Source: Agrobacterium vitis | Lineage (GTDB): Bacteria > Pseudomonadota > Alphaproteobacteria > Rhizobiales > Rhizobiaceae | Direction: 5' to 3' | Assembly (NCBI RefSeq): GCF_037039395.1 | Contig: NZ_CP146242.1 | Location: 2,801,001-2,865,000 of the forward strand | DNA: 64,000 nucleotides | Part shown: positions 1-64,000 of the stretch, piece by piece | How positions within the stretch are numbered: position 1 is the stretch's first letter | How the letters are laid out: each line of letters opens with the position of its first letter | Position numbers and translations under genes: made by a program | Notes under the pieces: model-generated | What the model was told of the DNA's origin: nothing | The model's database searches: none | What the model saw: only the letters and a program-made list of their open reading frames with translations

Positions 1-229
1 TCAGCCGGGTCCAGATCATGCTGGGGGCGGGCAGCAGAATGGAGGGGATGTCAAAGCCGCGCACCAGGCATTCCCAGATGACCAGAAGCGTGATGCCAAA
101 CAGCAGCGGAACAGTGATATTGGCGGCACGTTGGGCGGGCAGGGCTGCAAAGTGTTGGCGCACCAGCCATTCATTCACGCCCCAAGCCACCAGCCAGAAG
201 ATCAGCGCAAACAGCAGATAACCACTCAT
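1..229 (-). CDS. ABC transporter permease, NitT/TauT type (partial, C-terminus off window)
   Basis: The first 76 codons of a second permease run off the left edge. The visible product begins MSGYLLFALIFWLVAWGVNE and contains one hydrophobic segment near residues 3-20 and a second near residues 43-56. Its ATG overlaps the TGA of the preceding permease by four bases (ATGA), so the two are translationally coupled and probably form a heterodimeric membrane unit of one importer. The substrate cannot be read from this part. The operon context of pyrimidine/hydantoin catabolism suggests a nucleobase or ureide (inference). Confidence 0.85.
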   Translation of the reverse strand, partial: MSGYLLFALIFWLVAWGVNEWLVRQHFAALPAQRAANITVPLLFGITLLVIWECLVRGFDIPSILLPAPSMIWTRL

Positions 230-1080
230 GCCCGCTCTCCCATGCGTTTCAACACCGCAGCATGGGCAAGCCCGACGATGGCCACCAGCAGCGCGGCCAA
301 CCCTGCCGCCATGAAAAGGGCTGCCCAGATTTGCACTGTTTGGCCATAGTAAGAGCCGGACAACAGCCGCGCACCGAGACCCGCGACCGCCCCCGTCGGC
401 AATTCCCCCACAATCGCACCCACCAATGAAATGGCGATGGCCACTTTCAGCGAGGTGAACAGATAGGGCATGCGCAGTTTCCAAAATGTCTGGGTGTTGC
501 TGGCGTAATAGGTGCGCATCAGATCAATCAGAATCGCATCGGGGCTGCGAAGGCCTTTGACCATGCCCACCACCACGGGAAAGAAGGACAGATAGGTGGA
601 AATCAGCGCCTTGGGCATCAGACCGGAAATGCCAACAGCGTTCAGCACCACAATAATCATTGGGGCCACGGCAATGATGGGAATGGTCTGGCTGGCAATC
701 ACCCACGGCATCAGCGATTTATCGACGGCGCGGTTATGGACAATGGCAATGGCCAGCAAAATGCCAAGCGCTGTGCCCATGCCAAAGCCCATCAACGTGG
801 CCGAGAGGGTGATCCATGCGTGATAAACAAGGCTGCGCTTGGAGGTGATGGGTTTATCGATGGTGGTATCCCACAGCTCGGCAATGATCTGGTGCGGTGC
901 GGGCAGGACAGGACGTTCCTGATTGAAGGTCTGCTCGATCACTTGCTCGGTGGTGATCTCTTCTCCAGCCCGTGCCGCCTGATCGCGCACAAAGGGCGCG
1001 TTGAGGATGACAACGAAGACGTGCCAGATGATCAATATGGCAAGGATGACGGTGAGAATGGGGAGCAGTCTACTCATCAT
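226..1080 (-). CDS. ABC transporter permease, NitT/TauT type
   Basis: This is an inner-membrane permease of a NitT/TauT-class importer. An N-terminal membrane segment (ILTVILAILIIWHVFVV) is followed by a periplasmic stretch and then a BPD_transp_1 domain with several helices; the coupling-loop region includes KGLRSPDAILIDLMRTYYAS. The start at 1080 (tandem ATG ATG) is preferred to 1185 because the longer form would lie deep in the upstream ATPase gene. With this start the overlap with the ATPase stop is about ten bases. The next permease overlaps its end. The compact operon order is ATPase, permease, permease. Confidence 0.85.
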   Translation of the reverse strand: MMSRLLPILTVILAILIIWHVFVVILNAPFVRDQAARAGEEITTEQVIEQTFNQERPVLPAPHQIIAELWDTTIDKPITSKRSLVYHAWITLSATLMGFGMGTALGILLAIAIVHNRAVDKSLMPWVIASQTIPIIAVAPMIIVVLNAVGISGLMPKALISTYLSFFPVVVGMVKGLRSPDAILIDLMRTYYASNTQTFWKLRMPYLFTSLKVAIAISLVGAIVGELPTGAVAGLGARLLSGSYYGQTVQIWAALFMAAGLAALLVAIVGLAHAAVLKRMGERA

Positions 1081-1861
1081 AACTATGCCCCGCCCGCAAA
1101 CCTTCGCGCACCCGATGGGCAATGGCCAGAAACTCCGGGCTTTCCCTGATATCCAGCGGCCGATCTCGTGGCAGGGTCGATTCAATCACATCGGTAACGC
1201 GCCCGGGCCGGGAACTCATCACCACGATTTTGGTGGAGAGATAAACGGCCTCTGGAATCGAATGGGTGACAAAACAGATGGTCTTGTTGGTGCGATCCCA
1301 CAGTTTCAGCAATTGCTCGTTCAAATGATCGCGGACAATTTCATCCAGCGCGCCAAAGGGTTCGTCCATCAACAACAGATCGGCATCAAAGGCCAGTGCG
1401 CGGGCAATCGAGGCGCGCTGCTGCATGCCACCGGAGAGCTGCCAAGGGAATTTCTTGCCAAAGCCGGTGAGATTGACCAGTTCCAGCGTCTGCTCAATCC
1501 GCTTTTTCTTCTCATCCGGGCTATAGGCCATGATCTCCAACGGCAGGGCAATATTCTGCTCAATGGTGCGCCACGGATAAAGCGCTGCCGCCTGAAACAC
1601 ATAGCCGTAGGAGCGCTCCTTGCGGGCATTTTCCGGTGTCATGCCATTGACGGTGATGGTGCCGGATGTGTGCTTTTCCAGATCGGCAATGACGCGCAAA
1701 AACGTGGTTTTGCCGCAGCCGGATGGGCCGATGAAGGAAACGAAATCACCCTTTTTCACCTCCAGATCCACGTTGGACAGCGCATGCACCGGCCCATCAT
1801 TGGTCTGGAAGGTGAGACAGAGGTCTTTGGCAGAGACGACGGAGTAGGGGGATTCTGTCAT
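1070..1861 (-). CDS. ABC transporter ATP-binding protein, NitT/TauT (SsuB/TauB-like)
   Basis: The 263-residue ATPase drives the two permeases downstream. Visible motifs are Walker A GPSGCGKTT, the Q-loop in GYVFQAAALYPWRT, signature LSGGMQQRASIARAL, Walker B LLLMDEPFGALD, and the H-loop in FVTHSIPEAV. The form matches the nitrate/sulfonate/taurine/hydroxymethylpyrimidine class. No substrate-binding protein is seen in this window; it probably lies further left. Location directly after dihydropyrimidinase and carbamoylase genes suggests uptake of pyrimidines, hydantoins or ureides (inference). Confidence 0.9.
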   Translation of the reverse strand: MTESPYSVVSAKDLCLTFQTNDGPVHALSNVDLEVKKGDFVSFIGPSGCGKTTFLRVIADLEKHTSGTITVNGMTPENARKERSYGYVFQAAALYPWRTIEQNIALPLEIMAYSPDEKKKRIEQTLELVNLTGFGKKFPWQLSGGMQQRASIARALAFDADLLLMDEPFGALDEIVRDHLNEQLLKLWDRTNKTICFVTHSIPEAVYLSTKIVVMSSRPGRVTDVIESTLPRDRPLDIRESPEFLAIAHRVREGLRAGHSYDE

Positions 1862-2422
1862 TCAACAACAAGCTCCGACGGTAATACTCTTTGCAAGACA
1901 TTTTCTTATGAGGTTAATTTTTTTATATCTCCTAGTGGACGATTTTTCTCTACTCCAGCACAAGAGATAACTTCCGCCGTATGATTTCGAATATAAATCC
2001 CACCCTTCCTTAATTTTTTTCTTGCCTTGGAAATTAACTAATCCGAACCAAAGCTGGTTTCGTTGCGATATGGTCTGTAAAGCCTCTTTAATATTCAATT
2101 CTTTTTTTAAAAATAATTCCTTAAATTTTATTTCATAATTATTTTCAAAGAATATAAAGTATCGTTCTCCCCAGAAAAATAATGTATTAATCGCACAGAT
2201 CCTAAATGCTGTTCCTTCTGTTCTATTTGATTCTGCCGATATTTTTGCTGATTCAGAAGACGTGAATATACTGCGGCAAACTGGTTTGATGCCGCACTTT
2301 GTGTTTCTAATGTGTTGAAGCTCACGATAGTATCCAAACTCAATTGAGCTTATAGATCGCAGAGAAACTTCTCTCGCTGAATTAATGTCATATGGAAAGT
2401 ACCTCTGGATTTCATCGTTCAT
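1862..2422 (-). CDS. AT-rich orphan ORF inside the pyrimidine operon
   Basis: A 186-codon reading frame lies between the dihydropyrimidinase and the ABC ATPase. I do not recognise it. The product is rich in Lys, Asn, Phe, Ile and Tyr, has no obvious signal or domain, and the DNA is clearly more AT-rich than either neighbour. Its TGA abuts the ATPase start codon, and its last codons coincide with the ATPase ribosome-binding region, so the C-terminal end may be fortuitous. It could be a horizontally acquired small gene, a decayed gene, or a chance ORF in an AT-rich insertion. No strong ribosome-binding site precedes the ATG at 2422. Confidence 0.35.
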   Translation of the reverse strand: MNDEIQRYFPYDINSAREVSLRSISSIEFGYYRELQHIRNTKCGIKPVCRSIFTSSESAKISAESNRTEGTAFRICAINTLFFWGERYFIFFENNYEIKFKELFLKKELNIKEALQTISQRNQLWFGLVNFQGKKKIKEGWDLYSKSYGGSYLLCWSREKSSTRRYKKINLIRKCLAKSITVGACC

Positions 2423-2509
2423 CTTCTGTCCATTGGAAAAATAGAATCCAGAACTCGGCGCTCCCGATAATCTTCGGATACCTCTGAAAGCGTCTTAGTG
2501 GCCTTCACA

Positions 2510-3964
2510 TCACACCCCGCTGGCCGGAATGCCCGTACGCTCTACTTTGCGCGGCGACACCAATTCCTTCCACGTAGACAGCGCCTTGCTCACTGCCGGA
2601 TAAGGCTCACGCTTCACAAACTTGCCGTGGCCTTCCTGGGTTTTCACCGTGCTTTCCTCAATCGCTACCACGCCACGGGTCAGCGTGAAGCGCGGCAGGC
2701 CGGTGACGGTTTTGCCCTCGAACACATTGTAATCAATGGCCGATTGCTGGATGCTGGCCGAGATGGTCTTGGAGCGTTTCGGGTCCCACACAACAATATC
2801 GGCATCGGCCCCCACAAGAATGGCGCCCTTTTTCGGATAGATATTGAGGATTTTGGCGATGTTGGTGGAGGTGACGGCCACGAATTCATTCATGGTCAAG
2901 CGGCCTGTGGCCACGCCATAGGTCCACAGCATCGGCAGGCGGTCTTCGAGGCCGCCGGTGCCATTGGGGATTTTGGTGAAATTGCCAACGCCAAACCGCT
3001 TCTGTTCGGTGGTGAAGGCGCAATGGTCGGTGGCAACGCAAGACAGCGAGCCGGATTGCAGGCCTGCCCAGAGGCTATCCTGATGCTGCTTGTTGCGGAA
3101 CGGTGGCGACATCACCCGGCGGGCGGCGTGGTCCCAATCCTTGTCGAAATATTCGCTCTCATCCAGTGTCAGATGCTGAATCAGCGGCTCGCCATAGACC
3201 CGCATGCCCTTTTGCCGCGCGCGGCGGATGGCTTCATGGGCCTGTTCGCAAGAGGTATGCACCACATAGAGCGGCACACCCGCCATATCGGCCAGCATAA
3301 TGGCGCGGTTGGTGGCTTCGCCTTCCACCTCGGCAGGGCGGGAATAGGCGTGCGCCTCCGGCCCATCATTGCCCTCGGCCAGCAGCTTGGCCGACATGGC
3401 GGCGACCACATCGCCATTCTCAGCATGCACCAGCGGCAGCGCACCCAGTTCGGCACAGCGAGAGAACGAGGCGAACATCTCGTCATCATTCACCATCAAG
3501 GCCCCCTTATAGGCCATGAAGTGTTTGAATGTGTTGATGCCCTTGTCTTGCACGATGGTCTGCATTTCATTGAAAATGCGCTCATCCCATGAGGTGATGG
3601 CCATGTGGAAGGAGTAATCGCAATTGGCGCGGGTGGATTTATTGTCCCAACGGGTCAGCGCTTCCAAAAGCGATTGGCCGGGATCGGGCAGACAGAAATC
3701 CACCACCATGGTGGTGCCGCCAGCAAGGCCAGCACGGGTGCCGCTTTCAAAATCATCGGCGGAATAGGTGCCCATGAACGGCATTTCCAGATGCACATGC
3801 GGATCAATACCGCCCGGCATGATGTAACAGCCGGAGGCATCCAGCACGGTATCGGCGGAAAGATCGGGGCCGATTGCGGTGATGATCCCGCCCTCGATTT
3901 TCACATCGGCCTTGTAGGTGAGATCGGCTGTGACGATAGTACCGCCTTTGATGACTGTGCTCAT
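2510..3964 (-). CDS. hydA: Dihydropyrimidinase / D-hydantoinase
   Basis: A 484-residue cyclic amidohydrolase that opens dihydrouracil/dihydrothymine (and hydantoins) to N-carbamoyl-beta-amino acids, the second step of reductive pyrimidine breakdown. Metal-site motifs are all present: the HVH pair in GGIDPHVHLEMPF, the carbamylated lysine in NTFKHFMAYKG, His in PLVHAENGD and YVVHTSCEQA, and the terminal Asp in CVATDHCAF. Length is normal. It works between PreTA (11955-14647) and the carbamoylase at 4767-6020. The upstream side holds a repeat-flanked DUF559 gene that separates it from the carbamoylase. Confidence 0.95.
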   Translation of the reverse strand: MSTVIKGGTIVTADLTYKADVKIEGGIITAIGPDLSADTVLDASGCYIMPGGIDPHVHLEMPFMGTYSADDFESGTRAGLAGGTTMVVDFCLPDPGQSLLEALTRWDNKSTRANCDYSFHMAITSWDERIFNEMQTIVQDKGINTFKHFMAYKGALMVNDDEMFASFSRCAELGALPLVHAENGDVVAAMSAKLLAEGNDGPEAHAYSRPAEVEGEATNRAIMLADMAGVPLYVVHTSCEQAHEAIRRARQKGMRVYGEPLIQHLTLDESEYFDKDWDHAARRVMSPPFRNKQHQDSLWAGLQSGSLSCVATDHCAFTTEQKRFGVGNFTKIPNGTGGLEDRLPMLWTYGVATGRLTMNEFVAVTSTNIAKILNIYPKKGAILVGADADIVVWDPKRSKTISASIQQSAIDYNVFEGKTVTGLPRFTLTRGVVAIEESTVKTQEGHGKFVKREPYPAVSKALSTWKELVSPRKVERTGIPASGV

Positions 3965-4001
3965 GTGTGTTCACCCGTATTTGTTTTGGTTGTCATTTGG
4001 T

Positions 4002-4172
4002 GGCCTTCGGCCCCCCTCATCCGCCTGCCGGCACCTTCTCCCCGCAGGCGTGAAGAGACCAAGACGCAGCCGCTTCGTCTATTGGAAAGCACAAAGGGTA
4101 CGGCGCACTCCCTCTTCTCCCCAGCGGGGAGAAGGTGGCTCGAAGAGCCGGATGAGGGGGTGGCCGAAGGCC
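4002..4172. repeat. Rhizobial intergenic palindromic repeat, copy 1
   Basis: A roughly 170-bp element begins CCTTCGGCCCCCCTCATCC and ends GGATGAGGGGGTGGCCGAAGG, so its termini are inverted. Internal inverted pieces are CACCTTCTCCCCG and CGGGGAGAAGGTG. A near-identical copy occurs at 4596-4762 in the same orientation, sharing the middle segment AGACCAAGACGCAGCCGCTT. It resembles the dispersed intergenic mosaic palindromes common in Rhizobium and Agrobacterium. The family name was not checked. Confidence 0.85.
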
Positions 4173-4183
4173 CCTAGGCTTGC

Positions 4184-4486
4184 TCATTCCTGTCCTCGTT
4201 TCCCCGGATAGAACCGTAATGTGCCACAGCGCTCGGTGATCTTGCCTTCCAGAACGGCAAGGATTGTCTCAAGAACATCGCGTCTTTCCGAGAGAACCTC
4301 GCCGTTCCAAAACCGAAGCACATCATAACCCTGGTCATTCAACCATGTTGTTCGTATTTCGTCTGAAGCGCTTTCGGCATGTTGGCTGCCATCCAGTTCA
4401 ACGATCAAGCACCGTTCACGGCAAACGAAATCCGCAATATAGGCACCGAGAGGCACCTGCCGCGCGAATTTATGACCGTTGAGCAA
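4184..4486 (-). CDS. DUF559 (Vsr-like fold) protein, 5' end apparently frameshifted
   Basis: A small DUF559-family protein, a restriction-endonuclease/Vsr-like fold of unknown role. The open frame from a TTG at 4486 gives 100 residues containing GAYIADFVCRERCLIVELDG, QHAE and YDVLRFWNGEV, the conserved core. Homology continues upstream in the same frame (DELRREETDAEYRLWGDLRN) to a TGA at 4592, with no ATG. A good ATG at 4595 (MTDITKRRPGK) lies in the +1 frame, so a single-base slip near 4562-4570 would restore a normal-length protein of about 135 residues. The gene is bracketed by two copies of a palindromic repeat. It is either a decayed gene or carries a sequencing error. Confidence 0.6.
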   Translation of the reverse strand: MLNGHKFARQVPLGAYIADFVCRERCLIVELDGSQHAESASDEIRTTWLNDQGYDVLRFWNGEVLSERRDVLETILAVLEGKITERCGTLRFYPGKRGQE

Positions 4487-4595
4487 CCTGTTGCGAAGAT
4501 CGCCCCAAAGCCGATATTCCGCGTCCGTTTCTTCTCTGCGCAGCTCGTCTTGCCTGTCCAGTTTTGCCGGGGCGGCGTTTGGTAATGTCCGTCAT

Positions 4596-4762
4596 GCCTT
4601 CGGCCCCCTCATCCGCCTGCCGGCACCTTCTCCCCGCTGGGGAGAAGAGACCAAGACGCAGCCGCTTCGTCTATTGGAAAGCACAAAGGGTACGGCACAC
4701 TCCCTCTTCTCCCCATCGGGGAGAAGGTGGCTCGAAGAGCCGGATGAGGGGTGCCGAAGGCC
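4596..4762. repeat. Rhizobial intergenic palindromic repeat, copy 2
   Basis: The second copy of the element at 4002-4172, in direct orientation, differs mainly around the inner hairpin (CCCGCTGGGGAG here against CCCGCAGGCGTG there). Together the two copies frame the DUF559 gene exactly, between the hydA and carbamoylase genes. They could have brought the gene in by recombination or could fold as long hairpins in the operon mRNA. Confidence 0.85.
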
Positions 4763-4766
4763 ATAC

Positions 4767-6020
4767 TCACCCCACAACCTCCGCCGTTTCCAACACCGCG
4801 TGCAACAACACATCACACCCAGCACTCGCCCAATCCTTGGAAATCTCTTCCGCCTCGTTGTGCGAAAGCCCACCCACGCAAGGACACATGATCATCGTCG
4901 ATGGCGCAACCCGTGCCGCCCAACAGGCATCGTGGCCGGCGCCGGAAATGATGTTCATATGGCTATAGCCGAGCCGCTCGGCGGCATCGCGCACGCGGCC
5001 CACCAGTGTGGGGTCAAAGGTGACGGGGTCGAAATGGCCAACGGCTTCCACCGCGCAGCCAACGCCCAGCGCTTCGCAAATCGATGCGGCTTCGGCTTCA
5101 ATCTTCGCCCGCATCCGGTCCAGCTTCTCTTGGCTCGGCGTGCGAATATCCACCGTGAAGACCACCTTGCCCGGCAGCACATTGCGCGAGTTAGGCGAGA
5201 AGAACACTTGGCCGACGCCGCCAACAGCACCCGGCTGTTCGCTCATCGCCACATCCTGCACCATCTCGATAATCCGGCTCATGGCCAGACCAGCGTTGAC
5301 GCGAAGGTTCATCGGCGTGGAGCCAGTGTGCGCTTCGCGGCCCGTCAGCGTAAATTCCAGCCACCACAGGCCCTGACAGTGGGTCACAACGCCGATCTGC
5401 TTGTTCTCGGCTTCCAGTATAGGCCCTTGCTCAATGTGATATTCGAAATAGGCGTGCATTTTGCGCGCCCCCGCTTCTTCCTCACCCAGCCAGCCAATGC
5501 GCTTCAGCTCATCGCCATAGGTTTTGCCGTCTGGGTCTTTGCGCGAATAGGCGTAATCCAGCGTGTGCATGCCAGCAAACACGCCCGATGCCAGCATGGC
5601 GGGGGCAAAACGCGCGCCTTCTTCATTGGCCCAGTTGGTGACAACAATGGGATGTTTGGTCTTAACGCCAAGGTCGTTCATTGAACGCACCACTTCGAGT
5701 GCGGCCAGCACGCCCAACACGCCATCATATTTGCCGCCGGTGGGCTGGGTGTCGAGGTGTGAGCCAACATAGACCGGCAGGGCATCGGGGTCGGTGCCGG
5801 GGCGGGTGGCAAACATCGTGCCCATCTGGTCCACGCCCATGGTCATGCCTGCGGCTTCGCACCAACTCTGGAACAGAGTGCGGCCTTCAGCATCCTCATC
5901 GGTCAAGGTCTGGCGGTTGTTGCCGCCAGCCACGCCGGGGCCAATCTTGGCCATATCCATCAGGCTGTCCCACAGCCGGTCAGCATTTACGCGCAGGTTC
6001 GCACCGGGGTGAGCCGTCAT
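4767..6020 (-). CDS. hyuC: M20-family amidohydrolase (N-carbamoyl-amino-acid hydrolase / beta-ureidopropionase)
   Basis: A zinc-dependent amidase of the hydantoinase/carbamoylase family that cleaves N-carbamoyl-beta-alanine (or related ureido acids) to amino acid, CO2 and ammonia. This is the third step after PreTA and HydA. Metal-site signatures visible are GSHLDTQPTGGKYDG, NEEGARFAPAML, EYHIEQGP, TGREAHTGS and SGAGHDACW. The start at 6020 (MTAHPGANLRV) follows AGGAATGATGAA and is preferred to 6059, which lacks a ribosome-binding site. Allantoate amidohydrolase is a close relative, so the exact substrate is inferred from context. It is the first gene of the operon divergent from rutR. Confidence 0.9.
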   Translation of the reverse strand: MTAHPGANLRVNADRLWDSLMDMAKIGPGVAGGNNRQTLTDEDAEGRTLFQSWCEAAGMTMGVDQMGTMFATRPGTDPDALPVYVGSHLDTQPTGGKYDGVLGVLAALEVVRSMNDLGVKTKHPIVVTNWANEEGARFAPAMLASGVFAGMHTLDYAYSRKDPDGKTYGDELKRIGWLGEEEAGARKMHAYFEYHIEQGPILEAENKQIGVVTHCQGLWWLEFTLTGREAHTGSTPMNLRVNAGLAMSRIIEMVQDVAMSEQPGAVGGVGQVFFSPNSRNVLPGKVVFTVDIRTPSQEKLDRMRAKIEAEAASICEALGVGCAVEAVGHFDPVTFDPTLVGRVRDAAERLGYSHMNIISGAGHDACWAARVAPSTMIMCPCVGGLSHNEAEEISKDWASAGCDVLLHAVLETAEVVG

Positions 6021-6153
6021 TTCATCATTCCTAATTTGTGCAGGGATTTCGATGCCCATCGAAAACCGCTGTTCCCATCATTGTTAGCTCTTGTTATTTT
6101 TGAGCCTTTGTTTCGGTCTCAACCATTGCCTTTCTGAGGGCAGTGATTGATAT

Positions 6154-6169
6154 TTGACCGATTGGTAAA
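6154..6169. promoter_or_regulatory. Candidate RutR operator between hyuC and rutR
   Basis: TTGACCGATTGGTAAA matches the RutR consensus half-sites TTGACC and GGTCAA with the right four-base spacer and one mismatch (GGTAAA). It lies in the divergent intergenic region of hyuC (minus) and rutR (plus), the natural place for autoregulation and operon control. Confidence 0.65.
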
Positions 6170-6335
6170 CATTACAACTTCCGGCGTAGCACTCAAGCCG
6201 AAAAACGCGAAAAATTCGGTCAAAGCTTTCGCCTATTTTTTTGAGGCGCGTCTGGGTGCTTCCGGGGCAGGGTTGGAAGCAGCAAGGCGCAGGCAGGCAT
6301 TGGGAAGACAGGCATGGGGAAGACAGGGAGAGAGC

Positions 6336-6977
6336 ATGGCGATTGCCAGGGCATCGAGGACGCAGAGGCGGACCCGGATTCAGGAGGAAAAGGAGGAGGT
6401 CATCCTGCAAGCGGCACTGGACGTGTTTTCCATGCGCGGCTTTCGCGGCTCGACCATCGACCAGATCGCCGAGGTGGCGGGCATGTCGAAACCCAACCTG
6501 CTCTATTACTTCCGCACCAAGGAGGCGATGCACCGGCTGTTGATGGACCGGCTGCTGGAGACGTGGCTGGAGCCGCTGCGCGCTTTCGATGCCGAGGGCG
6601 ATCCGCAGGAGGAAATCCGCAGCTACATCCGTCGTAAGCTGGAAATGGCCCGCGATTTTCCGCGCGAAAGCCGGCTGTTTGCCAATGAAGTGCTCCAGGG
6701 CGCGCCTATTATCGAGGATGTGCTGAAAGGGCCGTTGAAAGACTTAGTCGATGAGAAGGCCGAGGTGATCCGCAGTTGGATCATGGCGGGCAAGCTTGCC
6801 ACCTGCGATCCCTATCACCTGATTTTTTCGATCTGGTCCACCACCCAGCATTACGCCGATTTCGACGTGCAGGTGCGCGCCGTGCTGGGCGCGGGTGGGG
6901 CGGAAGACGACCGGTTCGAGAATGCCGCGCGGTTTCTGGAAGGGCTTTTCCTGCGAGGTCTACAGCCGGGAATGTGA
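6336..6977 (+). CDS. rutR: RutR-type TetR family pyrimidine regulator
   Basis: A 213-residue TetR-family repressor. The N-terminal HTH is STIDQIAEVAGMSKPNLLYY, and the C-terminal ligand domain carries IWSTTQHYADFDVQVRAVLG, typical of the RutR (YcdC) subfamily that senses uracil. The start at 6336 follows GGGAGAGAGC; the longer frame from 6147 would read through the putative operator. It is divergently transcribed from the carbamoylase-hydantoinase-ABC operon, with a RutR-like palindrome between them, and probably also controls preTA. Confidence 0.9.
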   Translation: MAIARASRTQRRTRIQEEKEEVILQAALDVFSMRGFRGSTIDQIAEVAGMSKPNLLYYFRTKEAMHRLLMDRLLETWLEPLRAFDAEGDPQEEIRSYIRRKLEMARDFPRESRLFANEVLQGAPIIEDVLKGPLKDLVDEKAEVIRSWIMAGKLATCDPYHLIFSIWSTTQHYADFDVQVRAVLGAGGAEDDRFENAARFLEGLFLRGLQPGM

Positions 6978-7037
6978 AGGCGGGAACGTATCATACCAAG
7001 TCTCGAAGATGCCTGACGCATCCCCGACTTGAAAAAA

Positions 7038-7117
7038 TTGAAAATATCTCAAATGCTTGCATGGCTTGAGATATTTTCAAAGGGAATACAAAGAGTCATT
7101 TTCAATGATTCTTTGTA
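7038..7117. terminator. Two stem-loops between convergent rutR and DMT transporter
   Basis: A perfect 15-bp inverted repeat, TTGAAAATATCTCAA (7038-7052) with TTGAGATATTTTCAA (7066-7080), is followed by a second hairpin of TACAAAGAGTCATT (7087-7100) with AATGATTCTTTGTA (7104-7117). They lie between two converging genes, fitting a bidirectional terminator, though AT-rich stems of this kind could also be dispersed palindromes. Confidence 0.6.
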
Positions 7118-8116
7118 TCAATCCGGCAGCAGGGCCATGGCGAGAAGTCCGGCGGCTGTGATCAGCGCACCGGCAAATACGGCCATTGGCGCCCAGCCAT
7201 GGCCCATGGCGCCTTCCAGCAGAATGATGAAGCTTGGCGTCAGGTAGCTATAGGCCAGCACCTTGGGGGCGGGCAGCCGCTGCGAGGCATATTGCAGCAG
7301 CAGGAAAGTGATCAGCGTCGTCACGACCGCCAGATAGAGCACCAGGCCCCAGCCAAGCCAGGAGATCGAGGTGTAATCAAGGGCGATCAACCGGGGCAGG
7401 CCGGGCACCATAATGAAGGCGAGTGTGCCCACCGCCGACCAGAGCAGGAAGATCAGCGCCGGTTCGTTCTCGTTGAATTTGCGCAGCAGCGGCACATAGA
7501 TGGCATGGGCGGTAACGCCGACGAGGTAGATTAGCTCCCCCTTGCCGATGTCGAAATGGATCAGCGCCTGCACATCACCGCGAAAGATCACCCAGATCGC
7601 CCCGATGGCGGCAATCACCAGGCTGACCATCACCCGGCCACGGGTTTTCTGGCGCATCAATAGCCAGGCGAAGCCTGCGCTCATCAGCGGCATCATCGTG
7701 AAAATCGCCCCGGTCGCCACAGGGGCGGTGAATTGCAGGGCGATGAACATGCTGATCATATAGGTGGCCATCAGCGCGCCGATGATGACGAAGCGCAGCG
7801 GGCGACGCGGCGCCTCAACCGGATAGCGCTTGATGCGGAAGCACAGGAAAGCGGTCAGCGCGATGGTAACGATATAGCGCAGAGCCTGGACCGCAATCGG
7901 ATCGATCATGTGGGTCGCCATGCCACCGAAGGAAAAGGAGGTGGCGAGCAGCACGGCAAACAGCAGAACGGCCAGATGGGCCTTCAGTTTCTCGCGGCCA
8001 CGGGCATGGCTGTTATGCCTGTCTCTTATATTGTCTTTTTCAGGCAAGGGGGAAATCGGCGATGCTGTCACGGATTGGGTCTTTGTGAAATGATAGGCAA
8101 AACGGCGGCCACGCAT
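7118..8116 (-). CDS. EamA/DMT-superfamily inner-membrane transporter
   Basis: A ten-helix drug/metabolite transporter with two EamA repeats, the first starting near LKAHLAVLLFAVLLATSFSF and the second near IGKGELIYLVGVTAHAIYVP. The substrate is unknown. The N-terminal 40 residues before the first helix are polar and unlike the family, so the true start may be an internal codon near LKAHL. It sits between rutR and the c-di-GMP gene, inside the pyrimidine gene neighbourhood, so export or uptake of a pyrimidine product is possible but only inference. Confidence 0.85.
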   Translation of the reverse strand: MRGRRFAYHFTKTQSVTASPISPLPEKDNIRDRHNSHARGREKLKAHLAVLLFAVLLATSFSFGGMATHMIDPIAVQALRYIVTIALTAFLCFRIKRYPVEAPRRPLRFVIIGALMATYMISMFIALQFTAPVATGAIFTMMPLMSAGFAWLLMRQKTRGRVMVSLVIAAIGAIWVIFRGDVQALIHFDIGKGELIYLVGVTAHAIYVPLLRKFNENEPALIFLLWSAVGTLAFIMVPGLPRLIALDYTSISWLGWGLVLYLAVVTTLITFLLLQYASQRLPAPKVLAYSYLTPSFIILLEGAMGHGWAPMAVFAGALITAAGLLAMALLPD

Positions 8117-8198
8117 GTCGCGTCAAGGCTCTCTATACGATGCAGGGCAAAGCGAGGCGACCCCTTTTCCGTTCAAAAATAAGGCATTTCAAAAAATA

Positions 8199-10982
8199 TC
8201 AGAGCGCCACGGCACCCTGTTTGCGGTCGAGAGATCGGTGTTTCAAAAGCGCGAACAGCTCATCGCCGTTCATGGGTCGGGCCAGGCCGTAGCCCTGCAA
8301 GGTATGACAGCCGAGATCCCGCAGAATTTCGGCATGTTGCTTGGTCTCCACACCTTCGGCGATGATTTCAATGCCAAGCGAGCGACCGATTTCGACGATA
8401 GAGCCGATCAACCGCCGCTGTTGCTTGCTCTCGATGATCGGCTGGGTCAATTGCCTGTCGATTTTCAGCCGTCGGGGCGAGAGCTTCAACAGGCTGAGGA
8501 TCGAGGAATAGCCGGTGCCGAAATCATCGATCTCGATATCGATGCCGAGGATCTTGATCTGGCTGATGGCGGTTGCCGCCGCCTCGGCCTTGTCGTCGAA
8601 GGAGATCGATTCCAGCAACTCGAAGGCAAGGCCGCCAGCGGGAAGCGGCGTATCACGCAGATGGGCGACAAGCCCGTCGTCGAACAATCTCTGGGCGGAG
8701 ATATTGACGGAGACATGCGGTGTGTCCAGCCCATGCTCCTGCCAGCGCCGGGCCTCGGCAAGCGATTGTTCGAGAATGCTGTTGTCGATGGCGGCCACGA
8801 CATTCAGGCTTTCCGCAACCGCAAGAAAGGCGATGGGCGGCAACAGGCCAAGCTGCGGATGTTGCCAGCGCGCCAGGGCTTCGACACCGGTGATCTGCAT
8901 GGTGTGCGCGTTAAATTGCGGCTGGAAATAGGGGATGAAATCGTGATCGGCCAGCGAGCGGAGAATGGCGTCGGCGGTGCGCTTGGTGGAAAGGGTCGCT
9001 TCCTTCAGCGTGTCGGAAAAGAATTCCAGCCGGTTCTTGCCGCGCCGTTTTGCCTCGTAAAGCGCGATATCGGCATTGATCAATGCCTGTTCCAGATGAG
9101 GGTGGATGTTGCAGGATTGGGCGATGCCGATGCTGGCGCTAACACGGCATTCCTGGCCCTCCCAATGGATTGGCTGGTTGATGGCGTCGATCAGGATTTC
9201 GCCAAGGATGCGGGCTGCAGCCTGGCTACTCTCGTCGTGTTTGACCACCACGAATTCGTCGCCGCCGATGCGCGCGGCAAAATCCCCGGGCGAAATATGG
9301 GCGTTGATCTGGCTGGCGGCATGACGCAGCATGGCATCGCCTGCCGCGTGGCCCAGCGTGTCGTTGATCTCCTTGAACCTGTCGAGATCGATATGCAGCA
9401 GAGCGACAGATTTGCCGCTGGCCCTGATCTCTTCGACGTCTGCCAGATGCCGGTCGAGGAAGCGTCGGTTTGCAAGTCCGGTCAGGGGATCGTGCAGGGA
9501 TGTATGTTCCATGATCCGCCGGGCAGTTTCCAGCTCCTGGTTCTGGGCCTCCAGCGCGGTTTTGGCATCGTGCAGGGCTTCATGCAGTTTGACATCCGCG
9601 GTGATGTTCCAGTTCACGCCAACGATCTTCTTGCGAAAATCGGCATCGCGATAGATCGAGCCGAAGGAGCGGATATGGCGTATCTGCCCGCTGCGATCCA
9701 GAATGCGGAACTCGGTCGAGTAATTGGAGCTGGTGCGGATGGCTGAGGCCAGAGCGTGTGTGGCACTTTCCCGATCCTCCGGGTGGAGACAATTGCTCCA
9801 GTCCTCGCGGGTTTCAATCGGACGGGATGGATCGCAATCATAGAGCTGGCGCATGCGATTGTCCCAGGTCAGGGCCAGACTGCCGATATCCATTTCCCAC
9901 ACGCCGATTTGCGAGGCATCGAGCGCAATCTGCAATCGTTGTGACAGGGTGCGCAGTTCGCGTTCCTGCTCGTTGAGTTCGGCAATATTGGCCTGCCGTT
10001 CCATCAGCAGATGCGCGACCCACAGGAAAGGGGTGATGATCGTCAGCGCCAGGATGAACATCACCACCTGGCGGAACCAGATGTCCTTGGCGGGTTGTTG
10101 CCAGCCGCCCTTGGGCGCTGCCGCCAGCACCCAAGTCTGGGCGCCAATGCTGACCTCCATGCGCACCGCGCTGGCGCCAATCAATGCGGGATCGCCGAAA
10201 AAGGCGGTATTTGCAGCGTTTTGTGTATCGGAGGCAGCGTAAAGCGCGACATTCATATCGAGGTCGTAGAGACCGCTTTCACGAAACAGCCGCTCCACAT
10301 CGACGGTGCCGCGCAGCAGGCCGTGGGTAAGGGGCTTGTCTTGGGAGGTGGGTTTATCTTGGGAGGCGGGTTTATCCTGGGATATTGGCTGGTCGGGCAA
10401 GTCCGCTGACGCGCTGACCGGTTCGCTCAGGCTCGATGATGCGATGGGGTAAAAGATAACGAGACTATTGCCGGTGTTCGGCAGGTTCATCGGCTCTGTG
10501 ATGACATAGATATTGCTGCGCATGGCCTGCAAGGCGGCTTTTTGCTCCTGCGGGTTGGCGGTAAAATCATATCCAATCTGGTTGAGAATGAACGGATAGG
10601 TCAGCCTTGTCTGCATGTCGAAGGAAAGACCGATTGAGCGCAACCGTACAGGCCTGGAGAAAAATCGCCGGCCAATGGCGGAAAACCGCGCCTGGCTCAT
10701 GTCCGGCTCGGTTTCCAGCACGGCAAGCAGCCCCTGGAGCATCTTGATGTCGGCCTTGATATTGCCTTCCAGCCGGGCGCGGACGGGGCTGAGCTTGTCG
10801 GAAATCGCGGCCTTCCTGTCTTCCAGATAGGCTTTGCGATTTTGGCCCTCGATTGCAAAAATGGTGACGAAAACCGCAGCGCACACAATAAAAGCGGGCC
10901 AGTAGAAGCTGGCGAGCTTCCTGACACTTTCCGCAATGTTACCGGCCCAGGCAGAAGTGATCATCATCAAACTCTTCAACAT
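8199..10982 (-). CDS. Membrane CHASE-PAS-GGDEF-EAL c-di-GMP signalling protein
   Basis: A 927-residue bifunctional c-di-GMP protein. Order: TM1 (about residues 27-46), a periplasmic CHASE-like sensor (IGLSFDMQTRLTYPFILNQI), TM2 (about 308-328), a PAS fold (about 345-465), GGDEF near 490-645 and EAL near 665-915. GGDEF is intact (ARIGGDEFVVV) but lacks the RxxD inhibitory site. EAL residues are complete (GVEALARW, IDDFGTGYSS, IIAEGVET), so both activities are possible. The CHASE domain contains a short SQDKP tandem repeat. The start may instead be the ATG at 10967, preceded by GAAGAG. Confidence 0.92.
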   Translation of the reverse strand: MLKSLMMITSAWAGNIAESVRKLASFYWPAFIVCAAVFVTIFAIEGQNRKAYLEDRKAAISDKLSPVRARLEGNIKADIKMLQGLLAVLETEPDMSQARFSAIGRRFFSRPVRLRSIGLSFDMQTRLTYPFILNQIGYDFTANPQEQKAALQAMRSNIYVITEPMNLPNTGNSLVIFYPIASSSLSEPVSASADLPDQPISQDKPASQDKPTSQDKPLTHGLLRGTVDVERLFRESGLYDLDMNVALYAASDTQNAANTAFFGDPALIGASAVRMEVSIGAQTWVLAAAPKGGWQQPAKDIWFRQVVMFILALTIITPFLWVAHLLMERQANIAELNEQERELRTLSQRLQIALDASQIGVWEMDIGSLALTWDNRMRQLYDCDPSRPIETREDWSNCLHPEDRESATHALASAIRTSSNYSTEFRILDRSGQIRHIRSFGSIYRDADFRKKIVGVNWNITADVKLHEALHDAKTALEAQNQELETARRIMEHTSLHDPLTGLANRRFLDRHLADVEEIRASGKSVALLHIDLDRFKEINDTLGHAAGDAMLRHAASQINAHISPGDFAARIGGDEFVVVKHDESSQAAARILGEILIDAINQPIHWEGQECRVSASIGIAQSCNIHPHLEQALINADIALYEAKRRGKNRLEFFSDTLKEATLSTKRTADAILRSLADHDFIPYFQPQFNAHTMQITGVEALARWQHPQLGLLPPIAFLAVAESLNVVAAIDNSILEQSLAEARRWQEHGLDTPHVSVNISAQRLFDDGLVAHLRDTPLPAGGLAFELLESISFDDKAEAAATAISQIKILGIDIEIDDFGTGYSSILSLLKLSPRRLKIDRQLTQPIIESKQQRRLIGSIVEIGRSLGIEIIAEGVETKQHAEILRDLGCHTLQGYGLARPMNGDELFALLKHRSLDRKQGAVAL
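10320..10385. repeat. Short in-frame tandem repeat in the CHASE domain
   Basis: Three imperfect 18-base units (read on the plus strand, CTTGGGAGGTGGGTTTAT and variants) encode successive SQDKP-type pentapeptides within the periplasmic domain of the GGDEF-EAL protein. Such units expand and contract by slippage without breaking the frame. Confidence 0.7.
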
Positions 10983-11022
10983 GCAGATATATCGATGTTT
11001 CGGTCCTGCTCTTTACAGCGCC

Positions 11023-11113
11023 GTGCGCCATATGGCGCACAAAGGTTCGCTATAACTCTTATATCTGCGGCATAATTTTCTCTTTAAGCCGATTCCGGTT
11101 TAAAGAATTATGC
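11023..11113. repeat. Composite rhizobial palindromic element
   Basis: It opens with a perfect 18-base palindrome GTGCGCCATATGGCGCAC (11023-11040) and ends with a long inverted repeat, GCATAATT ... CTTTAAGCCG (11070-11091) against CCGGTTTAAAG ... AATTATGC (11096-11113). This arrangement matches an intergenic element I recall as widespread in Rhizobium/Agrobacterium genomes. Its role is unknown. Confidence 0.65.
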
Positions 11114-11837
11114 AGGAGAGTCTGCCAGTCTCATATGTCACCTGACAGACTTTCGATCTTGTTGTTTTCGCGTCGGATTTCTCAAAAATCGATCTCAATT
11201 TGCGGTCCGATGCTGTCGCGCTCGGTAGAGCGTAAGGTGCAGTATTCATTTCGAAGATTGACCCCTAATCGCTTCGCCCATTTTGGATGATATGGTTAGA
11301 TCACTCTTCTTATTCTAAGATACTTATGCAGACTTGATCATTTCATTGCAAAGTAATTCTCTAAAATGTCCTCATTGATGTAAAAAATGTCGTGTTTCGA
11401 AAAAATATCCGTATTTCAATCGATCCTGGTGACATATCTTGTTATAAAGAAAATTATCTGTGAATTTTAATTTGTAATTTTGTTGAATTTCCTCTCAAAT
11501 AATCTGGAATTTATGAGAGAAATTTTCCAATGGGCAATAGATAAAAATGAGATTGCCTGCGCTATAGTCGACGCATGGTGTTGTCATATTATCTGGGTGA
11601 AGCGCGCTCCACGATAGGGGGTGCAAGGCGCTGTATGGATATTGTCGTCAAGCACGCGATGAAATAATGACCGCATCAGTTCATGAAAAAATTGAAAATT
11701 CCTGAATTTTCCTGCCAAGTTTCGTGGGTTTGTTTTCATTTGTGTATTTCTAATATTGAAAAATCCTGATGCAATTCACGTCGTTCCCTATCATTTTTGC
11801 TCGGAAACCTACGGAAACCCAAAAGACAAATGAAAAA

Positions 11838-11890
11838 AGCGAGTGACAATCTGGCTGGTTCAATCTGAACCCGGCCGACCGTCACTCGCT
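11838..11890. terminator. Terminator-like hairpin downstream of preA, dispersed family copy A
   Basis: Outer stem AGCGAGTGAC (11838-11847) pairs with GTCACTCGCT (11881-11890). The inner hairpin is built on TGGTTCAATCTGAACC. The same inner core, with a different outer stem, recurs at 50401-50443, which marks a dispersed structured element. It lies downstream of preA (minus strand). Confidence 0.6.
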
Positions 11891-11954
11891 GCCAGTTTAA
11901 GGCTTTGAGATATTCACAAAGGGAAGTCCAACGCCACCGCGATGACGGCTGGGC

Positions 11955-13268
11955 TTATTCCGCTGCCTGCACCGCCATCGGATTGTTGGGATGGGTCGTC
12001 CAGTTGGCATAGTTCGGATCGACCGGCTTGCCGGTGCGTTGGTCCAGCGTGCCGGGTTCCAGCCCGACCATGGTGATGCAGTTTTCGACCGGACAGACGT
12101 TGACGCAGAGATTGCAGCCGACGCATTCGTCTTCCATCACCTCAAACTTGCGCGCACCATCGACAATGCTGGTAATCGCCTGATGGGACGTGTCCTCACA
12201 GGCGATGTGACAGCGTCCGCATTTGATGCAGGCATCCTGGTCGATCTGCGCCTTGGCGATATAGTTGAGGTTGAGATATTGCCAGTCGGTGACGTTGGGC
12301 ACTGCGCGGCCGCAGATGTCGTCCAGGCTCCGATGGCCCTTGGCATCCATCCAGTCGGACAGGCCCGATATCATTTCCTGAACGATCTTGAAGCCATAGG
12401 TCATGGCGGCGGTGCAGACCTGCACATTGCCAGCGCCCAGCGCCAGGAATTCCGCCGCATCGCGCCAGGTGGTGATGCCGCCGATGCCTGAGATCGGCAG
12501 GCCATAGGTTTCCGGATCGCGGGCGATTTCCGCCACCATGTTCAGCGCGATTGGCTTGACCGCCGGGCCGCAATAGCCGCCATGGCTGCCCTTGCCGCCA
12601 ACGCTGGGGTTCGGGGCAAAGCTATCGAGATCGACCGAGACGATGGAATTGATGGTGTTGATCAGCGACACCGCATCGGTGCCGCCAGCCTTTGCAGCGC
12701 GGGCCGGTTTGCGGATATCGGTGATATTCGGTGTCAGCTTGGTGATTACAGGCATGCGGCTATATTGCTTGCACCAGCGCACCACCATTTCGATATATTC
12801 CGGCACCTGGCCGACGGCAGCCCCCATGCCGCGTTCCGACATGCCATGCGGACAGCCGAAATTCAGCTCGATGCCGTCTGCCCCGGTTTCCTCGACCAGC
12901 GGCAGGATGGCCTTCCACTCTTCCTCCTCGCAGGGCACCATGATCGAGGCGATCAGGGCGCGGTCCGGCCAGTTCATCTTGACCATCTTCATTTCCTGAA
13001 GATTGACCTGCAAGGGCCGGTCGGTAATCAGCTCGATATTGTTGAGACCCAGCAGGCGGCGGTCCGCCCCCCAGATGGCCCCGTAGCGCGGACCATTGAC
13101 ATTGACGACCGGCGGGCCTTCCGAGCCGAGGGTTTTCCATACCACGCCACCCCAGCCCGCCTTGAAGGCGCGCTCGACATTATAGGCCTTGTCGGTGGGT
13201 GGCGCAGAGGCCAGCCAGAAGGGGTTGGGCGATTTGATGCCGACGAAATTATTTCTGATATCAGCCAT
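11955..13268 (-). CDS. preA: NAD-dependent dihydropyrimidine dehydrogenase subunit PreA
   Basis: A 437-residue FMN/Fe-S subunit that reduces uracil and thymine to dihydropyrimidines, the first step of the reductive pathway. The N-terminal two thirds form the dihydroorotate-dehydrogenase-like FMN barrel (GIELNFGCPHGMSERGMGAA, SGIGGITTWRDAAEFLALGA). The C-terminus carries two 4Fe-4S motifs, CIKCGRCHIACED and CVGCNLCVNVCPV. It follows preT by 17 bases in one operon. Its product feeds HydA at 2510-3964. Confidence 0.95.
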   Translation of the reverse strand: MADIRNNFVGIKSPNPFWLASAPPTDKAYNVERAFKAGWGGVVWKTLGSEGPPVVNVNGPRYGAIWGADRRLLGLNNIELITDRPLQVNLQEMKMVKMNWPDRALIASIMVPCEEEEWKAILPLVEETGADGIELNFGCPHGMSERGMGAAVGQVPEYIEMVVRWCKQYSRMPVITKLTPNITDIRKPARAAKAGGTDAVSLINTINSIVSVDLDSFAPNPSVGGKGSHGGYCGPAVKPIALNMVAEIARDPETYGLPISGIGGITTWRDAAEFLALGAGNVQVCTAAMTYGFKIVQEMISGLSDWMDAKGHRSLDDICGRAVPNVTDWQYLNLNYIAKAQIDQDACIKCGRCHIACEDTSHQAITSIVDGARKFEVMEDECVGCNLCVNVCPVENCITMVGLEPGTLDQRTGKPVDPNYANWTTHPNNPMAVQAAE

Positions 13269-13285
13269 GGTTCAATCCCTTCGGC

Positions 13286-14647
13286 TCAGGCGACGGCGCT
13301 GACGCCGGAGGCGTCCGCAGCAAGCGTCAGGTTGATGCTTTCAGCCGCGTCGCGGCCCATGGCAACGGCAGAGACCGTCAGGTCCTGACCGCCCAAGGCG
13401 CAGTCACCGCCCGCCCAGACGCCGGGCAGCGACGTGCGCCCCTCTGCATCCACAGCGATCTTGCCGCCTTGCATGGCAAGGCTTTCCTGGCCTTCCGGGT
13501 CGAGCTTCTGGCCGATGGCGACGAGGATCTGATCGGCCTTGATCTCGGTGATGTGGCCGGTGCCCTTCATCAACCCGTTTTCCAGGTGGGTGTATTCAAA
13601 GCTGATCGAGGCGACATGGCCGCCGTGATGCGCAACCTCTTTCGGCTGGAGCCAATGGCGGATCTGCACGCCCTTGGAGGCGGCAAGATCCTGCTCATAA
13701 TCCGAAGCGTTCATATGCTCCTTGCCACGGCGATAGCAGATGGTAACGTTTTCCGCGCCGAGCAGCTTGGCCTGCACGCCCGCATCGATGGCGGTCATGC
13801 CGCCGCCGATGACGACGACATCGCGTCCGACAGGCACATCGCTCTTGGCGTCTGCCTGGCGCAGATGGGCGATGAACTCCACCGCATCCATCACACCATT
13901 GGTATCGGCGCCGGGAATGGTCAACATATTGACATTGCCAAGGCCGGTGCCGAGGAAAACCGCATCAAACTTGGCCTTCAACTCGGCAAGGGTAAAGTCG
14001 CGGCCCAGCATCTGGCCATGCAACACATCGATATTGCCAATCGACAGGATGTAATCCACTTCCGCCTGGGCATAGTCATCGGTGGTCTTGTAGGCGGCAA
14101 TGCCATATTCGTTCAATCCGCCCGCCTTGGGGCGGGTATCATAGATGGTGACGGAATGGCCGTGCATGGCCAGCCGATGCGCGCAGGCAAGACCGGCTGG
14201 ACCGGCGCCAACCACGGCAACGGTTTTTCCGGTTGAGGCAGCGGCTGTGTAGAACTGGTGGCCATGTTCAATGGCCAGATCTGTCGCATAACGCTGCAAG
14301 CGGCCGATCTCCACCGGGCGTTCTTCGGCGGTGTTGCGCACGCAGGCCTCTTCGCAGAGCTGTTCGGTGGGACAGACGCGGGCGCACATGCCGCCAAGGA
14401 TGTTCTGATCGAAAATCGTCTTGGCCGAGCCGGTCGGATTGCCGGTCGAGATCTGGCGGATGAACAGCGGAATGTCGATTGAGGTCGGACAGGCCGTCAT
14501 GCAGGGCGCGTCATAACAGAAATAGCAGCGGTCAGACGCGACAAGCGCTTCATGGTCGCCCAGGCGCGGATGCAGATCGGAGAAGTTTTTTACATAATCG
14601 GCAGCGTCAAGCCGCCCGGCCTTCAGGCCCGGTTCCAGTTTTCGCAT
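13286..14647 (-). CDS. preT: NAD-dependent dihydropyrimidine dehydrogenase subunit PreT
   Basis: The electron-transfer subunit that passes electrons from NADH to PreA. N-terminal Fe-S cysteines are in CYFCYDAPCMTACP and CARVCPTEQLCEEACV. The FAD motif is VAVVGAGPAGLACAHRL near residue 143, and the second nucleotide-binding motif is VVVIGGGMTAIDAG. The start at 14647 (MRKLEPGLKAG) has the ribosome-binding site GAGGG; the longer frame to 14713 would begin inside the candidate regulatory site. First gene of preT-preA. Confidence 0.95.
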   Translation of the reverse strand: MRKLEPGLKAGRLDAADYVKNFSDLHPRLGDHEALVASDRCYFCYDAPCMTACPTSIDIPLFIRQISTGNPTGSAKTIFDQNILGGMCARVCPTEQLCEEACVRNTAEERPVEIGRLQRYATDLAIEHGHQFYTAAASTGKTVAVVGAGPAGLACAHRLAMHGHSVTIYDTRPKAGGLNEYGIAAYKTTDDYAQAEVDYILSIGNIDVLHGQMLGRDFTLAELKAKFDAVFLGTGLGNVNMLTIPGADTNGVMDAVEFIAHLRQADAKSDVPVGRDVVVIGGGMTAIDAGVQAKLLGAENVTICYRRGKEHMNASDYEQDLAASKGVQIRHWLQPKEVAHHGGHVASISFEYTHLENGLMKGTGHITEIKADQILVAIGQKLDPEGQESLAMQGGKIAVDAEGRTSLPGVWAGGDCALGGQDLTVSAVAMGRDAAESINLTLAADASGVSAVA

Positions 14648-14705
14648 CGCAGTTCCCTCTTTTTTGTTCGAAGCGATTGGGAAAATCGTAACGCAGGATA
14701 AAAAA

Positions 14706-14721
14706 TTTATCAAACGGTAAA
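14706..14721. promoter_or_regulatory. Weaker RutR-like site upstream of preT
   Basis: TTTATCAAACGGTAAA has the same layout as the site at 6154-6169: a good right half (GGTAAA), a four-base spacer and a poorer left half (TTTATC, four of six against TTGACC). Its place about 60 bases before the preT start fits joint control of both pyrimidine operons. Taken alone the match is modest. Confidence 0.35.
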
Positions 14722-14935
14722 AATTGGAATATGCCGCAATGCGGCAAATTGTTCAACCTGCTGATATTGAAGGATTTTACTCGATTTCTGATGCTGTGTG
14801 TTGGCCTTCATGCCCAGTGATAAAACATGATGAAAATCCTCCACTATATACTTTACTCTTTTACTCATGTTTTGTAGGGTGGTTGCACACACACGAGGAT
14901 GGCAAGACGCCGCCGCCATACACAGGAGACGGTCC

Positions 14936-15340
14936 ATGGCAAAACACAATGCGCCAAAAAAGAAGAAGCAGACGGATAAGCGGGCTGTGACGGCTGCCCC
15001 GGTTGACGACAAAGGCGGCCAGGCAGATATCAAGAGCTTCCTCTATGTCGGCGGGCGCGATTGCCAGGTGGCGCATCTGCGCCAGATTGCCACGAATTTC
15101 GGCGCTGAACTGATCCACCACGACGGCGGATTGCGGGAAGCCGTCTCGCGTATCGATACCGTGCTGCCCTCGGTGGACTGCGTGTTCTGCCCGATCGACT
15201 GTATCAGCCATGATGCGTGTCTGCGGGTGAAGAGCGGCTGCAAGAAATTCGGCAAGACCTTCATTCCGCTGCGCAACGGCTCGAAATCCAGCCTGGAACG
15301 GGCGCTTCAGACCTTGAACGACCGCTCTGACAGCAATTGA
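14936..15340 (+). CDS. DUF2325 domain protein
   Basis: A 134-residue protein with a Lys-rich N-terminus followed by the DUF2325 core FLYVGGRDCQVAHLRQIA, then a cysteine-rich segment (DCVFCPIDCISHDAC) and a closing FIPLRNGS. The start at 14936 follows GGAGACGGTCC. The function of the family is unknown; the cysteines suggest a metal or redox site. A small ORF follows 12 bases downstream, probably in the same transcript. Confidence 0.85.
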   Translation: MAKHNAPKKKKQTDKRAVTAAPVDDKGGQADIKSFLYVGGRDCQVAHLRQIATNFGAELIHHDGGLREAVSRIDTVLPSVDCVFCPIDCISHDACLRVKSGCKKFGKTFIPLRNGSKSSLERALQTLNDRSDSN

Positions 15341-15352
15341 GGGACATATTTC

Positions 15353-15631
15353 ATGCATGACGGCAGTGACGGTAGCCTGATGATCGAGCTGCACAAGCTT
15401 GGCGACCAGGCGGGGGAGGGACTGATCGGCGCTCTCTATGAGCGGCAGCAGGATGGCCGGGAACGGCAGGCGGCGATGGCAGAGATCATCCGGCTGCCGG
15501 GCCTGCATGAACGGCCCGTTTCGCGCACCCAGCATTTGGCTCAAGGGTTGCGCCGGGACGCGGTTTCAGCCGAGGTCATCGATTTTCCGCCGCCGCAATG
15601 GCACCGCAACGCGGCACGCCGCAAAAGCTGA
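15353..15631 (+). CDS. Small hypothetical protein after DUF2325
   Basis: A 92-codon ORF starting 12 bases after the DUF2325 stop, preceded by GAGGGACATATTTC. The product is charged, with no membrane segment or domain I recognise (IIRLPGLHERPVSRTQHLAQ in the middle). Coupling to DUF2325 is the main support. The overlapping frame from 15438 is less likely. Confidence 0.55.
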   Translation: MHDGSDGSLMIELHKLGDQAGEGLIGALYERQQDGRERQAAMAEIIRLPGLHERPVSRTQHLAQGLRRDAVSAEVIDFPPPQWHRNAARRKS

Positions 15632-15997
15632 TTAGCTGCGCGGCAAAAACGCGCCCAGCGCCAGCAGCGCCCAACCAACCATCATCGCAATACCGCCCGT
15701 TGGGGCGGCCATGGGAAACAGGCTTTGGCCAGTCCATTGCTTGACTGCCAGGTCGCCTGCAAACAGCAGCACGCCAAGGCCGATCACCAGGCCGGATAGC
15801 GTCGCGGTGCGTATCCTGTCACCGGCCAGATAAAGCCCCAGCAAGGCGGGAGCATGGGTGAGCGCAATCGAGGAGGCGGGGCCGAGCAGATTGCCAGCCC
15901 CCGTCACATGCGCCGCCGCTGCCGCCAGCCCGACGCCGCAGGCGCCGAACAGGCCGGACAGAATAAGCAGGAGAGGTCTCAATGCGCGCAGGCTCAT
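15632..15997 (-). CDS. DUF423 family small membrane protein
   Basis: A 121-residue inner-membrane protein with four predicted helices, including LLLILSGLFGACGVGLAAAAA and GGIAMMVGWALLALGAFL, the usual size and pattern of DUF423 (YgdD-like). The start at 15997 (MSLRALRPLLL) fits the family; the longer frame to 16150 is the globin gene read out of frame. It sits just downstream of the truncated-globin gene on the same strand. Function unknown. Confidence 0.85.
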   Translation of the reverse strand: MSLRALRPLLLILSGLFGACGVGLAAAAAHVTGAGNLLGPASSIALTHAPALLGLYLAGDRIRTATLSGLVIGLGVLLFAGDLAVKQWTGQSLFPMAAPTGGIAMMVGWALLALGAFLPRS

Positions 15998-16001
15998 GGC
16001 G

Positions 16002-16406
16002 CTATTCCTTGTTCTGCATATGATGGGCAAGTTTCTCGATGGGCGTCCAGATGATCTCGCGCAGCTTCTCGTGGGCAATGGTCTCGTCCATGGCGCGGCG
16101 AAAACACAGCAACCACTCATCGCGCTCTTGGTGCCCGATTTCCGCGACAAAATGGCGACGCCGTAACATCGGATGGCCGCGCTTCTGCATATAAACCGGC
16201 GGCCCGCCGAGATAGCCGGTGAGGTAATCGTAAAACTTCTCTTCGCTTTCGGTGAGGTCGGCTGGATGGATTGCCCGGCATCGCGCCGCTTCCGGCAGCG
16301 TGTCCATCAACTGATAAAACCGCGCCACCAGCGCCTTCACCGTCGCATCGCCGCCGATCGCCTCATAAAGCGTTATGGTCTTCTCGTCGCTCACGTTCTG
16401 CCTCAT
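16002..16406 (-). CDS. Group II truncated hemoglobin
   Basis: A 134-residue 2-on-2 globin (trHbO/YjbI type). Visible signatures: TLYEAIGGDATVKALVARFYQLMD at the N-terminal helix region, YLGGPPVYMQKRGHPMLRRRH carrying the proximal-histidine region, and RDEWLLCFRRAMDE with the conserved tryptophan. Such proteins bind O2 or NO. The start at 16406 (MRQNVSDEKT) is chosen by family length. It is followed within a few bases by the DUF423 gene. Confidence 0.9.
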   Translation of the reverse strand: MRQNVSDEKTITLYEAIGGDATVKALVARFYQLMDTLPEAARCRAIHPADLTESEEKFYDYLTGYLGGPPVYMQKRGHPMLRRRHFVAEIGHQERDEWLLCFRRAMDETIAHEKLREIIWTPIEKLAHHMQNKE

Positions 16407-16534
16407 TTTTACGGGAGTCTTATCGCTGAACTGTCGGCGATGATGCAACGAAGAATGAAATGATGTGTCGATTGGGCGCAGACCGACCGATATCACCTAT
16501 CGGCGCGGCTCCTGCCTGGCGGGGTGACAGGCAT

Positions 16535-16566
16535 GTTTCAATCCACGCCCCTGCATGAGGGGCGTC
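16535..16566. repeat. Solitary type I-C-like CRISPR repeat
   Basis: A 32-base sequence, beginning GTTTCAATCCACGCCCC and ending TGAGGGGCGTC, carries the GTTTCAATCCACGCC terminus and the GC palindrome typical of type I-C (Cas5d/Cas8c) repeats. No second copy stands at spacer distance on either side and no cas gene is in the window, so it is not an array. It is an orphan unit between the globin and hydrolase genes. Confidence 0.5.
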
Positions 16567-16710
16567 CTGATCTTCCCTCGTTTCAGTTCATCAAAATCAT
16601 TCGGGTTTTACGAACCGGAGGCTTTTCCGGCATGCTCAGGGTTCGCGCCAGATTATGCCGTGGCGCATTGCCTGGCAAAGGATCAGGTCTTCAATGCTTT
16701 TTGTGAGGCC

Positions 16711-17655
16711 TCACGCCGCGACCTGATGGAAAAACTGCATGCTGGCTTCCACCGCATGGGGGATTTCGCTGGTGTGATTGCCTTCCACCTCTTGCGAGGA
16801 GATAATCGCGTTGGCGGCTCGGGCGCGCTTTAGCAGCAGGGCGGCGTTGTCCTCGAAGCTGGTTTCGGTTTCGGCATGCAGCAGTTTTATCGGACATTTG
16901 AAGCTATGGGCGTAGCAGACCGCGCTGCGCACCTCAAATTCATGCGGGCGGCTGTCGTCGAAGCGAATATCCTCGGGGTAGCGCTTGAAAAACCGGAAAG
17001 CGTTGGGATTGCCGGAAATCGGCACGGCGGCGCGGAAGCGGTGAGTGCTCATTGCGGCCAGCATGGCCAGCGTGCCACCGATGCTGTGACCGGCCAGAAA
17101 CACCCGCTCGCGGTCGACGCCGGGCAGGTGGGAGAGCCGGTCGGCCGCCGCAAGCACGTCATCCACTTCGTCGTAGAAACCGGAGAAAATCCCCATCTGG
17201 CCGTTTTCACCGCGCATGGAGGGCATCATCACCACATAGCCAGCATCCGCATAGGCTTTCAGCGGTTCCCACTGGCCAGCTCCCATGGCATTGCCGCCAT
17301 GCAGGAACAGCACGGCGGGCTTCAGCTTGCGCTCGCGCTTATAGGTGGACACCCAGGCGGCCAGGGTCAATTCACCGCCACGCCCGGAGCGGTAGAAAAT
17401 CCGGTTGGCGCCGGCAGGTGCGGTCAAAGGCTCGTATTTGTCGGGGGCGGGGCCTTTTTGCAGCAGCCGGGTGCGAAACCGCTCGCGCATTTTCATATAG
17501 TCATGGTGCAGCAGGCGCGGCTCGGTTGGAATGTCGAAGGCCTGCGCCATGGATGGAACTGCAAGTGCAGCGGCCATGCCGGAGAGCAGTGTGCGCCGTG
17601 TCAGTGCTGTTTGGCTCGCTGGCGCCTCGTCCGATCCCATGCCGAATTCCTTCAT
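16711..17655 (-). CDS. Tat-exported alpha/beta hydrolase
   Basis: A 314-residue alpha/beta hydrolase of the dienelactone-hydrolase/S9 type. The N-terminus has a twin-arginine signal (TRRTLLSGMAAALAVPSMAQA, residues about 19-39), so the enzyme is expected in the periplasm. The nucleophile elbow is LAGHSIGGTL and the likely catalytic histidine is in EVEGNHTSEIP. The start may be 17655 or the ATG at 17640 (MGSDEAP). The substrate is unknown and the neighbours do not help. Confidence 0.85.
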   Translation of the reverse strand: MKEFGMGSDEAPASQTALTRRTLLSGMAAALAVPSMAQAFDIPTEPRLLHHDYMKMRERFRTRLLQKGPAPDKYEPLTAPAGANRIFYRSGRGGELTLAAWVSTYKRERKLKPAVLFLHGGNAMGAGQWEPLKAYADAGYVVMMPSMRGENGQMGIFSGFYDEVDDVLAAADRLSHLPGVDRERVFLAGHSIGGTLAMLAAMSTHRFRAAVPISGNPNAFRFFKRYPEDIRFDDSRPHEFEVRSAVCYAHSFKCPIKLLHAETETSFEDNAALLLKRARAANAIISSQEVEGNHTSEIPHAVEASMQFFHQVAA

Positions 17656-18081
17656 GCAATTTCTGCCCCTGCCGCTTGCAACCCTGCGATAACTGTCAGT
17701 GCTCGATATCCCGGTTCCGCCCTAAACGGCATGTCGTGATTCGAATATTCTTCACATCAGGCTATCGCATTCTCAGATCGGAATCGATTAAAACGAGGAT
17801 GATGCCGCAAATAAGACGAAGAGCCCTTGAAAATGACGCTTCGTATTCCTTCGTCGAATATCTCAAGCTATTGGTGCATTTTAGATAGCCGTTATTCCTG
17901 TCGGCCGAGCATGCGTGAGCATCTTCGAAACCTTCTATAAAATATCGCAATGCTGCCGTTATAAATTCCGCATCATGCAAACTCATCGTGGCGCGATACG
18001 CTATCCGCGCCAAGACAAATTTTGTTGAGCCCGGTATTTCGTTTTCAGCACAGACATGCCTGGGCTGTGTTCAGATCCCTA
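17656..18081. other. Intergenic region, no supported gene
   Basis: About 420 bases between the hydrolase and the chemoreceptor. An 83-codon minus-strand frame (17762-18013) shows no recognisable domain and no ribosome-binding site. I see no RNA gene or strong repeat. Confidence 0.4.
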
Positions 18082-19779
18082 TCAGGCCACGCGGGCCATG
18101 CCGGAGAACTGTGCGGGATGGGTGGCCTTGCTTTGTGAAAGCTTGAACTGGCCGATCATCTCGACCAGCTTGTTGCTCTCGTTGGCCAGCGTCGAGGCGG
18201 CGGCGCTGCTTTCTTCCACCATGGCGGCGTTCTGCTGGGTGGTCTGATCCATGCTGTTGACGGCGCTGTTGACTTCGCCAAGTCCGGTTGACTGTTCTCG
18301 TGCCGCGGTGGAAATCGCGACGATATGATCGTTGACCTGGACGATCAGCGCGCTGATATCGGTAAGAGCCGTTCCCGTGTCGCTGACCAGCTTGACGCCG
18401 CTTGCCACTTCCGTGGTCGAGTTCTGGATCAGGTCCTTGATTTCCTTGGCAGCCTTGGCGGAACGCTGCGCCAGTTCGCGCACTTCCTGAGCGACAACGG
18501 CAAATCCACGGCCCGCTTCGCCTGCTCTTGCCGCCTCGACGCCTGCGTTAAGTGCGAGAAGATTGGTCTGGAAGGCGATTTCGTCGATCACGCCGATGAT
18601 ATTGGAAATCTTCGATGAACTATCCTCGATCCGGCTCATGGCGTCCACGGCCTGGGAGACGACATTGGCCGAGGCTTCGGCATTGGCCTTGGCCTTGGCG
18701 GCGACCGAGCGCGCCTCCTGGGCGCGCTGGGCAGAGGAATTGACATTGGCGGTCACTTCGTCGAGGGCGGCGGCGGTTTCCTCCAGATTGGAGGCCTGGG
18801 TTTCGGTGCGGCGCGACAGGTCGTTGACGCCCTGGCTGATTTCGCGCGTGCCTTCGCTCATCACCATGGTGCTGGCGGCGATCTGCTTGAAGGTGTCGCC
18901 GAGCTGGGAGACGGACCGGTTGAGGTCATGGCGCAGAAATTCGAAATCGGCGGCAAAGGGGTCGGTGAGCTGGAAGGCGAAATCGCCCGAACACAGCCGC
19001 TTCAGGCTGTCGCCCAGCGCCGAGACGGTCTGCACCCGCGCTGTCACGTCGGTTGCGAATTTCACCACCTTGACCACCTTGCCGTCTATGTCGAGAATGG
19101 GATTGTAGGAGGCGGCGATGATGACATCGCGGCCATCCTTGGTGACGCGCTTGAATTCCGCCGCCTGATATCTGCCTTCCCGCAGCACCTGCCAGAACTG
19201 CCTGTAATCCTCAGAGGCAGCATAATCCTTTGCGACGAACATGCTGTGGTTCTTGCCACGAATCTCGTCCAGCCTGTAGCCCATAGTCTTCAGGAAATTC
19301 TCGTTGGCGTTGAGGATCTCGCCGGTCACGGAAAATTCGATGATCGCCTGCGAGCGGCTGATCGCCGCCATCTGGGCGGCGTAGTCCATGTTGAGCAGCC
19401 GTTCCTTGGCATCAGCCCATTCCACCACAAAGCCATGGACCTTCTCGCCCTTCTTCAGCGGTGTGACCAGCAGGTCGAAAATGCGCGCGCCAACCCGGAT
19501 CGTGGCTGCATGGCGCTGCTTCAGCGCCGCCAGCATGCCACGTTGATGAGCGGGGTTCTTGTGAAACACGTCGATATTGCTGCCAATCAGGGTTTCGACG
19601 CTGAAACGCGGCAGCTCCTTCTTCAGGTCACTCTCGGCTTCCTTGAGCAGGTCGACGACGGCAGGATTCATATAGGTGATGTTGAGATTGGCATCGGCCA
19701 CCATGACATTAGCCTTCAAGGCCTCCAGAGCCAAAAGCTTGCTTGTCGTCTTCGAGCTCAGAAATCCGTCCATACCCAT
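18082..19779 (-). CDS. Soluble PAS-PAS methyl-accepting chemotaxis protein
   Basis: A 565-residue cytoplasmic chemoreceptor. No membrane helix is present. Two PAS domains (about residues 20-130 and 140-250) are followed by a HAMP-like linker and the signalling domain with the hairpin tip [23 protein letters not shown] sequences ([27 protein letters not shown]) suggest sensing of redox or an internal ligand through a bound cofactor, as in Aer-type or McpB-type soluble receptors. No che genes lie nearby, so it must feed a remote chemotaxis cluster. Confidence 0.92.
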
Positions 19780-20141
19780 GCCAGCACTCCTCTTTTGCGG
19801 TCATGGCGATCTGTCGCCTTTTCCGGGTGATATATCTTGGTTCTCGAAAAAGTAGACAGGAATTACGAATAAATCGCTAATTTAGCGTTCTTGTATGTTT
19901 TTTGGGGTTGAAATTTGTAACCTGTGGTATTTGCATATAATTTTCGCAAAGGCTTTTATTTTATACACTGCTTTCGCCCGATCGCTGTGCAGGTCTGGCC
20001 ATGGCAGCGGCACAAGCTCAGTTTTTCGGCTGGTTTGCGGCGATTTTGGCAGGCTGAAATATTTTCGTCGCGATTGAGCACGCTTCTTGCATTGTAAAAG
20101 GCACTGTATTCATATGGCTAAAACAAACGGGGATAGCGCCA
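19780..20141. other. Intergenic region upstream of the ATP-grasp operon
   Basis: About 360 bases, AT-rich, between divergent genes (MCP and ATP-grasp). It contains the small palindrome CGCTAATTTAGCG near 19873-19885. It should hold promoters for both sides, but none matches a consensus well enough to name. Confidence 0.4.
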
Positions 20142-21551
20142 TTGGCATTTGATGAAATGATTACGGCGGACGGCAGCCCGCGCGGACCGTACCAGAAATA
20201 TTTTGACTGGTATTCGAGCCAGGACCCCAAGCATCTGATCGCAAAATCGCGGGATGCGGAAACCATCTTCAGAAAGACCGGTATTACATTCGCCGTTTAC
20301 GGCCACGAGGATTCCTCGGAAAAACTGATCCCCTTCGATCTCATTCCCCGGATCATTTCCGGCCAGGAATGGCGAAAGCTTGCCCAGGGTATCGAGCAGC
20401 GCGTGTTGGCGCTCAATGCCTTTCTCGATGACATCTATCATAAGCAGGAAATCATCAAGGCTGGCCGCATCCCCCGCGAGCTGATTGAGAACAATGTCGC
20501 CTTCCTGCCGGAAATGATCGGCTTCCGTCCGCCGGGCGGCGTCTATACCCATATCGTCGGCACCGACATCGTGCGCACCGGCGAGGGCGAATTCTATGTG
20601 CTGGAGGACAATGCCCGCACGCCGTCCGGTGTCAGCTATATGCTGGAAAACCGCGAAACCATGATGCAGATGTTTCCCGAACTGTTCCAGCTGAACAAGG
20701 TGCAGCGGGTCGAGGACTATCCCTATCTGCTGCGCCAGTCGCTGGCTTCGCTGGCGCCCCCCGGCTGCAAAGGTAAGCCGCGCGTTGCGGTGCTGACGCC
20801 GGGCATCTACAATTCCGCCTATTACGAACATTCGTTCCTGGCCGACATGATGGGCGTGGAACTGGTGGAAGGCTCGGACCTGCGCGTCATTGACGGCAAG
20901 GTGAAGATGCGCACCACCCGTGGCTATGAGGCGATTGACGTGCTTTACCGTCGCGTTGACGATGATTTCCTCGATCCGCTGACCTTCCGCCCGGATTCGG
21001 CGCTGGGTGTACCTGGCATCATGGATGTTTACCGCGCCGGCAATATCACCATTGCCAATGCGCCCGGCACCGGTATTTCCGACGACAAGGCGATCTATTC
21101 CTACATGCCTGAAATCGTCGAGTTCTATACCGGCCGCAAGGCGATCCTTGAAAACGTGCCGACCTGGCGTTGTTCGGAAGCCGATAGCCTGGCCTATGTG
21201 CTGGAGCATCTGGAAGAACTGGTGGTCAAGGAAGTGCATGGCTCCGGCGGCTACGGCATGCTGGTTGGGCCGACCGCCAGCAAGAAGGAGAGGGCGCTGT
21301 TTGCCGAAAAGCTGAAGACCCGCCCCAGCAATTACATTGCCCAGCCGACCCTGTCGCTCTCGACCGTGCCGATCCTGGTCAACAAGGGCATTGCGCCCCG
21401 GCATGTCGATCTTCGTCCCTATGTGCTTGTCTCCGACAAGGTGCAGATCATTCCTGGTGGCTTGACCCGCGTGGCCCTGAAGCAGGGTTCGCTGGTGGTC
21501 AATTCCAGCCAGGGCGGCGGCACCAAGGATACATGGGTACTGGAGGATTGA
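20142..21551 (+). CDS. Circularly permuted ATP-grasp protein (DUF404/DUF407)
   Basis: A 469-residue circularly permuted ATP-grasp ligase-like protein. Family motifs are YVLEDNARTPSGVSYMLENR, VDVLYRRVDDDFLDP, VVKEVHGSGGYGMLVGP and PRHVDLRPYVL. Such proteins are predicted to form amide bonds on a peptide, working with alpha-E and transglutaminase-like partners, which follow here. The start is a TTG (20142) giving MAFDEMI, preceded by GGGGATAGCGCCA. The next ATG would remove the conserved first residues. The stop overlaps the alpha-E start (TGATG). Confidence 0.92.
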   Translation: MAFDEMITADGSPRGPYQKYFDWYSSQDPKHLIAKSRDAETIFRKTGITFAVYGHEDSSEKLIPFDLIPRIISGQEWRKLAQGIEQRVLALNAFLDDIYHKQEIIKAGRIPRELIENNVAFLPEMIGFRPPGGVYTHIVGTDIVRTGEGEFYVLEDNARTPSGVSYMLENRETMMQMFPELFQLNKVQRVEDYPYLLRQSLASLAPPGCKGKPRVAVLTPGIYNSAYYEHSFLADMMGVELVEGSDLRVIDGKVKMRTTRGYEAIDVLYRRVDDDFLDPLTFRPDSALGVPGIMDVYRAGNITIANAPGTGISDDKAIYSYMPEIVEFYTGRKAILENVPTWRCSEADSLAYVLEHLEELVVKEVHGSGGYGMLVGPTASKKERALFAEKLKTRPSNYIAQPTLSLSTVPILVNKGIAPRHVDLRPYVLVSDKVQIIPGGLTRVALKQGSLVVNSSQGGGTKDTWVLED

Positions 21552-22498
21552 TGGTCATGCTGGGAAGAACTGCAAACGGCCTCTACTGGATGTTCCGCTA
21601 TATCGAGAGGGCTGAAAACATTGCGCGTCTGGTGGATGCGGGGCTGCGCGTCTCGCTGACCCGTTCGGGTGCCACCGACGACGACTGGACCGGCGTGCTG
21701 CAAAGCGCCGACGTGCTGGATATTTTCCTGGAAGCCCATCCGAAAGTAACGGCGGCTGATGCCATCGACTTTCTGCTGCGCGACACGGCCAATCCGTCCA
21801 GCGTGATGTCCTGCATCGACAGCGCCCGCAACAATGCCCGCATGGTGCGCACCGCGCTGACCCGGGAAACCTGGGAAGCCACTAACGAATGCTGGATCGA
21901 GCTGAAACAGCTTCTGTCACGCAGGCTGAAATCCGCCGACCTGCCCGAAACCATCGATACGGTGAAACGGCGGGCAGGGCTGATCCGTGGCGCCTTTCAT
22001 GGCTCGATGCTGCGCAACGAGATCTATAATTTTGCCCGGATCGGCACATTCATCGAGCGGGCCGATAATACCAGCCGCATTCTCGATGTGAAATATTATG
22101 TGCTGCTGCCCTCGGTAAACCAGGTCGGGTCATCGCTGGACAATATCCAGTGGGAATCGATCCTGCGCTCGGTTTCGGCGCATCGGTCTTACCGCTGGGT
22201 CTATGACGGCGACTATCTTGCTGCCAATATTGCCGACTTCCTGATTATCAACGGTCAGATGCCGCGGTCTCTGGCCTATTGCTATGAGAAGATCGTCAGC
22301 AATCTCGCCTATATCGGCAAGGAATATGGCGAGCGGCTGCCCGCCCATGAAACAGCCGATAGCATTCGTGCTTCGCTGCGCTCCAGCAATATTACCCGGA
22401 TCATGGATCAGGGCCTGCACGAGTTTCTCGATAGTTTCATTTCCCGCAACAACCGGCTGGGGCATGAGATTAACGAGGGCTACCGATTCTACAGTTGA
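21551..22498 (+). CDS. Alpha-E domain (DUF403) protein
   Basis: A 315-residue all-helical alpha-E protein, the constant partner of circularly permuted ATP-grasp enzymes. The N-terminus MLGRTANGLYWMFRYIERAE is diagnostic. The start overlaps the ATP-grasp stop by one base, so the two are translationally coupled. The role is unknown, but the gene triplet is thought to make or modify a peptide-like compound. It is followed after 14 bases by the transglutaminase gene. Confidence 0.92.
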   Translation: MVMLGRTANGLYWMFRYIERAENIARLVDAGLRVSLTRSGATDDDWTGVLQSADVLDIFLEAHPKVTAADAIDFLLRDTANPSSVMSCIDSARNNARMVRTALTRETWEATNECWIELKQLLSRRLKSADLPETIDTVKRRAGLIRGAFHGSMLRNEIYNFARIGTFIERADNTSRILDVKYYVLLPSVNQVGSSLDNIQWESILRSVSAHRSYRWVYDGDYLAANIADFLIINGQMPRSLAYCYEKIVSNLAYIGKEYGERLPAHETADSIRASLRSSNITRIMDQGLHEFLDSFISRNNRLGHEINEGYRFYS

Positions 22499-22512
22499 GC
22501 GGGGCACAAGCG

Positions 22513-23337
22513 ATGCGTCTGAAAATCAATCATGTGACGGAATATAGCTATGACGAGCCGGTGCAGTTCTCGCTCCAGCGGCTCAGGCTGACCCCGATCG
22601 AAAATCCCGGACTGCACGTCGTATCCTGGACGATCGTGGTGGACGGCGCCAATGTCGAGGCCGGGTTCAACGACCAGTTCGGCAATCACACTCATCTGGT
22701 GTCCTTTGAAGGGGATGCCAAGTCCGTGCGGATCGTTGCCTCAGGCGAGGTGACGACCGAGGATCGCGCCGGCGTATTTGGCGCCCATACCGGCTATGTG
22801 CCGCTTTGGCTCTACCTGCGCGATACGCCACGCACCAAGGCGGGAAAGCTGGTGCGCGATCTGGTCAAAAGCCTGACGGGTGATAATGAACTGGCCAGAA
22901 TGCACGACCTGATGGCCCGCGTGCATGAACAGGTGCGTTACGAGACGGGCGCAACCACGACGGAGACGACGGCTGAGCAGGCATTGGAGGCGGGGACAGG
23001 CGTTTGCCAGGACCACGCCCATGTAATGATTTCCGCAGCACGGCTGATGAACCTGCCCGCCCGCTATATTTCCGGCTATCTGATGATGGATGGGGTTGAG
23101 GAGCAGACGGCAACCCATGCTTGGGCCGAAATCCACCTGCCATCGCTTGGCTGGGTCGGCTTCGATGCCGCTAATGATGTCTGCCCGGACGCCCGCTACG
23201 TGCGCCTCGCCTCCGGCCTTTGCTACGCCGACGCAGCACCGGTTTCCGGCATGCGTATCGGCTTGGCAGGCGAGGACATGTCCGTAACGGTCAGCGTCGC
23301 GGAAACCGGTCAAAGCCAGTCGCAGAGCCAGGGGTGA
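22513..23337 (+). CDS. Transglutaminase-like cysteine peptidase family protein
   Basis: A 274-residue protein with an N-terminal beta domain (MRLKINHVTEYSYDEPVQFS) and a transglutaminase core. The catalytic triad is visible: Cys in GTGVCQDHAHVMI, His in THAWAEIHLP and Asp in GFDAANDVCP. It is the third member of the ATP-grasp/alpha-E/transglutaminase operon. The start at 22513 is the ATG; the ORF can be extended to a TTG inside the previous gene. The proteasome-type protease that often closes this operon is not found here. Confidence 0.92.
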   Translation: MRLKINHVTEYSYDEPVQFSLQRLRLTPIENPGLHVVSWTIVVDGANVEAGFNDQFGNHTHLVSFEGDAKSVRIVASGEVTTEDRAGVFGAHTGYVPLWLYLRDTPRTKAGKLVRDLVKSLTGDNELARMHDLMARVHEQVRYETGATTTETTAEQALEAGTGVCQDHAHVMISAARLMNLPARYISGYLMMDGVEEQTATHAWAEIHLPSLGWVGFDAANDVCPDARYVRLASGLCYADAAPVSGMRIGLAGEDMSVTVSVAETGQSQSQSQG

Positions 23338-23407
23338 AGGTAGGAAGCGATGTATATTGCGGTTTTGGGCGGCGCCTGTGTTGGTCGGGAAACCCTCTCC
23401 GCTCTGT

Positions 23408-23438
23408 AACCGGGATTGGTAGGAAACCAATTCCGGTT
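23408..23438. terminator. Hairpin after the ATP-grasp operon
   Basis: AACCGGGATTGGT pairs with ACCAATTCCGGTT (one G-U type mismatch) over a five-base loop, 70 bases beyond the transglutaminase stop and ahead of the next gene. Reasonable as an operon terminator, although the T-tract is poor. Confidence 0.5.
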
Positions 23439-23483
23439 CTGTCCGTTGTGCTGTAGAGTTCTTGGCAAATCAGGACAGGCGCG

Positions 23484-23952
23484 ATGTTGTTTGGACAATC
23501 GATCTTTCAATCCGTCGTCGAGCGGCTTTCCAACGAGGAGGCGGAAAAGGCCGAACTTGAGGGTGAGGCCAATCACTACCGCGTCTCCGGATTGAACACC
23601 GGCTTCGTTCAGGAAAACAGCCACATGCCGCAAGCCGCCGCTGCATGGGCGCAAGAGCAATATCTCGAGTTGATGCCGGATGAGGAACCAGTTTCCGAGG
23701 CGGAATTGGCCAGTGAAGACGTGGCGCCCCCCGAAATGCCTGATTATCTGAAGCGTCTTGCACCGGAGGAGGTCGCGGAGGATCTGGGTATTGCTGATAA
23801 TGACGAGGCTTCAAGCTTGAAAGCGAAGCGGAGAGCGTTTGCGCAGCTCGAATCACCCGGACCTGGTTCATCCATTATTTGCGGAGGCCGCGCATACCCG
23901 GATGACCATTGCCAATCAATTGATAGATCAGGCTCTGAAAACAAGAATTTGA
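23484..23952 (+). pseudogene. J-domain-like protein gene with a frameshift near its 3' end
   Basis: The frame from 23484 (MLFGQSIFQSVVERLSNEEA) encodes an acidic protein up to LKAKRRAFAQL, after which it becomes nonsense (ESPGPGSS...) to a stop at 23987. In the next frame, from 23851, the sequence continues sensibly as NHPDLVHPLFAEAAHTRM and then TIANQLIDQALKTRI, with a stop at 23950-23952. The HPD signature and the arrangement resemble the end of a J-domain. One extra base near 23850 explains the break. It is either a recent mutation or a sequencing error. No partner chaperone gene is nearby. Confidence 0.6.
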
Positions 23953-24076
23953 AAACCAAAGTGTCGGGAAAAGGCTCTTGTGTGTAGAGCCGGACAGGCA
24001 ATAGCCGAAATTTTCATGTAAAAAATGAAACCGGCATTTCGAAAGATATACGATCTCGCCGGATTTCAATGCGATA

Positions 24077-24110
24077 AACTCAGGCCCGGAAATTACACCG
24101 GACCTGAGTT
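24077..24110. terminator. Bidirectional terminator hairpin
   Basis: AACTCAGGCCCGG (24077-24089) pairs with CCGGACCTGAGTT (24098-24110) with one mismatch. It lies between a plus-strand gene and the converging MarR gene. Confidence 0.7.
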
Positions 24111-24121
24111 ATGATCGATCA

Positions 24122-24595
24122 TTACTCAGAAATCGACTTCAGCAACTCAATGAGCTGATCGCGTTTTTCCGATCCGCCGAGGCGACCCACGAATTTCTCC
24201 TCATGCTCACGCCACTTCGGCAAAAGCTCTTCGAGAAATGCCGAGCCCTTGGACGTCAGGTGAAGAAAATAGACGCGGCGGTCCGTATCCGAGCGACGAC
24301 GCTCGATAAGGCCCTTGTCTTCCAATCCATCGACGATCGCGACGAAATTGGCCCGCTGAATTGCCAGCGTGGAGGCTACGTCGCTTTGCTTCATTCCGGA
24401 ATTACCGGCGATGATCGACAGAACGGAAAAATCAGCAGGCCTGATATCGTGGCCGCCGAGTACATCCTGAAAGTCCTGCAGAATGGCCAGTTGCGCACGT
24501 CTTACGCGAAAGCCAAGTGAATAGGCTAGCCCGGAATAATCGACAACCCCTTGTCGTACGCCGGCGCCCTCACCAATAAAATGTTGATTGCTCAT
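24122..24595 (-). CDS. MarR family transcriptional regulator
   Basis: A 157-residue winged-helix regulator. The HTH region is GMKQSDVASTLAIQRANFVA and the wing is IERRRSDTDRRVYFLHLTSK, the classic MarR signature. No divergent target gene is adjacent: the region upstream leads to a tRNA. The ligand is unknown. The slightly longer N-terminus (YSLGFRVRRAQLAILQDF) forms the dimerisation helices. Confidence 0.9.
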   Translation of the reverse strand: MSNQHFIGEGAGVRQGVVDYSGLAYSLGFRVRRAQLAILQDFQDVLGGHDIRPADFSVLSIIAGNSGMKQSDVASTLAIQRANFVAIVDGLEDKGLIERRRSDTDRRVYFLHLTSKGSAFLEELLPKWREHEEKFVGRLGGSEKRDQLIELLKSISE

Positions 24596-24888
24596 GCCCC
24601 TAGACTACAAACCTCCGTGACCAATGCCCGATCCCACAATCAGGCATGTTCCGACTCTCAATAACAAATTATCTTTACCCTTCTTAACATATAGGTACAA
24701 GATAATTCTTCAATTGAATGATTTCCCCCTGAAACAATATAGGAGTAAAACAGCTATATCCACAATCTCTTATTTTAGGGGCGCCTTTTTCGGTGAGCAG
24801 GCTTCTGTGGATCGAACACAAATTCACCATTGATGCGGCCGTCAGACTAGGCTATGTACCGCTTCGCACCACAAGTGCTCATCTGAAC

Positions 24889-24965
24889 GCACCCGTAGCT
24901 CAGCTGGATAGAGTGTTGGATTCCGATTCCAAAGGTCACAGGTTCGAATCCTGTCGGGTGCGCCA
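24889..24965 (+). tRNA. tRNA-Arg (anticodon CCG)
   Basis: A complete cloverleaf: acceptor GCACCCG with CGGGTGC, D-arm AGCTCAGCTGGATAGAGT, anticodon stem TTGGA/TCCAA around loop TTCCGAT (anticodon CCG), T-arm ACAGGTTCGAATCCTGT, discriminator G and an encoded CCA. It marks the left edge of the accessory region (Mu-like remnant plus type VI island). Confidence 0.95.
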
Positions 24966-25163
24966 TTTTTTACTAGGTAAGTATTTGTTTTTTATTGCGA
25001 AATAGCGATTCACGAAAATTCCATCCCCCGTAATTTCCCCCAATAACAGTCGGATTGCCTTGGATTTATTCGGATGAGCGAAGTCGAAACAAAACTCCCA
25101 CAAGTGTTTACTCCTGAGGACGTCGCAAATGTGGCGCGGCGCGACCTTTCGGACAGATTGGCA

Positions 25164-26300
25164 TTAGCTTCTGGACACGAAAACATAATCGCCACTCGGC
25201 TCGCGAACGTCTATCCCCTCAACATACCGAAAGCCTTGTGCCGCTCGGAAGTGTCCTCCATAGCCCGTTTTGAGGGAGATTGCGGCGGCGCTTCGAGCCT
25301 TAGCACTTCCATAGAGCGACACTGAGACCTGAGCCCAGAGGGGATGACGGCGAAGGGATTTGATAAGACCTGGGTGAGACGTGTTGATGAGGGTCGGTAG
25401 CGGCAGCGCATAGGGATTTTGCCCCCTACGCCATGCGGCGCAAACGGTATTGAGAAACCTTAGACCGATTCCCGCTCCTTGCCATTCCGGCATGACGACG
25501 AGGCGGCAGGCTCGGCCCTCCGTCAAGCCAGGGCGGGTTGACATCGCAAGATGGGCAACGGGCTGACCATCCACGAAGCCAACATAGCAGCGCGCTGCAA
25601 TGGCGTTCGGAACTTTCAGATAATGATGCGGCTCAAAATATCGCCACCATTCCCAACCGGTCTGGCGGATTTCCAGGGTGATCGGAGGGCGTCGCCGATG
25701 ACACCTCCCGGTGAACACACCTGTCGCCGTGGCGTAGATCCAATCGGGGTCGAGCCAGTCGATAATATCGTAATGACAAGACAGCAGGACGGCGCGGCCT
25801 TTGGTACGCCGCCACGCCTTGCCGAAGGCCAGCGCGCCAATCCGGGCGATCTGCCGGTCCACCACACTGGTGAACTCGTCAATGACGATCTCCTGCGGCT
25901 GATCGCAGACGATCCGGGCAAGGTCTGCCTGGAATTTCTCGCCGTTAGAAAGAACGTGGTAGGGGCGCAGCCAAGACGGAACCGAACCAAGCCCGACCGA
26001 AGCCAGAGCGGTAGTCGCATCATCAAAATCGCCACCATGGGCAATCACATCGATAATCGGTCGATCTTGCGGCCAGTCCAGGCTGGCCATGCGGTCGGCC
26101 TCGAACACTTGCCGACCGAGCGAGGTTTTGCCTGATCCTGAAGGCCCGACGATCAGGCCGACGCTCCAGTCCATGTCGTCAATCTCAAGGTCTGCCGTCA
26201 GTTCGAAACGGCTGGCATCTTCGACGTTGAACAGAGATTTGACCCGTGCGGCCCGGTAGCTGTCAAAGTCCGGGCAGGAATTGATGATATCAAGCCTCAT
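25164..26300 (-). CDS. ABC-ATPase/GNAT fusion at the mom position of a Mu-like prophage
   Basis: A 378-residue fusion. Residues about 45-215 are an ABC-type ATPase: Walker A GPSGSGKTS, signature-like LSNGEKFQADLARIV, Walker B EIVIDEFTSVVDR and H-loop LLSCHYDIID. Residues about 240-350 are a GNAT fold with RLVVMPEWQGAGIGLRFLN. No membrane partner exists, so this is not a transporter. It is the last gene of com, 59-codon ORF, fusion, with four-base overlap to the ORF. In phage Mu the com operon ends with mom, a GNAT-fold enzyme that modifies adenine in phage DNA. A role in DNA base modification is therefore inferred. Confidence 0.75.
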   Translation of the reverse strand: MRLDIINSCPDFDSYRAARVKSLFNVEDASRFELTADLEIDDMDWSVGLIVGPSGSGKTSLGRQVFEADRMASLDWPQDRPIIDVIAHGGDFDDATTALASVGLGSVPSWLRPYHVLSNGEKFQADLARIVCDQPQEIVIDEFTSVVDRQIARIGALAFGKAWRRTKGRAVLLSCHYDIIDWLDPDWIYATATGVFTGRCHRRRPPITLEIRQTGWEWWRYFEPHHYLKVPNAIAARCYVGFVDGQPVAHLAMSTRPGLTEGRACRLVVMPEWQGAGIGLRFLNTVCAAWRRGQNPYALPLPTLINTSHPGLIKSLRRHPLWAQVSVSLYGSAKARSAAAISLKTGYGGHFRAAQGFRYVEGIDVREPSGDYVFVSRS

Positions 26301-26476
26301 GTGACAACCACCTTGATCTTGGATTTCTTAATGTCCGCAAGAGCCCCGTAAAGCCGCTCCTGGGCATCTTCATCCTCGCAAACGAGGATTACACCGTACT
26401 GCTCGCGGTAACGCAGACCGGATGGAGCCTTTTGGGCTTGAGGCGGCAAAGGAGGCAGGTCAGTTTCAGTTGGCAT
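26297..26476 (-). CDS. 59-residue protein between com and the ABC/GNAT gene
   Basis: A 59-codon ORF begins MPTETDLPPLPPQAQKAPSG and ends DIKKSKIKVVVT. It overlaps the end of com by 11 bases and the start of the ABC/GNAT gene by 4 (ATGA), so all three are coupled. The C-terminal part (YGVILVCEDEDAQERLYGAL) looks like a small folded domain. I do not recognise the family. The location suggests a partner of the modification enzyme. Confidence 0.65.
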   Translation of the reverse strand: MPTETDLPPLPPQAQKAPSGLRYREQYGVILVCEDEDAQERLYGALADIKKSKIKVVVT

Positions 26477-26645
26477 TATAAGCCGGTTCTCCGTTTGGCC
26501 GCTCCTGGCGATCCGGTTCGGGCTCGGCTGGCCTCAGGTGATTGATAGTGCCGCAACGGCGGCACTTGATTTCGATGTCCCCGGCGAATGCCCGCCCTGC
26601 CTTGAACAAAAGGGCGGTGCATGTGCCGCAACGGATATTTTTCAT
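26466..26645 (-). CDS. com: Com-like zinc-finger translational regulator
   Basis: A 59-residue protein beginning MKNIRCGTCTALLFKAG and then EIKCRRCGTIN. The spacing CxxC...CxxC and the words IRC, LLFKA, IEI.C.RC match the Com protein of phage Mu, which binds its own mRNA and switches on translation of mom. It lies next to the prophage end, as in Mu, and its reading frame overlaps the next gene. A structured leader (26652-26715) precedes the start codon. Confidence 0.85.
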   Translation of the reverse strand: MKNIRCGTCTALLFKAGRAFAGDIEIKCRRCGTINHLRPAEPEPDRQERPNGEPAYNAN

Positions 26646-26651
26646 TTTCTA

Positions 26652-26715
26652 ACGCTCAAGATTCCGATTATGACCGCGCTCTGCCTTCGGGCAGAACGGG
26701 TGGACAGTTGAGCGT
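26652..26715 (-). promoter_or_regulatory. Structured leader upstream of com
   Basis: An outer stem ACGCTCAA (26652-26659) pairs with TTGAGCGT (26708-26715), enclosing a tight hairpin TCTGCC-TTCG-GGCAGA (26680-26695, plus-strand reading). In the minus-strand transcript the outer stem ends only about six bases before the com ATG, in place of a normal ribosome-binding site. It may control translation of com and the downstream genes. Confidence 0.5.
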
Positions 26716-26796
26716 GCTTGATGTCGGACGGGAGTGGTAGCCAAACTTACACCCGTCTTCCGGGGCTTTGCCCCGGCACCCGGCAGCTATGCGAGA

Positions 26797-27021
26797 TCAG
26801 AACTGTGCATAGAGATCGATCACGGCCTGCGGGCATTCCGGCCAGCTGGCGTCGGCCAGATAGTTTGCCTCCATATCTTCGGCCAACTCCGCGAACCGAC
26901 CGCGCATGGCCGTCACCCATTCGATGGACTGGCTGGCGGCGGCAACGATGGCCTTTTCTTCTTCAGTGCGGTTGGTCGCCGTTTTGGCACTGATGGCGGC
27001 GGTCATCGATGTGACGTTCAT
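26797..27021 (-). CDS. Small Mu-like prophage tail-region protein
   Basis: A 74-codon ORF (MNVTSMTAAISAKTATNRTE...) overlapping the stop of the gp47 fragment by ATGA. The rest, SIEWVTAMRGRFAELAEDME, is helical and acidic. It resembles short proteins encoded near the tail-fibre end of Mu-like prophages, but I cannot name a family. It lies between the baseplate and com, as the fibre genes do in Mu. Confidence 0.5.
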   Translation of the reverse strand: MNVTSMTAAISAKTATNRTEEEKAIVAAASQSIEWVTAMRGRFAELAEDMEANYLADASWPECPQAVIDLYAQF

Positions 27022-27779
27022 TTGCGCATCAGCGGATAGATGTTGATTTTGCCCGGCTCCGGGCGCACCACGGCCACGTCGATGATATCGGGATCGACCG
27101 CCAGGGCATGTTCGCGGTAGCCGTTTTTCGGGCCGGTCTTGGCGATGGTGAAGAGAGCATTGACCACCCGCAGCCGTAACCGCTCGGCGTCCTCGATGTC
27201 GGAGCCGCCAGAAACCACCGTGATATTGGCGGCACTGGTGACATAGGCCACGGGGTCGAGGATATCCTTGACCGTGCCGACAGCCAAACCGTTCCAGGCA
27301 GCCCCGGTGGCCTCAGCGGTAGCGGCCACATCGCCGGTCAGTGCGCCAGCCGGAATGATCAGATCGGCGTCTGTGGCAAAGGTCACGGCATTGCCGGAGG
27401 CGACCCGCGTACCTTTCGCAATGGCCGTCTCGACATCGCGAACCGCCGAAAGCGTAAAGCGCAATGTTGTGCTGGCAGGCTGCGCCAGAAGCCGGAAGGC
27501 TGAAACGGACGCGCCGCGATTTTCCAGATGCACACCCTCGGCAAAGACGGCGGTATTTTGCAGCGTGGCGGTTTGCGCGGCCTCGGCCAGCAGCGAATGG
27601 GCGTAGGCCAGCACCTCAATGAGGTACATTTCCGTTTGCGCCGGATAGAGCGTGCGCCCGGTGATCTCCTCGAACTGGGCCTTGTAGGTCGCCTTCAGCA
27701 CTGACGGGTCACGCTCAAAAAAGGACGGCGCACCATTGGCGCGGAGATCCTCAATTGTGCGCTTGACGGGATCAGCCAT
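27018..27779 (-). pseudogene. Baseplate J-like protein (Mu gp47), C-terminally truncated
   Basis: Baseplate wedge protein of the gpJ/gp47 family: DRTIEDLRANGAPSFFERDP-like N-terminus, LYPAQTEMYLIEVLAYAHSL, then DIEDAERLRLRVVNALFT and GPKNGYREHALAVDPDI. The family normally runs to about 350 residues; this frame stops at 253, just after VVRPEPGKINIYPL, within the conserved baseplate domain. The lost end and the absent gp48 gene show a deletion in the prophage tail module. Confidence 0.75.
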
Positions 27780-28953
27780 AGGTGACCTCCGTCATCAGCA
27801 ACTCGTCCATCACGCTTTCGATAGGACGCCAGGAGACCTGCGTCTTGAAATGCGAATAGGCCACCGCCTTGTTGTGCCGCTCAAGACCGGCCTGATCGAC
27901 CGGCTTACCGTCAGCGGCGAATGAGGCGGCGCTCTCGTCAACGCCCGTTTCCGGCATATCCATCGCCCCGAAAGACACGATTTTGGGCTGTGCGGCCAAA
28001 AGATCGCGCAGCGCCTGGGCGACCGGCACGGCGGCTTCGCCAGCCGCAAAGGACACGGTGGTTTCACCGGGAACCGAGTTCAGAACGGCGACGAGCCTTT
28101 CTTTCGAGGCAGGCAACAGCTTGCCATCGGTAACGAGACCTTCCGCAAATGACACATTTGCAGCATGGGCGATTTTGGCCTCGCTCTCTTTGAGCCGCGC
28201 CTCACGGGCAGCAAAATCGGCTTCGCGGGCGGCGAAGACGGCATTGGTCTGGACCACAACAGGCTCCTTTTTCTCTGGTGGTTGGGGTGCAAGCGGCGCG
28301 GCAAAAGCCGGGCGGCTGGCGGGGGGCTGGATTTCGGCTTCAGACAGCCAGTCGATCTGGAAACCGGGCAGAGCCTTGTCGGCGTCTTCCATGCCGAACT
28401 TCTCGATCACGAATTCACGGATGCTGCGAAACAGGCTGGCAGCTTCTTCAAAGCCGCGCTCCCCGAAGTCGGCGCTGACGGTGACGCTGCCCTCAGGCGC
28501 GGAAAACTGCACGTTCTTCAGGCCAGATACAGCCGGAGCCGCGCCGCCGAGAAAACCGATATGGCGCGGATACCATGTGCCGGGAACAGGATTGGCCGAG
28601 GCTTCAGGCCGGAAGAATGAAAGGCTGACCTTCTTATAACGCCCGGCCTTCACCGCTTCGCTGAATGCCGGATCGATCTCGCCGACCGTCGCATAAAGCC
28701 GTTGGCTGCTTGCGTCATAGTCGAAGCTTTGCGCCCAGCCGTAAGCAGGGGCGTCCGTGGCCGGATGACCGACGACAACAGGAACAGGCGCGGTTTCGGG
28801 ATCGTAGGCATCAGCCGCCGCCTTCAGGTCAGCGGCACTATAGGTAATCGACGTGCCTTCCATCGGCTGAAATGTGCCGGGGCGGAAAACCTCAATGCGG
28901 GCGGTGGCGCTGGCCGGGGCGGTTTTGGCGGGTATGGCAGAAGCGGTGGTCAT
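27772..28953 (-). CDS. Mu gpI-like prohead protease/scaffold, chimeric C-terminus
   Basis: The phage protease family of Mu (gpI): an N-terminal protease part (IEVFRPGTFQPMEGTSITYS, VPVVVGHPATDAPAYGW) and a coiled scaffold part (FAAREADFAAREARLKESEA). The start at 28953 (MTTASAIPAKTAP) is preferred. The normal ending DQAGLERHNKAVAY is followed by an alien tail, KTQVSWRPIESVMDELLMTE, which then runs into the gp47 fragment. This tail probably belongs to a tail/baseplate gene, so a deletion has fused head and tail modules in frame. Confidence 0.75.
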   Translation of the reverse strand: MTTASAIPAKTAPASATARIEVFRPGTFQPMEGTSITYSAADLKAAADAYDPETAPVPVVVGHPATDAPAYGWAQSFDYDASSQRLYATVGEIDPAFSEAVKAGRYKKVSLSFFRPEASANPVPGTWYPRHIGFLGGAAPAVSGLKNVQFSAPEGSVTVSADFGERGFEEAASLFRSIREFVIEKFGMEDADKALPGFQIDWLSEAEIQPPASRPAFAAPLAPQPPEKKEPVVVQTNAVFAAREADFAAREARLKESEAKIAHAANVSFAEGLVTDGKLLPASKERLVAVLNSVPGETTVSFAAGEAAVPVAQALRDLLAAQPKIVSFGAMDMPETGVDESAASFAADGKPVDQAGLERHNKAVAYSHFKTQVSWRPIESVMDELLMTEVTYG

Positions 28954-29006
28954 CTCGGCTCCAGAAATCATCTGAAGCCACCATGCCGCCTTGCCCAAAA
29001 CAAAAA

Positions 29007-29027
29007 GACCGGACGTCAGGTCCGGTC
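29007..29027 (-). terminator. Intrinsic terminator upstream of gpI
   Basis: GACCGGAC (29007-29014) pairs with GTCCGGTC (29020-29027). On the minus strand the hairpin is followed by TTTTT, a good intrinsic terminator between the ietAS insertion and the protease gene. Confidence 0.75.
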
Positions 29028-29219
29028 AGTTCAATGCGTCTCGTGAAGCCAACATGCGACACTCGAATGGGAGTTTCAAGCCCGCATCGCAATTGTGGTG
29101 CAAAGATGCGGGCTGGATGGCCCCGTAGCCGGTTTCTAACGGGGGTCTAACGCGGGGGGATTGAACATTCGGTAGCTTAAGATGCGACCAACGCGATGAC
29201 GCTAGGCTCTACTTTAACT

Positions 29220-31703
29220 TTATGTTGAAATAATAGCACCTGCCTTCACCATGGCGTCAATCGCCGACTGCACTTCGGTGTAAAGATCGGTCAGCAAATT
29301 CTCCGCATCAATCTCCACTATAAGGGCATAGCGGCAGACTGGAGGGTGATCCCCAAAGTTCTTAAGGTACGACTTTTCCTTCCACCAGCCAGCTACAGGG
29401 TAGACTGCAAGAAGATTCCGCCGCGCCAAATCTGATGCTTTGCAAGTCAGTTGATCAATCTGAAGTGAACCAACATCCCGCCGCTTCGGGCCAAAGTCCC
29501 AACCATCATTTTCCTCGCTCTGGAACATCATCTGATCATCCTCCTCGTCAACCAGATTAGAAATCCGACCTAAGAATGCCCCTTCAAGTTCATCTGCCCG
29601 ATTCAACTTAAAGCGGAGATTATGAGAGGCATAGCGAAACTTCGATCCTCGCGCAGGCTCGGAAGGGTTTGGTTCAATGAATGTGCTCAACGTAACCCGG
29701 AGCGTAACATTGGCATCCGCCAAAGCGCGCAAAGCCTCAAGCGGCCATGGCAGCGGGAATAGCCGCAACTCGTTATGGATTGCTCCATTTTTTTTATCAT
29801 TGAGCCGATAAGGGGAGATCGTGTCTTCAACAATCAGCGTCAGCGCATTTGATGCGCTATGCCTCGCACGAGCCAAGTCCGGTACACCGTAGCCATACCG
29901 GCGAAACAATACCTCTAATTGACCTTTCTTCTTCCAGTCACTCACGTGACTTTTCATTTGCTTTGTCCAGCGTGCAGACGACACAAACAAGCCGCGAATA
30001 GTTTCCGGCCAAAGATCCGGATATTCCGTCCACAATTCCGTTACTTGTTTCGCGGCCAGTGCGGTTGCAGCGCTGGTATCACAGGTTAATGCGAATGATC
30101 GAAGCGGATAATTATGATGTGTCGTCAACAAACCCAGATCTTCATGGCGCATAGGTGGCCCAGGCGGCTGATTAATCCAGTTGCCTCCTTCCAACACGAC
30201 ATCAGGCTTTATAGGCCATGTCGATGACCAGCTTGCGGTGCGAGAGGATGGTGAGAGGTCACCGAAAGACGCTAGCGGAGCTCCTGTAATTCCTGATGGT
30301 AAAACTACCTTTTCAGTATATGCGCCGATTGCAATAGGGTTCCATGCCTGCGCTGGTGACTCGAGTTCGTGGTCTGGGTGATCACAACGTTCAAGATAAT
30401 TACCGATCCCAAATGAACGGTTATCGGTATTGCCGGCAGAAATCAAAACTAAACGTTTTTGCTTATGTTGCCCAGAAATCCCTGATGCCAGTTGGTCCAT
30501 AGACGTGGACCACGAGGTGGGCGCGCCATCATGTGGACTGTCTTGATCAGTTGTCACCGCCATGGTGAATGTACGCCTCCTGTGAGGCTTACACTCGACG
30601 GCATTAACTGCATTTTCCGTGATTGTTCCCAACAGATGGTGTGGGTTGCTATCTGCATCCGGCAATAATTTAGCCGACTCCAACCTGTTATGAATGTCTA
30701 TTGGCATAGTCTGCCGTAGAGCAGATGACAGATCTCCCATCAAGGCGAGGCCTGCTAAGGCAGTGCCATGCCCTTTTACATCTTCAAGCCCCCATTCTGG
30801 CTTCGCTGCATATCTATCTTCTCTCGAAAATGCAGGCTGTAACAAGGGGTGTGAAAGGCTTATTCCCGTGTCCAACAATGTCACATAACCCGGGTTTACA
30901 TTTGGAAAATACCGGCATCGTTGCTGTAATTCATCAACCCATTCCCACTGCTCCTCAGGGTCCAGACTATCGAAGTCATTGTTTAATGTCGCTGGGACCG
31001 CAAGAGCACGAACTACGGCCAACTTTCGGACGGCGTGCAATAAGGCGTGGCGCGTAGCAATTGCGATCACCACCACATCATTAGGAAAGTGCAAACGATC
31101 CTTGGCAACCGCAATGTCGAATTGCTCTACGGAGCGAATAAATCGCTCAGCATTTTCTGGATCAAGCCAAATCTCCCACGCAAACTTTTCATTTCCATTA
31201 GGAAATCGTTCAAGCGGGCTGCGCCATAAGGCAATAAGTTCGGCCTCCACAATAGCGTCTAAACTTTGGACTAGATCCGCATTCTTTGGGCGCCCAGGTA
31301 CGTTTTTCCCGTCCTTGCTAACCCTGTCTTCGGTATTCTGAGTGCGAAACTCATCAACTTTTTTTCGTAATTTTTCTACGCCTGCTGCTGAAGCAAATAC
31401 CGTTGCATGGTCGCTATTATTTTCAACGTCACTTTTTTTATAACGCAATAGAGTGAGGCCGCTAGCGTCAAGACTTTTCGTTGTCAGCGCCTCATTAGCG
31501 CGTCCAGAAATCTCCAGATACAAACCGGGAAGATTTTGCCTATCTATGTCCGGCAAATTATCGATTTCACGAAGTAGACTCTGGGCATGCCTTTCCCGAT
31601 CTTGTACGTCACTCGGCTTTTTGCTGCTGCCCCCCGGTTTTGCGCGAAATGGCTTTGCCCGACCGAGATTTTTTAGGTGAAAATGCCTCAGATTCCTTAC
31701 CAA
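29220..31703 (-). CDS. ietS: IetS-like subtilisin-family serine protease
   Basis: An 827-residue S8-type protease. The triad is visible: Asp in YVTLLDTGISLSHPLL (about residue 275), His in VKGHGTALAGLALMG (about 309) and Ser in CDTSAATALAAKQ (about 550). No signal peptide is present, so it acts in the cytoplasm. The start is a TTG at 31703 by frame; the true start is uncertain. It overlaps the frameshifted tail of the AAA-ATPase. A AAA-ATPase/cytoplasmic subtilase pair matches IetAS, first described as a stability/toxin-antitoxin pair of an Agrobacterium Ti plasmid and also listed among anti-phage systems. It is inserted between prophage genes gpG and gpI. Confidence 0.8.
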   Translation of the reverse strand: MVRNLRHFHLKNLGRAKPFRAKPGGSSKKPSDVQDRERHAQSLLREIDNLPDIDRQNLPGLYLEISGRANEALTTKSLDASGLTLLRYKKSDVENNSDHATVFASAAGVEKLRKKVDEFRTQNTEDRVSKDGKNVPGRPKNADLVQSLDAIVEAELIALWRSPLERFPNGNEKFAWEIWLDPENAERFIRSVEQFDIAVAKDRLHFPNDVVVIAIATRHALLHAVRKLAVVRALAVPATLNNDFDSLDPEEQWEWVDELQQRCRYFPNVNPGYVTLLDTGISLSHPLLQPAFSREDRYAAKPEWGLEDVKGHGTALAGLALMGDLSSALRQTMPIDIHNRLESAKLLPDADSNPHHLLGTITENAVNAVECKPHRRRTFTMAVTTDQDSPHDGAPTSWSTSMDQLASGISGQHKQKRLVLISAGNTDNRSFGIGNYLERCDHPDHELESPAQAWNPIAIGAYTEKVVLPSGITGAPLASFGDLSPSSRTASWSSTWPIKPDVVLEGGNWINQPPGPPMRHEDLGLLTTHHNYPLRSFALTCDTSAATALAAKQVTELWTEYPDLWPETIRGLFVSSARWTKQMKSHVSDWKKKGQLEVLFRRYGYGVPDLARARHSASNALTLIVEDTISPYRLNDKKNGAIHNELRLFPLPWPLEALRALADANVTLRVTLSTFIEPNPSEPARGSKFRYASHNLRFKLNRADELEGAFLGRISNLVDEEDDQMMFQSEENDGWDFGPKRRDVGSLQIDQLTCKASDLARRNLLAVYPVAGWWKEKSYLKNFGDHPPVCRYALIVEIDAENLLTDLYTEVQSAIDAMVKAGAIIST

Positions 31704-32692
31704 TGTCGTCTACCCCTAGCCCCTGTAATGAGCGACGACGCTGAAATGCATTTATCAAATCTTGTGTCGCTATCGTCTCTGACCCTGACAAGACAGAGCG
31801 TCGGGCTGCATCTTCAGACTCCGGACACGATGTCAGCAGTTGACAGCCCCCCGGCGGTCTTTGTCACTTTTGTCCAGTCAATTTGTTTTATTGAAAAGCC
31901 AATTAGTCGGCGCTGTAATGCGGTCTTAATAGCATCGGCATCCGGCAATTCATAAGGCAATACGAGGTCAAAACGCCGCAAAATAGCCCTATCCAATATT
32001 TGAGGCAGATTCGTTGTTGCAACAACAATTGATGGACCTGTATCGTCATCGAGAAATTGAAGAAATGAATTAAGGATTCGGCGGGCTTCTCCCACGTCAT
32101 TTTCCGAACCGCGTGAAGCTGCCAAAGCGTCAATTTCGTCGAAAAGATAAACGCCGCGCCTCGTTTTAATCGCGTCAAAAACAACCTTAAGCTTCTGGGC
32201 TGTTTCGCCCATAAACTTGGTAATCAGCCCGTGTAACAGCACAGTAAAAAGTGGCAACTGGAGCTGTCCAGCAAGCGCCGCCGCGCTCATCGTTTTTCCC
32301 GTTCCCGGCGGTCCGGAAAGAATAATGCGTCGTCTCGGCTTTAGTCCCTTGGCTTCAAGCTTATCGCGCAACCTTATCTCATTGACAATTTGCTCAAGTT
32401 CTTCCTCAATATGATGGGGGAGGATGAGGTCGTTGAGCCTAGCGGTCGGATAGCTTGCGGCCAAAAATTCAGCTAAATCGCCGCGCGGTGCAGCGATAGG
32501 AGTCGGTTCAAATTTTCTGATTTCCTTTGGCTTTTGTCCAGCGTCGGCCCACTGACGCAATTGTTCAGCTAAACGGGTATGACCTTTTTGGGCCTCCGCA
32601 GCCGCAAGCTGAATCGCCAGATCGTAAAAACGATCTGCGTTTCCTTCAGCATGGCTCTTTATAAGCCCTATGAGCTGCTGCGCGGATGCCAT
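31609..32692 (-). pseudogene. ietA: IetA-like AAA-ATPase, frameshifted near the 3' end
   Basis: The frame from 32692 (MASAQQLIGLIKSHAEGNAD) encodes a AAA+ ATPase: Walker A SGPPGTGKTMSAAAL, pore region LLHGLITKFMGET, Walker B GVYLFDEIDAL, sensor 1 VVATTNLPQILD and arginine finger RRFDLVLPYE. It stops at 31814 after GGLSTADIVSGV. In the next frame the homology continues as SEDAARRSVLSGSETIATQD and DLINAFQRRRS to a stop at 31609, so a one-base slip near 31820-31830 has cut off the C-terminal helical lid end. If IetA is the antitoxin, loss of function should matter. Confidence 0.7.
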
Positions 32693-32937
32693 TTAAGTCT
32701 CGCCTCTACCCCAGGTGGCACTCTACAGTGCTACGATTCTAGAGCCTATACCGTATTATTTAAAAATCCAGAAGGCATACGAAACACGTCTGATTGGTCG
32801 TGAAACTTTAGGCATGAAAACGGCCGAAATCATGGTAGCGAAATGACCGTTAATTTCACAACCGAATCCATGGGTATGTGATTTTACCTATTTCACGCTC
32901 CTGAAAAAGTGTACCTTGCACAGGCTGGCCAATTTCG
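32693..32937. other. AT-rich upstream region of ietAS
   Basis: About 245 bases between ietA and gpG, clearly more AT-rich than the phage genes, likely holding the ietAS promoter. It marks one edge of the insertion. I cannot point to terminal repeats. Confidence 0.4.
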
Positions 32938-33402
32938 TCACTCCACCCCCAACCACTCTTCCGCAATCGCCAGCAGCTCATCCTCATCAGCTGCGGACAG
33001 CCCCAGATAAGGTCGCGCCGGAATGGTGACTTTCTTCCGCCGACCAGCATCACCGCCGAACTGGTGAATGGCGGCGTAGATGAGGCTGGAACCGATGCGC
33101 ACCTCAGTGTCGCTGGCTTGCATATTGATGGAGTTCATCAGATCGCCGGAGGCGCGCAGGATGGTGGTAGGAGCGTTGCCGTATTTTAGGGAGCGCAGGT
33201 CGCGGGTAATCTGAGACAAAGCTTGCCAGCGGTTTCCGTCCGGGGCGGCCTCGGCTTCAAAATTATCTTTGACCGAATTCAGCAGATGTTCGCCGACATT
33301 TTTGTAAAAGCCAGCCGGGCGGTTCATCTTGCCGATCAACTCGGCCAGCTTTGCCCGCATGTCCTGATCGTCAATGGTCGCCTTGTAGCTGATACCAGTC
33401 AT
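32938..33402 (-). CDS. Phage virion morphogenesis protein (Mu gpG)
   Basis: A 154-residue protein of the phage virion morphogenesis/tail completion family (Mu gpG). Signatures: FEAEAAPDGNRWQALSQITR, TTILRASGDLMNSIN and IYAAIHQFGGDAGRRKKVTI followed by PARPYLGLSAADEDELLAI. It looks complete. In Mu it lies between the minor-head gene and the protease gene, as here, except that ietAS has been inserted after it. Confidence 0.88.
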   Translation of the reverse strand: MTGISYKATIDDQDMRAKLAELIGKMNRPAGFYKNVGEHLLNSVKDNFEAEAAPDGNRWQALSQITRDLRSLKYGNAPTTILRASGDLMNSINMQASDTEVRIGSSLIYAAIHQFGGDAGRRKKVTIPARPYLGLSAADEDELLAIAEEWLGVE

Positions 33403-33506
33403 CTCGACTTTCCCTTTCGATGCGCGTAGATTTGTTCTGTCAGCGGACGAGACCGGCGATGGTCACGCCAGTTTGTTGATGCAAAGGCCGGATCGCTCCC
33501 GGCCTT

Positions 33507-33865
33507 TTACTTTTCCGGGCGCTTGTAGATCAGCTTGCCGACGCGCCGCTTTTCCAAAGCCGAGAAATCAGGCTCCCCGCGCTTATCGGTGAAGTCGAAG
33601 CTGGTGATGGCCTCCCAGCCTCGTTCGCCAATCTAGAATACGACCTGGATGGCGGTTTTCGGATCGACACGGATGTAACGGCGATCCACCACAAGATCTC
33701 CGCTCTCGACTTTGTGCGCCACACCCATCCAGATCTCGTCAGGGTCAATCAGCGCCTCGGCCATCATCGACATAACGCGGTGGCGATTGCATTTCAGCGC
33801 CTTGAACGCGCCTTCGCGGTTTCGAAACAGCAGATCGGAAACAGGGATGCGGTTAATCAGGCGCG
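33507..33865 (-). pseudogene. Remnant of Mu gp30 minor-head protein with PBECR2-like domain
   Basis: On the minus strand the frame reads RLINRIPVSDLLFRNREGAF, then DPDEIWMGVAHKVESGDLVV and DRRYIRVDPKTAIQVVF, a TAG at 33633-33635, then IGERGWEAITSFDF and RRVGKLIYKRPEK to TAA at 33507. This matches the C-terminal nuclease-like domain (PBECR2 type) found in Mu-like minor head proteins. The N-terminal head part is missing and the in-frame stop confirms decay. Confidence 0.65.
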
Positions 33866-33990
33866 GCCTCAGTGGCGCTGCGAATGTTGCTGAGGCGGCG
33901 GGTGGAGAGGCTGGCGGCTAAATCTTCGAGCTGCTCCGTCAGATCACCGACCGGATCGGCGTCATCGGCAAAGCTTGCCGTCAACTGCCG
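33853..33990 (-). pseudogene. Fragment of Mu gp29-like portal C-terminus
   Basis: A minus-strand frame RQLTASFADDADPVGDLTEQ and LEDLAASLSTRRLSNIRSA ends at TAA 33853. It resembles the C-terminal tail of Mu-like portal proteins (DUF935), and its position before the minor-head fragment fits Mu order. Only about 46 codons remain. The prophage similarity ends at about 34000, next to the type VI island. Confidence 0.4.
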
Positions 33991-34031
33991 TTTTTTTTGA
34001 GCCGAGCGGCCCGAACAGGCTGGAGAATGCA

Positions 34032-34088
34032 GGAGGGATCACCGGCTATGATCTCGTCATGCAGTCAATTTTGAAGCGACTGCATTAA
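34032..34088 (+). pseudogene. Orphan 3' end of a T6SS immunity-like gene
   Basis: The last 18 codons, GGITGYDLVMQSILKRLH and a stop, are almost identical to the end of the protein encoded at 37777-38952 (GGITGYDLVMQSILKRVH). DNA similarity continues about 50 bases beyond both stop codons (34089-34135 against 38953-39001). It is a relic of a second copy of that gene, cut at the prophage/island junction. Confidence 0.75.
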
Positions 34089-34394
34089 AATCGCGGGGAG
34101 GAAGCACGGTTCGTTTTCTTTGTTGCATGTCGCTTCCCTTGTGGCCATTAACCCCATTTTTCTCATCGAAAGTTGAAAGCTTGTGGCCTTGTCCTTGAAG
34201 CGAGGGAATAGCTGGTTTGCTAGCTTCAGGTGGTCCATTCCAGGGTTCAATTGACAGTGCATCAAAATCACAAGCGAGACCTTGATCTTTTGGGATGCTG
34301 GTCTATTCTCGTCATGGGTGGCGTAATTGAAACAGTTTCCTTGCGCGATCGAGCTGTTTTGACGATTTTCGATGACGTTATATGGGGGCATTCC
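34089..34394. other. Intergenic region upstream of vgrG
   Basis: About 300 bases between the immunity-gene relic and vgrG. The first 50 bases repeat the region after 38952. The rest should contain the vgrG promoter, but no consensus is convincing. Confidence 0.4.
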
Positions 34395-36506
34395 ATGGAC
34401 GACATTCTGTCGCCGACCGATTTCATTCAAGCAAGCCGTGTGCTGAAGGTCTCGTCACCCTTGGGCGAGGACCAGTTGCTACCTGAGCGGATGATGGTTG
34501 ATGAAGGCGTCAATCGTCTGTTCGAGATCACCTTGTCGGTGCGCGCCAAGCGTGAGGCGGTCAAGCCCGATGAGTTAATCGGAAAGTTGGTCGATGTATC
34601 GCTCGAAATCCGTCAGGGCGAACTGGACGGTGACGGCGTGCGCCGGCCGTTCAATGGACTGGTGACCAATCTGTCCGAGGGACCACCGGTGACGCGCGGA
34701 CTTCGCTCATATACCCTGACCATTCGTCCGCAACTGTGGCTGCTGTCACGCCGGTCCGATTGCCGGATCTGGCAGAACATGACGGCCATCCAGGTGATGG
34801 AAACATTGCTCTCTGAACACGGTCTTCCCAGTGCCGCCTATGCCCCTCTGCACAAGACACCGCCATCGCGCGAGTTTTCTGTCCAGTGGAACGAAACGGA
34901 TCTCGATTACCTGCTGCGCCGCTTCGAGCAAGAGGGATTGTTTTACTGGTTTGAGCATGAGACCGGCGTTCACCGGCTGAAGGTCAGCGACAGCAAGGTG
35001 GCCTGGAGCAAGCCATCGGCTGCGGCAGAGGGAGAAGATAAAGTCAGATTAGCCCAGGGCTCATCGGACCGCAACCACATCAACGAATGGATGCGGCAAT
35101 TCTCCTATGTCCCCGGCCAGCGTGCCGGTGCGGACTGGAATTTCGAGACGCCCAGCACTGTACCGCTGAATGTCACGCCGTCACTGATTCAGATGCCGGG
35201 CGCCAAGCAGCGTGAGCTTTACGAATATCCGGCCCGCATCAGCGATGTGAAGGAAGCCGAACAGGCAGAGACCTTCCGCATGCAAGCAACAGAAGCCGAT
35301 CATGAGCGGGTGACGGGCAAATCCAATGTGCGCTTTCTGGAAGCCGGACGACGGTTCACGCCCTATGAGGAGCCGCATCCGGAACACAAATACGAAGAGC
35401 ATGTGATGACCCGGATTACCCATTGGGTCGTTGATCGCTCCTATGAAACGACGGAGAACGAACCAGAATATCGCAATGAGTTCGAGGCTATCCCGTCACG
35501 CGTGCCGCTAACCCCGCATCGCGACACGAAACGCCCCCGCATTGAGGGCGCGCAGGTGGCGATCGTCGCCGGACCCTCGGGTGAAGAGATCCACACCGAC
35601 CAGTATGGCCGCATCAAGGTCTGGTATCCCTGGGACCGCAAGGCAAAAAAGGATGGCAGCGACACTTGCTGGGTGCGGGTTGCCCAGAACTGGGCGGGCG
35701 GCCAGTGGGGAGGGCAGATCATCCCACGGATCGGCATGGAGGTGATGGTTGCCTTCATCGATGGCGATCCGGACCGGCCGTTGGTGACGGGGGTGGTGCC
35801 CAATCCGAAAAATGCCGTGCCTTATGATTTGCCAGCCAATAAGACGAAGAGCGTGTTTAGAACCAATACGCATAAGGGTAAAGGCTTCAATGAATTGAGC
35901 TTTGAAGATGAAGCCGGTCGAGAGCAAATATTTCTACATGCACAAAAAGATTTCGATAATCATGTACTCAATGACACGCGCGAACGAGTCGAGAGTGATC
36001 GACACCAGCATGTTGGAAACGACAAGACGAGTTTCGTGGGCGGCGATCAAGAGCAAGTTGTTGCAGGAAACATGTCTATTGCTGTAGGTCAAAATAAATT
36101 AACTGAATATCTTCTTTCGAGAACCCTAAATGTATTCGGTAGATTTTCTGATTTCATGGAAAAGCTTCGCATCCCGGACCCGTTTAATTTTGCGAAAGGT
36201 AATTTCCAGCTTTTCGTAGAAAAGAACAAATCGGAGATAGTACTTGCCGGTTCTTCAGAGATAGTAGGCGTAGCTAAATCGACGGTCGTTGGCAATCTCC
36301 ACCAGACGACGGTCGGGAAAAAAATGAGTGTGATCGTTCGGGGTCGCTCGGATGAAGACGTGGGGAGAATAAAAAATATTAATGTCGGGGAGCAGTTCAC
36401 CATCCGTGTTGGCGAAAACGTGATGATATCGATGTCAAAGGAGGGCGATGTGGTCATTCAGGCAAAGCGTATCATCATGAAAGCTGACAGTATTCACGAG
36501 AACTGA
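34395..36506 (+). CDS. vgrG: Type VI secretion tip protein VgrG
   Basis: A 703-residue T6SS spike. The gp27-like part (DFIQASRVLKVSSPLGEDQL, VQWNETDLDYLLRRFEQEGL) leads to the gp5 OB-fold (VAIVAGPSGEEIHTDQYGRI, VRVAQNWAGGQWGGQIIPRI) and a C-terminal beta-helix with repeated short segments (DRHQHVGNDKTSFVGGDQEQ). The start at 34395 (MDDILSPTDF) follows GGGGGCATTCC; the longer frame to 34230 is not family-like. There are no other core tss genes in the window, so this is an orphan vgrG island carrying its own effector genes immediately downstream. Confidence 0.93.
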   Translation: MDDILSPTDFIQASRVLKVSSPLGEDQLLPERMMVDEGVNRLFEITLSVRAKREAVKPDELIGKLVDVSLEIRQGELDGDGVRRPFNGLVTNLSEGPPVTRGLRSYTLTIRPQLWLLSRRSDCRIWQNMTAIQVMETLLSEHGLPSAAYAPLHKTPPSREFSVQWNETDLDYLLRRFEQEGLFYWFEHETGVHRLKVSDSKVAWSKPSAAAEGEDKVRLAQGSSDRNHINEWMRQFSYVPGQRAGADWNFETPSTVPLNVTPSLIQMPGAKQRELYEYPARISDVKEAEQAETFRMQATEADHERVTGKSNVRFLEAGRRFTPYEEPHPEHKYEEHVMTRITHWVVDRSYETTENEPEYRNEFEAIPSRVPLTPHRDTKRPRIEGAQVAIVAGPSGEEIHTDQYGRIKVWYPWDRKAKKDGSDTCWVRVAQNWAGGQWGGQIIPRIGMEVMVAFIDGDPDRPLVTGVVPNPKNAVPYDLPANKTKSVFRTNTHKGKGFNELSFEDEAGREQIFLHAQKDFDNHVLNDTRERVESDRHQHVGNDKTSFVGGDQEQVVAGNMSIAVGQNKLTEYLLSRTLNVFGRFSDFMEKLRIPDPFNFAKGNFQLFVEKNKSEIVLAGSSEIVGVAKSTVVGNLHQTTVGKKMSVIVRGRSDEDVGRIKNINVGEQFTIRVGENVMISMSKEGDVVIQAKRIIMKADSIHEN

Positions 36507-36511
36507 TCACT

Positions 36512-37783
36512 ATGGCAGAGAGCCAAGAAGACAAGACTTCAAATGGTGGCAAAGATCCTCAGGAAGGAGTTTGGCGTGTTCCCATGCTTCCGCCCGTGGA
36601 GCAGCGCGACTCAGTACGAGAAGAATGGTTACGAAGGCTTCATTGGAAGGACATCGATGCTTCAATCGCCGATGATGGCGGTATATCGAATCTTTGGGGG
36701 ATGGGATCTCACGGCAGGACAAGCCCCACGCTATGGTCTCCGATCGTGCCGCCACCGCAAGGCGACCTAGGATCTCTGCTTGGAAAGCCTGCTCGGGCAG
36801 CGACGACAAACGTCCAGCTTTCCCAGCAGGGACAAGCAGATCATTCGCTTGTGACCGATGACAACGAGGCCCAGCAAACGGCAAAAGAAGGTGAACAGCG
36901 ACCGCCGAACCAAACGATTAAAAGCGAGCAGCCCGGTACCGCAACACCATCAACTAAGGAGGAGAAGAGTCCTTGGAAGTTTGGAATCGATACTGAGTTT
37001 AAACGAGAGTTGAGCCAAGAAAGCGTGAAATTCGGTGGCGATAGCGGTCGAACGCTCCGGCAAGCTGCTGGTGAATCGCTCGGTCAAAGCGCCAAAAAAT
37101 TTGAACGTAAGTATCCTAAGCTTGATGAAGTCGGTGTAAGCGGCGAATATACCGCATGGGATAAGGCTGGTGAATTCAAGAAAATAGAGGGAAAAAGCGG
37201 CTCGGCTGACGGTAATCTTAGAGTATTCTATGGCGAGACGAAAGGAACTGCAAAAGGTACTATTTCCGCAGGCGGTGCTAAAGGTGAGGCGAGTGCTGGT
37301 GCAGAAGTTGGAATGCTAAAGGGCGAAGCAAATCTGGGTGACAAAAAAAGTCTGCTTGCTGGCAAAGCGGAAGGCCGAGTGGCCTCGGCAGATGCGAAGG
37401 CCAAGGTAAGTGGTGAAATCAAGTTCAAGGAAGTAGAAGCAACCGCTTCCGGTTCGCTCGGAGCGTCAGCGGTTTTATTAGAGGGGGAAGTTGGAGGCGA
37501 GATTCGTATCACTCCACGCCGCATCTGGAACGGGGTGATCGTCAGTGGTGTCAATACAGCTGCGAGTTGGGTCGGTTATGGCAAGCAACTCGAGAACATC
37601 GATGGTTGGGATTGGGGAATCATGTTGGGCGGATCGGTGGGTGGTACGGTCGGCCTTTCCGCTGAAGCTGAAGCATCGGCTGAACTCTCTAAGAAAGATA
37701 GAAAAGCCGGGGTCGAGACTAAAATCAAATTCGCTCCCGGACTGGGTGGATCCGTTAAAGGTAAGGCTGGACTTGTATGGTAG
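36512..37783 (+). CDS. Candidate T6SS effector, glycine/alanine-rich repeat C-terminus
   Basis: A 423-residue protein starting five bases after vgrG. I do not recognise the family. Residues 1-150 are polar and disordered-looking. Residues about 185-330 carry short alternating Gly/Ala/Lys/Glu strands (KGTISAGGAKGEASAGAEVG, GKAEGRVASADAKAKVSGEI), and the end contains a hydrophobic Gly-rich stretch (WGIMLGGSVGGTVGLSAEAE). The pattern suggests a beta-rich or membrane-inserting toxin. The next gene overlaps it by seven bases and is exported, as expected for an immunity protein against a periplasmic or membrane toxin. Function is inferred from context only. Confidence 0.6.
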   Translation: MAESQEDKTSNGGKDPQEGVWRVPMLPPVEQRDSVREEWLRRLHWKDIDASIADDGGISNLWGMGSHGRTSPTLWSPIVPPPQGDLGSLLGKPARAATTNVQLSQQGQADHSLVTDDNEAQQTAKEGEQRPPNQTIKSEQPGTATPSTKEEKSPWKFGIDTEFKRELSQESVKFGGDSGRTLRQAAGESLGQSAKKFERKYPKLDEVGVSGEYTAWDKAGEFKKIEGKSGSADGNLRVFYGETKGTAKGTISAGGAKGEASAGAEVGMLKGEANLGDKKSLLAGKAEGRVASADAKAKVSGEIKFKEVEATASGSLGASAVLLEGEVGGEIRITPRRIWNGVIVSGVNTAASWVGYGKQLENIDGWDWGIMLGGSVGGTVGLSAEAEASAELSKKDRKAGVETKIKFAPGLGGSVKGKAGLVW

Positions 37784-38952
37784 CGACGAGTGCACCAATG
37801 CTAGGGCGATGCATTGTTATAATGATCGCTGTGGTATCGCTTTATAATTACGTTGGCGCCGGGCAGGCGGTATCGGCAAAACGAGAAACGGGAAGGATGC
37901 AGACATTGACCGAGCAGGAAGCCAAACAACTTGGTTACATGCGACTATCCTTGAATTTGGGTGATAACGTCAAGGCTTCCTTCTTTGCAAAGGCCAATTC
38001 TCTTACCAGTCCGTTGGCAAAAGCCGAAGCGATCGAAGCGCCGGGTCGAGGCGAATTGGCAAAGGTATTTGTGCCCGATGATCGCGATAAGTTTGAAGTG
38101 ACTGTCGCTTTGTTCAAGCCAGGTTTCGCGGCTGAAGCACCTTCCATAAGTGAGCAGTTATTGATGGAAAACGGCTACGGCATAACCGACGCAAATCATA
38201 TCTCACTGACATCCGCGGATGCCGAAGGCAAAACATTAGATGAAGGCAAAGTAGCTAAGCTTGCTCGCTCGCTATGCCAAGTGCGTCAAGAGAAGGTTGT
38301 GTGCTTTCTCATGCAAGGCGACGCCGAGCACAGCTCCGAGTTTGAAGAACAGGCTCGTATGCTGAAAGATTCGTTGCAAATTGAAGACGGGGTCAAGGAA
38401 GGGTTTGACGCCAATCAGATTAAGCATCTGAAGATATCCTTGGGTGCGAAGGGTTCACTCACTTTGGACTATCCCTCCGTATTTTCTGTAGTTGATAATG
38501 ATTTTAGCGGTGATCTCCCTGGAACGCTCCATCTGCAACAAGGGGATGCTGATAATCCCCTCTCTGCGATCATGGTTGCCGCATCGGCTGGCGCCGCACC
38601 TCCAAGCGCTGACGCAATTGACTCTGTCGCGGATGGAATGATGCACAACTGGCTGGAGCAGAATGCGAAGCTTTTTGCTAATCCCGTCCTGGCGACCAAA
38701 GGAGATTTGTCAGGCCTTGGCAGTGGCGATATGGGGCGCTCCTATGCCTATGTCGTTGACAAGCTTGCAGATGGTGGTGGACAGGCACAGGTCCGCCTGA
38801 GCCTGTTTGCATCAGCAGGCGTTCGATACTCCGTTCTTATGGTCACCCATTACGCTCCTGGAGTTGATGAGACAGGTCCCTTCTTCGTCCGGTTGGGGGG
38901 GATAACGGGCTATGACCTCGTCATGCAGTCAATTTTAAAGCGAGTACATTAA
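37777..38952 (+). CDS. Exported partner of the effector candidate (putative immunity protein)
   Basis: A 391-residue protein with an N-terminal signal or anchor (GRCIVIMIAVVSLYNYVGAG, residues about 10-29), so it is periplasmic or membrane-bound. The start overlaps the effector stop (ATGGTAG), indicating coupled expression. The body contains two similar alpha/beta halves (about 40-200 and 215-391), the second ending GGITGYDLVMQSILKRVH. I do not recognise a domain. A truncated copy of its 3' end lies upstream of vgrG. Immunity function is inferred from gene order and export. Confidence 0.6.
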   Translation: MVATSAPMLGRCIVIMIAVVSLYNYVGAGQAVSAKRETGRMQTLTEQEAKQLGYMRLSLNLGDNVKASFFAKANSLTSPLAKAEAIEAPGRGELAKVFVPDDRDKFEVTVALFKPGFAAEAPSISEQLLMENGYGITDANHISLTSADAEGKTLDEGKVAKLARSLCQVRQEKVVCFLMQGDAEHSSEFEEQARMLKDSLQIEDGVKEGFDANQIKHLKISLGAKGSLTLDYPSVFSVVDNDFSGDLPGTLHLQQGDADNPLSAIMVAASAGAAPPSADAIDSVADGMMHNWLEQNAKLFANPVLATKGDLSGLGSGDMGRSYAYVVDKLADGGGQAQVRLSLFASAGVRYSVLMVTHYAPGVDETGPFFVRLGGITGYDLVMQSILKRVH

Positions 38953-39137
38953 ATCAATGGGAGGGGATGGCGTTTGTTTTCTTTAGCGACGTGTCACTTG
39001 CTTCGTAATCTTTAACAGTCTCCTTGGCGGTACGACTTGTAAGCTTGTTCTTGGGGCATGCAGATCTTGTTGCTGACGGATGATGTTTTGTTGCTGCGTG
39101 CAAGCCGTTTTAAACCCAATATCCGAGGAGCGCTTTC

Positions 39138-39390
39138 ATGAATGCAATACAGGACAAGGCTGCGTTTTTGCTGCCCGACATATCGACAGGTGATGATCGC
39201 TGGTCAAAATTGATGGCATTGGCTGATATGATGGAGATCGACGAAGCTGACCGGTGCTCTGACAATAACCAATGGAAAATCCTCGCTTACCCTGCGCAAG
39301 GATGGCCGCATCAGTGTCAAAGGGGTTTCGATTACTCAGCAGGCAGAGCGGTCTATTGCTCTCGATGCGGCCGTTATCGATCTAAATTGA
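39138..39390 (+). pseudogene. Degenerate T6SS accessory gene (DUF6484/DUF3540-like)
   Basis: From an ATG at 39138 with GAGGAGCG before it, one frame gives MNAIQDKAAFLLPDISTGDD up to about DEADR. The next frame then continues as ALTITNGKSSLTLRKDGRIS and VKGVSITQQAERSIALDAAV with a stop at 39388. The second part looks like the beta-strand end of small proteins that precede DUF2169 genes in T6SS islands. A frameshift with internal loss explains the present state. Confidence 0.45.
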
Positions 39391-39400
39391 CGATCTGTTT

Positions 39401-40417
39401 ATGTGGCAGGTTGAAAACAAAACACCGTTTGCTGCGCTCGGCTATTTCGCGCGGGATCGTGCAGGTTTGGAGCATTGGACTGTAGCAGTTCGTGCACGGT
39501 TTCACATTCTCACACATCAGTTGAACTCTTTGATGGACGATCAAGGTGAAATCCGAATCAAGCCGGAATACGCGGATAGCGAAAGACTAGAATTGCAGGC
39601 CGATGCGGACTTCTGCGCTTTCAAGCCAAAGACCGATGTGCTTTTGGCCGGTGAGGCGCGCGCGCGCGCTGGCTACGAGGTTAATAAGGTCGAAGTCGGA
39701 TTCGATCTGGCTGGACGTGGCAAACGTGCAATGGTTTTCGGCAAAAGACAGTTGCGCCAGAAGGCTGGAAAACTGGACCTGGAAGGGTATGAAGCGTTCA
39801 AATCTTGTCCTTTGAGTTGGAGGCATAGCCTCGGCGGTGCGGACTTTCTCAACCTCGATGCAGACCCCAATGAGGATAATCCGATAGGGATGGGTTGGAC
39901 ATCGAAATGGCCAAACATTCCTGATGGTACTGAAGTTGACTTGCCGTTGATTGAAAATCCGGAAGGGTTCATTGATGCTGGCCCCTTGCCTGCGCCGATT
40001 GGCTTCGGCGCAATCCAACCGTCCTGGCAGCCACGGGCATCTCATGCTGGAACCTATGACGAAGCTTGGCGAAAATATGAAGCGCCCTTGTTGCCATCCG
40101 ACTTCTCCGAGCAATTTTATCAGGTGGCACCGGCTGATCAAATATTCGATCTGAAAGGCGGCGAGTCAGGGCGCATCCTTGGCATGCATGAGGAAGGCGA
40201 TTACGGTTTTCGTCTGCCACAGGTGATTATGGATTGTAGCACCTGGATCAGAGGCCAGAAAGTCGACACAAGACCAAGGTTGATTTCGGTCCTTGTCAAT
40301 GGTTCCGAAAAGACACTTGAAATGGTGTGGAACACCAATCTGCCGTGTCCGACCGGTGATATGTCGGTTTCTCACTGCCGGGTTCATGTCAAACAGATGG
40401 CCGGGGTTGAGCGATGA
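39401..40417 (+). CDS. DUF2169 T6SS effector adaptor/chaperone
   Basis: A 338-residue DUF2169 protein. Motifs: ENKTPFAALGYFARDRAGLE at the start, KPKTDVLLAGEARARAGYEV, PIGFGAIQPSWQPRASHAGT and YDEAWRKYEAPLLPSDFSEQ. In Agrobacterium and related bacteria DUF2169 proteins load DUF4150 PAAR-like effectors onto VgrG. Here the DUF4150 effector is two genes downstream. The stop overlaps the next start (ATGA), so the cluster is coupled. Confidence 0.9.
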   Translation: MWQVENKTPFAALGYFARDRAGLEHWTVAVRARFHILTHQLNSLMDDQGEIRIKPEYADSERLELQADADFCAFKPKTDVLLAGEARARAGYEVNKVEVGFDLAGRGKRAMVFGKRQLRQKAGKLDLEGYEAFKSCPLSWRHSLGGADFLNLDADPNEDNPIGMGWTSKWPNIPDGTEVDLPLIENPEGFIDAGPLPAPIGFGAIQPSWQPRASHAGTYDEAWRKYEAPLLPSDFSEQFYQVAPADQIFDLKGGESGRILGMHEEGDYGFRLPQVIMDCSTWIRGQKVDTRPRLISVLVNGSEKTLEMVWNTNLPCPTGDMSVSHCRVHVKQMAGVER

Positions 40418-41466
40418 CCGCTTTTGCCCAGGTGTACGGTCTTGGTCTTTGTTGCCCTTTGGGCAAAAATCTCACCGATGCGTCCGAGGCCTATGCGGCA
40501 AACGACCATAACTTTATAAAGTCTGAAAAAGGACCCGTGGGGGCGGATGGCGCACCCATCACGCTTTCCTGTGTGATGCCCTTTGAGGATGTCCGGAATT
40601 TTGAAGTGAGACTACAGCGGCTTTTCGCAGGCGCTGTCGACGATTTGGTTAAGGCGCTCGATCTCAGCTACAGCGCGGCTTCGATGCGTCTTGTCGTGCC
40701 CCGCTGGCTGGCTGGGCACAAGATCGGGCAAGAACTGGCGACATGGATTGTCGCGACTTGGCCCACTCTGTTCACGGATGTCGCCTTGCTTGCTGATGGT
40801 GACACTTTGGCCGTCTATGAACTGGTCAAGGGATTGCAGGAGATCACCGAGGGGCAGATCCCTGCCTTGGCTATTGCTGCACTTGATAGCTATATGGATG
40901 CCGAACTCCTCGACATACTCGCGATAAGCGACCGTATTTATAAGCGCGGTACGCCCCATGGTCTCGTGCCCGGTGAGGCAGCGGTGATTGTCATGCTCGG
41001 TTCAAGTGCGACATTCCCCGATGCGTCGCCCATTGGCACGGTAAGATCGGCCTTCAACGGATTTGAGGCTGAAAATCTTTCGGAACCGCAAGGCATCATT
41101 GGCAGAGGTCTCGCCAGGCCGCTGCGTCAGGCTTTTGAAGCCTTTCAGCCGGATCGGTTTCTGGTCGATCTGAATGGCGAACGGTGGCGCTCGGAAGACC
41201 TTGGCTTTGCGCTTTCGGGGGCGCTCATTCCTGACAGGTTGCTCTCGGACTTTGAAACACCTCTCTCGAATACCGGTGACTGCGGCGCCGCCAACGGCTT
41301 GGTGATGACAGCATTTGCTTTGTGCTCGCCTGCGGACACGATCGACCACGATGTTTTCGCAGGCGATGACCACGAACGACGGCCCAGCCTTTCGATCCTA
41401 TCGACTTCGCATTTTGAAGGCCCGCGCTGTGTCATCGCGCTTGAGCGCTACGGAAGGGAGAACTGA
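40414..41466 (+). CDS. Ketosynthase/thiolase-fold protein of T6SS effector cluster
   Basis: A 350-residue protein with a degraded beta-ketoacyl-synthase fold: GLGLCCPLGKNLTDASEAYA at the start, IAALDSYMDAELLDIL, HGLVPGEAAVIVMLGSSA and NTGDCGAANGLVMTAFALCS. Such proteins recur between DUF2169 and DUF4150 genes in proteobacterial T6SS islands. Their role is unknown; loss of the full catalytic set suggests a structural or loading role rather than fatty-acid synthesis. Confidence 0.75.
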   Translation: MTAFAQVYGLGLCCPLGKNLTDASEAYAANDHNFIKSEKGPVGADGAPITLSCVMPFEDVRNFEVRLQRLFAGAVDDLVKALDLSYSAASMRLVVPRWLAGHKIGQELATWIVATWPTLFTDVALLADGDTLAVYELVKGLQEITEGQIPALAIAALDSYMDAELLDILAISDRIYKRGTPHGLVPGEAAVIVMLGSSATFPDASPIGTVRSAFNGFEAENLSEPQGIIGRGLARPLRQAFEAFQPDRFLVDLNGERWRSEDLGFALSGALIPDRLLSDFETPLSNTGDCGAANGLVMTAFALCSPADTIDHDVFAGDDHERRPSLSILSTSHFEGPRCVIALERYGREN

Positions 41467-41469
41467 GCC

Positions 41470-42444
41470 ATGCAGGAAACTGTCTCGATTAACGGTTTGA
41501 CACTCTGCCATAAGCATTCCGATGGCTGGGTTCGCTCAACTCTTCCGGATGTGTGCAAAAGCCCGGATAAACCGGTGCCTTACACCAACACCGCCTATGC
41601 CCGTGATCTCGCCAAAGGCACGACCACGGTATTCTCTCACGGTGGTGCCATGAATGGCATCAAGGGCTCTGAATTCTATCGCTCCTTCGGCGATGAACCC
41701 GGCAGCGGCGGCGGCGTCAAATCCGGCGTGCACCTGGACCGGGCAACATGGCTCTCCTGGTCGCCGAACGTGTTTATGGAGGGGCGTAATGTCACGCGGT
41801 TGACGGATCGCATGTTGCTGAACAAGGGCAATACGATCTCGGCGGGTGGGTATTTTACGGGAGATATTAAAGACGAAAAGAACAAAGATCTTTTAGAGGA
41901 GTTTTGCAAGGCCGCGTGCGAATGTCTGGCGGCTGGAACGATGAACCAACGTTGCGTGGCGGCGAAGCTAAAGGAATGGGCCAAGGCCAACGGGAAAAAT
42001 GTTTATCCAGAGGCTACCTATATTCGGAGCGGTCCAGAAGGTGAATGGCGTCTATTGGGGGAGCGCGCTGACGGCAGTTTGCGTACAAGCCGTCCGAAGG
42101 GATCACGTGCACCAGATATAACTGACCGCGATAATCAAGCGATCGTCGAAGGTAAGCTGAGCAATCCCAACACCGGTTTCAAAGATAGATATAACCCCGG
42201 CCAGGAGGATGATTATGAAGAAATGGCAGATCAAAACAATCTTACTTTCGAAAAGGTAGATTTTGACGACTGTGATTGTGATGGAAAAGGCAGATCGAAA
42301 GAGGTTCGAAAAAAAGAAGCAGAGCAGGCAGCGAAAGACGTGAGTGTTGCGCAAGCATTGATGTCGATAGCCAGTTTTACTGCAAGAAGAAATCCGGTTG
42401 GTCTGTTTCTGGACATGCTTTTTACAGCTTCACCTGCTTATTAA
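41470..42444 (+). CDS. DUF4150 PAAR-like protein with PD-(D/E)XK-type nuclease tail (T6SS effector)
   Basis: A 324-residue toxin. Residues 1-125 are the DUF4150 PAAR-like tip (GAMNGIKGSEFYRSFGDEPG, RMLLNKGNTISAGGYFTG). The C-terminal half has a restriction-endonuclease-like core: PDITDRDNQAIVEGKL, in which D and E-x-K fit the nuclease motif, then KDRYNPGQEDDYEEMA. This resembles VRR-NUC-type toxins that degrade DNA. DUF2169 and ketosynthase-like helpers precede it, and DUF3396 immunity genes follow. A hydrophobic C-terminal stretch (RRNPVGLFLDMLFTASPAY) is unusual. Confidence 0.8.
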   Translation: MQETVSINGLTLCHKHSDGWVRSTLPDVCKSPDKPVPYTNTAYARDLAKGTTTVFSHGGAMNGIKGSEFYRSFGDEPGSGGGVKSGVHLDRATWLSWSPNVFMEGRNVTRLTDRMLLNKGNTISAGGYFTGDIKDEKNKDLLEEFCKAACECLAAGTMNQRCVAAKLKEWAKANGKNVYPEATYIRSGPEGEWRLLGERADGSLRTSRPKGSRAPDITDRDNQAIVEGKLSNPNTGFKDRYNPGQEDDYEEMADQNNLTFEKVDFDDCDCDGKGRSKEVRKKEAEQAAKDVSVAQALMSIASFTARRNPVGLFLDMLFTASPAY

Positions 42445-42474
42445 ATCCGGGATGATTGAGGGGAATTCAATGCA

Positions 42475-43464
42475 ATGACTGATATCCACGCTGCCGATAA
42501 AGTCGAAATTAATAATTTTTCCGATTTTGATAAAATATATTTATCAGAGGGTGAGTACAAGGACGTAGTCTTCGGATTTGCCGCAAATTTTTTCTATGAA
42601 GGGGGCTCAACGAAAGAAGGGCGTATTCGGGGTAATAAACTATTGTCCCGATATCGTGATTTATTTCCTAGAGAAGTTAACCACTTTCATCCGTTTGGTG
42701 CGCGACGTCGCCGAAAAATCGATAAAATCGATCCAATTGATTACTACAATAAGTCTACGGATAAAATTTCCGACGCTGAAACCTATGGAGCCGGATTATA
42801 CGGGTTTAACGCAGAATTCCATGTAAATGGAGCGACTCCATATACGATAGGAAACGTCGGGTCTTCAAAATTCAAGCGGTGGTCATATGTGGATGCTTAT
42901 TTCCGTGCATCCTGGGTGGAGGTTCAAGGCTACGAGTTCTTGCTAAAGACGTTGTTGTCATGGCTTGATATTCTCAAGCCTAGTCACGGAACATTTGGCG
43001 TCTCGGTGCTGTTCGATACCGGCGGTTTTACCAGTCGTCAATGCGCGCTTGCCTTTCCTATTTTCACAAGATTTCCGGGTATGGATGTGCCTCGTCTCGG
43101 CACCTGGACTATCAAAGGTAGAGAAGAGAAGGACAAACGCTGGATCAGAACCATAAATTGGCTCACCATTCTCGATGACGCATTCGTCGAAGAACTAGGT
43201 GGATTGTCTCATGTCGAGGCGGAGCTTGGTGAAGATTGCCCGATTCACAAATGGAATGGCGGCATCATCATTCAGGCGGGTGCCGAACCACAGCTCGGTG
43301 ACGTCAATCGTGGTGATGTCCCTGAAGCTTATCGGAAAGTCGCACGGGTTACAAAGCCAATTAGGTTCGACAATTTCGTACCGAGCACAATCAGCATCAT
43401 TGAGGCACCTAAACCATTCGACCACCATGAAGAAACCGTAAAATGGTTTCGTCGCTTTGACTGA
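42475..43464 (+). CDS. DUF3396 type VI immunity family protein, copy 1
   Basis: A 329-residue DUF3396 protein, a family encoded next to T6SS nuclease effectors. Conserved pieces shared with the next gene are WIRTINWLTILDDAFVEELG, GGIIIQAGAEPQLGDVNRGD and PEAYRKVARVTKPIRF. It has no signal peptide, consistent with blocking a cytoplasmic DNase. It starts 30 bases after the effector. The 5' part is more AT-rich than the neighbours. Confidence 0.85.
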   Translation: MTDIHAADKVEINNFSDFDKIYLSEGEYKDVVFGFAANFFYEGGSTKEGRIRGNKLLSRYRDLFPREVNHFHPFGARRRRKIDKIDPIDYYNKSTDKISDAETYGAGLYGFNAEFHVNGATPYTIGNVGSSKFKRWSYVDAYFRASWVEVQGYEFLLKTLLSWLDILKPSHGTFGVSVLFDTGGFTSRQCALAFPIFTRFPGMDVPRLGTWTIKGREEKDKRWIRTINWLTILDDAFVEELGGLSHVEAELGEDCPIHKWNGGIIIQAGAEPQLGDVNRGDVPEAYRKVARVTKPIRFDNFVPSTISIIEAPKPFDHHEETVKWFRRFD

Positions 43465-43526
43465 AACAGGCGCCCCTCGGTGTAAAGCGCACCATTTTCC
43501 TGGGGGAAATCACTTGGACTCAACGG

Positions 43527-44501
43527 ATGTTTTGTGTGACAGCGAAAGACTGGAGCTTCCTTGATGAGATTGGTTTAGCATCCGAGCGCGGTGTTCCAAT
43601 GTTGCGCTTCGGCTTTTATATCGATTTTGCGCTGCAAAAGGCGACGAGCCTTGAGACACGGCGGGCGATGGCTGATGTCATCTTAGAGTATAAATCGATA
43701 TTCGCTGACAAGGTGACGCATTATATACCTGATGGTGCCCGCCGCCTTCATCCACTCACCGAAATTGATTATAATCGATATATTATGGAGCGGGCAGAAA
43801 AGCCCGATAATGTCGAGGAAGATGATTGTTTTGAAGCTTCTCTGTTTGGTTATCCAGAAGGTGGTGATCTTGATAATCCGACTATTTATTACGCGGAGGC
43901 CATTGGAAATACAGAGGCGCGCGAGTTCTCCCGAATTGGAATTTACCTTCCTGCAAGTTGGCCAGAACAGGTCGGCTATGAGAGTTTTCGATCGCTTATT
44001 TTAGGGTGGTGTGAGAAGCTAAAGCCGGCTTATGGCACCGCTGGCCTGTCAATTTTCTTCAATGAAGGACGTCAAGGTCTTTCTGACCGACTTCTTGCCT
44101 TCCCGATAGCGAAGCGCTTTCCGGGACTGGACCTGCCCGAGCAATCGCGTTGGTATGCTCGGATGAACCGTTTGCGCAGGCGAGCAATCAGGACGGTCAA
44201 TTGGCTCACATTTATAGATGATGATTTTGTAACCGAACTTGGCGGCAGGACTAAGATCGAAAAAGACGTAGGCGATCTCTGTGCTTTATATCCATATGCT
44301 GGAGGGATCGTTGTTCAAGCTGGGGAAAGGCCTGAACTCGGTGATTTGAATAAGGGACAGATCCCAGAAGCCTACCGAAACGTCTCCAGAGTTCTCAAGC
44401 CTATTCGCTTTGATGAACATCAACGACCTCTTATCGATGCGCCGCGACCACTGGACTCTTTGGAAGAGACGCAAAAATGGGTTCGCCGATTTGATGAGTG
44501 A
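43527..44501 (+). CDS. DUF3396 type VI immunity family protein, copy 2
   Basis: A 324-residue paralogue of the preceding protein, aligned over its whole length (RTVNWLTFIDDDFVTELGGR, GGIVVQAGERPELGDLNKGQ, IPEAYRNVSRVLKPIRFDEH). The two are clearly diverged, so they probably protect against different effector variants. The start at 43527 lacks a strong ribosome-binding site. Tandem orphan immunity genes are common behind polymorphic toxins. Confidence 0.85.
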   Translation: MFCVTAKDWSFLDEIGLASERGVPMLRFGFYIDFALQKATSLETRRAMADVILEYKSIFADKVTHYIPDGARRLHPLTEIDYNRYIMERAEKPDNVEEDDCFEASLFGYPEGGDLDNPTIYYAEAIGNTEAREFSRIGIYLPASWPEQVGYESFRSLILGWCEKLKPAYGTAGLSIFFNEGRQGLSDRLLAFPIAKRFPGLDLPEQSRWYARMNRLRRRAIRTVNWLTFIDDDFVTELGGRTKIEKDVGDLCALYPYAGGIVVQAGERPELGDLNKGQIPEAYRNVSRVLKPIRFDEHQRPLIDAPRPLDSLEETQKWVRRFDE

Positions 44502-44640
44502 CGCAATCAGGCTTCCGGCAGCCTCTTCCTCGTTGTTCCAGTTGGCGCTATAGCGTGGCAATTGAAGTTCCCGAAGCATGGCCTATTCGGATACGGGGCC
44601 TCGGCAGCGCTGTAACCTTAGCCGTCGAAACACTGATATT

Positions 44641-44826
44641 ATGGGCAAAAAACATCTTACGCCTGAGATTGCCGATGAATTGGACAAAGTCGAACTGACA
44701 CACAACGGCTTTGTCATTTCTCGAATCGGTTTTGCGCTTGAACTCTATTTTCTAGGCGGCGAGAGGGTGGAAACCCGTATGGCGCTTTGTCAAATGCTGC
44801 GTGATTACCAGCTTATCTGCGCGACG
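44641..44826 (+). pseudogene. Truncated third DUF3396 immunity gene
   Basis: From ATG 44641 the frame reads MGKKHLTPEIADELDKVELT, then FVISRIGFALELYFLGGERV and ETRMALCQMLRDYQLICAT, aligning with the N-terminus of the two upstream DUF3396 proteins (SLETRRAMADVILEYKSIF in copy 2). The homology stops at about 44826, where the converging ester-cyclase gene begins. It is the 5' remnant of a third immunity gene and marks the right edge of the island. Confidence 0.7.
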
Positions 44827-45209
44827 ATCTTCATGAGGTTCAGAATGCCCCAATGCGCGGTAATGAACTCGCCTTCGACTTTCAGCACATCGATGACGTC
44901 GAATGTTATGCGCCGTCCGGTTGGCGGGATGCCGTTAAAGGGGCCGGAATGGGTAACGGAATAGACCTTGCGGGTGGTGACGAGGTCGCCTTCGGCGGTC
45001 TGGAAATCGATCTCGCAGACCGGTTCTGAGAAGGAGGCGTGGAACGCACGGTAGAATGTCCGCACGCTGTCGCGATCGGGGGCGAAGCCGGGCGTGGGTG
45101 TGTGGTCGATGAAATCTGGATGTATCAGGGCATCGAAGACGGCGTAATTGCCGCCGACCTGAACCTCTTCAATGAGTTTTCTGACAATCGCCTTTTTATG
45201 GTCGCTCAT
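44805..45209 (-). CDS. SnoaL-like/ester cyclase family NTF2-fold protein
   Basis: A 134-residue NTF2-fold protein with the ester-cyclase pattern: HPDFIDHTPTPGFAPDRDSV, FHASFSEPVCEIDFQTAEGD and GIPPTGRRITFDVIDVLKVE, then AHWGILNLMKIV. The last few residues (AQISW) come from DNA of the truncated DUF3396 gene, so its original 3' end was probably lost when the T6SS island was joined. It is next to a nitroreductase on the same strand. Substrate unknown. Confidence 0.8.
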   Translation of the reverse strand: MSDHKKAIVRKLIEEVQVGGNYAVFDALIHPDFIDHTPTPGFAPDRDSVRTFYRAFHASFSEPVCEIDFQTAEGDLVTTRKVYSVTHSGPFNGIPPTGRRITFDVIDVLKVEGEFITAHWGILNLMKIVAQISW

Positions 45210-45229
45210 AATTCTTGCCTCTGTTCAGT

Positions 45230-45829
45230 TTAACGGGGAAATGTGCCGTGGAAGGCGGAGGCGTCGACAGGGCGGCGCGGGCTTGGTGTCTCGCGTCCGC
45301 GCAGCGCCTCGGGAAGCTGGTCGGCACTTGCGCGTCGTCCGATCGCGATGACCACCTGCATGGCATATCCCTCGGGCATATTGACCGCTTCGGCGGTCTT
45401 TACCGGGTCGATGCCGCCCATGGCATGGGTGGACCAGCCCTTCAGATGGGCCTGGAGAGCGAGATAGCCCCAGGCTGTTCCCGCGTCGAAGGTGTGGCCG
45501 GGATTGGGCACCTCCGCATCGCTGCCTGGTGGAATGAGAGTTGTCTTTGTGGTGATGACGATCAGCGCTGCCGCATGTTGCGCCCAGACGCGGTTTCCTT
45601 CCCAGAGCGCCGCGATGACCCCATCAAATTGCGGTTCTCCGCGAAAGCTGTAAATAAAGCGCCAGGGCTGGGCGTTCAGGCCGGAGGGTGCCCAGCGCGC
45701 CGCCTCCAGCACGCCAAGCAGATCCTGTTCTGAAATCGTCTCTTCGGTGAAGGCGCGGGGAGACCAGCGATCCACGAAGAAATCTTCGATTGGGTGATCC
45801 GCTGTGCGGGAGTTTGTCTTTACATCCAT
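45230..45829 (-). CDS. Nitroreductase family flavoprotein
   Basis: A 199-residue NAD(P)H/FMN nitroreductase. Signatures: FFVDRWSPRAFTEETISEQD, LEAARWAPSGLNAQPWRFIY (FMN-binding start) and YLALQAHLKGWSTHAMGGID. It is divergently transcribed from an HxlR-type regulator, with repeated GGTAACC motifs between them, which suggests induction by a reactive electrophile or quinone. The ester-cyclase gene follows in the same direction. Confidence 0.9.
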   Translation of the reverse strand: MDVKTNSRTADHPIEDFFVDRWSPRAFTEETISEQDLLGVLEAARWAPSGLNAQPWRFIYSFRGEPQFDGVIAALWEGNRVWAQHAAALIVITTKTTLIPPGSDAEVPNPGHTFDAGTAWGYLALQAHLKGWSTHAMGGIDPVKTAEAVNMPEGYAMQVVIAIGRRASADQLPEALRGRETPSPRRPVDASAFHGTFPR

Positions 45830-45910
45830 TATTGAACCTGCTCTCTTCTAGTTACCAGTCGCGCCAGGCTATGGTGCGGCGGTAAGCGGCGCAAGAAAGG
45901 GAGCGAGAAA

Positions 45911-45934
45911 TTACCTGGTAACCCTGAGGTAACC
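45911..45934. promoter_or_regulatory. Candidate HxlR operator, repeated GGTAACC
   Basis: TTACCTGGTAA (45911-45921) is a perfect interrupted palindrome, and GGTAACC occurs twice 11 bases apart (45917-45923, 45928-45934). An inverted partial copy, GTTACC, stands at 45851-45856 on the nitroreductase side. Spacing by one helical turn and the divergent layout suit an HxlR-family site. Confidence 0.5.
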
Positions 45935-45952
45935 GGGCAATCGTTTAACGTG

Positions 45953-46309
45953 ATGGAAACTCTGGAAAACAACCTGGAAAATTGCCCCATACGCGATGTG
46001 CTTCACCGCGTCTCCGACCGCTGGAGCATGCTGATCGCTCTGCACCTTGAAGGGGGAACGCTGCGGTTTTCAGAGCTGAAGCGATGCATTCCCGATATTT
46101 CGCAGCGGATGCTGTCGCAGACGCTCCGGCGATTGGAACTGGATGGCCTTGTCGAACGCCGGGTCTATCCGGTTGTCCCGCAGCGGGTGGAATATGACCT
46201 CACTCCGCTTGGGCGTTCCTTGTTGGTGCCGTTTCATCTGATGAAAAATTGGGCCGAGGCCAATCATGCAACGATCCGCAAATCCAGATCGTTGGGACGT
46301 GATCGTTAA
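45953..46309 (+). CDS. HxlR family transcriptional regulator
   Basis: A 118-residue winged-helix regulator: NCPIRDVLHRVSDRWSMLIA at the start, then LRFSELKRCIPDISQRMLSQ, TLRRLELDGLVERRVYPVVP and QRVEYDLTPLGRSLL. These are the classic HxlR steps. The start at ATG 45953 is preferred to the GTG three bases earlier. It most likely regulates the divergent nitroreductase gene through the GGTAACC repeats. Confidence 0.9.
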   Translation: METLENNLENCPIRDVLHRVSDRWSMLIALHLEGGTLRFSELKRCIPDISQRMLSQTLRRLELDGLVERRVYPVVPQRVEYDLTPLGRSLLVPFHLMKNWAEANHATIRKSRSLGRDR

Positions 46310-46781
46310 AAAGCATCGGCTTGTGGCGAATAGATCGATTAAGCGATGGGTCGCTGGTTCTTAAGGTTTCATGCGCGTATGACCGGTTGAATGCGCCGCT
46401 AAAAGCTTGGGACTATCGCTCCTCAAGGACCGCTCGGTATGGGCGCGGTTAGAGCGGAAGCCAATTGCGAAAACGGGTGAATTGTGGGGCGGAGCTTCGC
46501 GCTGCTTTTGCCGCGAGCTGTGGCTGCCTCTCATTTGAAAATACGCAAAATCTTGTTATTGCTCATTAATATCCAAGGCCCACCCTTGGAGACAAAGTCG
46601 CTCGCGCCGGTTACGGTGGGCGAAATCCTGATTTTTTGGTCTCTTGTGACGCTGAATGACTTTTTTTGGGTTGAAAAAAACAATCAAAAATTACAGTTAC
46701 AATTCAGGGTAGTTTTACGCTTTACTGACTGCTAATTTTCGCGCGCAATCCTTAAACCTCCCAGGATTAACGAGGCGAATT
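46310..46781. other. Intergenic region upstream of the SHMT-like gene
   Basis: About 470 bases with no credible gene. An 83-codon frame (46484-46735) has a hydrophobic middle but no ribosome-binding site or homology I recognise. The last 120 bases are very AT-rich, with T and A runs, and probably contain the promoter of the next gene. Confidence 0.4.
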
Positions 46782-47957
46782 ATGAATGAAATTGTAAAAC
46801 TTATTAGCAAGCATAATGATGTGAGAACGGGTGCTATTAACCTGATCGTCAGTGAAAACCGGATGTCTCCGGCCGCTTTGGCCGCTCTGAGTTCCGACCT
46901 TGCGTCCCGCTATGCGGCGCCATTTTATGCCGGTACCGATATTTCCCAGGAAATCGTCTCGATTACCGAGCAGAAGGCCAAAAAGCTTTTCAATGCCGAA
47001 TATGTGAATATTTCCCCGATTTCCGGCAGTGCGAGCCTTATGGCGGTTGTGTTCGCGCTGACCTCACCGGGCGACAAGGTCGGACGTGTGCCGCCTTTCT
47101 TTCCAGGTGGCGGCTATCCCTTCAATTACGAAGTGTTTGACCGGGTTTCCTTGCCGCTTCCGTTCGATGACGATGAGTGGCAGCTTGATCTGGAAGCTAC
47201 TCTTGAGTTGCTGGAACGGGAAAAGCCCAAACTCGTCATCCTTGGCGCGTCGATCTTTACCGTCCCCATGCCGGTGCGGGAAGTGGCCGATCTGGTGCAT
47301 AGCTATGGCGGCATCGTCGCCTATGATGGCTCGCACAGCCTTGGCCTGATTGTTGGCAAGCAGTATCAGGACCCGCTTAACGAGGGTGCCGATATTCTGT
47401 TTGGCTCGACCCACAAGACATTCCCCGGTCCGCAGGGCGGCATTATCGTTACCAACAACAAAGAATTGAACGACCGCATCGACATCGTCTCCAATTTCAC
47501 GCCATTGAACGGGCCGACGATGATTTGCAATCCACATCTGGCGCGCATTGCCTCGCTGGGCATCGTCATCGATGAAGTGCCGTGGGAGCGTTACGCCGAG
47601 CAGGTGGTGAAGAATTCGCGCGCCTTTGCCAACACGCTGCAAGCCAAGGGCTATGAGATGCGGGGCCAGTCCACCAGGAGGTTCTCGGAGTTATCCTATT
47701 GCCACCAGGTGCTGCCCAAGCTCGACCGGCAGATGGGCCAGGGATATCGTGACAAGTTGAAGCAGCATAACATCCATGTGGATGGCTTCATGCGGGTTGG
47801 CACGGCGGAAATCACCCGTCTTGGCTATGTCGAAGCCGATTGCACCCGCATTTCTGAAATCATGGCCGAGATCGTCTCCAGCAATCAGAATGTCATTCCC
47901 TCGCTTCGCCATGAAGTCGTCGAGATGAATGCCAACCACCAGCACATTGTCATGTGA
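46782..47957 (+). CDS. SHMT-family PLP-dependent enzyme (short, divergent)
   Basis: A 391-residue fold-type I PLP enzyme related to serine hydroxymethyltransferase. Visible: LIVSENRMSPAALAALSSDL, YVNISPISGSASLMAVVFAL (PLP phosphate site), VAYDGSHSLGLIVG with the cofactor aspartate, and the Schiff-base lysine in FGSTHKTFPGPQGG. It is shorter and more divergent than housekeeping GlyA and lacks the usual YQGG substrate-site word (YAGTD here). It may act on an unusual amino acid or act as an aldolase. A GMC oxidoreductase follows after a strong hairpin. Confidence 0.8.
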   Translation: MNEIVKLISKHNDVRTGAINLIVSENRMSPAALAALSSDLASRYAAPFYAGTDISQEIVSITEQKAKKLFNAEYVNISPISGSASLMAVVFALTSPGDKVGRVPPFFPGGGYPFNYEVFDRVSLPLPFDDDEWQLDLEATLELLEREKPKLVILGASIFTVPMPVREVADLVHSYGGIVAYDGSHSLGLIVGKQYQDPLNEGADILFGSTHKTFPGPQGGIIVTNNKELNDRIDIVSNFTPLNGPTMICNPHLARIASLGIVIDEVPWERYAEQVVKNSRAFANTLQAKGYEMRGQSTRRFSELSYCHQVLPKLDRQMGQGYRDKLKQHNIHVDGFMRVGTAEITRLGYVEADCTRISEIMAEIVSSNQNVIPSLRHEVVEMNANHQHIVM

Positions 47958-48025
47958 GTTTGATTTTCCCTTCCTGTCGAACGGTTGGGAAACAAGTTTT
48001 CCAGAAAAGCAACCATGAAACGTAA

Positions 48026-48062
48026 CAGGCCTGTCCGGTGCGATCCGGACCGGACAGGCCTG
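48026..48062. terminator. Strong hairpin after the SHMT-like gene
   Basis: CAGGCCTGTCCGGT (48026-48039) pairs perfectly with ACCGGACAGGCCTG (48049-48062) over a nine-base loop. No T-run follows, so termination may be Rho-assisted, or the hairpin may protect mRNA ends. Confidence 0.7.
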
Positions 48063-48114
48063 CTCTGAACCTCATATTTCTTCCGAACCCAATATTTTCT
48101 AGGGGGTCTTTATC

Positions 48115-50295
48115 GTGTCTTCGAAAAACATTTCGGCACCAGCCGAAAAAATCGTCAATCCCGGAAGCGTCAGCCAGACTGTCTATGATACAATCATCAT
48201 CGGCTCCGGCTTCGGCGGCAGCGTCGCCGCCCTTAGGCTATGCGAGGCCTTCCAGAAGGTTGATCGTCCCAAGGGTGCCAGCAAGCCTGTGCTACTTTTG
48301 GAGCGCGGCAAGGACTGGTGGGGCAATCTGACAGGCCAGCCAACCACTGCGCCGCCGTTTAGCAACTATCGCCAGCCGGATGGCCGCGCTGGATGGATGA
48401 CGAATGTCGAGCCGTTCGGTACGCCGCAATCCCCACCGGATACCTATGGCCAGGCAGAGGATTTGGGTGACGAGACGGCCAACTTCAATACGATGACCAC
48501 TTATGCGCAGCGTCCTATCCCGGTCTATCCCGGCCTGGTCGAGACGCTTACCGCTTTCCAGGGCCCGGTGCCGACCATGACCGCCATTGTCGGCGCAGCG
48601 CTGGGCGGCACGTCGCAGGTCTATAACTCGTTCTTCCAGAAGCCGTCGCAACTGGCCTTCACCCTGGCCTTCCGCGACCCGGAAAATCTGGATTCCTATG
48701 ACAAGGTGCTGCTGTCCTATGGCGAACTGGCGCAGCATTACGACACCGTTGAGCAGATGATGGGGCCGAAAACCATTGATGCCAAGGAAAACAAGGTGTC
48801 GGTGACGGTGCCGGTGAGCAGCGATGCGGACCTGACGGTCTCCTATCCGCTCAAGGACAGCCCGCCCTATCTCTCTACCCGTAGCTTCAGGGCGCAGGTC
48901 GCGAAGATCGATGAGGTCGTCAAGTCGGGCACTGTTGAAACGCCGATCCAGTCAGTCACGCTGGAATATACCAAGTTGGCGCTCGACTGGGGCGTGGTCT
49001 GCAAGGAAGTCAATGCCGAAATGCTGCCGTCCGCCATCATCGGCGAAATGTGGTATGGCATGAACAGCTATTCGGTCTCGACCAAGCCATTGGGCAAAAA
49101 GGAATTGCTGGGCGTCAAGAAGGCGCTGGACCAGAACTACCTGAAACAGGCCAAGGAAACCGGCCTGCTTGACATTCAATGCCTGAGCAATGTCACCAAT
49201 GTCTACCAGGATCTGAGCTCCAACAGTGTGAGCCCGGTTTATGTCGTCACTGTCGAGGAGATCTCGCCAACCGATGTCGCCAATCCGACATCGGTGACCT
49301 ATCGGGCGAAGAACGTGATCTTCTCGGCTGGCTCCATGCATACGGCATCGATGCTGCTGGAATATTCTAACAACCCCAATCCGCAAGCGCCTGACACCAA
49401 TGGCCTGCCAGCGCTGAGCAAATATGTTGGCCAGTTCTGGGGCCAGAATGGCGACGTCACCGGCACCCAGGACATGAGCTGCAAGACGCGGCCTTCGGAT
49501 GGTGGTCCCGGCTCGACCGATGCGTCCTTCTACTTCGTCAAGGACGAAAGCCTTGATGGCATCACCCTTCCGGACGACAAGCTGGAGGCGGCCTTCAATC
49601 AGTCGATCGACTACATGAAGAGCAATAATTCGGCATCTTTCATTCGCCTCATGCTTTATCCGGCCTGGTTTGACGAAGCCGACAATCTGCAAAACACCTA
49701 TAATATGTCGGTTTGCTACGACCCGGCGCCGGGCTATTTTGACGTGAATTCGGCATCGACCAACACTTCGGGCCGCAAGACCTATAGCCTGTATTATCCC
49801 AATACGCCGGTGGCGGGTTCGAAGCCTTCCCAGGTTGGTGCCGGCAGTTCCGGCGTGCTGGATTCGGTCAATGCGCTTACCACGGTGCTGACCGAATGGG
49901 GTGAGATCAATGCCAGCACGGAGGGTGAAAGCCTGATCCGGCGCAACGGCCATCTCTCCTATCGCGGTGCACTGCCAGCACTGGCATCGACCGGGCAGTA
50001 CCACGCCCGGGTCTTGGAAGGCTGGAACTCCAACACGGTGAAGGAGGAGTTCGTGGTGGCCTATGGCGTCACGGCCCATCCGCTCGGCGGCTGCGTGCTG
50101 GGTAAGGCCTGCGACAAACACGGCCAGCTCTTGGCGGCCGACGAGAAAACGGCGGTACCAGGCCTCTATGTGGTTGATGGTTCTCTGATTCCCGGCTCCA
50201 CCGGTGCCGCTACCCCGGCCTGGACCATTGCCGCCGTGGCCGAATATTGCATGACGGAAATCACCAAGAAGATCGTCAGCCCCACGCAACATTGA
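48115..50295 (+). CDS. GMC-family FAD oxidoreductase (cholesterol-oxidase-like)
   Basis: A 726-residue flavoenzyme. The FAD motif is DTIIIGSGFGGSVAALRL near residue 25. Further GMC features are ALGGTSQVYNSFFQKPS, VIFSAGSMHTASMLLE and the C-terminal HPLGGCVLGKACDKHGQL with GLYVVDGSLIPGSTGAATPA. The layout resembles bacterial cholesterol/alcohol oxidases but is longer by about 150 residues. There is no signal peptide. The start is GTG 48115, preceded by AGGGGGTCTTTATC. The substrate is unknown. Confidence 0.88.
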   Translation: MSSKNISAPAEKIVNPGSVSQTVYDTIIIGSGFGGSVAALRLCEAFQKVDRPKGASKPVLLLERGKDWWGNLTGQPTTAPPFSNYRQPDGRAGWMTNVEPFGTPQSPPDTYGQAEDLGDETANFNTMTTYAQRPIPVYPGLVETLTAFQGPVPTMTAIVGAALGGTSQVYNSFFQKPSQLAFTLAFRDPENLDSYDKVLLSYGELAQHYDTVEQMMGPKTIDAKENKVSVTVPVSSDADLTVSYPLKDSPPYLSTRSFRAQVAKIDEVVKSGTVETPIQSVTLEYTKLALDWGVVCKEVNAEMLPSAIIGEMWYGMNSYSVSTKPLGKKELLGVKKALDQNYLKQAKETGLLDIQCLSNVTNVYQDLSSNSVSPVYVVTVEEISPTDVANPTSVTYRAKNVIFSAGSMHTASMLLEYSNNPNPQAPDTNGLPALSKYVGQFWGQNGDVTGTQDMSCKTRPSDGGPGSTDASFYFVKDESLDGITLPDDKLEAAFNQSIDYMKSNNSASFIRLMLYPAWFDEADNLQNTYNMSVCYDPAPGYFDVNSASTNTSGRKTYSLYYPNTPVAGSKPSQVGAGSSGVLDSVNALTTVLTEWGEINASTEGESLIRRNGHLSYRGALPALASTGQYHARVLEGWNSNTVKEEFVVAYGVTAHPLGGCVLGKACDKHGQLLAADEKTAVPGLYVVDGSLIPGSTGAATPAWTIAAVAEYCMTEITKKIVSPTQH

Positions 50296-50400
50296 GCCGC
50301 CCCGTCCACAGTGAAAGCTGACGGGTAAGCAATACTGATAGAGTTTGTCAGGGAAAAGTGGAACCCGGTTTTCCCGAAAAGACAAACGAAAACAAGAGTA

Positions 50401-50443
50401 GCTAGAGTCTGTCTGGTTCAATCTGAACCTGACAGAATCTAGC
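50401..50443. terminator. Dispersed hairpin family copy B
   Basis: GCTAGAGTCTGTC (50401-50413) pairs with GACAGAATCTAGC (50431-50443) around the inner TGGTTCAATCTGAACC, the same core as in 11838-11890. The outer arms differ in sequence but keep pairing, a sign of structural selection. Confidence 0.6.
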
Positions 50444-50450
50444 ATGATAA

Positions 50451-50482
50451 AGGGCCGTGTGTTTGATGAAACACACGGCCCT
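50451..50482. terminator. Bidirectional intrinsic terminator
   Basis: AGGGCCGTGTGTTT (50451-50464) pairs with AAACACACGGCCCT (50469-50482) over GATG, followed by TTTT. It lies between the converging GMC oxidoreductase and helicase genes. Confidence 0.85.
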
Positions 50483-50524
50483 TTTGCCATTTTCAGCCGT
50501 TTTTCATGTCTTCTGGCCAAAGAA

Positions 50525-50547
50525 AAAGGCCGGAAAAACCGGCCTTT
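50525..50547 (-). terminator. Terminator of the DEAD-box helicase gene
   Basis: AAAGGCCGG (50525-50533) pairs with CCGGCCTTT (50539-50547). On the minus strand the hairpin continues into a T-run, 20 bases after the helicase stop. Confidence 0.8.
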
Positions 50548-50567
50548 CGCAAAATTACAGAGGACGC

Positions 50568-51974
50568 TTAACGCTCGCGGCGCTGGCCGCCTGCACCGGC
50601 GCGGGCCGGGCCGTCCTGACGCGGACGGTCGGGGCGGCGGGCCGGGCGGCCATTGGCCGGCTTGTTGCGGTTGGCCGGGCGGGCAGAACGCTGTTCGCCA
50701 CCATCGCCTTCTTCGCGCGGGCCACGGCCTTGCGGACGGCCATCCTTGCGGGCCGGGTTGCCATGGTTGCGGTTTCCAGCACCTGCGCCAGCGCCGCCAC
50801 CACCTGCACGGCGGGTCGGACGGGCAGGGCGACCACGGTCAGCCGGAGCTTCCCCGCTGGCGACAGAAATTTCGATACCCATCAGCCGCTCGATGTCGCG
50901 CAGCAGGCGGGCTTCGTCGGGACCGCAGAATGCAATCGCGATACCATCGCGGCCAGCACGGGCGGTACGGCCGATGCGGTGGACATAGGCATCCGGCACT
51001 TCCGGCAGGTCATAGTTGAACACATGACTGACAGCCGGGATGTCGATGCCGCGGGCGGCGACGTCGGTGGCGATCAGCGTACGGATCGAACCATCGCGGA
51101 AACCCTTCAGGGCGCGCTCGCGCTGGCCCTGGCTCTTGTTGCCGTGAATGGAGGCAACCGAGAAACCGGTGATTTCCAGATGCTTCATCAGCTTTTCAGC
51201 GCCATGCTTGGTGCGCAGGAAAACGATGGAGCGGCCATCGGGATGATCGGCAAGGGTCTTCTTCAGCAGCTCGGTCTTGTGGTTCTGGCCGTTGACGAAG
51301 TGAACATACTGTTCGACCTTGTCGGCGGCCTTGCCCGGAGGCGACACTTCGACGGTGACCGGGTTGTTGAGGAAGCTACCGGCCAGATCGGCAATCGCCT
51401 TCGGCATGGTGGCCGAAAACAGCAGGGTCTGGCGCTTGGCCGGAACCATTTTGGCAATCTTGCGCAGATCGTGGATGAAGCCCAGGTCGAGCATCTGGTC
51501 GGCTTCGTCCAACACCAGATGGGTGACGGCGCGCAGCGAAATCGCATTGCGGGAAATCAGGTCCAGCAACCGGCCCGGGGTGGCGACGAGAATGTCGGTG
51601 CCACGTTCCAGCTGAAGCTGCTGCTTGTTGATCGATGCGCCACCAACCACCTGGTTGATCTTGATCGGGGTCTTGCGGATGAAGGACCGCAGATTGTCGC
51701 CGATCTGGTTGACGAGTTCGCGGGTCGGGGCAAGGATCAGCGTACGGGTGGTGCGATTGTCGGGACGGCGTTCGTCCTTCATCAGCAACTCGATGATCGG
51801 CAGGCCAAAGGCAGCGGTCTTGCCGGTGCCGGTCTGGGCAAGGCCAATCAGGTCGCGACCGGCCATCACCACCGGAATGCCCTGCGCCTGGATGGGGGTA
51901 GGGGTCTCGAAGCCAAGCTGGGTCAGCGTGGCGACAACAGTCGGCGAGAGGCCAAGTTCGTTAAAACTGGTCAA
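50568..51974 (-). CDS. DEAD-box RNA helicase
   Basis: An ATP-dependent RNA helicase (RhlE type). All motifs are present: FNELGLSPTVVATLTQLGFE, Q-motif TPTPIQ, Walker A AQTGTGKT, PTRELVNQ, DEAD box VLDEADQML, SAT and YVHRIGRTARAGRDG. The C-terminal 90 residues are an Arg/Gly/Pro-rich RNA-binding tail (RPTRRAGGGGAGAGAG). The start is probably the TTG at 51974 (LTSFNELGL), preceded by AAAGG; a TTG at 51998 is the alternative. Role: ribosome assembly or RNA decay, often cold-induced. Confidence 0.93.
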   Translation of the reverse strand: MTSFNELGLSPTVVATLTQLGFETPTPIQAQGIPVVMAGRDLIGLAQTGTGKTAAFGLPIIELLMKDERRPDNRTTRTLILAPTRELVNQIGDNLRSFIRKTPIKINQVVGGASINKQQLQLERGTDILVATPGRLLDLISRNAISLRAVTHLVLDEADQMLDLGFIHDLRKIAKMVPAKRQTLLFSATMPKAIADLAGSFLNNPVTVEVSPPGKAADKVEQYVHFVNGQNHKTELLKKTLADHPDGRSIVFLRTKHGAEKLMKHLEITGFSVASIHGNKSQGQRERALKGFRDGSIRTLIATDVAARGIDIPAVSHVFNYDLPEVPDAYVHRIGRTARAGRDGIAIAFCGPDEARLLRDIERLMGIEISVASGEAPADRGRPARPTRRAGGGGAGAGAGNRNHGNPARKDGRPQGRGPREEGDGGEQRSARPANRNKPANGRPARRPDRPRQDGPARAGAGGQRRER

Positions 51975-52331
51975 TTCATAAACCTTTCGGGGCGCCAAGA
52001 CGTGAGAGCCACGATCGCCTCATTGCGATTATAGCGGTCTTTGGCGTCAAGAACCCCGCGTGAATTGGGAACTTGTAAGTTGGAAACGACTTTCGGTGCG
52101 TTTGACCGCTGATGCGGTCATATATGAAGCACCCATACCTTTTTTGCATGACAGTGCCGAAATAGGCAAAGCCGGAATGCAGTGGCGCGCTCACGCGGCG
52201 GCCGGAAGGCTGAAAGCTTGCGCCGCTTTTGCGCGTTCTGCGGCCAAATGTCAAGCGCCCGCCCGTCGTGGACGGGGCGGGCGCTGAATATTTATAGTTA
52301 CACCGCGTTCGGGTGACTGGCGGCAGATCCG
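51975..52331. other. Intergenic region with GC-rich hairpin
   Basis: About 350 bases. AGCGCCCGCCC pairs with GGGCGGGCGCT at 52254-52285, a hairpin suited to terminate the minus-strand gene at 52332. The remainder should hold the helicase promoter and leader. I see no gene. Confidence 0.55.
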
Positions 52332-52655
52332 TTACCGGGGGCAGACCTGAACGCGGTAGCTGTCACCCCATTCATCGTAGCGTCGCTCGAAGTGGCAGGG
52401 CGCCGCATAGACCGGACGATAATAGGTCCGATAAACCGGTGGGGGCGGTGGTGGCGGGTCGTAGGACCGGTAATAGCGCGGTCCTCCATCTATTCCGTTG
52501 ACGATGGCGCTGCCGACGATGCCACCGACGGCACCGGCTGCGACGCCACCCCAGAAACGGTCATCGGCCTTTGCGGCAGGGGCCGTCGCCAGCAGCGAAG
52601 CGCCTACCAGAGTGGCAACAAGGCCCGCAGACATACTCATGCGAAATACGGACAT
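52332..52655 (-). CDS. Small exported protein, glycine-zipper and tyrosine/proline-rich
   Basis: A 107-residue protein with a Sec signal peptide (SAGLVATLVGASLLATAPAAKA, cleavage about residue 30). Next comes a glycine-zipper helix (GGVAAGAVGGIVGSAIVNGI), a PPPPPPPVYRTYYRP segment and a short C-terminal part with two cysteines (APCHFERRYDEWGDSYRVQVC). Such proteins are common in rhizobial envelopes; function is unknown. Confidence 0.8.
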   Translation of the reverse strand: MSVFRMSMSAGLVATLVGASLLATAPAAKADDRFWGGVAAGAVGGIVGSAIVNGIDGGPRYYRSYDPPPPPPPVYRTYYRPVYAAPCHFERRYDEWGDSYRVQVCPR

Positions 52656-53030
52656 GGCTTGATCCTTTCAGAACTTTTTCTCCGAAGAGAATGGTATGAA
52701 GATGATCCTGAAACCGGGCAGATTGATGATGGAATTGTGGAGCCAAGATTAAATTATCGTCATTTAAAGCGATCGATGCCACAAGGGTAAATGGCATAAA
52801 TTATTGAGATTAAATAATATTTTCTCAAGCTTGCGGCTGGCGCGCCGTCTCTCTGCCACAAAGACCGGGTGCTTTGATCTGTCTTGTGCGGGTTGCTCCG
52901 CCTGCTGGTAAAAAGCTTTGCGAAACAGGAGATTGACGGGATATTTTTCGGTTAGGCGCTTTGTTTTGTGTTTTGCCTGGTGATAGGGTTGTTTCAACAG
53001 CGGACAAGGACACGGAGAGGTTCATCCGTG
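52656..53030. other. Intergenic region
   Basis: About 375 bases between divergent genes, moderately AT-rich. It must contain promoters for the small exported protein and the hybrid kinase. I see no repeat or RNA gene. Confidence 0.4.
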
Positions 53031-56000
53031 ATGCAGGCGGCTCGGGCAATAAAGGGGATTCCATTGCCGATAGAAGGCGGATTGCTCACCATAGCGTGCG
53101 AGAAAATCGCCAGGCTTGATGTGCCCGCTTTCATCAAGGATAGCGAGCTTCGTTTCGTTGCCGTCAATCCCGCCTTTGTCGCATTTTTCGGGGCGGATCT
53201 GGGAGAGCTTCTCGGCCGCCGGGCAGGGGAGCTGACGGACCGCCCGGAAGATCTGGCCTGGGAAGATGTCGAGCGCCGGGCGCTGGTGTTTGCGGAAGAG
53301 CATCTGGCCCTTTGTTTCGATCATAGCGGTCGCCAGCATTGCCGGGTGCAGATCGAGCGCTTCATCACCGAAGATGAAATGCCCTATGTGTTCGGGGTGT
53401 TTCGCGAGCGGCCCGGCCGGGTCAAGAACCGGGGCTGGAAGAAAGAGCCGCTGCCAGCCGGGGCCCAGATGCCTTCTGCCATGGTTGACGTTTCCAGAGG
53501 TGCCGCTTCTCAAGGCAGGAGTGCCGACATTGGTCATGGGGCGCCTGGTGCCTGCCTGCCAGCCGATTATGCCATGCTTCTCGATCTCATTCCGCTTGGT
53601 GTGCTGCTTCTCGATTCGCAGCTCGATATTGTCTATTTCAACACCAGCTTCTCCAGGATGTTCGGTGAGACAGCGGTCGAGCTGAAGACCGGCATGAATT
53701 TCCAGGCGGTTCTCGATGTTATCGGACGTGCGGGCGGCGATGGGAGTGGTGAGGATATTTCCGGACAATTCCTGGCAGCGTCGATAGACGAACCAGAGCC
53801 ATCCCAGATCGCCATGCCGAACGGGAGGGTGATTTCGGCCCGGGGCAACCGGCTGGAAAACGGCCAGTTTTTGCTGCTCTATACCGATGTCACCGAGGCG
53901 CAGACCTATGAGCGCGAAGGCACTCTTTACCGTGCAGCGCTGGAAAATGTGCCGGAGCCGGTTTTTCTGCGCGATGGCGACCGGCGTCTGGTGTTTGCCA
54001 ATGCCGCTTATGAGCAAATGCTGGGCGGCGACCGAACCCGCTTTTATGGCTTGCGCGAAGATGAGATGTTTCCCGCCGAAGGCGATGCCCTGCGCGAGGA
54101 GAATATCGAGATCCTGGAAACCGGATGCGCGACGGAGCGCGAACAGCTGATCATCATGCCCAACGGCGACACCGTGCCCTTGCTGACCAGCCTGAAGCGG
54201 ATCGAGACGAAGGATGGCGCGCCTTATATCGTAGGGACATTGGCGGATGTTTCGCTGCTGAAGATCGGCGAGCGACAATTGCGCGAAGCCAAGGCCCATG
54301 CCGAAAAGCTCTATGACGATATAGAGGCCATCTTGCGGACCATGCCGGTCGGGGTGATCATCCTCGATGCGGATCAAACCTTGAGTTTTTCCAACCTCAT
54401 GGCACGCAATATGGTGTGCTGGCCTGAGGACAAGGCGATGACCGGCACAAGTTTCGCGGACTATCTGCGCCACGCCCATGCCAATGGCTGGCCACTCAAG
54501 TCCGACGATGACGCCAGCCCCAATCTGGCGAGTTCTGACCCGGCCAGCCCTGACCCAGTCAGCCCTGAAACGGAAGCCCTGATCGCCGCCTATAGTCTTG
54601 AATTGCGGACATTGACGGCGGCGCGGCAAACCGAGGTGACGCTTTCGGATCGCCGGCATATCGTGGTGACGGCATCGCCGCTGGACGATGGCCAGATCAT
54701 GCTGACTTTTTCCGACTATACCGAGCAGCGCTTGCGCGAGCGCGAGATAGACGAGGCGCGTGCCCGGCTGCAGGATGTCGGCAAGCTGCTGGAAGAGGCG
54801 ACCCAGCACATGGCCCAGGGGCTGTGTGTTATCCAGAAGGATCGTATCCTCTATCGCAACGATAAATTGGCGGAAATATTGAACGTGTCGCCGCAACTGG
54901 TGCGCACGGGGGCAGATTGGCGTCAGCTTTTCGATCATTGCGCCGAGCGGGGCGATTTCGGCGACAATCCAAAAGGGTTCCTCGACCGGATGCGCTCAAG
55001 GCTGTCTGTTGACACTTCCGCCAGCGTCGTGGTGCAGCGGCGCGATGGTGCCTGGCGCAGCATCGAGGCGATTGTCAGCGCCGAGGACCGCTGGCTGTTC
55101 GTGATCAGCGATGCCAGCGAGGCGAAGCAGCGTGAGGCGGAACTGACCACGCTTGCGGCGCAGGCCGAGGCGGCGGACAAGGCCAAGTCGCGGTTCCTGG
55201 CCAATATGAGCCATGAAATCCGCACGCCGATGAGCGGCGTGCTGGGCATGACGGAATTGCTGCTGTCGTCCAATCTCGATGCGCGGCAAAAGACCTTTGT
55301 GGATGTGATCGTCAAATCCGGGCGCTCGCTGCTGACCATCATCAATGACATCATCGACTTCTCGAAGATCGATGACGGCAGTCTGTCCTTGCGGTCGGCC
55401 CCTTTCGATCCGCTGGCGGCAGTGGAGGATGTGGTCACCTTGATGGCCGGGCGTGCCGCGGAAAAGGATGTGGACATCCTGGTGCGCGGTCAGGGCAGGC
55501 TGACCCATATGCTGGCGGGCGATGCAGGTCGGTTCCGCCAGATTCTCACCAATCTGTTGGGGGAGGCAATCCGGGCCACCGACAGAGGCCATGTGCTGGT
55601 CGATCTCGGTTTGCGCCATGAAGAGCCGTATCTGGACATCGCGGTTCAGAGCCCCCGAGACCTCAGTAACGGGGTCCCGATGGCCGAAACGAGCAGCCGC
55701 GCCCGTGCGTGGCTGGTTCTGCGGATCGAGGATACCGGCCATGGCATGACGCCGGAGCAGTGCCGGATGGCCTTTACCAAGTTTTCCCAGATGAATGACG
55801 GGGCTTTGCATCATCGGGATGGGGCGGGGCTTGGGTTTTCGATTGCCGGTGGGCTTGTCGATCTGTTCGGCGGGACGATCGGGGTGGAAAGCGCACCTGG
55901 CCGAGGCGCCACCGTGACTGTCAACCTGCCCTTTGCAATGGCGGCTGAAAAGCTTCCGAGCCTTGCCGGCTTTCAGCTGCGCGGTGCCCGGGTCTTGGGT

Positions 56001-56906
56001 TTTGAAAGCAACGACATCAGCTGCGGCATTCTCAACGACCAGCTTTGCCGCTGGGGCTTCGATGGCGTGGCGGTCAACGATCCGGCGCTGGCGTTGGCCG
56101 TGCTGGAGCAGGCCGAGAACCAGAAAAGCCCGATTGAGGTGGTTGTGATCGATTGCTGCCGGCGCAGCGGCGGCGGACTGGATCTGGTGCGCAAGATCCG
56201 CAGTGACCGACGGTTCGATCCGTTGTCGATCATCCTGCTGGCGGCGGATGCCCCCTTCAATCTCGACAGAATGGCCGATGGGCTGAATATTCAGGCGCAG
56301 CTTACCAAGCCGGTGGGCGAAAATCTGCTGCGCAATGTTGTCATCGACGTGTTGCGCGGCGCGCGGCGGGGTGCAGCCTCCGGGTTCAGGGCGGAACCGG
56401 AGGCCGAGGCGCCCCCGATCTTGGACGGAGAGCAATCGGATCTGATGCGTTCGGGCGTGATGCAGCAAGAGCCAATCGATCTCCTGGTGCTGGATGCCGG
56501 TGAAGCGGAGCGTCATTTTTTCCATCAGGCCTTGCAGTCGCTGGGGGTTGGGCATGCCTGCGTGGAGGGGGAAAGCGAGGCGCTTACCCTCTGGCGCCAA
56601 TGGCAGCCGGGCATGATGCTGATCGATCTCGTCGAGGATCGGGCGCGGGTGCTCGATATGGTCAGGCAGATCCGTGCCGAGGAAAGCCAGCAGCCACAGA
56701 CCGCGCCGACCGTGCTGATCGGACTTGCAGGAGATCTTTCCACCTATGACAAGGCGGCCTGCCATAAGGCCGGTCTGGATGATCTCGTGCTCAAGCCCGT
56801 CAGCCCAGATCGTCTCCAGGACTGCATTGTCTACTGGTTGGGGGGATCAGCAGCGCAGACGCAGGCCATGGCAGAGGATCTCGGTGCGAGGCAGACGGCA
56901 CTCTGA
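53031..56906 (+). CDS. Multi-PAS hybrid sensor histidine kinase
   Basis: A 1291-residue soluble kinase. Several PAS folds (about 30-130, 190-300, 310-430, 440-580 and 600-720) precede HisKA with the phosphorylated His in FLANMSHEIRTPMSGVLGM, and HATPase_c (VLRIEDTGHGMTPEQC, GLGFSIAGGLVDLFGG). Two receiver-like domains follow (about 1000-1110 and 1150-1270). They keep the Asp (VVVIDCCRR, MLIDLVEDR) and Lys (QLTKPVGE, VLKPVSPD), but the first lacks the acidic pair at its start (GFESND). No membrane helix is present. The start at 53031 follows GGAGAGG. No response regulator is adjacent. Confidence 0.9.
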   Translation: MQAARAIKGIPLPIEGGLLTIACEKIARLDVPAFIKDSELRFVAVNPAFVAFFGADLGELLGRRAGELTDRPEDLAWEDVERRALVFAEEHLALCFDHSGRQHCRVQIERFITEDEMPYVFGVFRERPGRVKNRGWKKEPLPAGAQMPSAMVDVSRGAASQGRSADIGHGAPGACLPADYAMLLDLIPLGVLLLDSQLDIVYFNTSFSRMFGETAVELKTGMNFQAVLDVIGRAGGDGSGEDISGQFLAASIDEPEPSQIAMPNGRVISARGNRLENGQFLLLYTDVTEAQTYEREGTLYRAALENVPEPVFLRDGDRRLVFANAAYEQMLGGDRTRFYGLREDEMFPAEGDALREENIEILETGCATEREQLIIMPNGDTVPLLTSLKRIETKDGAPYIVGTLADVSLLKIGERQLREAKAHAEKLYDDIEAILRTMPVGVIILDADQTLSFSNLMARNMVCWPEDKAMTGTSFADYLRHAHANGWPLKSDDDASPNLASSDPASPDPVSPETEALIAAYSLELRTLTAARQTEVTLSDRRHIVVTASPLDDGQIMLTFSDYTEQRLREREIDEARARLQDVGKLLEEATQHMAQGLCVIQKDRILYRNDKLAEILNVSPQLVRTGADWRQLFDHCAERGDFGDNPKGFLDRMRSRLSVDTSASVVVQRRDGAWRSIEAIVSAEDRWLFVISDASEAKQREAELTTLAAQAEAADKAKSRFLANMSHEIRTPMSGVLGMTELLLSSNLDARQKTFVDVIVKSGRSLLTIINDIIDFSKIDDGSLSLRSAPFDPLAAVEDVVTLMAGRAAEKDVDILVRGQGRLTHMLAGDAGRFRQILTNLLGEAIRATDRGHVLVDLGLRHEEPYLDIAVQSPRDLSNGVPMAETSSRARAWLVLRIEDTGHGMTPEQCRMAFTKFSQMNDGALHHRDGAGLGFSIAGGLVDLFGGTIGVESAPGRGATVTVNLPFAMAAEKLPSLAGFQLRGARVLGFESNDISCGILNDQLCRWGFDGVAVNDPALALAVLEQAENQKSPIEVVVIDCCRRSGGGLDLVRKIRSDRRFDPLSIILLAADAPFNLDRMADGLNIQAQLTKPVGENLLRNVVIDVLRGARRGAASGFRAEPEAEAPPILDGEQSDLMRSGVMQQEPIDLLVLDAGEAERHFFHQALQSLGVGHACVEGESEALTLWRQWQPGMMLIDLVEDRARVLDMVRQIRAEESQQPQTAPTVLIGLAGDLSTYDKAACHKAGLDDLVLKPVSPDRLQDCIVYWLGGSAAQTQAMAEDLGARQTAL

Positions 56907-56944
56907 CCGTGGGGTCGATCCGGCCGATGACGGCGTATCTGAGA

Positions 56945-57688
56945 TTACGACGGCTCGGTTTTCGACCCGCATAGCATTTCCCGTTTGCCGGCAAAGCCGG
57001 GGCGGCGCTCCACGGTAAAGCCTGCGGCGATAAGGTTGCGGCGTACGAAACCGGCGGCGGCATAGGTGGCGAAGCGGCCACCGGATGTTGTCAGTTGATA
57101 GAGCCGCGTCATCAGATCCAGCGACCACATGGCGCTGTTGCGGGACGGGGCGAAACCATCGAGATACCAGGCGTCGAATGGGTCGGTCCAGGCTTGCAGC
57201 GAGGTCAGCGCGTCGCCGCAAACCACGATCAACCGGGTCTGGGCGTCGAGATCGAGCTGGACTTGACCTTGCGGCTCGTCCGGCCACAGCGCCAGCAAGC
57301 GGTGCCGCTCCGCATCGATTTGCGGCCAGCGCGACAGGGCACGGTCGATATCGGGGCGCGCCATCGGGTAAAGCTCAAAGGATATGAAGGTCAGATGTCC
57401 GCTCGGCATGCGCGTCGCCTGCCATTGGCGCCAGGTTTCCATGGCGTTCAGCCCGGTGCCGAAACCCAGTTCGCCGATGCGGAAAGAAGAAGCGTCGATC
57501 CAGCGCTGCGGCAACCCATTGCCTGTGAGGAAAACATGGTCGCATTCCAGGCGGCCATCGGTCTGGCAGTAAAAATGGTCGCCAAAGGCGGTGGAATAGG
57601 GCATATCGCCGTCCTGCCAGCTGAGAGGCTGGGTGTCCGCCGTTTCGGCGTCAGGCATCGGATCGGGATTGGAAGTGGAGTGGGTCAT
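56945..57688 (-). CDS. mnmD: tRNA 5-aminomethyl-2-thiouridine methyltransferase MnmD
   Basis: A 247-residue SAM-dependent methyltransferase (the MnmC N-terminal activity as a separate protein): PYSTAFGDHFYCQTDGRLEC, FLTGNGLPQRW, SAM motif IGELGFGTGLNAMETW, DAWYLDGFAPSRNSAMWS and FATYAAAGFVRRNL. It methylates the wobble uridine of certain tRNAs after the FAD-dependent step. The divergent gene encodes a likely FAD partner, and the two start codons share CATG. The real start may lie slightly downstream (ATG at 57658). Confidence 0.9.
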   Translation of the reverse strand: MTHSTSNPDPMPDAETADTQPLSWQDGDMPYSTAFGDHFYCQTDGRLECDHVFLTGNGLPQRWIDASSFRIGELGFGTGLNAMETWRQWQATRMPSGHLTFISFELYPMARPDIDRALSRWPQIDAERHRLLALWPDEPQGQVQLDLDAQTRLIVVCGDALTSLQAWTDPFDAWYLDGFAPSRNSAMWSLDLMTRLYQLTTSGGRFATYAAAGFVRRNLIAAGFTVERRPGFAGKREMLCGSKTEPS

Positions 57689-58940
57689 GAAGACAGGCGA
57701 TAGGACGGCTTCGGTCTCCGGTCAACACTTGTCCCTGAAAGGCTCGTCCCATAGCCTCGCGGCAGATCTGCTGGTGGTCGGCGGCGGCATTATGGGCCTG
57801 TGGGCGGCGCGTTTTGCGGTTCTGGCCGGGCTGGATGTGGTTCTGGTCGATGGCGGTCGGGTGGCGGGTGGCGCCAGCGGCGGGCTACTGGGCGCGCTCA
57901 TGCCCTATATGCCGGATAAATGGGATCGCAAGAAGCAGTTTCAGTTCGATGCGCTGCTGGCACTGGAAACGGAAGCGGCACAGCTTGAGGCGGAAACGGG
58001 CATCGGTGTGGGCTATCGCCGGTCCGGGCGGCTGATGCCCTTGCCCAAGCCGCATCTGCGGGTGATTGCCAAGCGGCATGAAAAAGACGCCGAAACCGCC
58101 TGGAAAACCGGTGATCGGCAATTTGCCTGGAAGGTTATCGACACCTCCCCGGCTGGCGATGGCTGGCCGGACAGTGCTGTCACGCAGGCCGGTCTGGTGC
58201 ATGACACGCTGGCGGCGCGGGTGTCGCCACGCGGCTTGACGGCGGCGCTGAAGGCGGCCCTTGTTGCATCGCCGCACTGCCGGATCATCGAGGGTTCGGC
58301 AATCAGGGCCATTGATCCGGTCCGGCAATGGGCAGACTTGGCGGATACAAGCCGGATTGCCTTCGGCCATGTGATCGTTTCAGCTGGCGTCGGGAGTTTT
58401 CCACTGCTGGATGGTTTCAGCCCGACCGGTGTGCTGCCGCTCGGCATGGCAGTCAAGGGGCAGGCGGCATTGCTGAAGGCCGATGTCGATCCAGCCCTGC
58501 CGCTGGTCTATCTGGACGGCATTTATGCCGTGCCACATGAAGGCGGGCATGTGGCGATTGGCAGCACCAGCGAAAACCGCTGGGATGCCCCCTTTACCAC
58601 CGATGACCAGCTGGAAACCCTGATTGCCAAGGCCCGGCGGCTGGTGCCGATGCTGGGCGACGCCCCGGTGGTGGAGCGCTGGGCCGGGCTGCGGCCCAAG
58701 TCGATAGACCGCGATCCCATGGTTGGGCCGCATCCCGATCATCCCAGGCTGATTGCACTGACCGGCGGTTTCAAGATCAGCTTCGGGCTGGCGCATAGCC
58801 TGGCGCAGCAGGCGTTACGGCCGATTTTCGGTGGCGAGATGGATATGCCTGAAGGTTTTACGCTTGCCCATCATCTGCAGATCGCCTCCCGTGTCCCTGA
58901 TAAAGCCGTGGAACCGCCGTTGGAAAACCCGGTCGGTTGA
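57687..58940 (+). CDS. FAD-dependent oxidoreductase (DAO family), MnmC2-like by context
   Basis: A 417-residue DAO-type flavoprotein: LLVVGGGIMGLWAARFAVLA, GGASGGLLGALMPYMPDKWD, HVAIGSTSENRWDAP and LRPKSIDRDPMVGPHPDHPR. In MnmC the C-terminal half, a DAO-family FAD enzyme, removes the carboxymethyl group from cmnm5s2U. Pairing with divergent mnmD suggests the same task here as a separate protein (inference). A generic amino-acid oxidase is the alternative. The start at 57687 has GGAG eight bases upstream and overlaps the mnmD start codon. Confidence 0.8.
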   Translation: MKTGDRTASVSGQHLSLKGSSHSLAADLLVVGGGIMGLWAARFAVLAGLDVVLVDGGRVAGGASGGLLGALMPYMPDKWDRKKQFQFDALLALETEAAQLEAETGIGVGYRRSGRLMPLPKPHLRVIAKRHEKDAETAWKTGDRQFAWKVIDTSPAGDGWPDSAVTQAGLVHDTLAARVSPRGLTAALKAALVASPHCRIIEGSAIRAIDPVRQWADLADTSRIAFGHVIVSAGVGSFPLLDGFSPTGVLPLGMAVKGQAALLKADVDPALPLVYLDGIYAVPHEGGHVAIGSTSENRWDAPFTTDDQLETLIAKARRLVPMLGDAPVVERWAGLRPKSIDRDPMVGPHPDHPRLIALTGGFKISFGLAHSLAQQALRPIFGGEMDMPEGFTLAHHLQIASRVPDKAVEPPLENPVG

Positions 58941-59342
58941 TAAACAGGCCTTAATATTCCCTTTAAAAATATTTCAAGCATCGAGCCTTGCGTAATCCGA
59001 GGCCGCTTCTCATCACCCTCCTGTGATCTCGCGTAAAAAGTGAACCTGATGCTCGGTCACTTTCGTCATAGTGTCATGCAAATCCCCTATCTGACTGCGC
59101 ATGCGGACTGTCGGTCATCGTCGATTCGATTGTTCTGCATGACAGCGCCATGCGTTTGGCAGAATGCGGGCAAGGCGTTGTATCGATTTGAATATGTTGC
59201 ATAAATCCACAAATCCGTTGGGGTTAAGGGCGCTTGCGACAGGATCACTTTGGTCCAGCATGCCGTAATGCAGAACTTAAGAAGATTTGCAGCGTTCCTG
59301 GCGCGTCTTTGCAGACGCTCGTCGCTGCTGGAGGCCACCCGC
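58941..59342. other. Intergenic region
   Basis: About 400 bases between the FAD oxidoreductase and the DUF1045 gene. The frame can be extended upstream from 59343 to 59250 without family support. No convincing promoter or repeat. Confidence 0.4.
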
Positions 59343-60050
59343 ATGCGATATTCAATTTGCTATACACCGTCTGCGCGTGACCCGCTGTCGCTCGCAGCCG
59401 CCAGCTGGCTGGGGCGCAATGTCTATTCCGATGAGCCGGTCGAACATCCGGGACTGGGAGGGCTTGGCCTGCACGAGATTGCCTTTCATACGGCCTTGCC
59501 GCGTCGAAATGGGTTCCATGGCTGCCTGAAGGCGCCGTTTGCGCTGCATCCCGAGGTCAGCGAATCCCAGTTGCTGCGGGAGCTGATGCATTTTGCTGGC
59601 ATTGTCGAGCCTTTCGCACTGCCGGGACTGGAAGTAGCGAGGCTCGGTGATTTTTGCGGCCTGACTTTGACGCATCCGTCCAACCAGTTGGACCGGGTGG
59701 CCGCGCTGGTGGTGCAGAATTTCGACCGGTTCCGTGCGCCGCTCAGCGATGCCGAAATTGAGCGCATGGCGCCCGAACGGCTCAGCGCGCCGCAATTTGC
59801 CAATCTTTACCGCTGGGGCGATCCGCATGTGCTGGACGAATACCGTTTCTATATGCCCCTGACCGGGCCTTTGCCGCTCAGCCACCGCGATCGCATTCAC
59901 CAGGCGGCCACACAGTATTTCGCGCCATTGCTGCAAAACCCTGTCGTGTTTGCCAATCTGGCGCTGTTTATCGAGCGTGAGCCTGGCGCTCCCCTGGTGG
60001 TGCATTCGCTGCATCCGATGGGGCGGGTTTCGGCGCGCAAGAGCGCCTGA
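59343..60050 (+). CDS. DUF1045 (2H-phosphoesterase-like) protein
   Basis: A 235-residue DUF1045 protein: MRYSICYTPSARDPLSLAAA, WLGRNVYSDEPVEHPGL, RRNGFHGCLKAPFALHPEVS with the first HxxL-like motif, and LTLTHPSNQLDRVAALVVQN. The family is usually linked to phosphonate (phn) gene clusters and resembles two-histidine phosphoesterases. Here it stands next to an allantoinase-type gene and no phn gene is visible. The start at 59343 is by family fit. Confidence 0.85.
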   Translation: MRYSICYTPSARDPLSLAAASWLGRNVYSDEPVEHPGLGGLGLHEIAFHTALPRRNGFHGCLKAPFALHPEVSESQLLRELMHFAGIVEPFALPGLEVARLGDFCGLTLTHPSNQLDRVAALVVQNFDRFRAPLSDAEIERMAPERLSAPQFANLYRWGDPHVLDEYRFYMPLTGPLPLSHRDRIHQAATQYFAPLLQNPVVFANLALFIEREPGAPLVVHSLHPMGRVSARKSA

Positions 60051-60131
60051 TCTCACGATACTGTATGCCCTCTCGACAAAAAGGGCAGGGTTGCTTACCG
60101 TTTCTCGTCACAAGACCAGAAGGTAACAGCT

Positions 60132-61052
60132 ATGCAGAGTGAAACCTATCCCCGCGATCTCATCGGTTATGGTCGCCGTACCCCCGATCCCCGCTGGCCG
60201 GGAGAGGCGCGTGTGGCGGTACAGTTCGTCATCAATTATGAGGAGGGTGGCGAAAGCTGTATTCTCGATGGTGACCCGGCCTCCGAAAATCTGCTGTCGG
60301 AAATCGTCGGTGCAGCGGCCTGGCCCGGTCAGCGCAACCTGAATATGGAATCCATCTACGAATACGGGTCTCGTGCTGGCTTCTGGCGTCTGCACCGGAT
60401 GTTCACGGCCCTCAACGTACCGGTGACGGTTTACGGCGTCACGCTGGCCATGGCCCGCAACCCGGACGCCGTGGCGGCGATGAAGGAGGCGGGCTGGGAA
60501 ATCGCCAGCCATGGCTATCGCTGGCTGGAATATAAGGATTTCCCCGAGGAGGTCGAGCGTCAGCATATTCTGGACGCCGTGCGCCTGCATACCGAGGTGG
60601 CGGGGGAACGGCCCTATGGCATGTATCAGGGCAAGCCTTCCGACAACACGCTGCGGCTGGTGATGGAGGAGGGCGGCTTTCTCTATTCCTCCGACAATTA
60701 TTCCGACGATCTGCCTTTCTGGGTGCCGGATCTCGAGGGCAAGCCGTTTCTGATCATTCCCTATACGCTGGAAACCAACGACATGCGGTTTGCCACGCCG
60801 CAGGGCTTTAACACCGGCGACCAGTTTTTCACCTATCTGAAGGATGCCTTCGATACGCTCTACCAGGAAGGCGCAGAGGGCGCGCCGAAAATGATGTCCG
60901 TCGGCCTGCATTGCCGGCTGGTTGGCCGCCCGGGCCGGGCGGCGGCGCTAAAGCGCTTTCTGGATTACGTGCTGTCCCATGACAAGGTCTGGACGCCGAC
61001 CCGTCTCGACATTGCCAAGCACTGGCACGCCCATCACAAACCTGAATGGTAA
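60132..61052 (+). CDS. puuE: PuuE-type allantoinase (polysaccharide deacetylase fold)
   Basis: A 306-residue NodB/polysaccharide-deacetylase-fold protein of the PuuE subgroup, which opens allantoin to allantoate in urate breakdown. Signatures: YPRDLIGYGRRTPDPRWPG, VQFVINYEEGGESCILDGDP, GWEIASHGYRWLEYKDFPEE and SVGLHCRLVGRPGRAAALKR. The start has an AAGGTAACAGCT ribosome-binding site. Other purine-degradation genes (uricase, urea cycle) are not in the window. The carbamoylase at 4767-6020 belongs to the pyrimidine operon instead. Confidence 0.92.
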   Translation: MQSETYPRDLIGYGRRTPDPRWPGEARVAVQFVINYEEGGESCILDGDPASENLLSEIVGAAAWPGQRNLNMESIYEYGSRAGFWRLHRMFTALNVPVTVYGVTLAMARNPDAVAAMKEAGWEIASHGYRWLEYKDFPEEVERQHILDAVRLHTEVAGERPYGMYQGKPSDNTLRLVMEEGGFLYSSDNYSDDLPFWVPDLEGKPFLIIPYTLETNDMRFATPQGFNTGDQFFTYLKDAFDTLYQEGAEGAPKMMSVGLHCRLVGRPGRAAALKRFLDYVLSHDKVWTPTRLDIAKHWHAHHKPEW

Positions 61053-61083
61053 TAGGAAGAGTCTTTGAAAAAGACTTTCCGTC

Positions 61084-61110
61084 GTCGCGACGGCTTCAGG
61101 CCGCCGCGAC
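61084..61110. terminator. Terminator hairpin between puuE and the diguanylate cyclase
   Basis: GTCGCGACGGC (61084-61094) pairs with GCCGCCGCGAC (61100-61110) with one mismatch and a TTCAG loop. It serves the convergent pair and overlaps the last codons of the minus-strand gene. Confidence 0.7.
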
Positions 61111-62979
61111 TGACAAATTCTCATCAAAAGAGACGACTTTATTGCGACCGGAGTTTTTGGCTGTGTAAAGGCATTGATCGGCTTTCACAAACAGCGCTTC
61201 ATCTGTTTCATCATGCTCAGCCGATTGTTCGGCAACCCCGATGCTGACGGTCACATGTCCCCAGGGCAGGTTTTTCTGGTGGATTATCTCCAGGGCGGCA
61301 ATCCGCTGGCGGATCTCCTCGCCTATCTGGTGGGCCTGGCTTGCGGTTCTGCCCGGCAGCAGGATAACGATTTCCTCCCCGCCGTAGCGCGCGGCAAGAT
61401 CCGTTCCGGGACGGATTGCAGCGGCGATTTCGGTCGAAATTTTCCGCAGGCAATCATCGCCTGGCAGATGGCCATAGGTATCGTTGAACAGCTTGAATTT
61501 ATCGACATCGACGACAAGCAGTGACAGGGGGGTGCCCACCATCCTTGCCTCGGCGGAAAGACTTTTCATCTGCCTGTTGAAGTGACGTTTGTTGGAAAGC
61601 TGTGTCAATTCATCCGTGTTGGCAAGCCGATCCAGCTCTTCCTGCAAAAGCCTTTGGCTTGTGACGTCCCTGGTCACGGCGACCATGCCACTGCTGACAT
61701 CGAAGCTGCGAACCCGGGTTATCACGGTTTCCAGCCAGGAGATCTCACCGTCTTTTTTTATTCTGGGGAAGACAAGCCGTTCGATTGATGAACCGGCGGC
61801 AATGTTGGCCAGCGCCTCCGACCAGTATTGCCGGGCGTCGGCATCGTATTCGTCCAACACGCTGCGCCCGACGATCGTATCGGCCTCAACGCCGAGAACA
61901 GATTTGGCGGCTGCCGAAACATATTCGCGGATACCGTTGTCATCCAGCTTTTCAATCAAGTCGGATGAGACATTGGCAATCAGGCGGAATTCCGCTTCTC
62001 GTGCGGCAATAATCATCTCGTCGCGGCGCTTTAATGCCCATTGCCGTCTCAAGCGGACGCCCAACGCACATGCGACCATCAATGCGACGAGGAAACAGAT
62101 CCATCTGGGTTTGCTGATATCTATCCAATACCACAGGATAGATTTCTTCGAGACAGCTACAAGCACGGTGATCTGCGTATTGCTGCTTCTATAATATCCA
62201 GATGTTCTCAATATGCCGTCAAAGCGGGATGTATATTGAAAATTTCCAATGTTGCTTGTCGAAACACTTCGGTACAGAGCCGAATCGGCGATGCTGGTTC
62301 CCATTGCCGTTGCATCCAGGGGCGCACGGACCAGTACGCGGCCAGCCCCATCCATCATCGCGAAGGCACTGTTGTCCAGCATGTTGAAACTCCGGAAAAA
62401 CCGGATGAAGCTTTCGACATCAATGGTCGCCACCATGATGCCCGCAAATTGTCCTCGATCATCGTTCATCCGCTGGGAGAGGGTAATGAACCAGTCTTTG
62501 GCCGACGGACTTTGATAGGGTCCATCGACAAATGGTCGCAGCTCCGCGGATGTTTGATGGGTTTTGAAATAACTGCGGCTGGAAAGATCGAGACCCGATG
62601 AAAACGGATCGGAGGTCGACTCAATCAGCCGACCATCCGGGCCGATATAGGCCAAACTGCGCAAATAGGGTGACGTCTTGATAAGCTCGCGCATCCTGCG
62701 GACAAGGTCGAGGCTCTGCAAAACGCTTTTGCTGTTGTTTTCCTGCACTTCGAAGACCAGCCCGGCCAAAGGCTGCTTGGCCACCTCGATGACGTCGTCC
62801 GTATGCTGGGCGATCGCTCTTGCCGTTTGCGCAAGATAGGAATTCATCCGCGACACCTGGGCCGTCCAGTTTGCAACCTCGGACCAGATCGTCAATGCCA
62901 GAAATATTGCAAATCCTCCCGCGATAACCAGCTGTTGGGCGGGATTTTTCGATGCGATATGCATGACATTCATGGTCAA
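61096..62979 (-). CDS. Cache-PAS-GGDEF diguanylate cyclase
   Basis: A 627-residue membrane protein: TM1 (about residues 16-34), periplasmic dCache sensor (LIKTSPYLRSLAYIGPDGRL, SSRSYFKTHQTSAEL), TM2 (about 293-312), PAS (about 335-450) and GGDEF (about 460-620). The active loop reads ARYGGEEIVILLPG, with Ile in place of the final Phe of GGEEF. The inhibitory RxxD is absent (RPGTD spacing differs). It probably makes c-di-GMP in response to a small extracellular ligand. The start may be MTMN or the ATG six bases on. Confidence 0.92.
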   Translation of the reverse strand: MTMNVMHIASKNPAQQLVIAGGFAIFLALTIWSEVANWTAQVSRMNSYLAQTARAIAQHTDDVIEVAKQPLAGLVFEVQENNSKSVLQSLDLVRRMRELIKTSPYLRSLAYIGPDGRLIESTSDPFSSGLDLSSRSYFKTHQTSAELRPFVDGPYQSPSAKDWFITLSQRMNDDRGQFAGIMVATIDVESFIRFFRSFNMLDNSAFAMMDGAGRVLVRAPLDATAMGTSIADSALYRSVSTSNIGNFQYTSRFDGILRTSGYYRSSNTQITVLVAVSKKSILWYWIDISKPRWICFLVALMVACALGVRLRRQWALKRRDEMIIAAREAEFRLIANVSSDLIEKLDDNGIREYVSAAAKSVLGVEADTIVGRSVLDEYDADARQYWSEALANIAAGSSIERLVFPRIKKDGEISWLETVITRVRSFDVSSGMVAVTRDVTSQRLLQEELDRLANTDELTQLSNKRHFNRQMKSLSAEARMVGTPLSLLVVDVDKFKLFNDTYGHLPGDDCLRKISTEIAAAIRPGTDLAARYGGEEIVILLPGRTASQAHQIGEEIRQRIAALEIIHQKNLPWGHVTVSIGVAEQSAEHDETDEALFVKADQCLYTAKNSGRNKVVSFDENLSVAAA

Positions 62980-63485
62980 GTTTTCTCTTGTAGTAGATCA
63001 ATATTATATTAAGAGGGTAGTAATTAAAAAATTATTTCGTATTTTTGCGAATGAATAAAATGATAGGAGTTTGAAATTTACACTTGGAAAACGATCTGAA
63101 GACAATAAATTTTAAGGTAAATGCAAGAATTTACTGCCTGGATGAACTTGCCGCACTTAACCCGCGGTGCATTTTATAAAGCACACCAAGGTTTTTGTAA
63201 CCCTTTAAAATTACTGGATAATTTTCTCTTGGGGCCTCAGCCGACTTAAGGAGCTATCTGGCTTCCTGCGTCTGACCAGAATGATTGCTTCAAGGTTTTG
63301 GATGTGATCCATAATCCTTCTCACTTCATTCAAGATATAGTCTGTAACAGATCGCCGCTTTCCTTATGTTTATTATCGAACTCAACTTACTCATAGAGCA
63401 GATATAAATGCATCCGACGGTAGGGCGTGTAATATTTTACCCGTCTATAGCGGCAGAGGAAATCGCGATTTCTTTTAATGACTGG
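62980..63485. other. AT-rich intergenic region
   Basis: About 500 bases upstream of csbD and of the diguanylate cyclase. It is AT-rich, with no credible ORF. Promoters for both genes should be here; one candidate is listed separately at 63486-63510. Confidence 0.4.
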
Positions 63486-63510
63486 TGAACAATTTTTCCG
63501 GCCGCACGTT
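63486..63510 (+). promoter_or_regulatory. EcfG-type stress promoter candidate for csbD
   Basis: TGAAC, 16 bases, then CGTT resembles the alphaproteobacterial EcfG (general stress sigma) pattern GGAAC-N16/17-CGTT with one mismatch, 55 bases before the csbD start. CsbD proteins are usually stress-induced. Confidence 0.4.
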
Positions 63511-63564
63511 TCAATGCCGGAACACCAACAACGGTCTTCCTTAATCAAGAGAAGGACGAAAACC

Positions 63565-63732
63565 ATGGACAAGAATCGCATCGAAGGTGCCGCCAAGGAA
63601 GCCAAGGGCAGCGTCAAGGAAACCGTAGGCAAGGTAACCGGCAGCAAGAAGCTCGAAACCGAAGGCAAGATGGACAAGGCCGCCGGCAAGGTTCAGTCCA
63701 CCGTTGGCAAGGCCAAGGATGCCTTCAAGTAA
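63565..63732 (+). CDS. CsbD family stress protein
   Basis: A 55-residue, highly charged Lys/Gly/Ala-rich protein, MDKNRIEGAAKEAKGSVKET then GKVQSTVGKAKDAFK, the CsbD signature. Members accumulate in general stress or stationary phase; the molecular role is unknown. The start at 63565 follows AGAGAAGGACG. A candidate EcfG promoter lies upstream. Confidence 0.9.
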   Translation: MDKNRIEGAAKEAKGSVKETVGKVTGSKKLETEGKMDKAAGKVQSTVGKAKDAFK

Positions 63733-63810
63733 ACGAAATATCATGTTCGAAGTCTCTGAGGCTTGAAGATGCGCAGCATCCTCGCCTTCAGACGTCCTAC
63801 GATAATAACG

Positions 63811-63831
63811 GCAGCCACGCGGCGTGGCTGC
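63811..63831. terminator. Hairpin after csbD
   Basis: GCAGCCACG (63811-63819) pairs perfectly with CGTGGCTGC (63823-63831) over a CGG loop, followed by TGTTG. Likely the csbD terminator. Confidence 0.7.
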
Positions 63832-63914
63832 TGTTGAAAGACACTTGGGCAAGGCGGATTACTGCCTTGCGAAGGGGACCGGAAACGGTCCGCAACAGCG
63901 GAAAGGAATGTTCG

Positions 63915-64000
63915 ATGAGAACAGTTTTTGCTCTGGTCGCGGTGGCGGCAATGGGGGCGGCATCGGTCGCCAATGCAGCGAATACCCATCACAACAGCAC
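63915..64000 (+). CDS. Exported protein (partial, C-terminus off window)
   Basis: The ORF begins MRTVFALVAVAAMGAASVAN, a Sec signal peptide with a likely cleavage after ANA, then NTHHNS at the window edge. GGAAAGGAATG precedes the start. Too little remains to name it. Confidence 0.7.
   Translation, partial: MRTVFALVAVAAMGAASVANAANTHHNS

What the first reader, a model, noticed from the sequence alone, without database searches (positions are those of the whole stretch)
25164..26645. com - small ORF - ABC-ATPase/GNAT fusion: a probable alternative to the Mu mom DNA-modification module
Seen: a Com-like zinc-finger gene, a 59-codon ORF and an ABC-ATPase fused to a GNAT domain overlap one another (11 and 4 bases) at the end of a Mu-ordered gene set. 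Known: in phage Mu, com controls mom, and Mom is a GNAT-fold enzyme that modifies adenines in phage DNA to evade restriction. Inferred: the fusion replaces mom, with an ATPase domain that could move along or remodel DNA, and the small ORF as a new subunit. I cannot tell whether this variant has been described.
Basis: partly seen in the sequence, partly recalled or inferred. Interest (0 to 1): 0.85.

Follow-up and report, generated by a model that had tools for sequence, protein, structure and literature searches.

The report
Com-controlled ABC-GNAT stand-in for Mom
A decayed Mu-like virus in this bacterial genome carries, where phage Mu keeps its DNA-disguising gene mom, a different enzyme operon that is still preceded by Mu's own control gene and by hairpins of the kind that controller binds, so it is very probably another way to disguise phage DNA.

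Summary
In detail: com, a 59-codon ORF and an ABC-GNAT fusion overlap by 11 and 4 bases. The fusion belongs to a large phage family, phrog_11143, whose kind was already predicted in print to acylate a DNA base (Iyer 2013, known to me only through a passage of Iyer 2021). The small ORF is not new: it is the free-standing form of the C-terminal domain of ParB-like proteins that precede the fusion in other phages.

Not met in my literature searches: (1) a tandem RNA hairpin across the com/small-ORF junction that fits the published Com motif, co-varies strongly, and is found by a model trained on com loci without the fusion; (2) two Porphyromonas Mu-like phages, 94% identical over 19 kb, in which Mom and small ORF-fusion-formyltransferase occupy one slot; (3) com is followed by a known or predicted DNA-modification gene in 23 of 25 com-seeded viral loci and in 6 of 6 above-cut-off loci of a genome sample.

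So "replaces mom" is well supported by context. It is not a Mom homologue by sequence, and no modified base has been shown. The window copy is a deleted remnant without the usual formyltransferase.

The parts
26466..26645 (-). com: 59-aa zinc-ribbon translational regulator
   Evidence: PF10122 2.8e-15; phrog_6417 2.5e-13 and phrog_13819 'gpCom' 1.1e-6
26468..26552 (-). Com RNA element (two tandem hairpins) across the com 3' end and the small-ORF start
   Evidence: covariance model trained on com loci without a called fusion: 51.0 bits, E 1.1e-9; 6.6e-11
26499..26511 (-). hairpin 2, UCGC-CAGGA-GCGG; holds the published Com motif CC(N)2-3GAG
   Evidence: motif from PMC6483171
26521..26533 (-). 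hairpin 1, GGC-CAGCCGA-GCC (weaker; loop longer than the published motif)
   Evidence: sequence; position computed from the match start
26297..26476 (-). small ORF, 59 codons: stand-alone form of the C-terminal domain of ParB-like proteins
   Evidence: phrog_28816 4.3e-7; same domain at the C-terminus of ParB-like proteins
25164..26300 (-). ABC-ATPase/GNAT fusion, 378 aa
   Evidence: phrog_11143 5.2e-143 over residues 2-362; model pLDDT 88.4
25689..26300 (-). ABC ATPase domain, residues 1-204; invariant K58, S118, G120, D141, E142, H176
25221..25688 (-). GNAT domain, residues 205-360, with acyl-CoA loop Q274-G275-x-G277-x-G279
26797..27779 (-). phage context: 74-aa ORF and truncated baseplate J protein
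   Evidence: PF04865 4.4e-33
27772..28998 (-). phage context: Mu-I-like head maturation protease
   Evidence: phrog_976 1.8e-106

Best explanation
The trio is what remains of a Com-controlled DNA-modification operon that fills the place of mom in Mu-like phages. Late in infection Com binds the tandem hairpins at the com/small-ORF junction and opens translation of the small ORF and, through the 4-base stop-start overlap, of the fusion. The small ORF acts as an adaptor that docks the enzyme or guides it to DNA; elsewhere it is the tail of a ParB-like protein. The ABC part uses ATP to clamp or distort DNA, and the GNAT part moves an acyl group from an acyl-CoA to an amino group of a base, which hides the phage DNA from restriction. 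In most relatives a following formyltransferase then formylates the adduct. Shown here by computation: the gene order, the conserved RNA element, intact ATPase and acyl-CoA motifs, and exchange with Mom and methyltransferases. Inferred: Com binding at this locus, DNA as substrate, the chemistry, and the roles of ATP and of the adaptor.
For: Com lies directly upstream of the small ORF in 109 of 166 loci. RNA element: 53 sequences from com loci without a called fusion give 93.7% paired cells and 73 two-sided changes against 15.7 in shuffles. The model from these finds 88 of 100 com-ABC-GNAT sources at E<=0.01; the 93 matches listed at E<=1 give 95.0% paired and 130 two-sided changes against 22.5. 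Of 57 fusion loci without a called com, one matches clearly (L150, whose com frame looks interrupted) and one at E 0.26. Synonymous recoding leaves 7.1 expected against 64 of 92 observed. The published Com loop motif in a hairpin occurs in 79 of 99 ABC-GNAT, 32 of 35 Mom and 17 of 20 other com loci, against 161 of 5137 random windows. Porphyromonas phages L177 and L178 are 93.9% identical over 18,980 bp and 92.1% over 784 bp up to the slot, then Mom or small ORF-fusion-formyltransferase, then a similar 92-bp end. In 25 com-seeded loci the next gene is C5-MTase in 13, ABC-GNAT in 6, N6/N4-MTase in 2, D12-MTase in 2, unassigned in 2 (representatives by Pfam). Walker A, signature, Walker B, H-loop and QGxGxG residues are invariant in 53 sequences. 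Fusion dN/dS is 0.09 between the two copies in this genome.
Against: No biochemical evidence exists here. The GNAT domain shows no profile link to Mom and sits among ordinary acetyl-CoA N-acetyltransferases by fold, which fits protein or small-molecule substrates as well. The Aeromonas phage AsFcp_1 record matches both Mom and the fusion, so the two are not strictly redundant. The local minimum-free-energy fold of the window RNA does not favour the hairpins (z 0.18). Model R1 also contains conserved com codons, so its scores are not structure alone; the alignment counted is fitted to the model, and one slid version there still pairs 60.8% of cells. This copy lacks the formyltransferase and lies in a deleted prophage, so it may do only part of the chemistry or nothing.
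Confidence: 0.75

Rival explanations
1. The fusion acetylates a protein (host RNA polymerase, a restriction enzyme or a defence protein) rather than DNA; Com merely times late expression.
For: The fold neighbours of the GNAT domain include N-alpha, polyamine and histone acetyltransferases. A phage GNAT that acetylates host RNA polymerase is described (passage in PMC7824862).
Against: The 17 assigned com partners other than the fusion in the com-seeded loci are all DNA methyltransferases. Mom and the module trade places in near-isogenic phages. Relatives neighbour ParB-like genes.
Confidence: 0.15
2. The module modifies DNA by acylation alone, and the formyltransferase is a separate accessory with its own substrate.
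For: 25 com-linked loci lack it, 13 of them with room on the contig, including both copies here and the A. vitis relative L015; the fusion has been under purifying selection.
Against: It follows the fusion in 125 of 166 loci, in com-linked, ParB-linked and other arrangements alike.
Confidence: 0.35
3. The window copy is a dead relic and the motif conservation is only inherited.
For: The prophage is truncated and lacks the formyltransferase.
Against: All three ORFs are intact in both genomic copies. Window against L001: small ORF 5 synonymous and 0 non-synonymous changes, fusion dN/dS 0.09. Selection may however date from before the decay.
Confidence: 0.4

Closest known systems
com-mom operon of phage Mu
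   Same: Com gene directly upstream with overlapping reading frames; Com-motif hairpin at the junction (also present in Mu); position at the right end of Mu-like phages; a GNAT-fold enzyme
   Different: the enzyme is an ABC-GNAT fusion without detectable Mom homology, with an added small adaptor ORF and usually a formyltransferase; the acyl-CoA loop is canonical
GNAT plus ABC-ATPase predicted base-acylating system (Iyer 2013 as described in Iyer 2021; Tenacibaculum phage pT24)
   Same: same family: pT24 matches the fusion at 32.8% identity over 84%
   Different: the passages read mention neither Com nor its RNA element, nor exchange with Mom; the 2013 paper itself could not be read, so its contexts are unknown to me
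ParB-like / ABC-GNAT / formyltransferase operons of Gordonia phages
   Same: small domain, 4-nt overlap, fusion, then formyltransferase
   Different: the small domain is fused to a ParB-like N-terminal domain and no com was called; the Gordonia record Axumite has none of the three Mu markers tested
com followed by DNA methyltransferases (C5, N6/N4, D12)
   Same: same controller and RNA element, same junction
   Different: a classical methyltransferase in place of the fusion

Membership tests
Mom family (PF25680) | sequence match to the Mom profile | tested here: not met
   no PF25680 match listed up to E=1 for the fusion, whereas Mu Mom scores 2.4e-75; hhalign of 25 GNAT parts against 38 Moms: probability 0.2%
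Mom family (PF25680) | GNAT fold | tested here: met
Mom family (PF25680) | modifies adenine in DNA | not testable with these tools
   needs nucleoside mass spectrometry
Com-controlled modification operon | com gene directly upstream and overlapping | tested here: met
   com directly upstream in 109 of 166 loci
Com-controlled modification operon | Com-motif hairpin at the junction | tested here: met
   window E 1.1e-9; motif CCAGGAG in a hairpin; covariation
Com-controlled modification operon | Com binds it and activates translation | not testable with these tools
   binding of Mu mom RNA and selected RNAs by Haemophilus sputorum Com is published (PMC6483171), not for this locus
phrog_11143 (ABC-GNAT phage family) | full-length profile match | tested here: met
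   5.2e-143, residues 2-362 of 378, profile 2-351 of 357
ABC ATPases | Walker A, signature, Walker B and H-loop residues | tested here: met
GNAT superfamily | acyl-CoA loop (Q/R)xxGx(G/A) | tested here: met
   Q274, G275, G277, G279 invariant in 53 sequences; PF00583 above its cut-off

The most novel reading that the evidence does not exclude
Com is a general gatekeeper of a plug-in slot for anti-restriction DNA modification: one RNA-binding protein and one co-varying tandem hairpin drive interchangeable cassettes (Mom, C5-, N6/N4- and D12-methyltransferases, and ABC-GNAT). The ABC-GNAT plus formyltransferase cassette makes a base adduct not yet known in any DNA: an ATP-dependent acylation, possibly a glycinamide-like group, that a PurN-like enzyme then formylates.
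Probability: 0.25. Interest if true: 0.87.

Novelty: new variant of a known kind. Interest (0 to 1): 0.62.

Why it matters
Mom is the classic unusual phage DNA modification, and its regulator Com is usually treated as Mom's own. If Com is instead a shared switch in front of exchangeable modification enzymes, its RNA element becomes a genomic search tool: whatever lies behind it is a candidate anti-restriction DNA modification. It turns an unassigned protein family into a directly testable prediction, with natural swap pairs as controls. The family is large: 7,862 of the 7,999 proteins scored passed E<=0.001, though only the best 120 were listed and some of the rest may be other ABC or GNAT proteins.

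Tried and rejected
Mom homology of the GNAT part: I noticed a shared His-Tyr stretch (HHYL against HYS), but profile comparison found no relation, so I do not use it. Mom's solved structure (8bv8) is not among the fold matches shown; that shows nothing either way. Mu-likeness was tested in 48 records that I picked from the 166 loci (45 viral contigs, 3 named phages): PF09299 in 18 at E<=0.001 (17 over the cut-off), Gam in 10 (9 over), Mu portal PF06074 in 31; 32 of 48 have at least one. The other 16 include com-linked phages. PF25680 in the window's own genome gave nothing, but the control also rang nowhere, so it is not evidence. PADLOC gave only a short P-loop match to mad3 for the fusion. 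Rfam has no match for the element. Formyltransferase remnants were sought in window 22001-28000, L001 and L015: none in the window, only weak scattered pieces (E 0.11 and 0.026) in the other two. A quick tree of 103 fusions needs 13 changes of the com label against 32.5 in shuffles: com is inherited but gained or lost repeatedly; 38 of 100 inner branches are open.

Rows dropped or set by hand: of 169 loci, L096 and L104 (fusion at a contig edge, no complete ORF called) and L002 (the window again) do not count in the 166; L003-L008 (ABC false positives) were never in. L096 and L104 stayed under 'other' in the counts, were left out of training, and were counted by hand as ABC-GNAT. L212 was left out of training because its anchor was wrong. 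Training set A1 includes three loci without an assigned partner (L299, L304, L220; L220 was brought in by a Mom search). Some loci lack upstream sequence, so 'no com' can mean a contig edge. The 166 loci hold near-duplicates (the same phage in two collections). The hairpin pattern was drawn after looking at sequences; the published motif and the class-split model are the more independent tests. In one search two further PF10122 matches lie below the cut-off (L315, L316); I saw no com gene or modification gene there on the strand read.

Literature: ten searches of an open-access library listed no paper that I recognised, from titles and starts of abstracts, as linking Com with ABC-GNAT or a Com element with genes other than mom; subscription papers are mostly missing, and Iyer 2013 was not held, so contexts such as ParB or formyltransferase may already be there. 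Seen: passages of PMC7824862, abstract and passages of PMC6483171, passages of PMC10434257, PMC4553209, PMC10853773 and PMC12839542.

Full report

THE PROPHAGE IS A REMNANT. Upstream are a truncated baseplate J protein, directly abutted by a Mu-I-like protease (phrog_976), and a neck protein. Against Agrobacterium vitis CG78 (L015), window 25283-27030 and 27023-27861 match stretches that lie 2.6 kb apart there; in the window they meet with an 8-base overlap. The trio occurs a second time in this genome, at C2:2687687. Between the two copies the fusion has dN/dS 0.09, com 5 synonymous and 1 non-synonymous change, and the small ORF 5 and 0.

THE CONSERVED MODULE. I fetched relatives from genomes (L015-L094), viral contigs (L095-L174) and named phages. 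In 166 usable loci the upstream ORF overlaps the fusion start by exactly 4 nt in 155; the small domain is directly upstream in 161 of 166. Of 31 ParB-like ORFs in all loci searched, 25 end in this domain, 24 of these at the fusion start. Com lies directly upstream in 109 of 166 and a formyltransferase follows in 125 of 166; 16 of the 41 without it end within 450 bases of the fusion. The downstream gene is PF00551 in the three members tested. The window, its second copy and L015 lack it, and no remnant was found in window 22001-28000.

EVIDENCE 1, ONE SLOT. Porphyromonas phages 015a (L177) and 011a (L178) are 93.9% identical over 18,980 bp and 92.1% over 784 bp up to the slot. Then one has Mom and the other has the small ORF, fusion and formyltransferase, and both end in a similar 92-bp stretch (82.6%). 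Neither has a called com, so this exchange is independent of Com. Among com loci, 134 pairs of a fusion locus with another com locus share some upstream DNA (one, L104 with L023, is the same phage). In several the match reaches com: L188 (Mom) with L054, 2,066 aligned bases at 76.8%; L198 (Mom) with L156, 899 at 79.1%; L287 (C5-MTase) with L099, 350 at 76.0%. In other pairs the matching stretches end some 1.6-5 kb short of com (30 of the 134 pairs were listed).

EVIDENCE 2, COM'S COMPANY. A viral scan seeded with this com alone gave 25 loci. The next gene is a C5 cytosine methyltransferase in 13, ABC-GNAT in 6, an N6/N4 methyltransferase in 2 and a D12 methyltransferase in 2; 2 are unassigned (five of these methyltransferases by Pfam, two more). 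In 385 genomes of the window's class, six PF10122 matches exceed the cut-off, in five genomes: three ABC-GNAT (two of them the window's own genome), one Mom, one D12 methyltransferase, and one C5 methyltransferase by its sequence motifs. Com precedes Mom in 40 of 103 Mom loci, Mu included, and no fetched locus holds both Mom and fusion. The whole-set totals (118 ABC-GNAT and 41 Mom of 179 com loci) reflect how loci were seeded and are not frequencies.

EVIDENCE 3, THE RNA ELEMENT. Across the com end and the next start codon lie two short hairpins with loop C..GA closed by C-G. I aligned 53 distinct sequences from com loci without a called fusion (A1): Mom, methyltransferase and three unassigned. 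Pairs: 93.7% of 412 cells standard, 73 two-sided changes against 15.7 in shuffles; slid structures reach at most 46.8%. A covariance model from these alone was run on 100 sources with fusion and com (of 116 at hand): 88 match at E<=0.01, each within 300 bases upstream of the fusion, including window 26552-26468 at 1.1e-9; four more match only at E 0.013-0.16 and eight not at all. In 57 fusion loci without a called com it found L150, whose com frame looks interrupted, and one match at E 0.26. The 93 listed matches (87 distinct) show 95.0% of 675 cells paired and 130 two-sided changes against 22.5; slid structures reach at most 60.8%. That alignment is fitted to the model, which favours the structure. 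Because the element overlaps com codons I recoded com synonymously: 64 of 92 distinct ABC-GNAT loci carry the hairpin pattern against 7.1 expected (Mom 32 of 35 against 2.7, others 16 of 21 against 1.9). I then read that in-vitro selection gave 5'-CC(N)2-3GAG-3' in a hairpin loop closed by C-G as the Com target (PMC6483171). This motif with at least two further pairs occurs in 79 of 99 ABC-GNAT, 32 of 35 Mom and 17 of 20 other com loci, in 161 of 5137 random 110-nt windows of the same loci, and in 9 of 54 stretches of 400 nt upstream of fusions without com. Mu itself carries it. Against: the predicted fold of the window RNA does not single the hairpins out (z 0.18). Rfam has no such family.

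MECHANISM. Shown by computation: operon anatomy, Com element, intact motifs, interchange with modification enzymes. Inferred: Com opens translation; the small domain is an adaptor (it replaces or is freed from a ParB-like carrier); ATP drives DNA clamping or distortion; GNAT transfers an acyl group to a base amine. The formyltransferase idea rests on recalled chemistry: PurN formylates the amine of glycinamide ribonucleotide, and an aminoacyl adduct on a base would present a similar amine. This is a guess to be tested.

WHAT IS KNOWN. Iyer 2021 states that a GNAT coupled with an ABC ATPase was earlier predicted to carry out an uncharacterised acyl modification of a DNA base, and names phage pT24; pT24 is a member here. 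So the core functional guess is not new. Mom membership was tested and not met by sequence. I therefore call this a new variant of a known kind: a Com-controlled, mom-position modification operon with a different enzyme.

LIMITS. The related loci are the best-scoring 80 per collection, hold near-duplicates, and do not represent distant members, which sit in phages without com beside ParB-like genes. AsFcp_1 matches both Mom and the fusion. Of 48 records tested, 32 carry a Mu marker. No activity has been shown for any member here.

Noticed in passing
window 29220-31703 (-) and 31814-32692 (-): IetAS-type defence pair (PADLOC IetS 1e-30, IetA 4.7e-64) as cargo inside the prophage, between the neck protein and the Mu-I-like protease; Komp_PAO1_1 (L009 2702-4831) has a large opposite-strand ORF right after its Neck1 gene.
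   Followed up: partly
L286-L309, L312, L313: Com and its RNA element also stand in front of C5, N6/N4 and D12 DNA methyltransferases, which suggests a general role for Com.
   Followed up: yes
L001 1153-2613 and window 25164-26645: Two copies of the same module about 140 kb apart in one genome, each close to a tRNA gene (window 24889-24965; L001 2801-2874).
   Followed up: partly
L011 5876-6004 (Porphyromonas phage 011a): The small ORF of this family is annotated as 'acr candidate' in Porphyromonas phage records; the conserved operon position suggests a part of the modification module instead.
   Followed up: partly
L150 7669-8004: No com ORF was called and its frame looks interrupted, while the RNA element is kept.
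   Followed up: no
Aeromonas phage AsFcp_1 (MN871440): A 221-kb phage record that matches both a Mom and an ABC-GNAT fusion.
   Followed up: no
L179 1969-3118 (Microbacterium phage Antuna): A ParB-like gene overlaps the start of a Mom-like acetyltransferase gene, which recalls the ParB-like/ABC-GNAT pair, but the small C-terminal domain was not detected there.
   Followed up: partly
L191 7761-8744: One open reading frame matches both Com and Mom, possibly a natural com-mom fusion.
   Followed up: no
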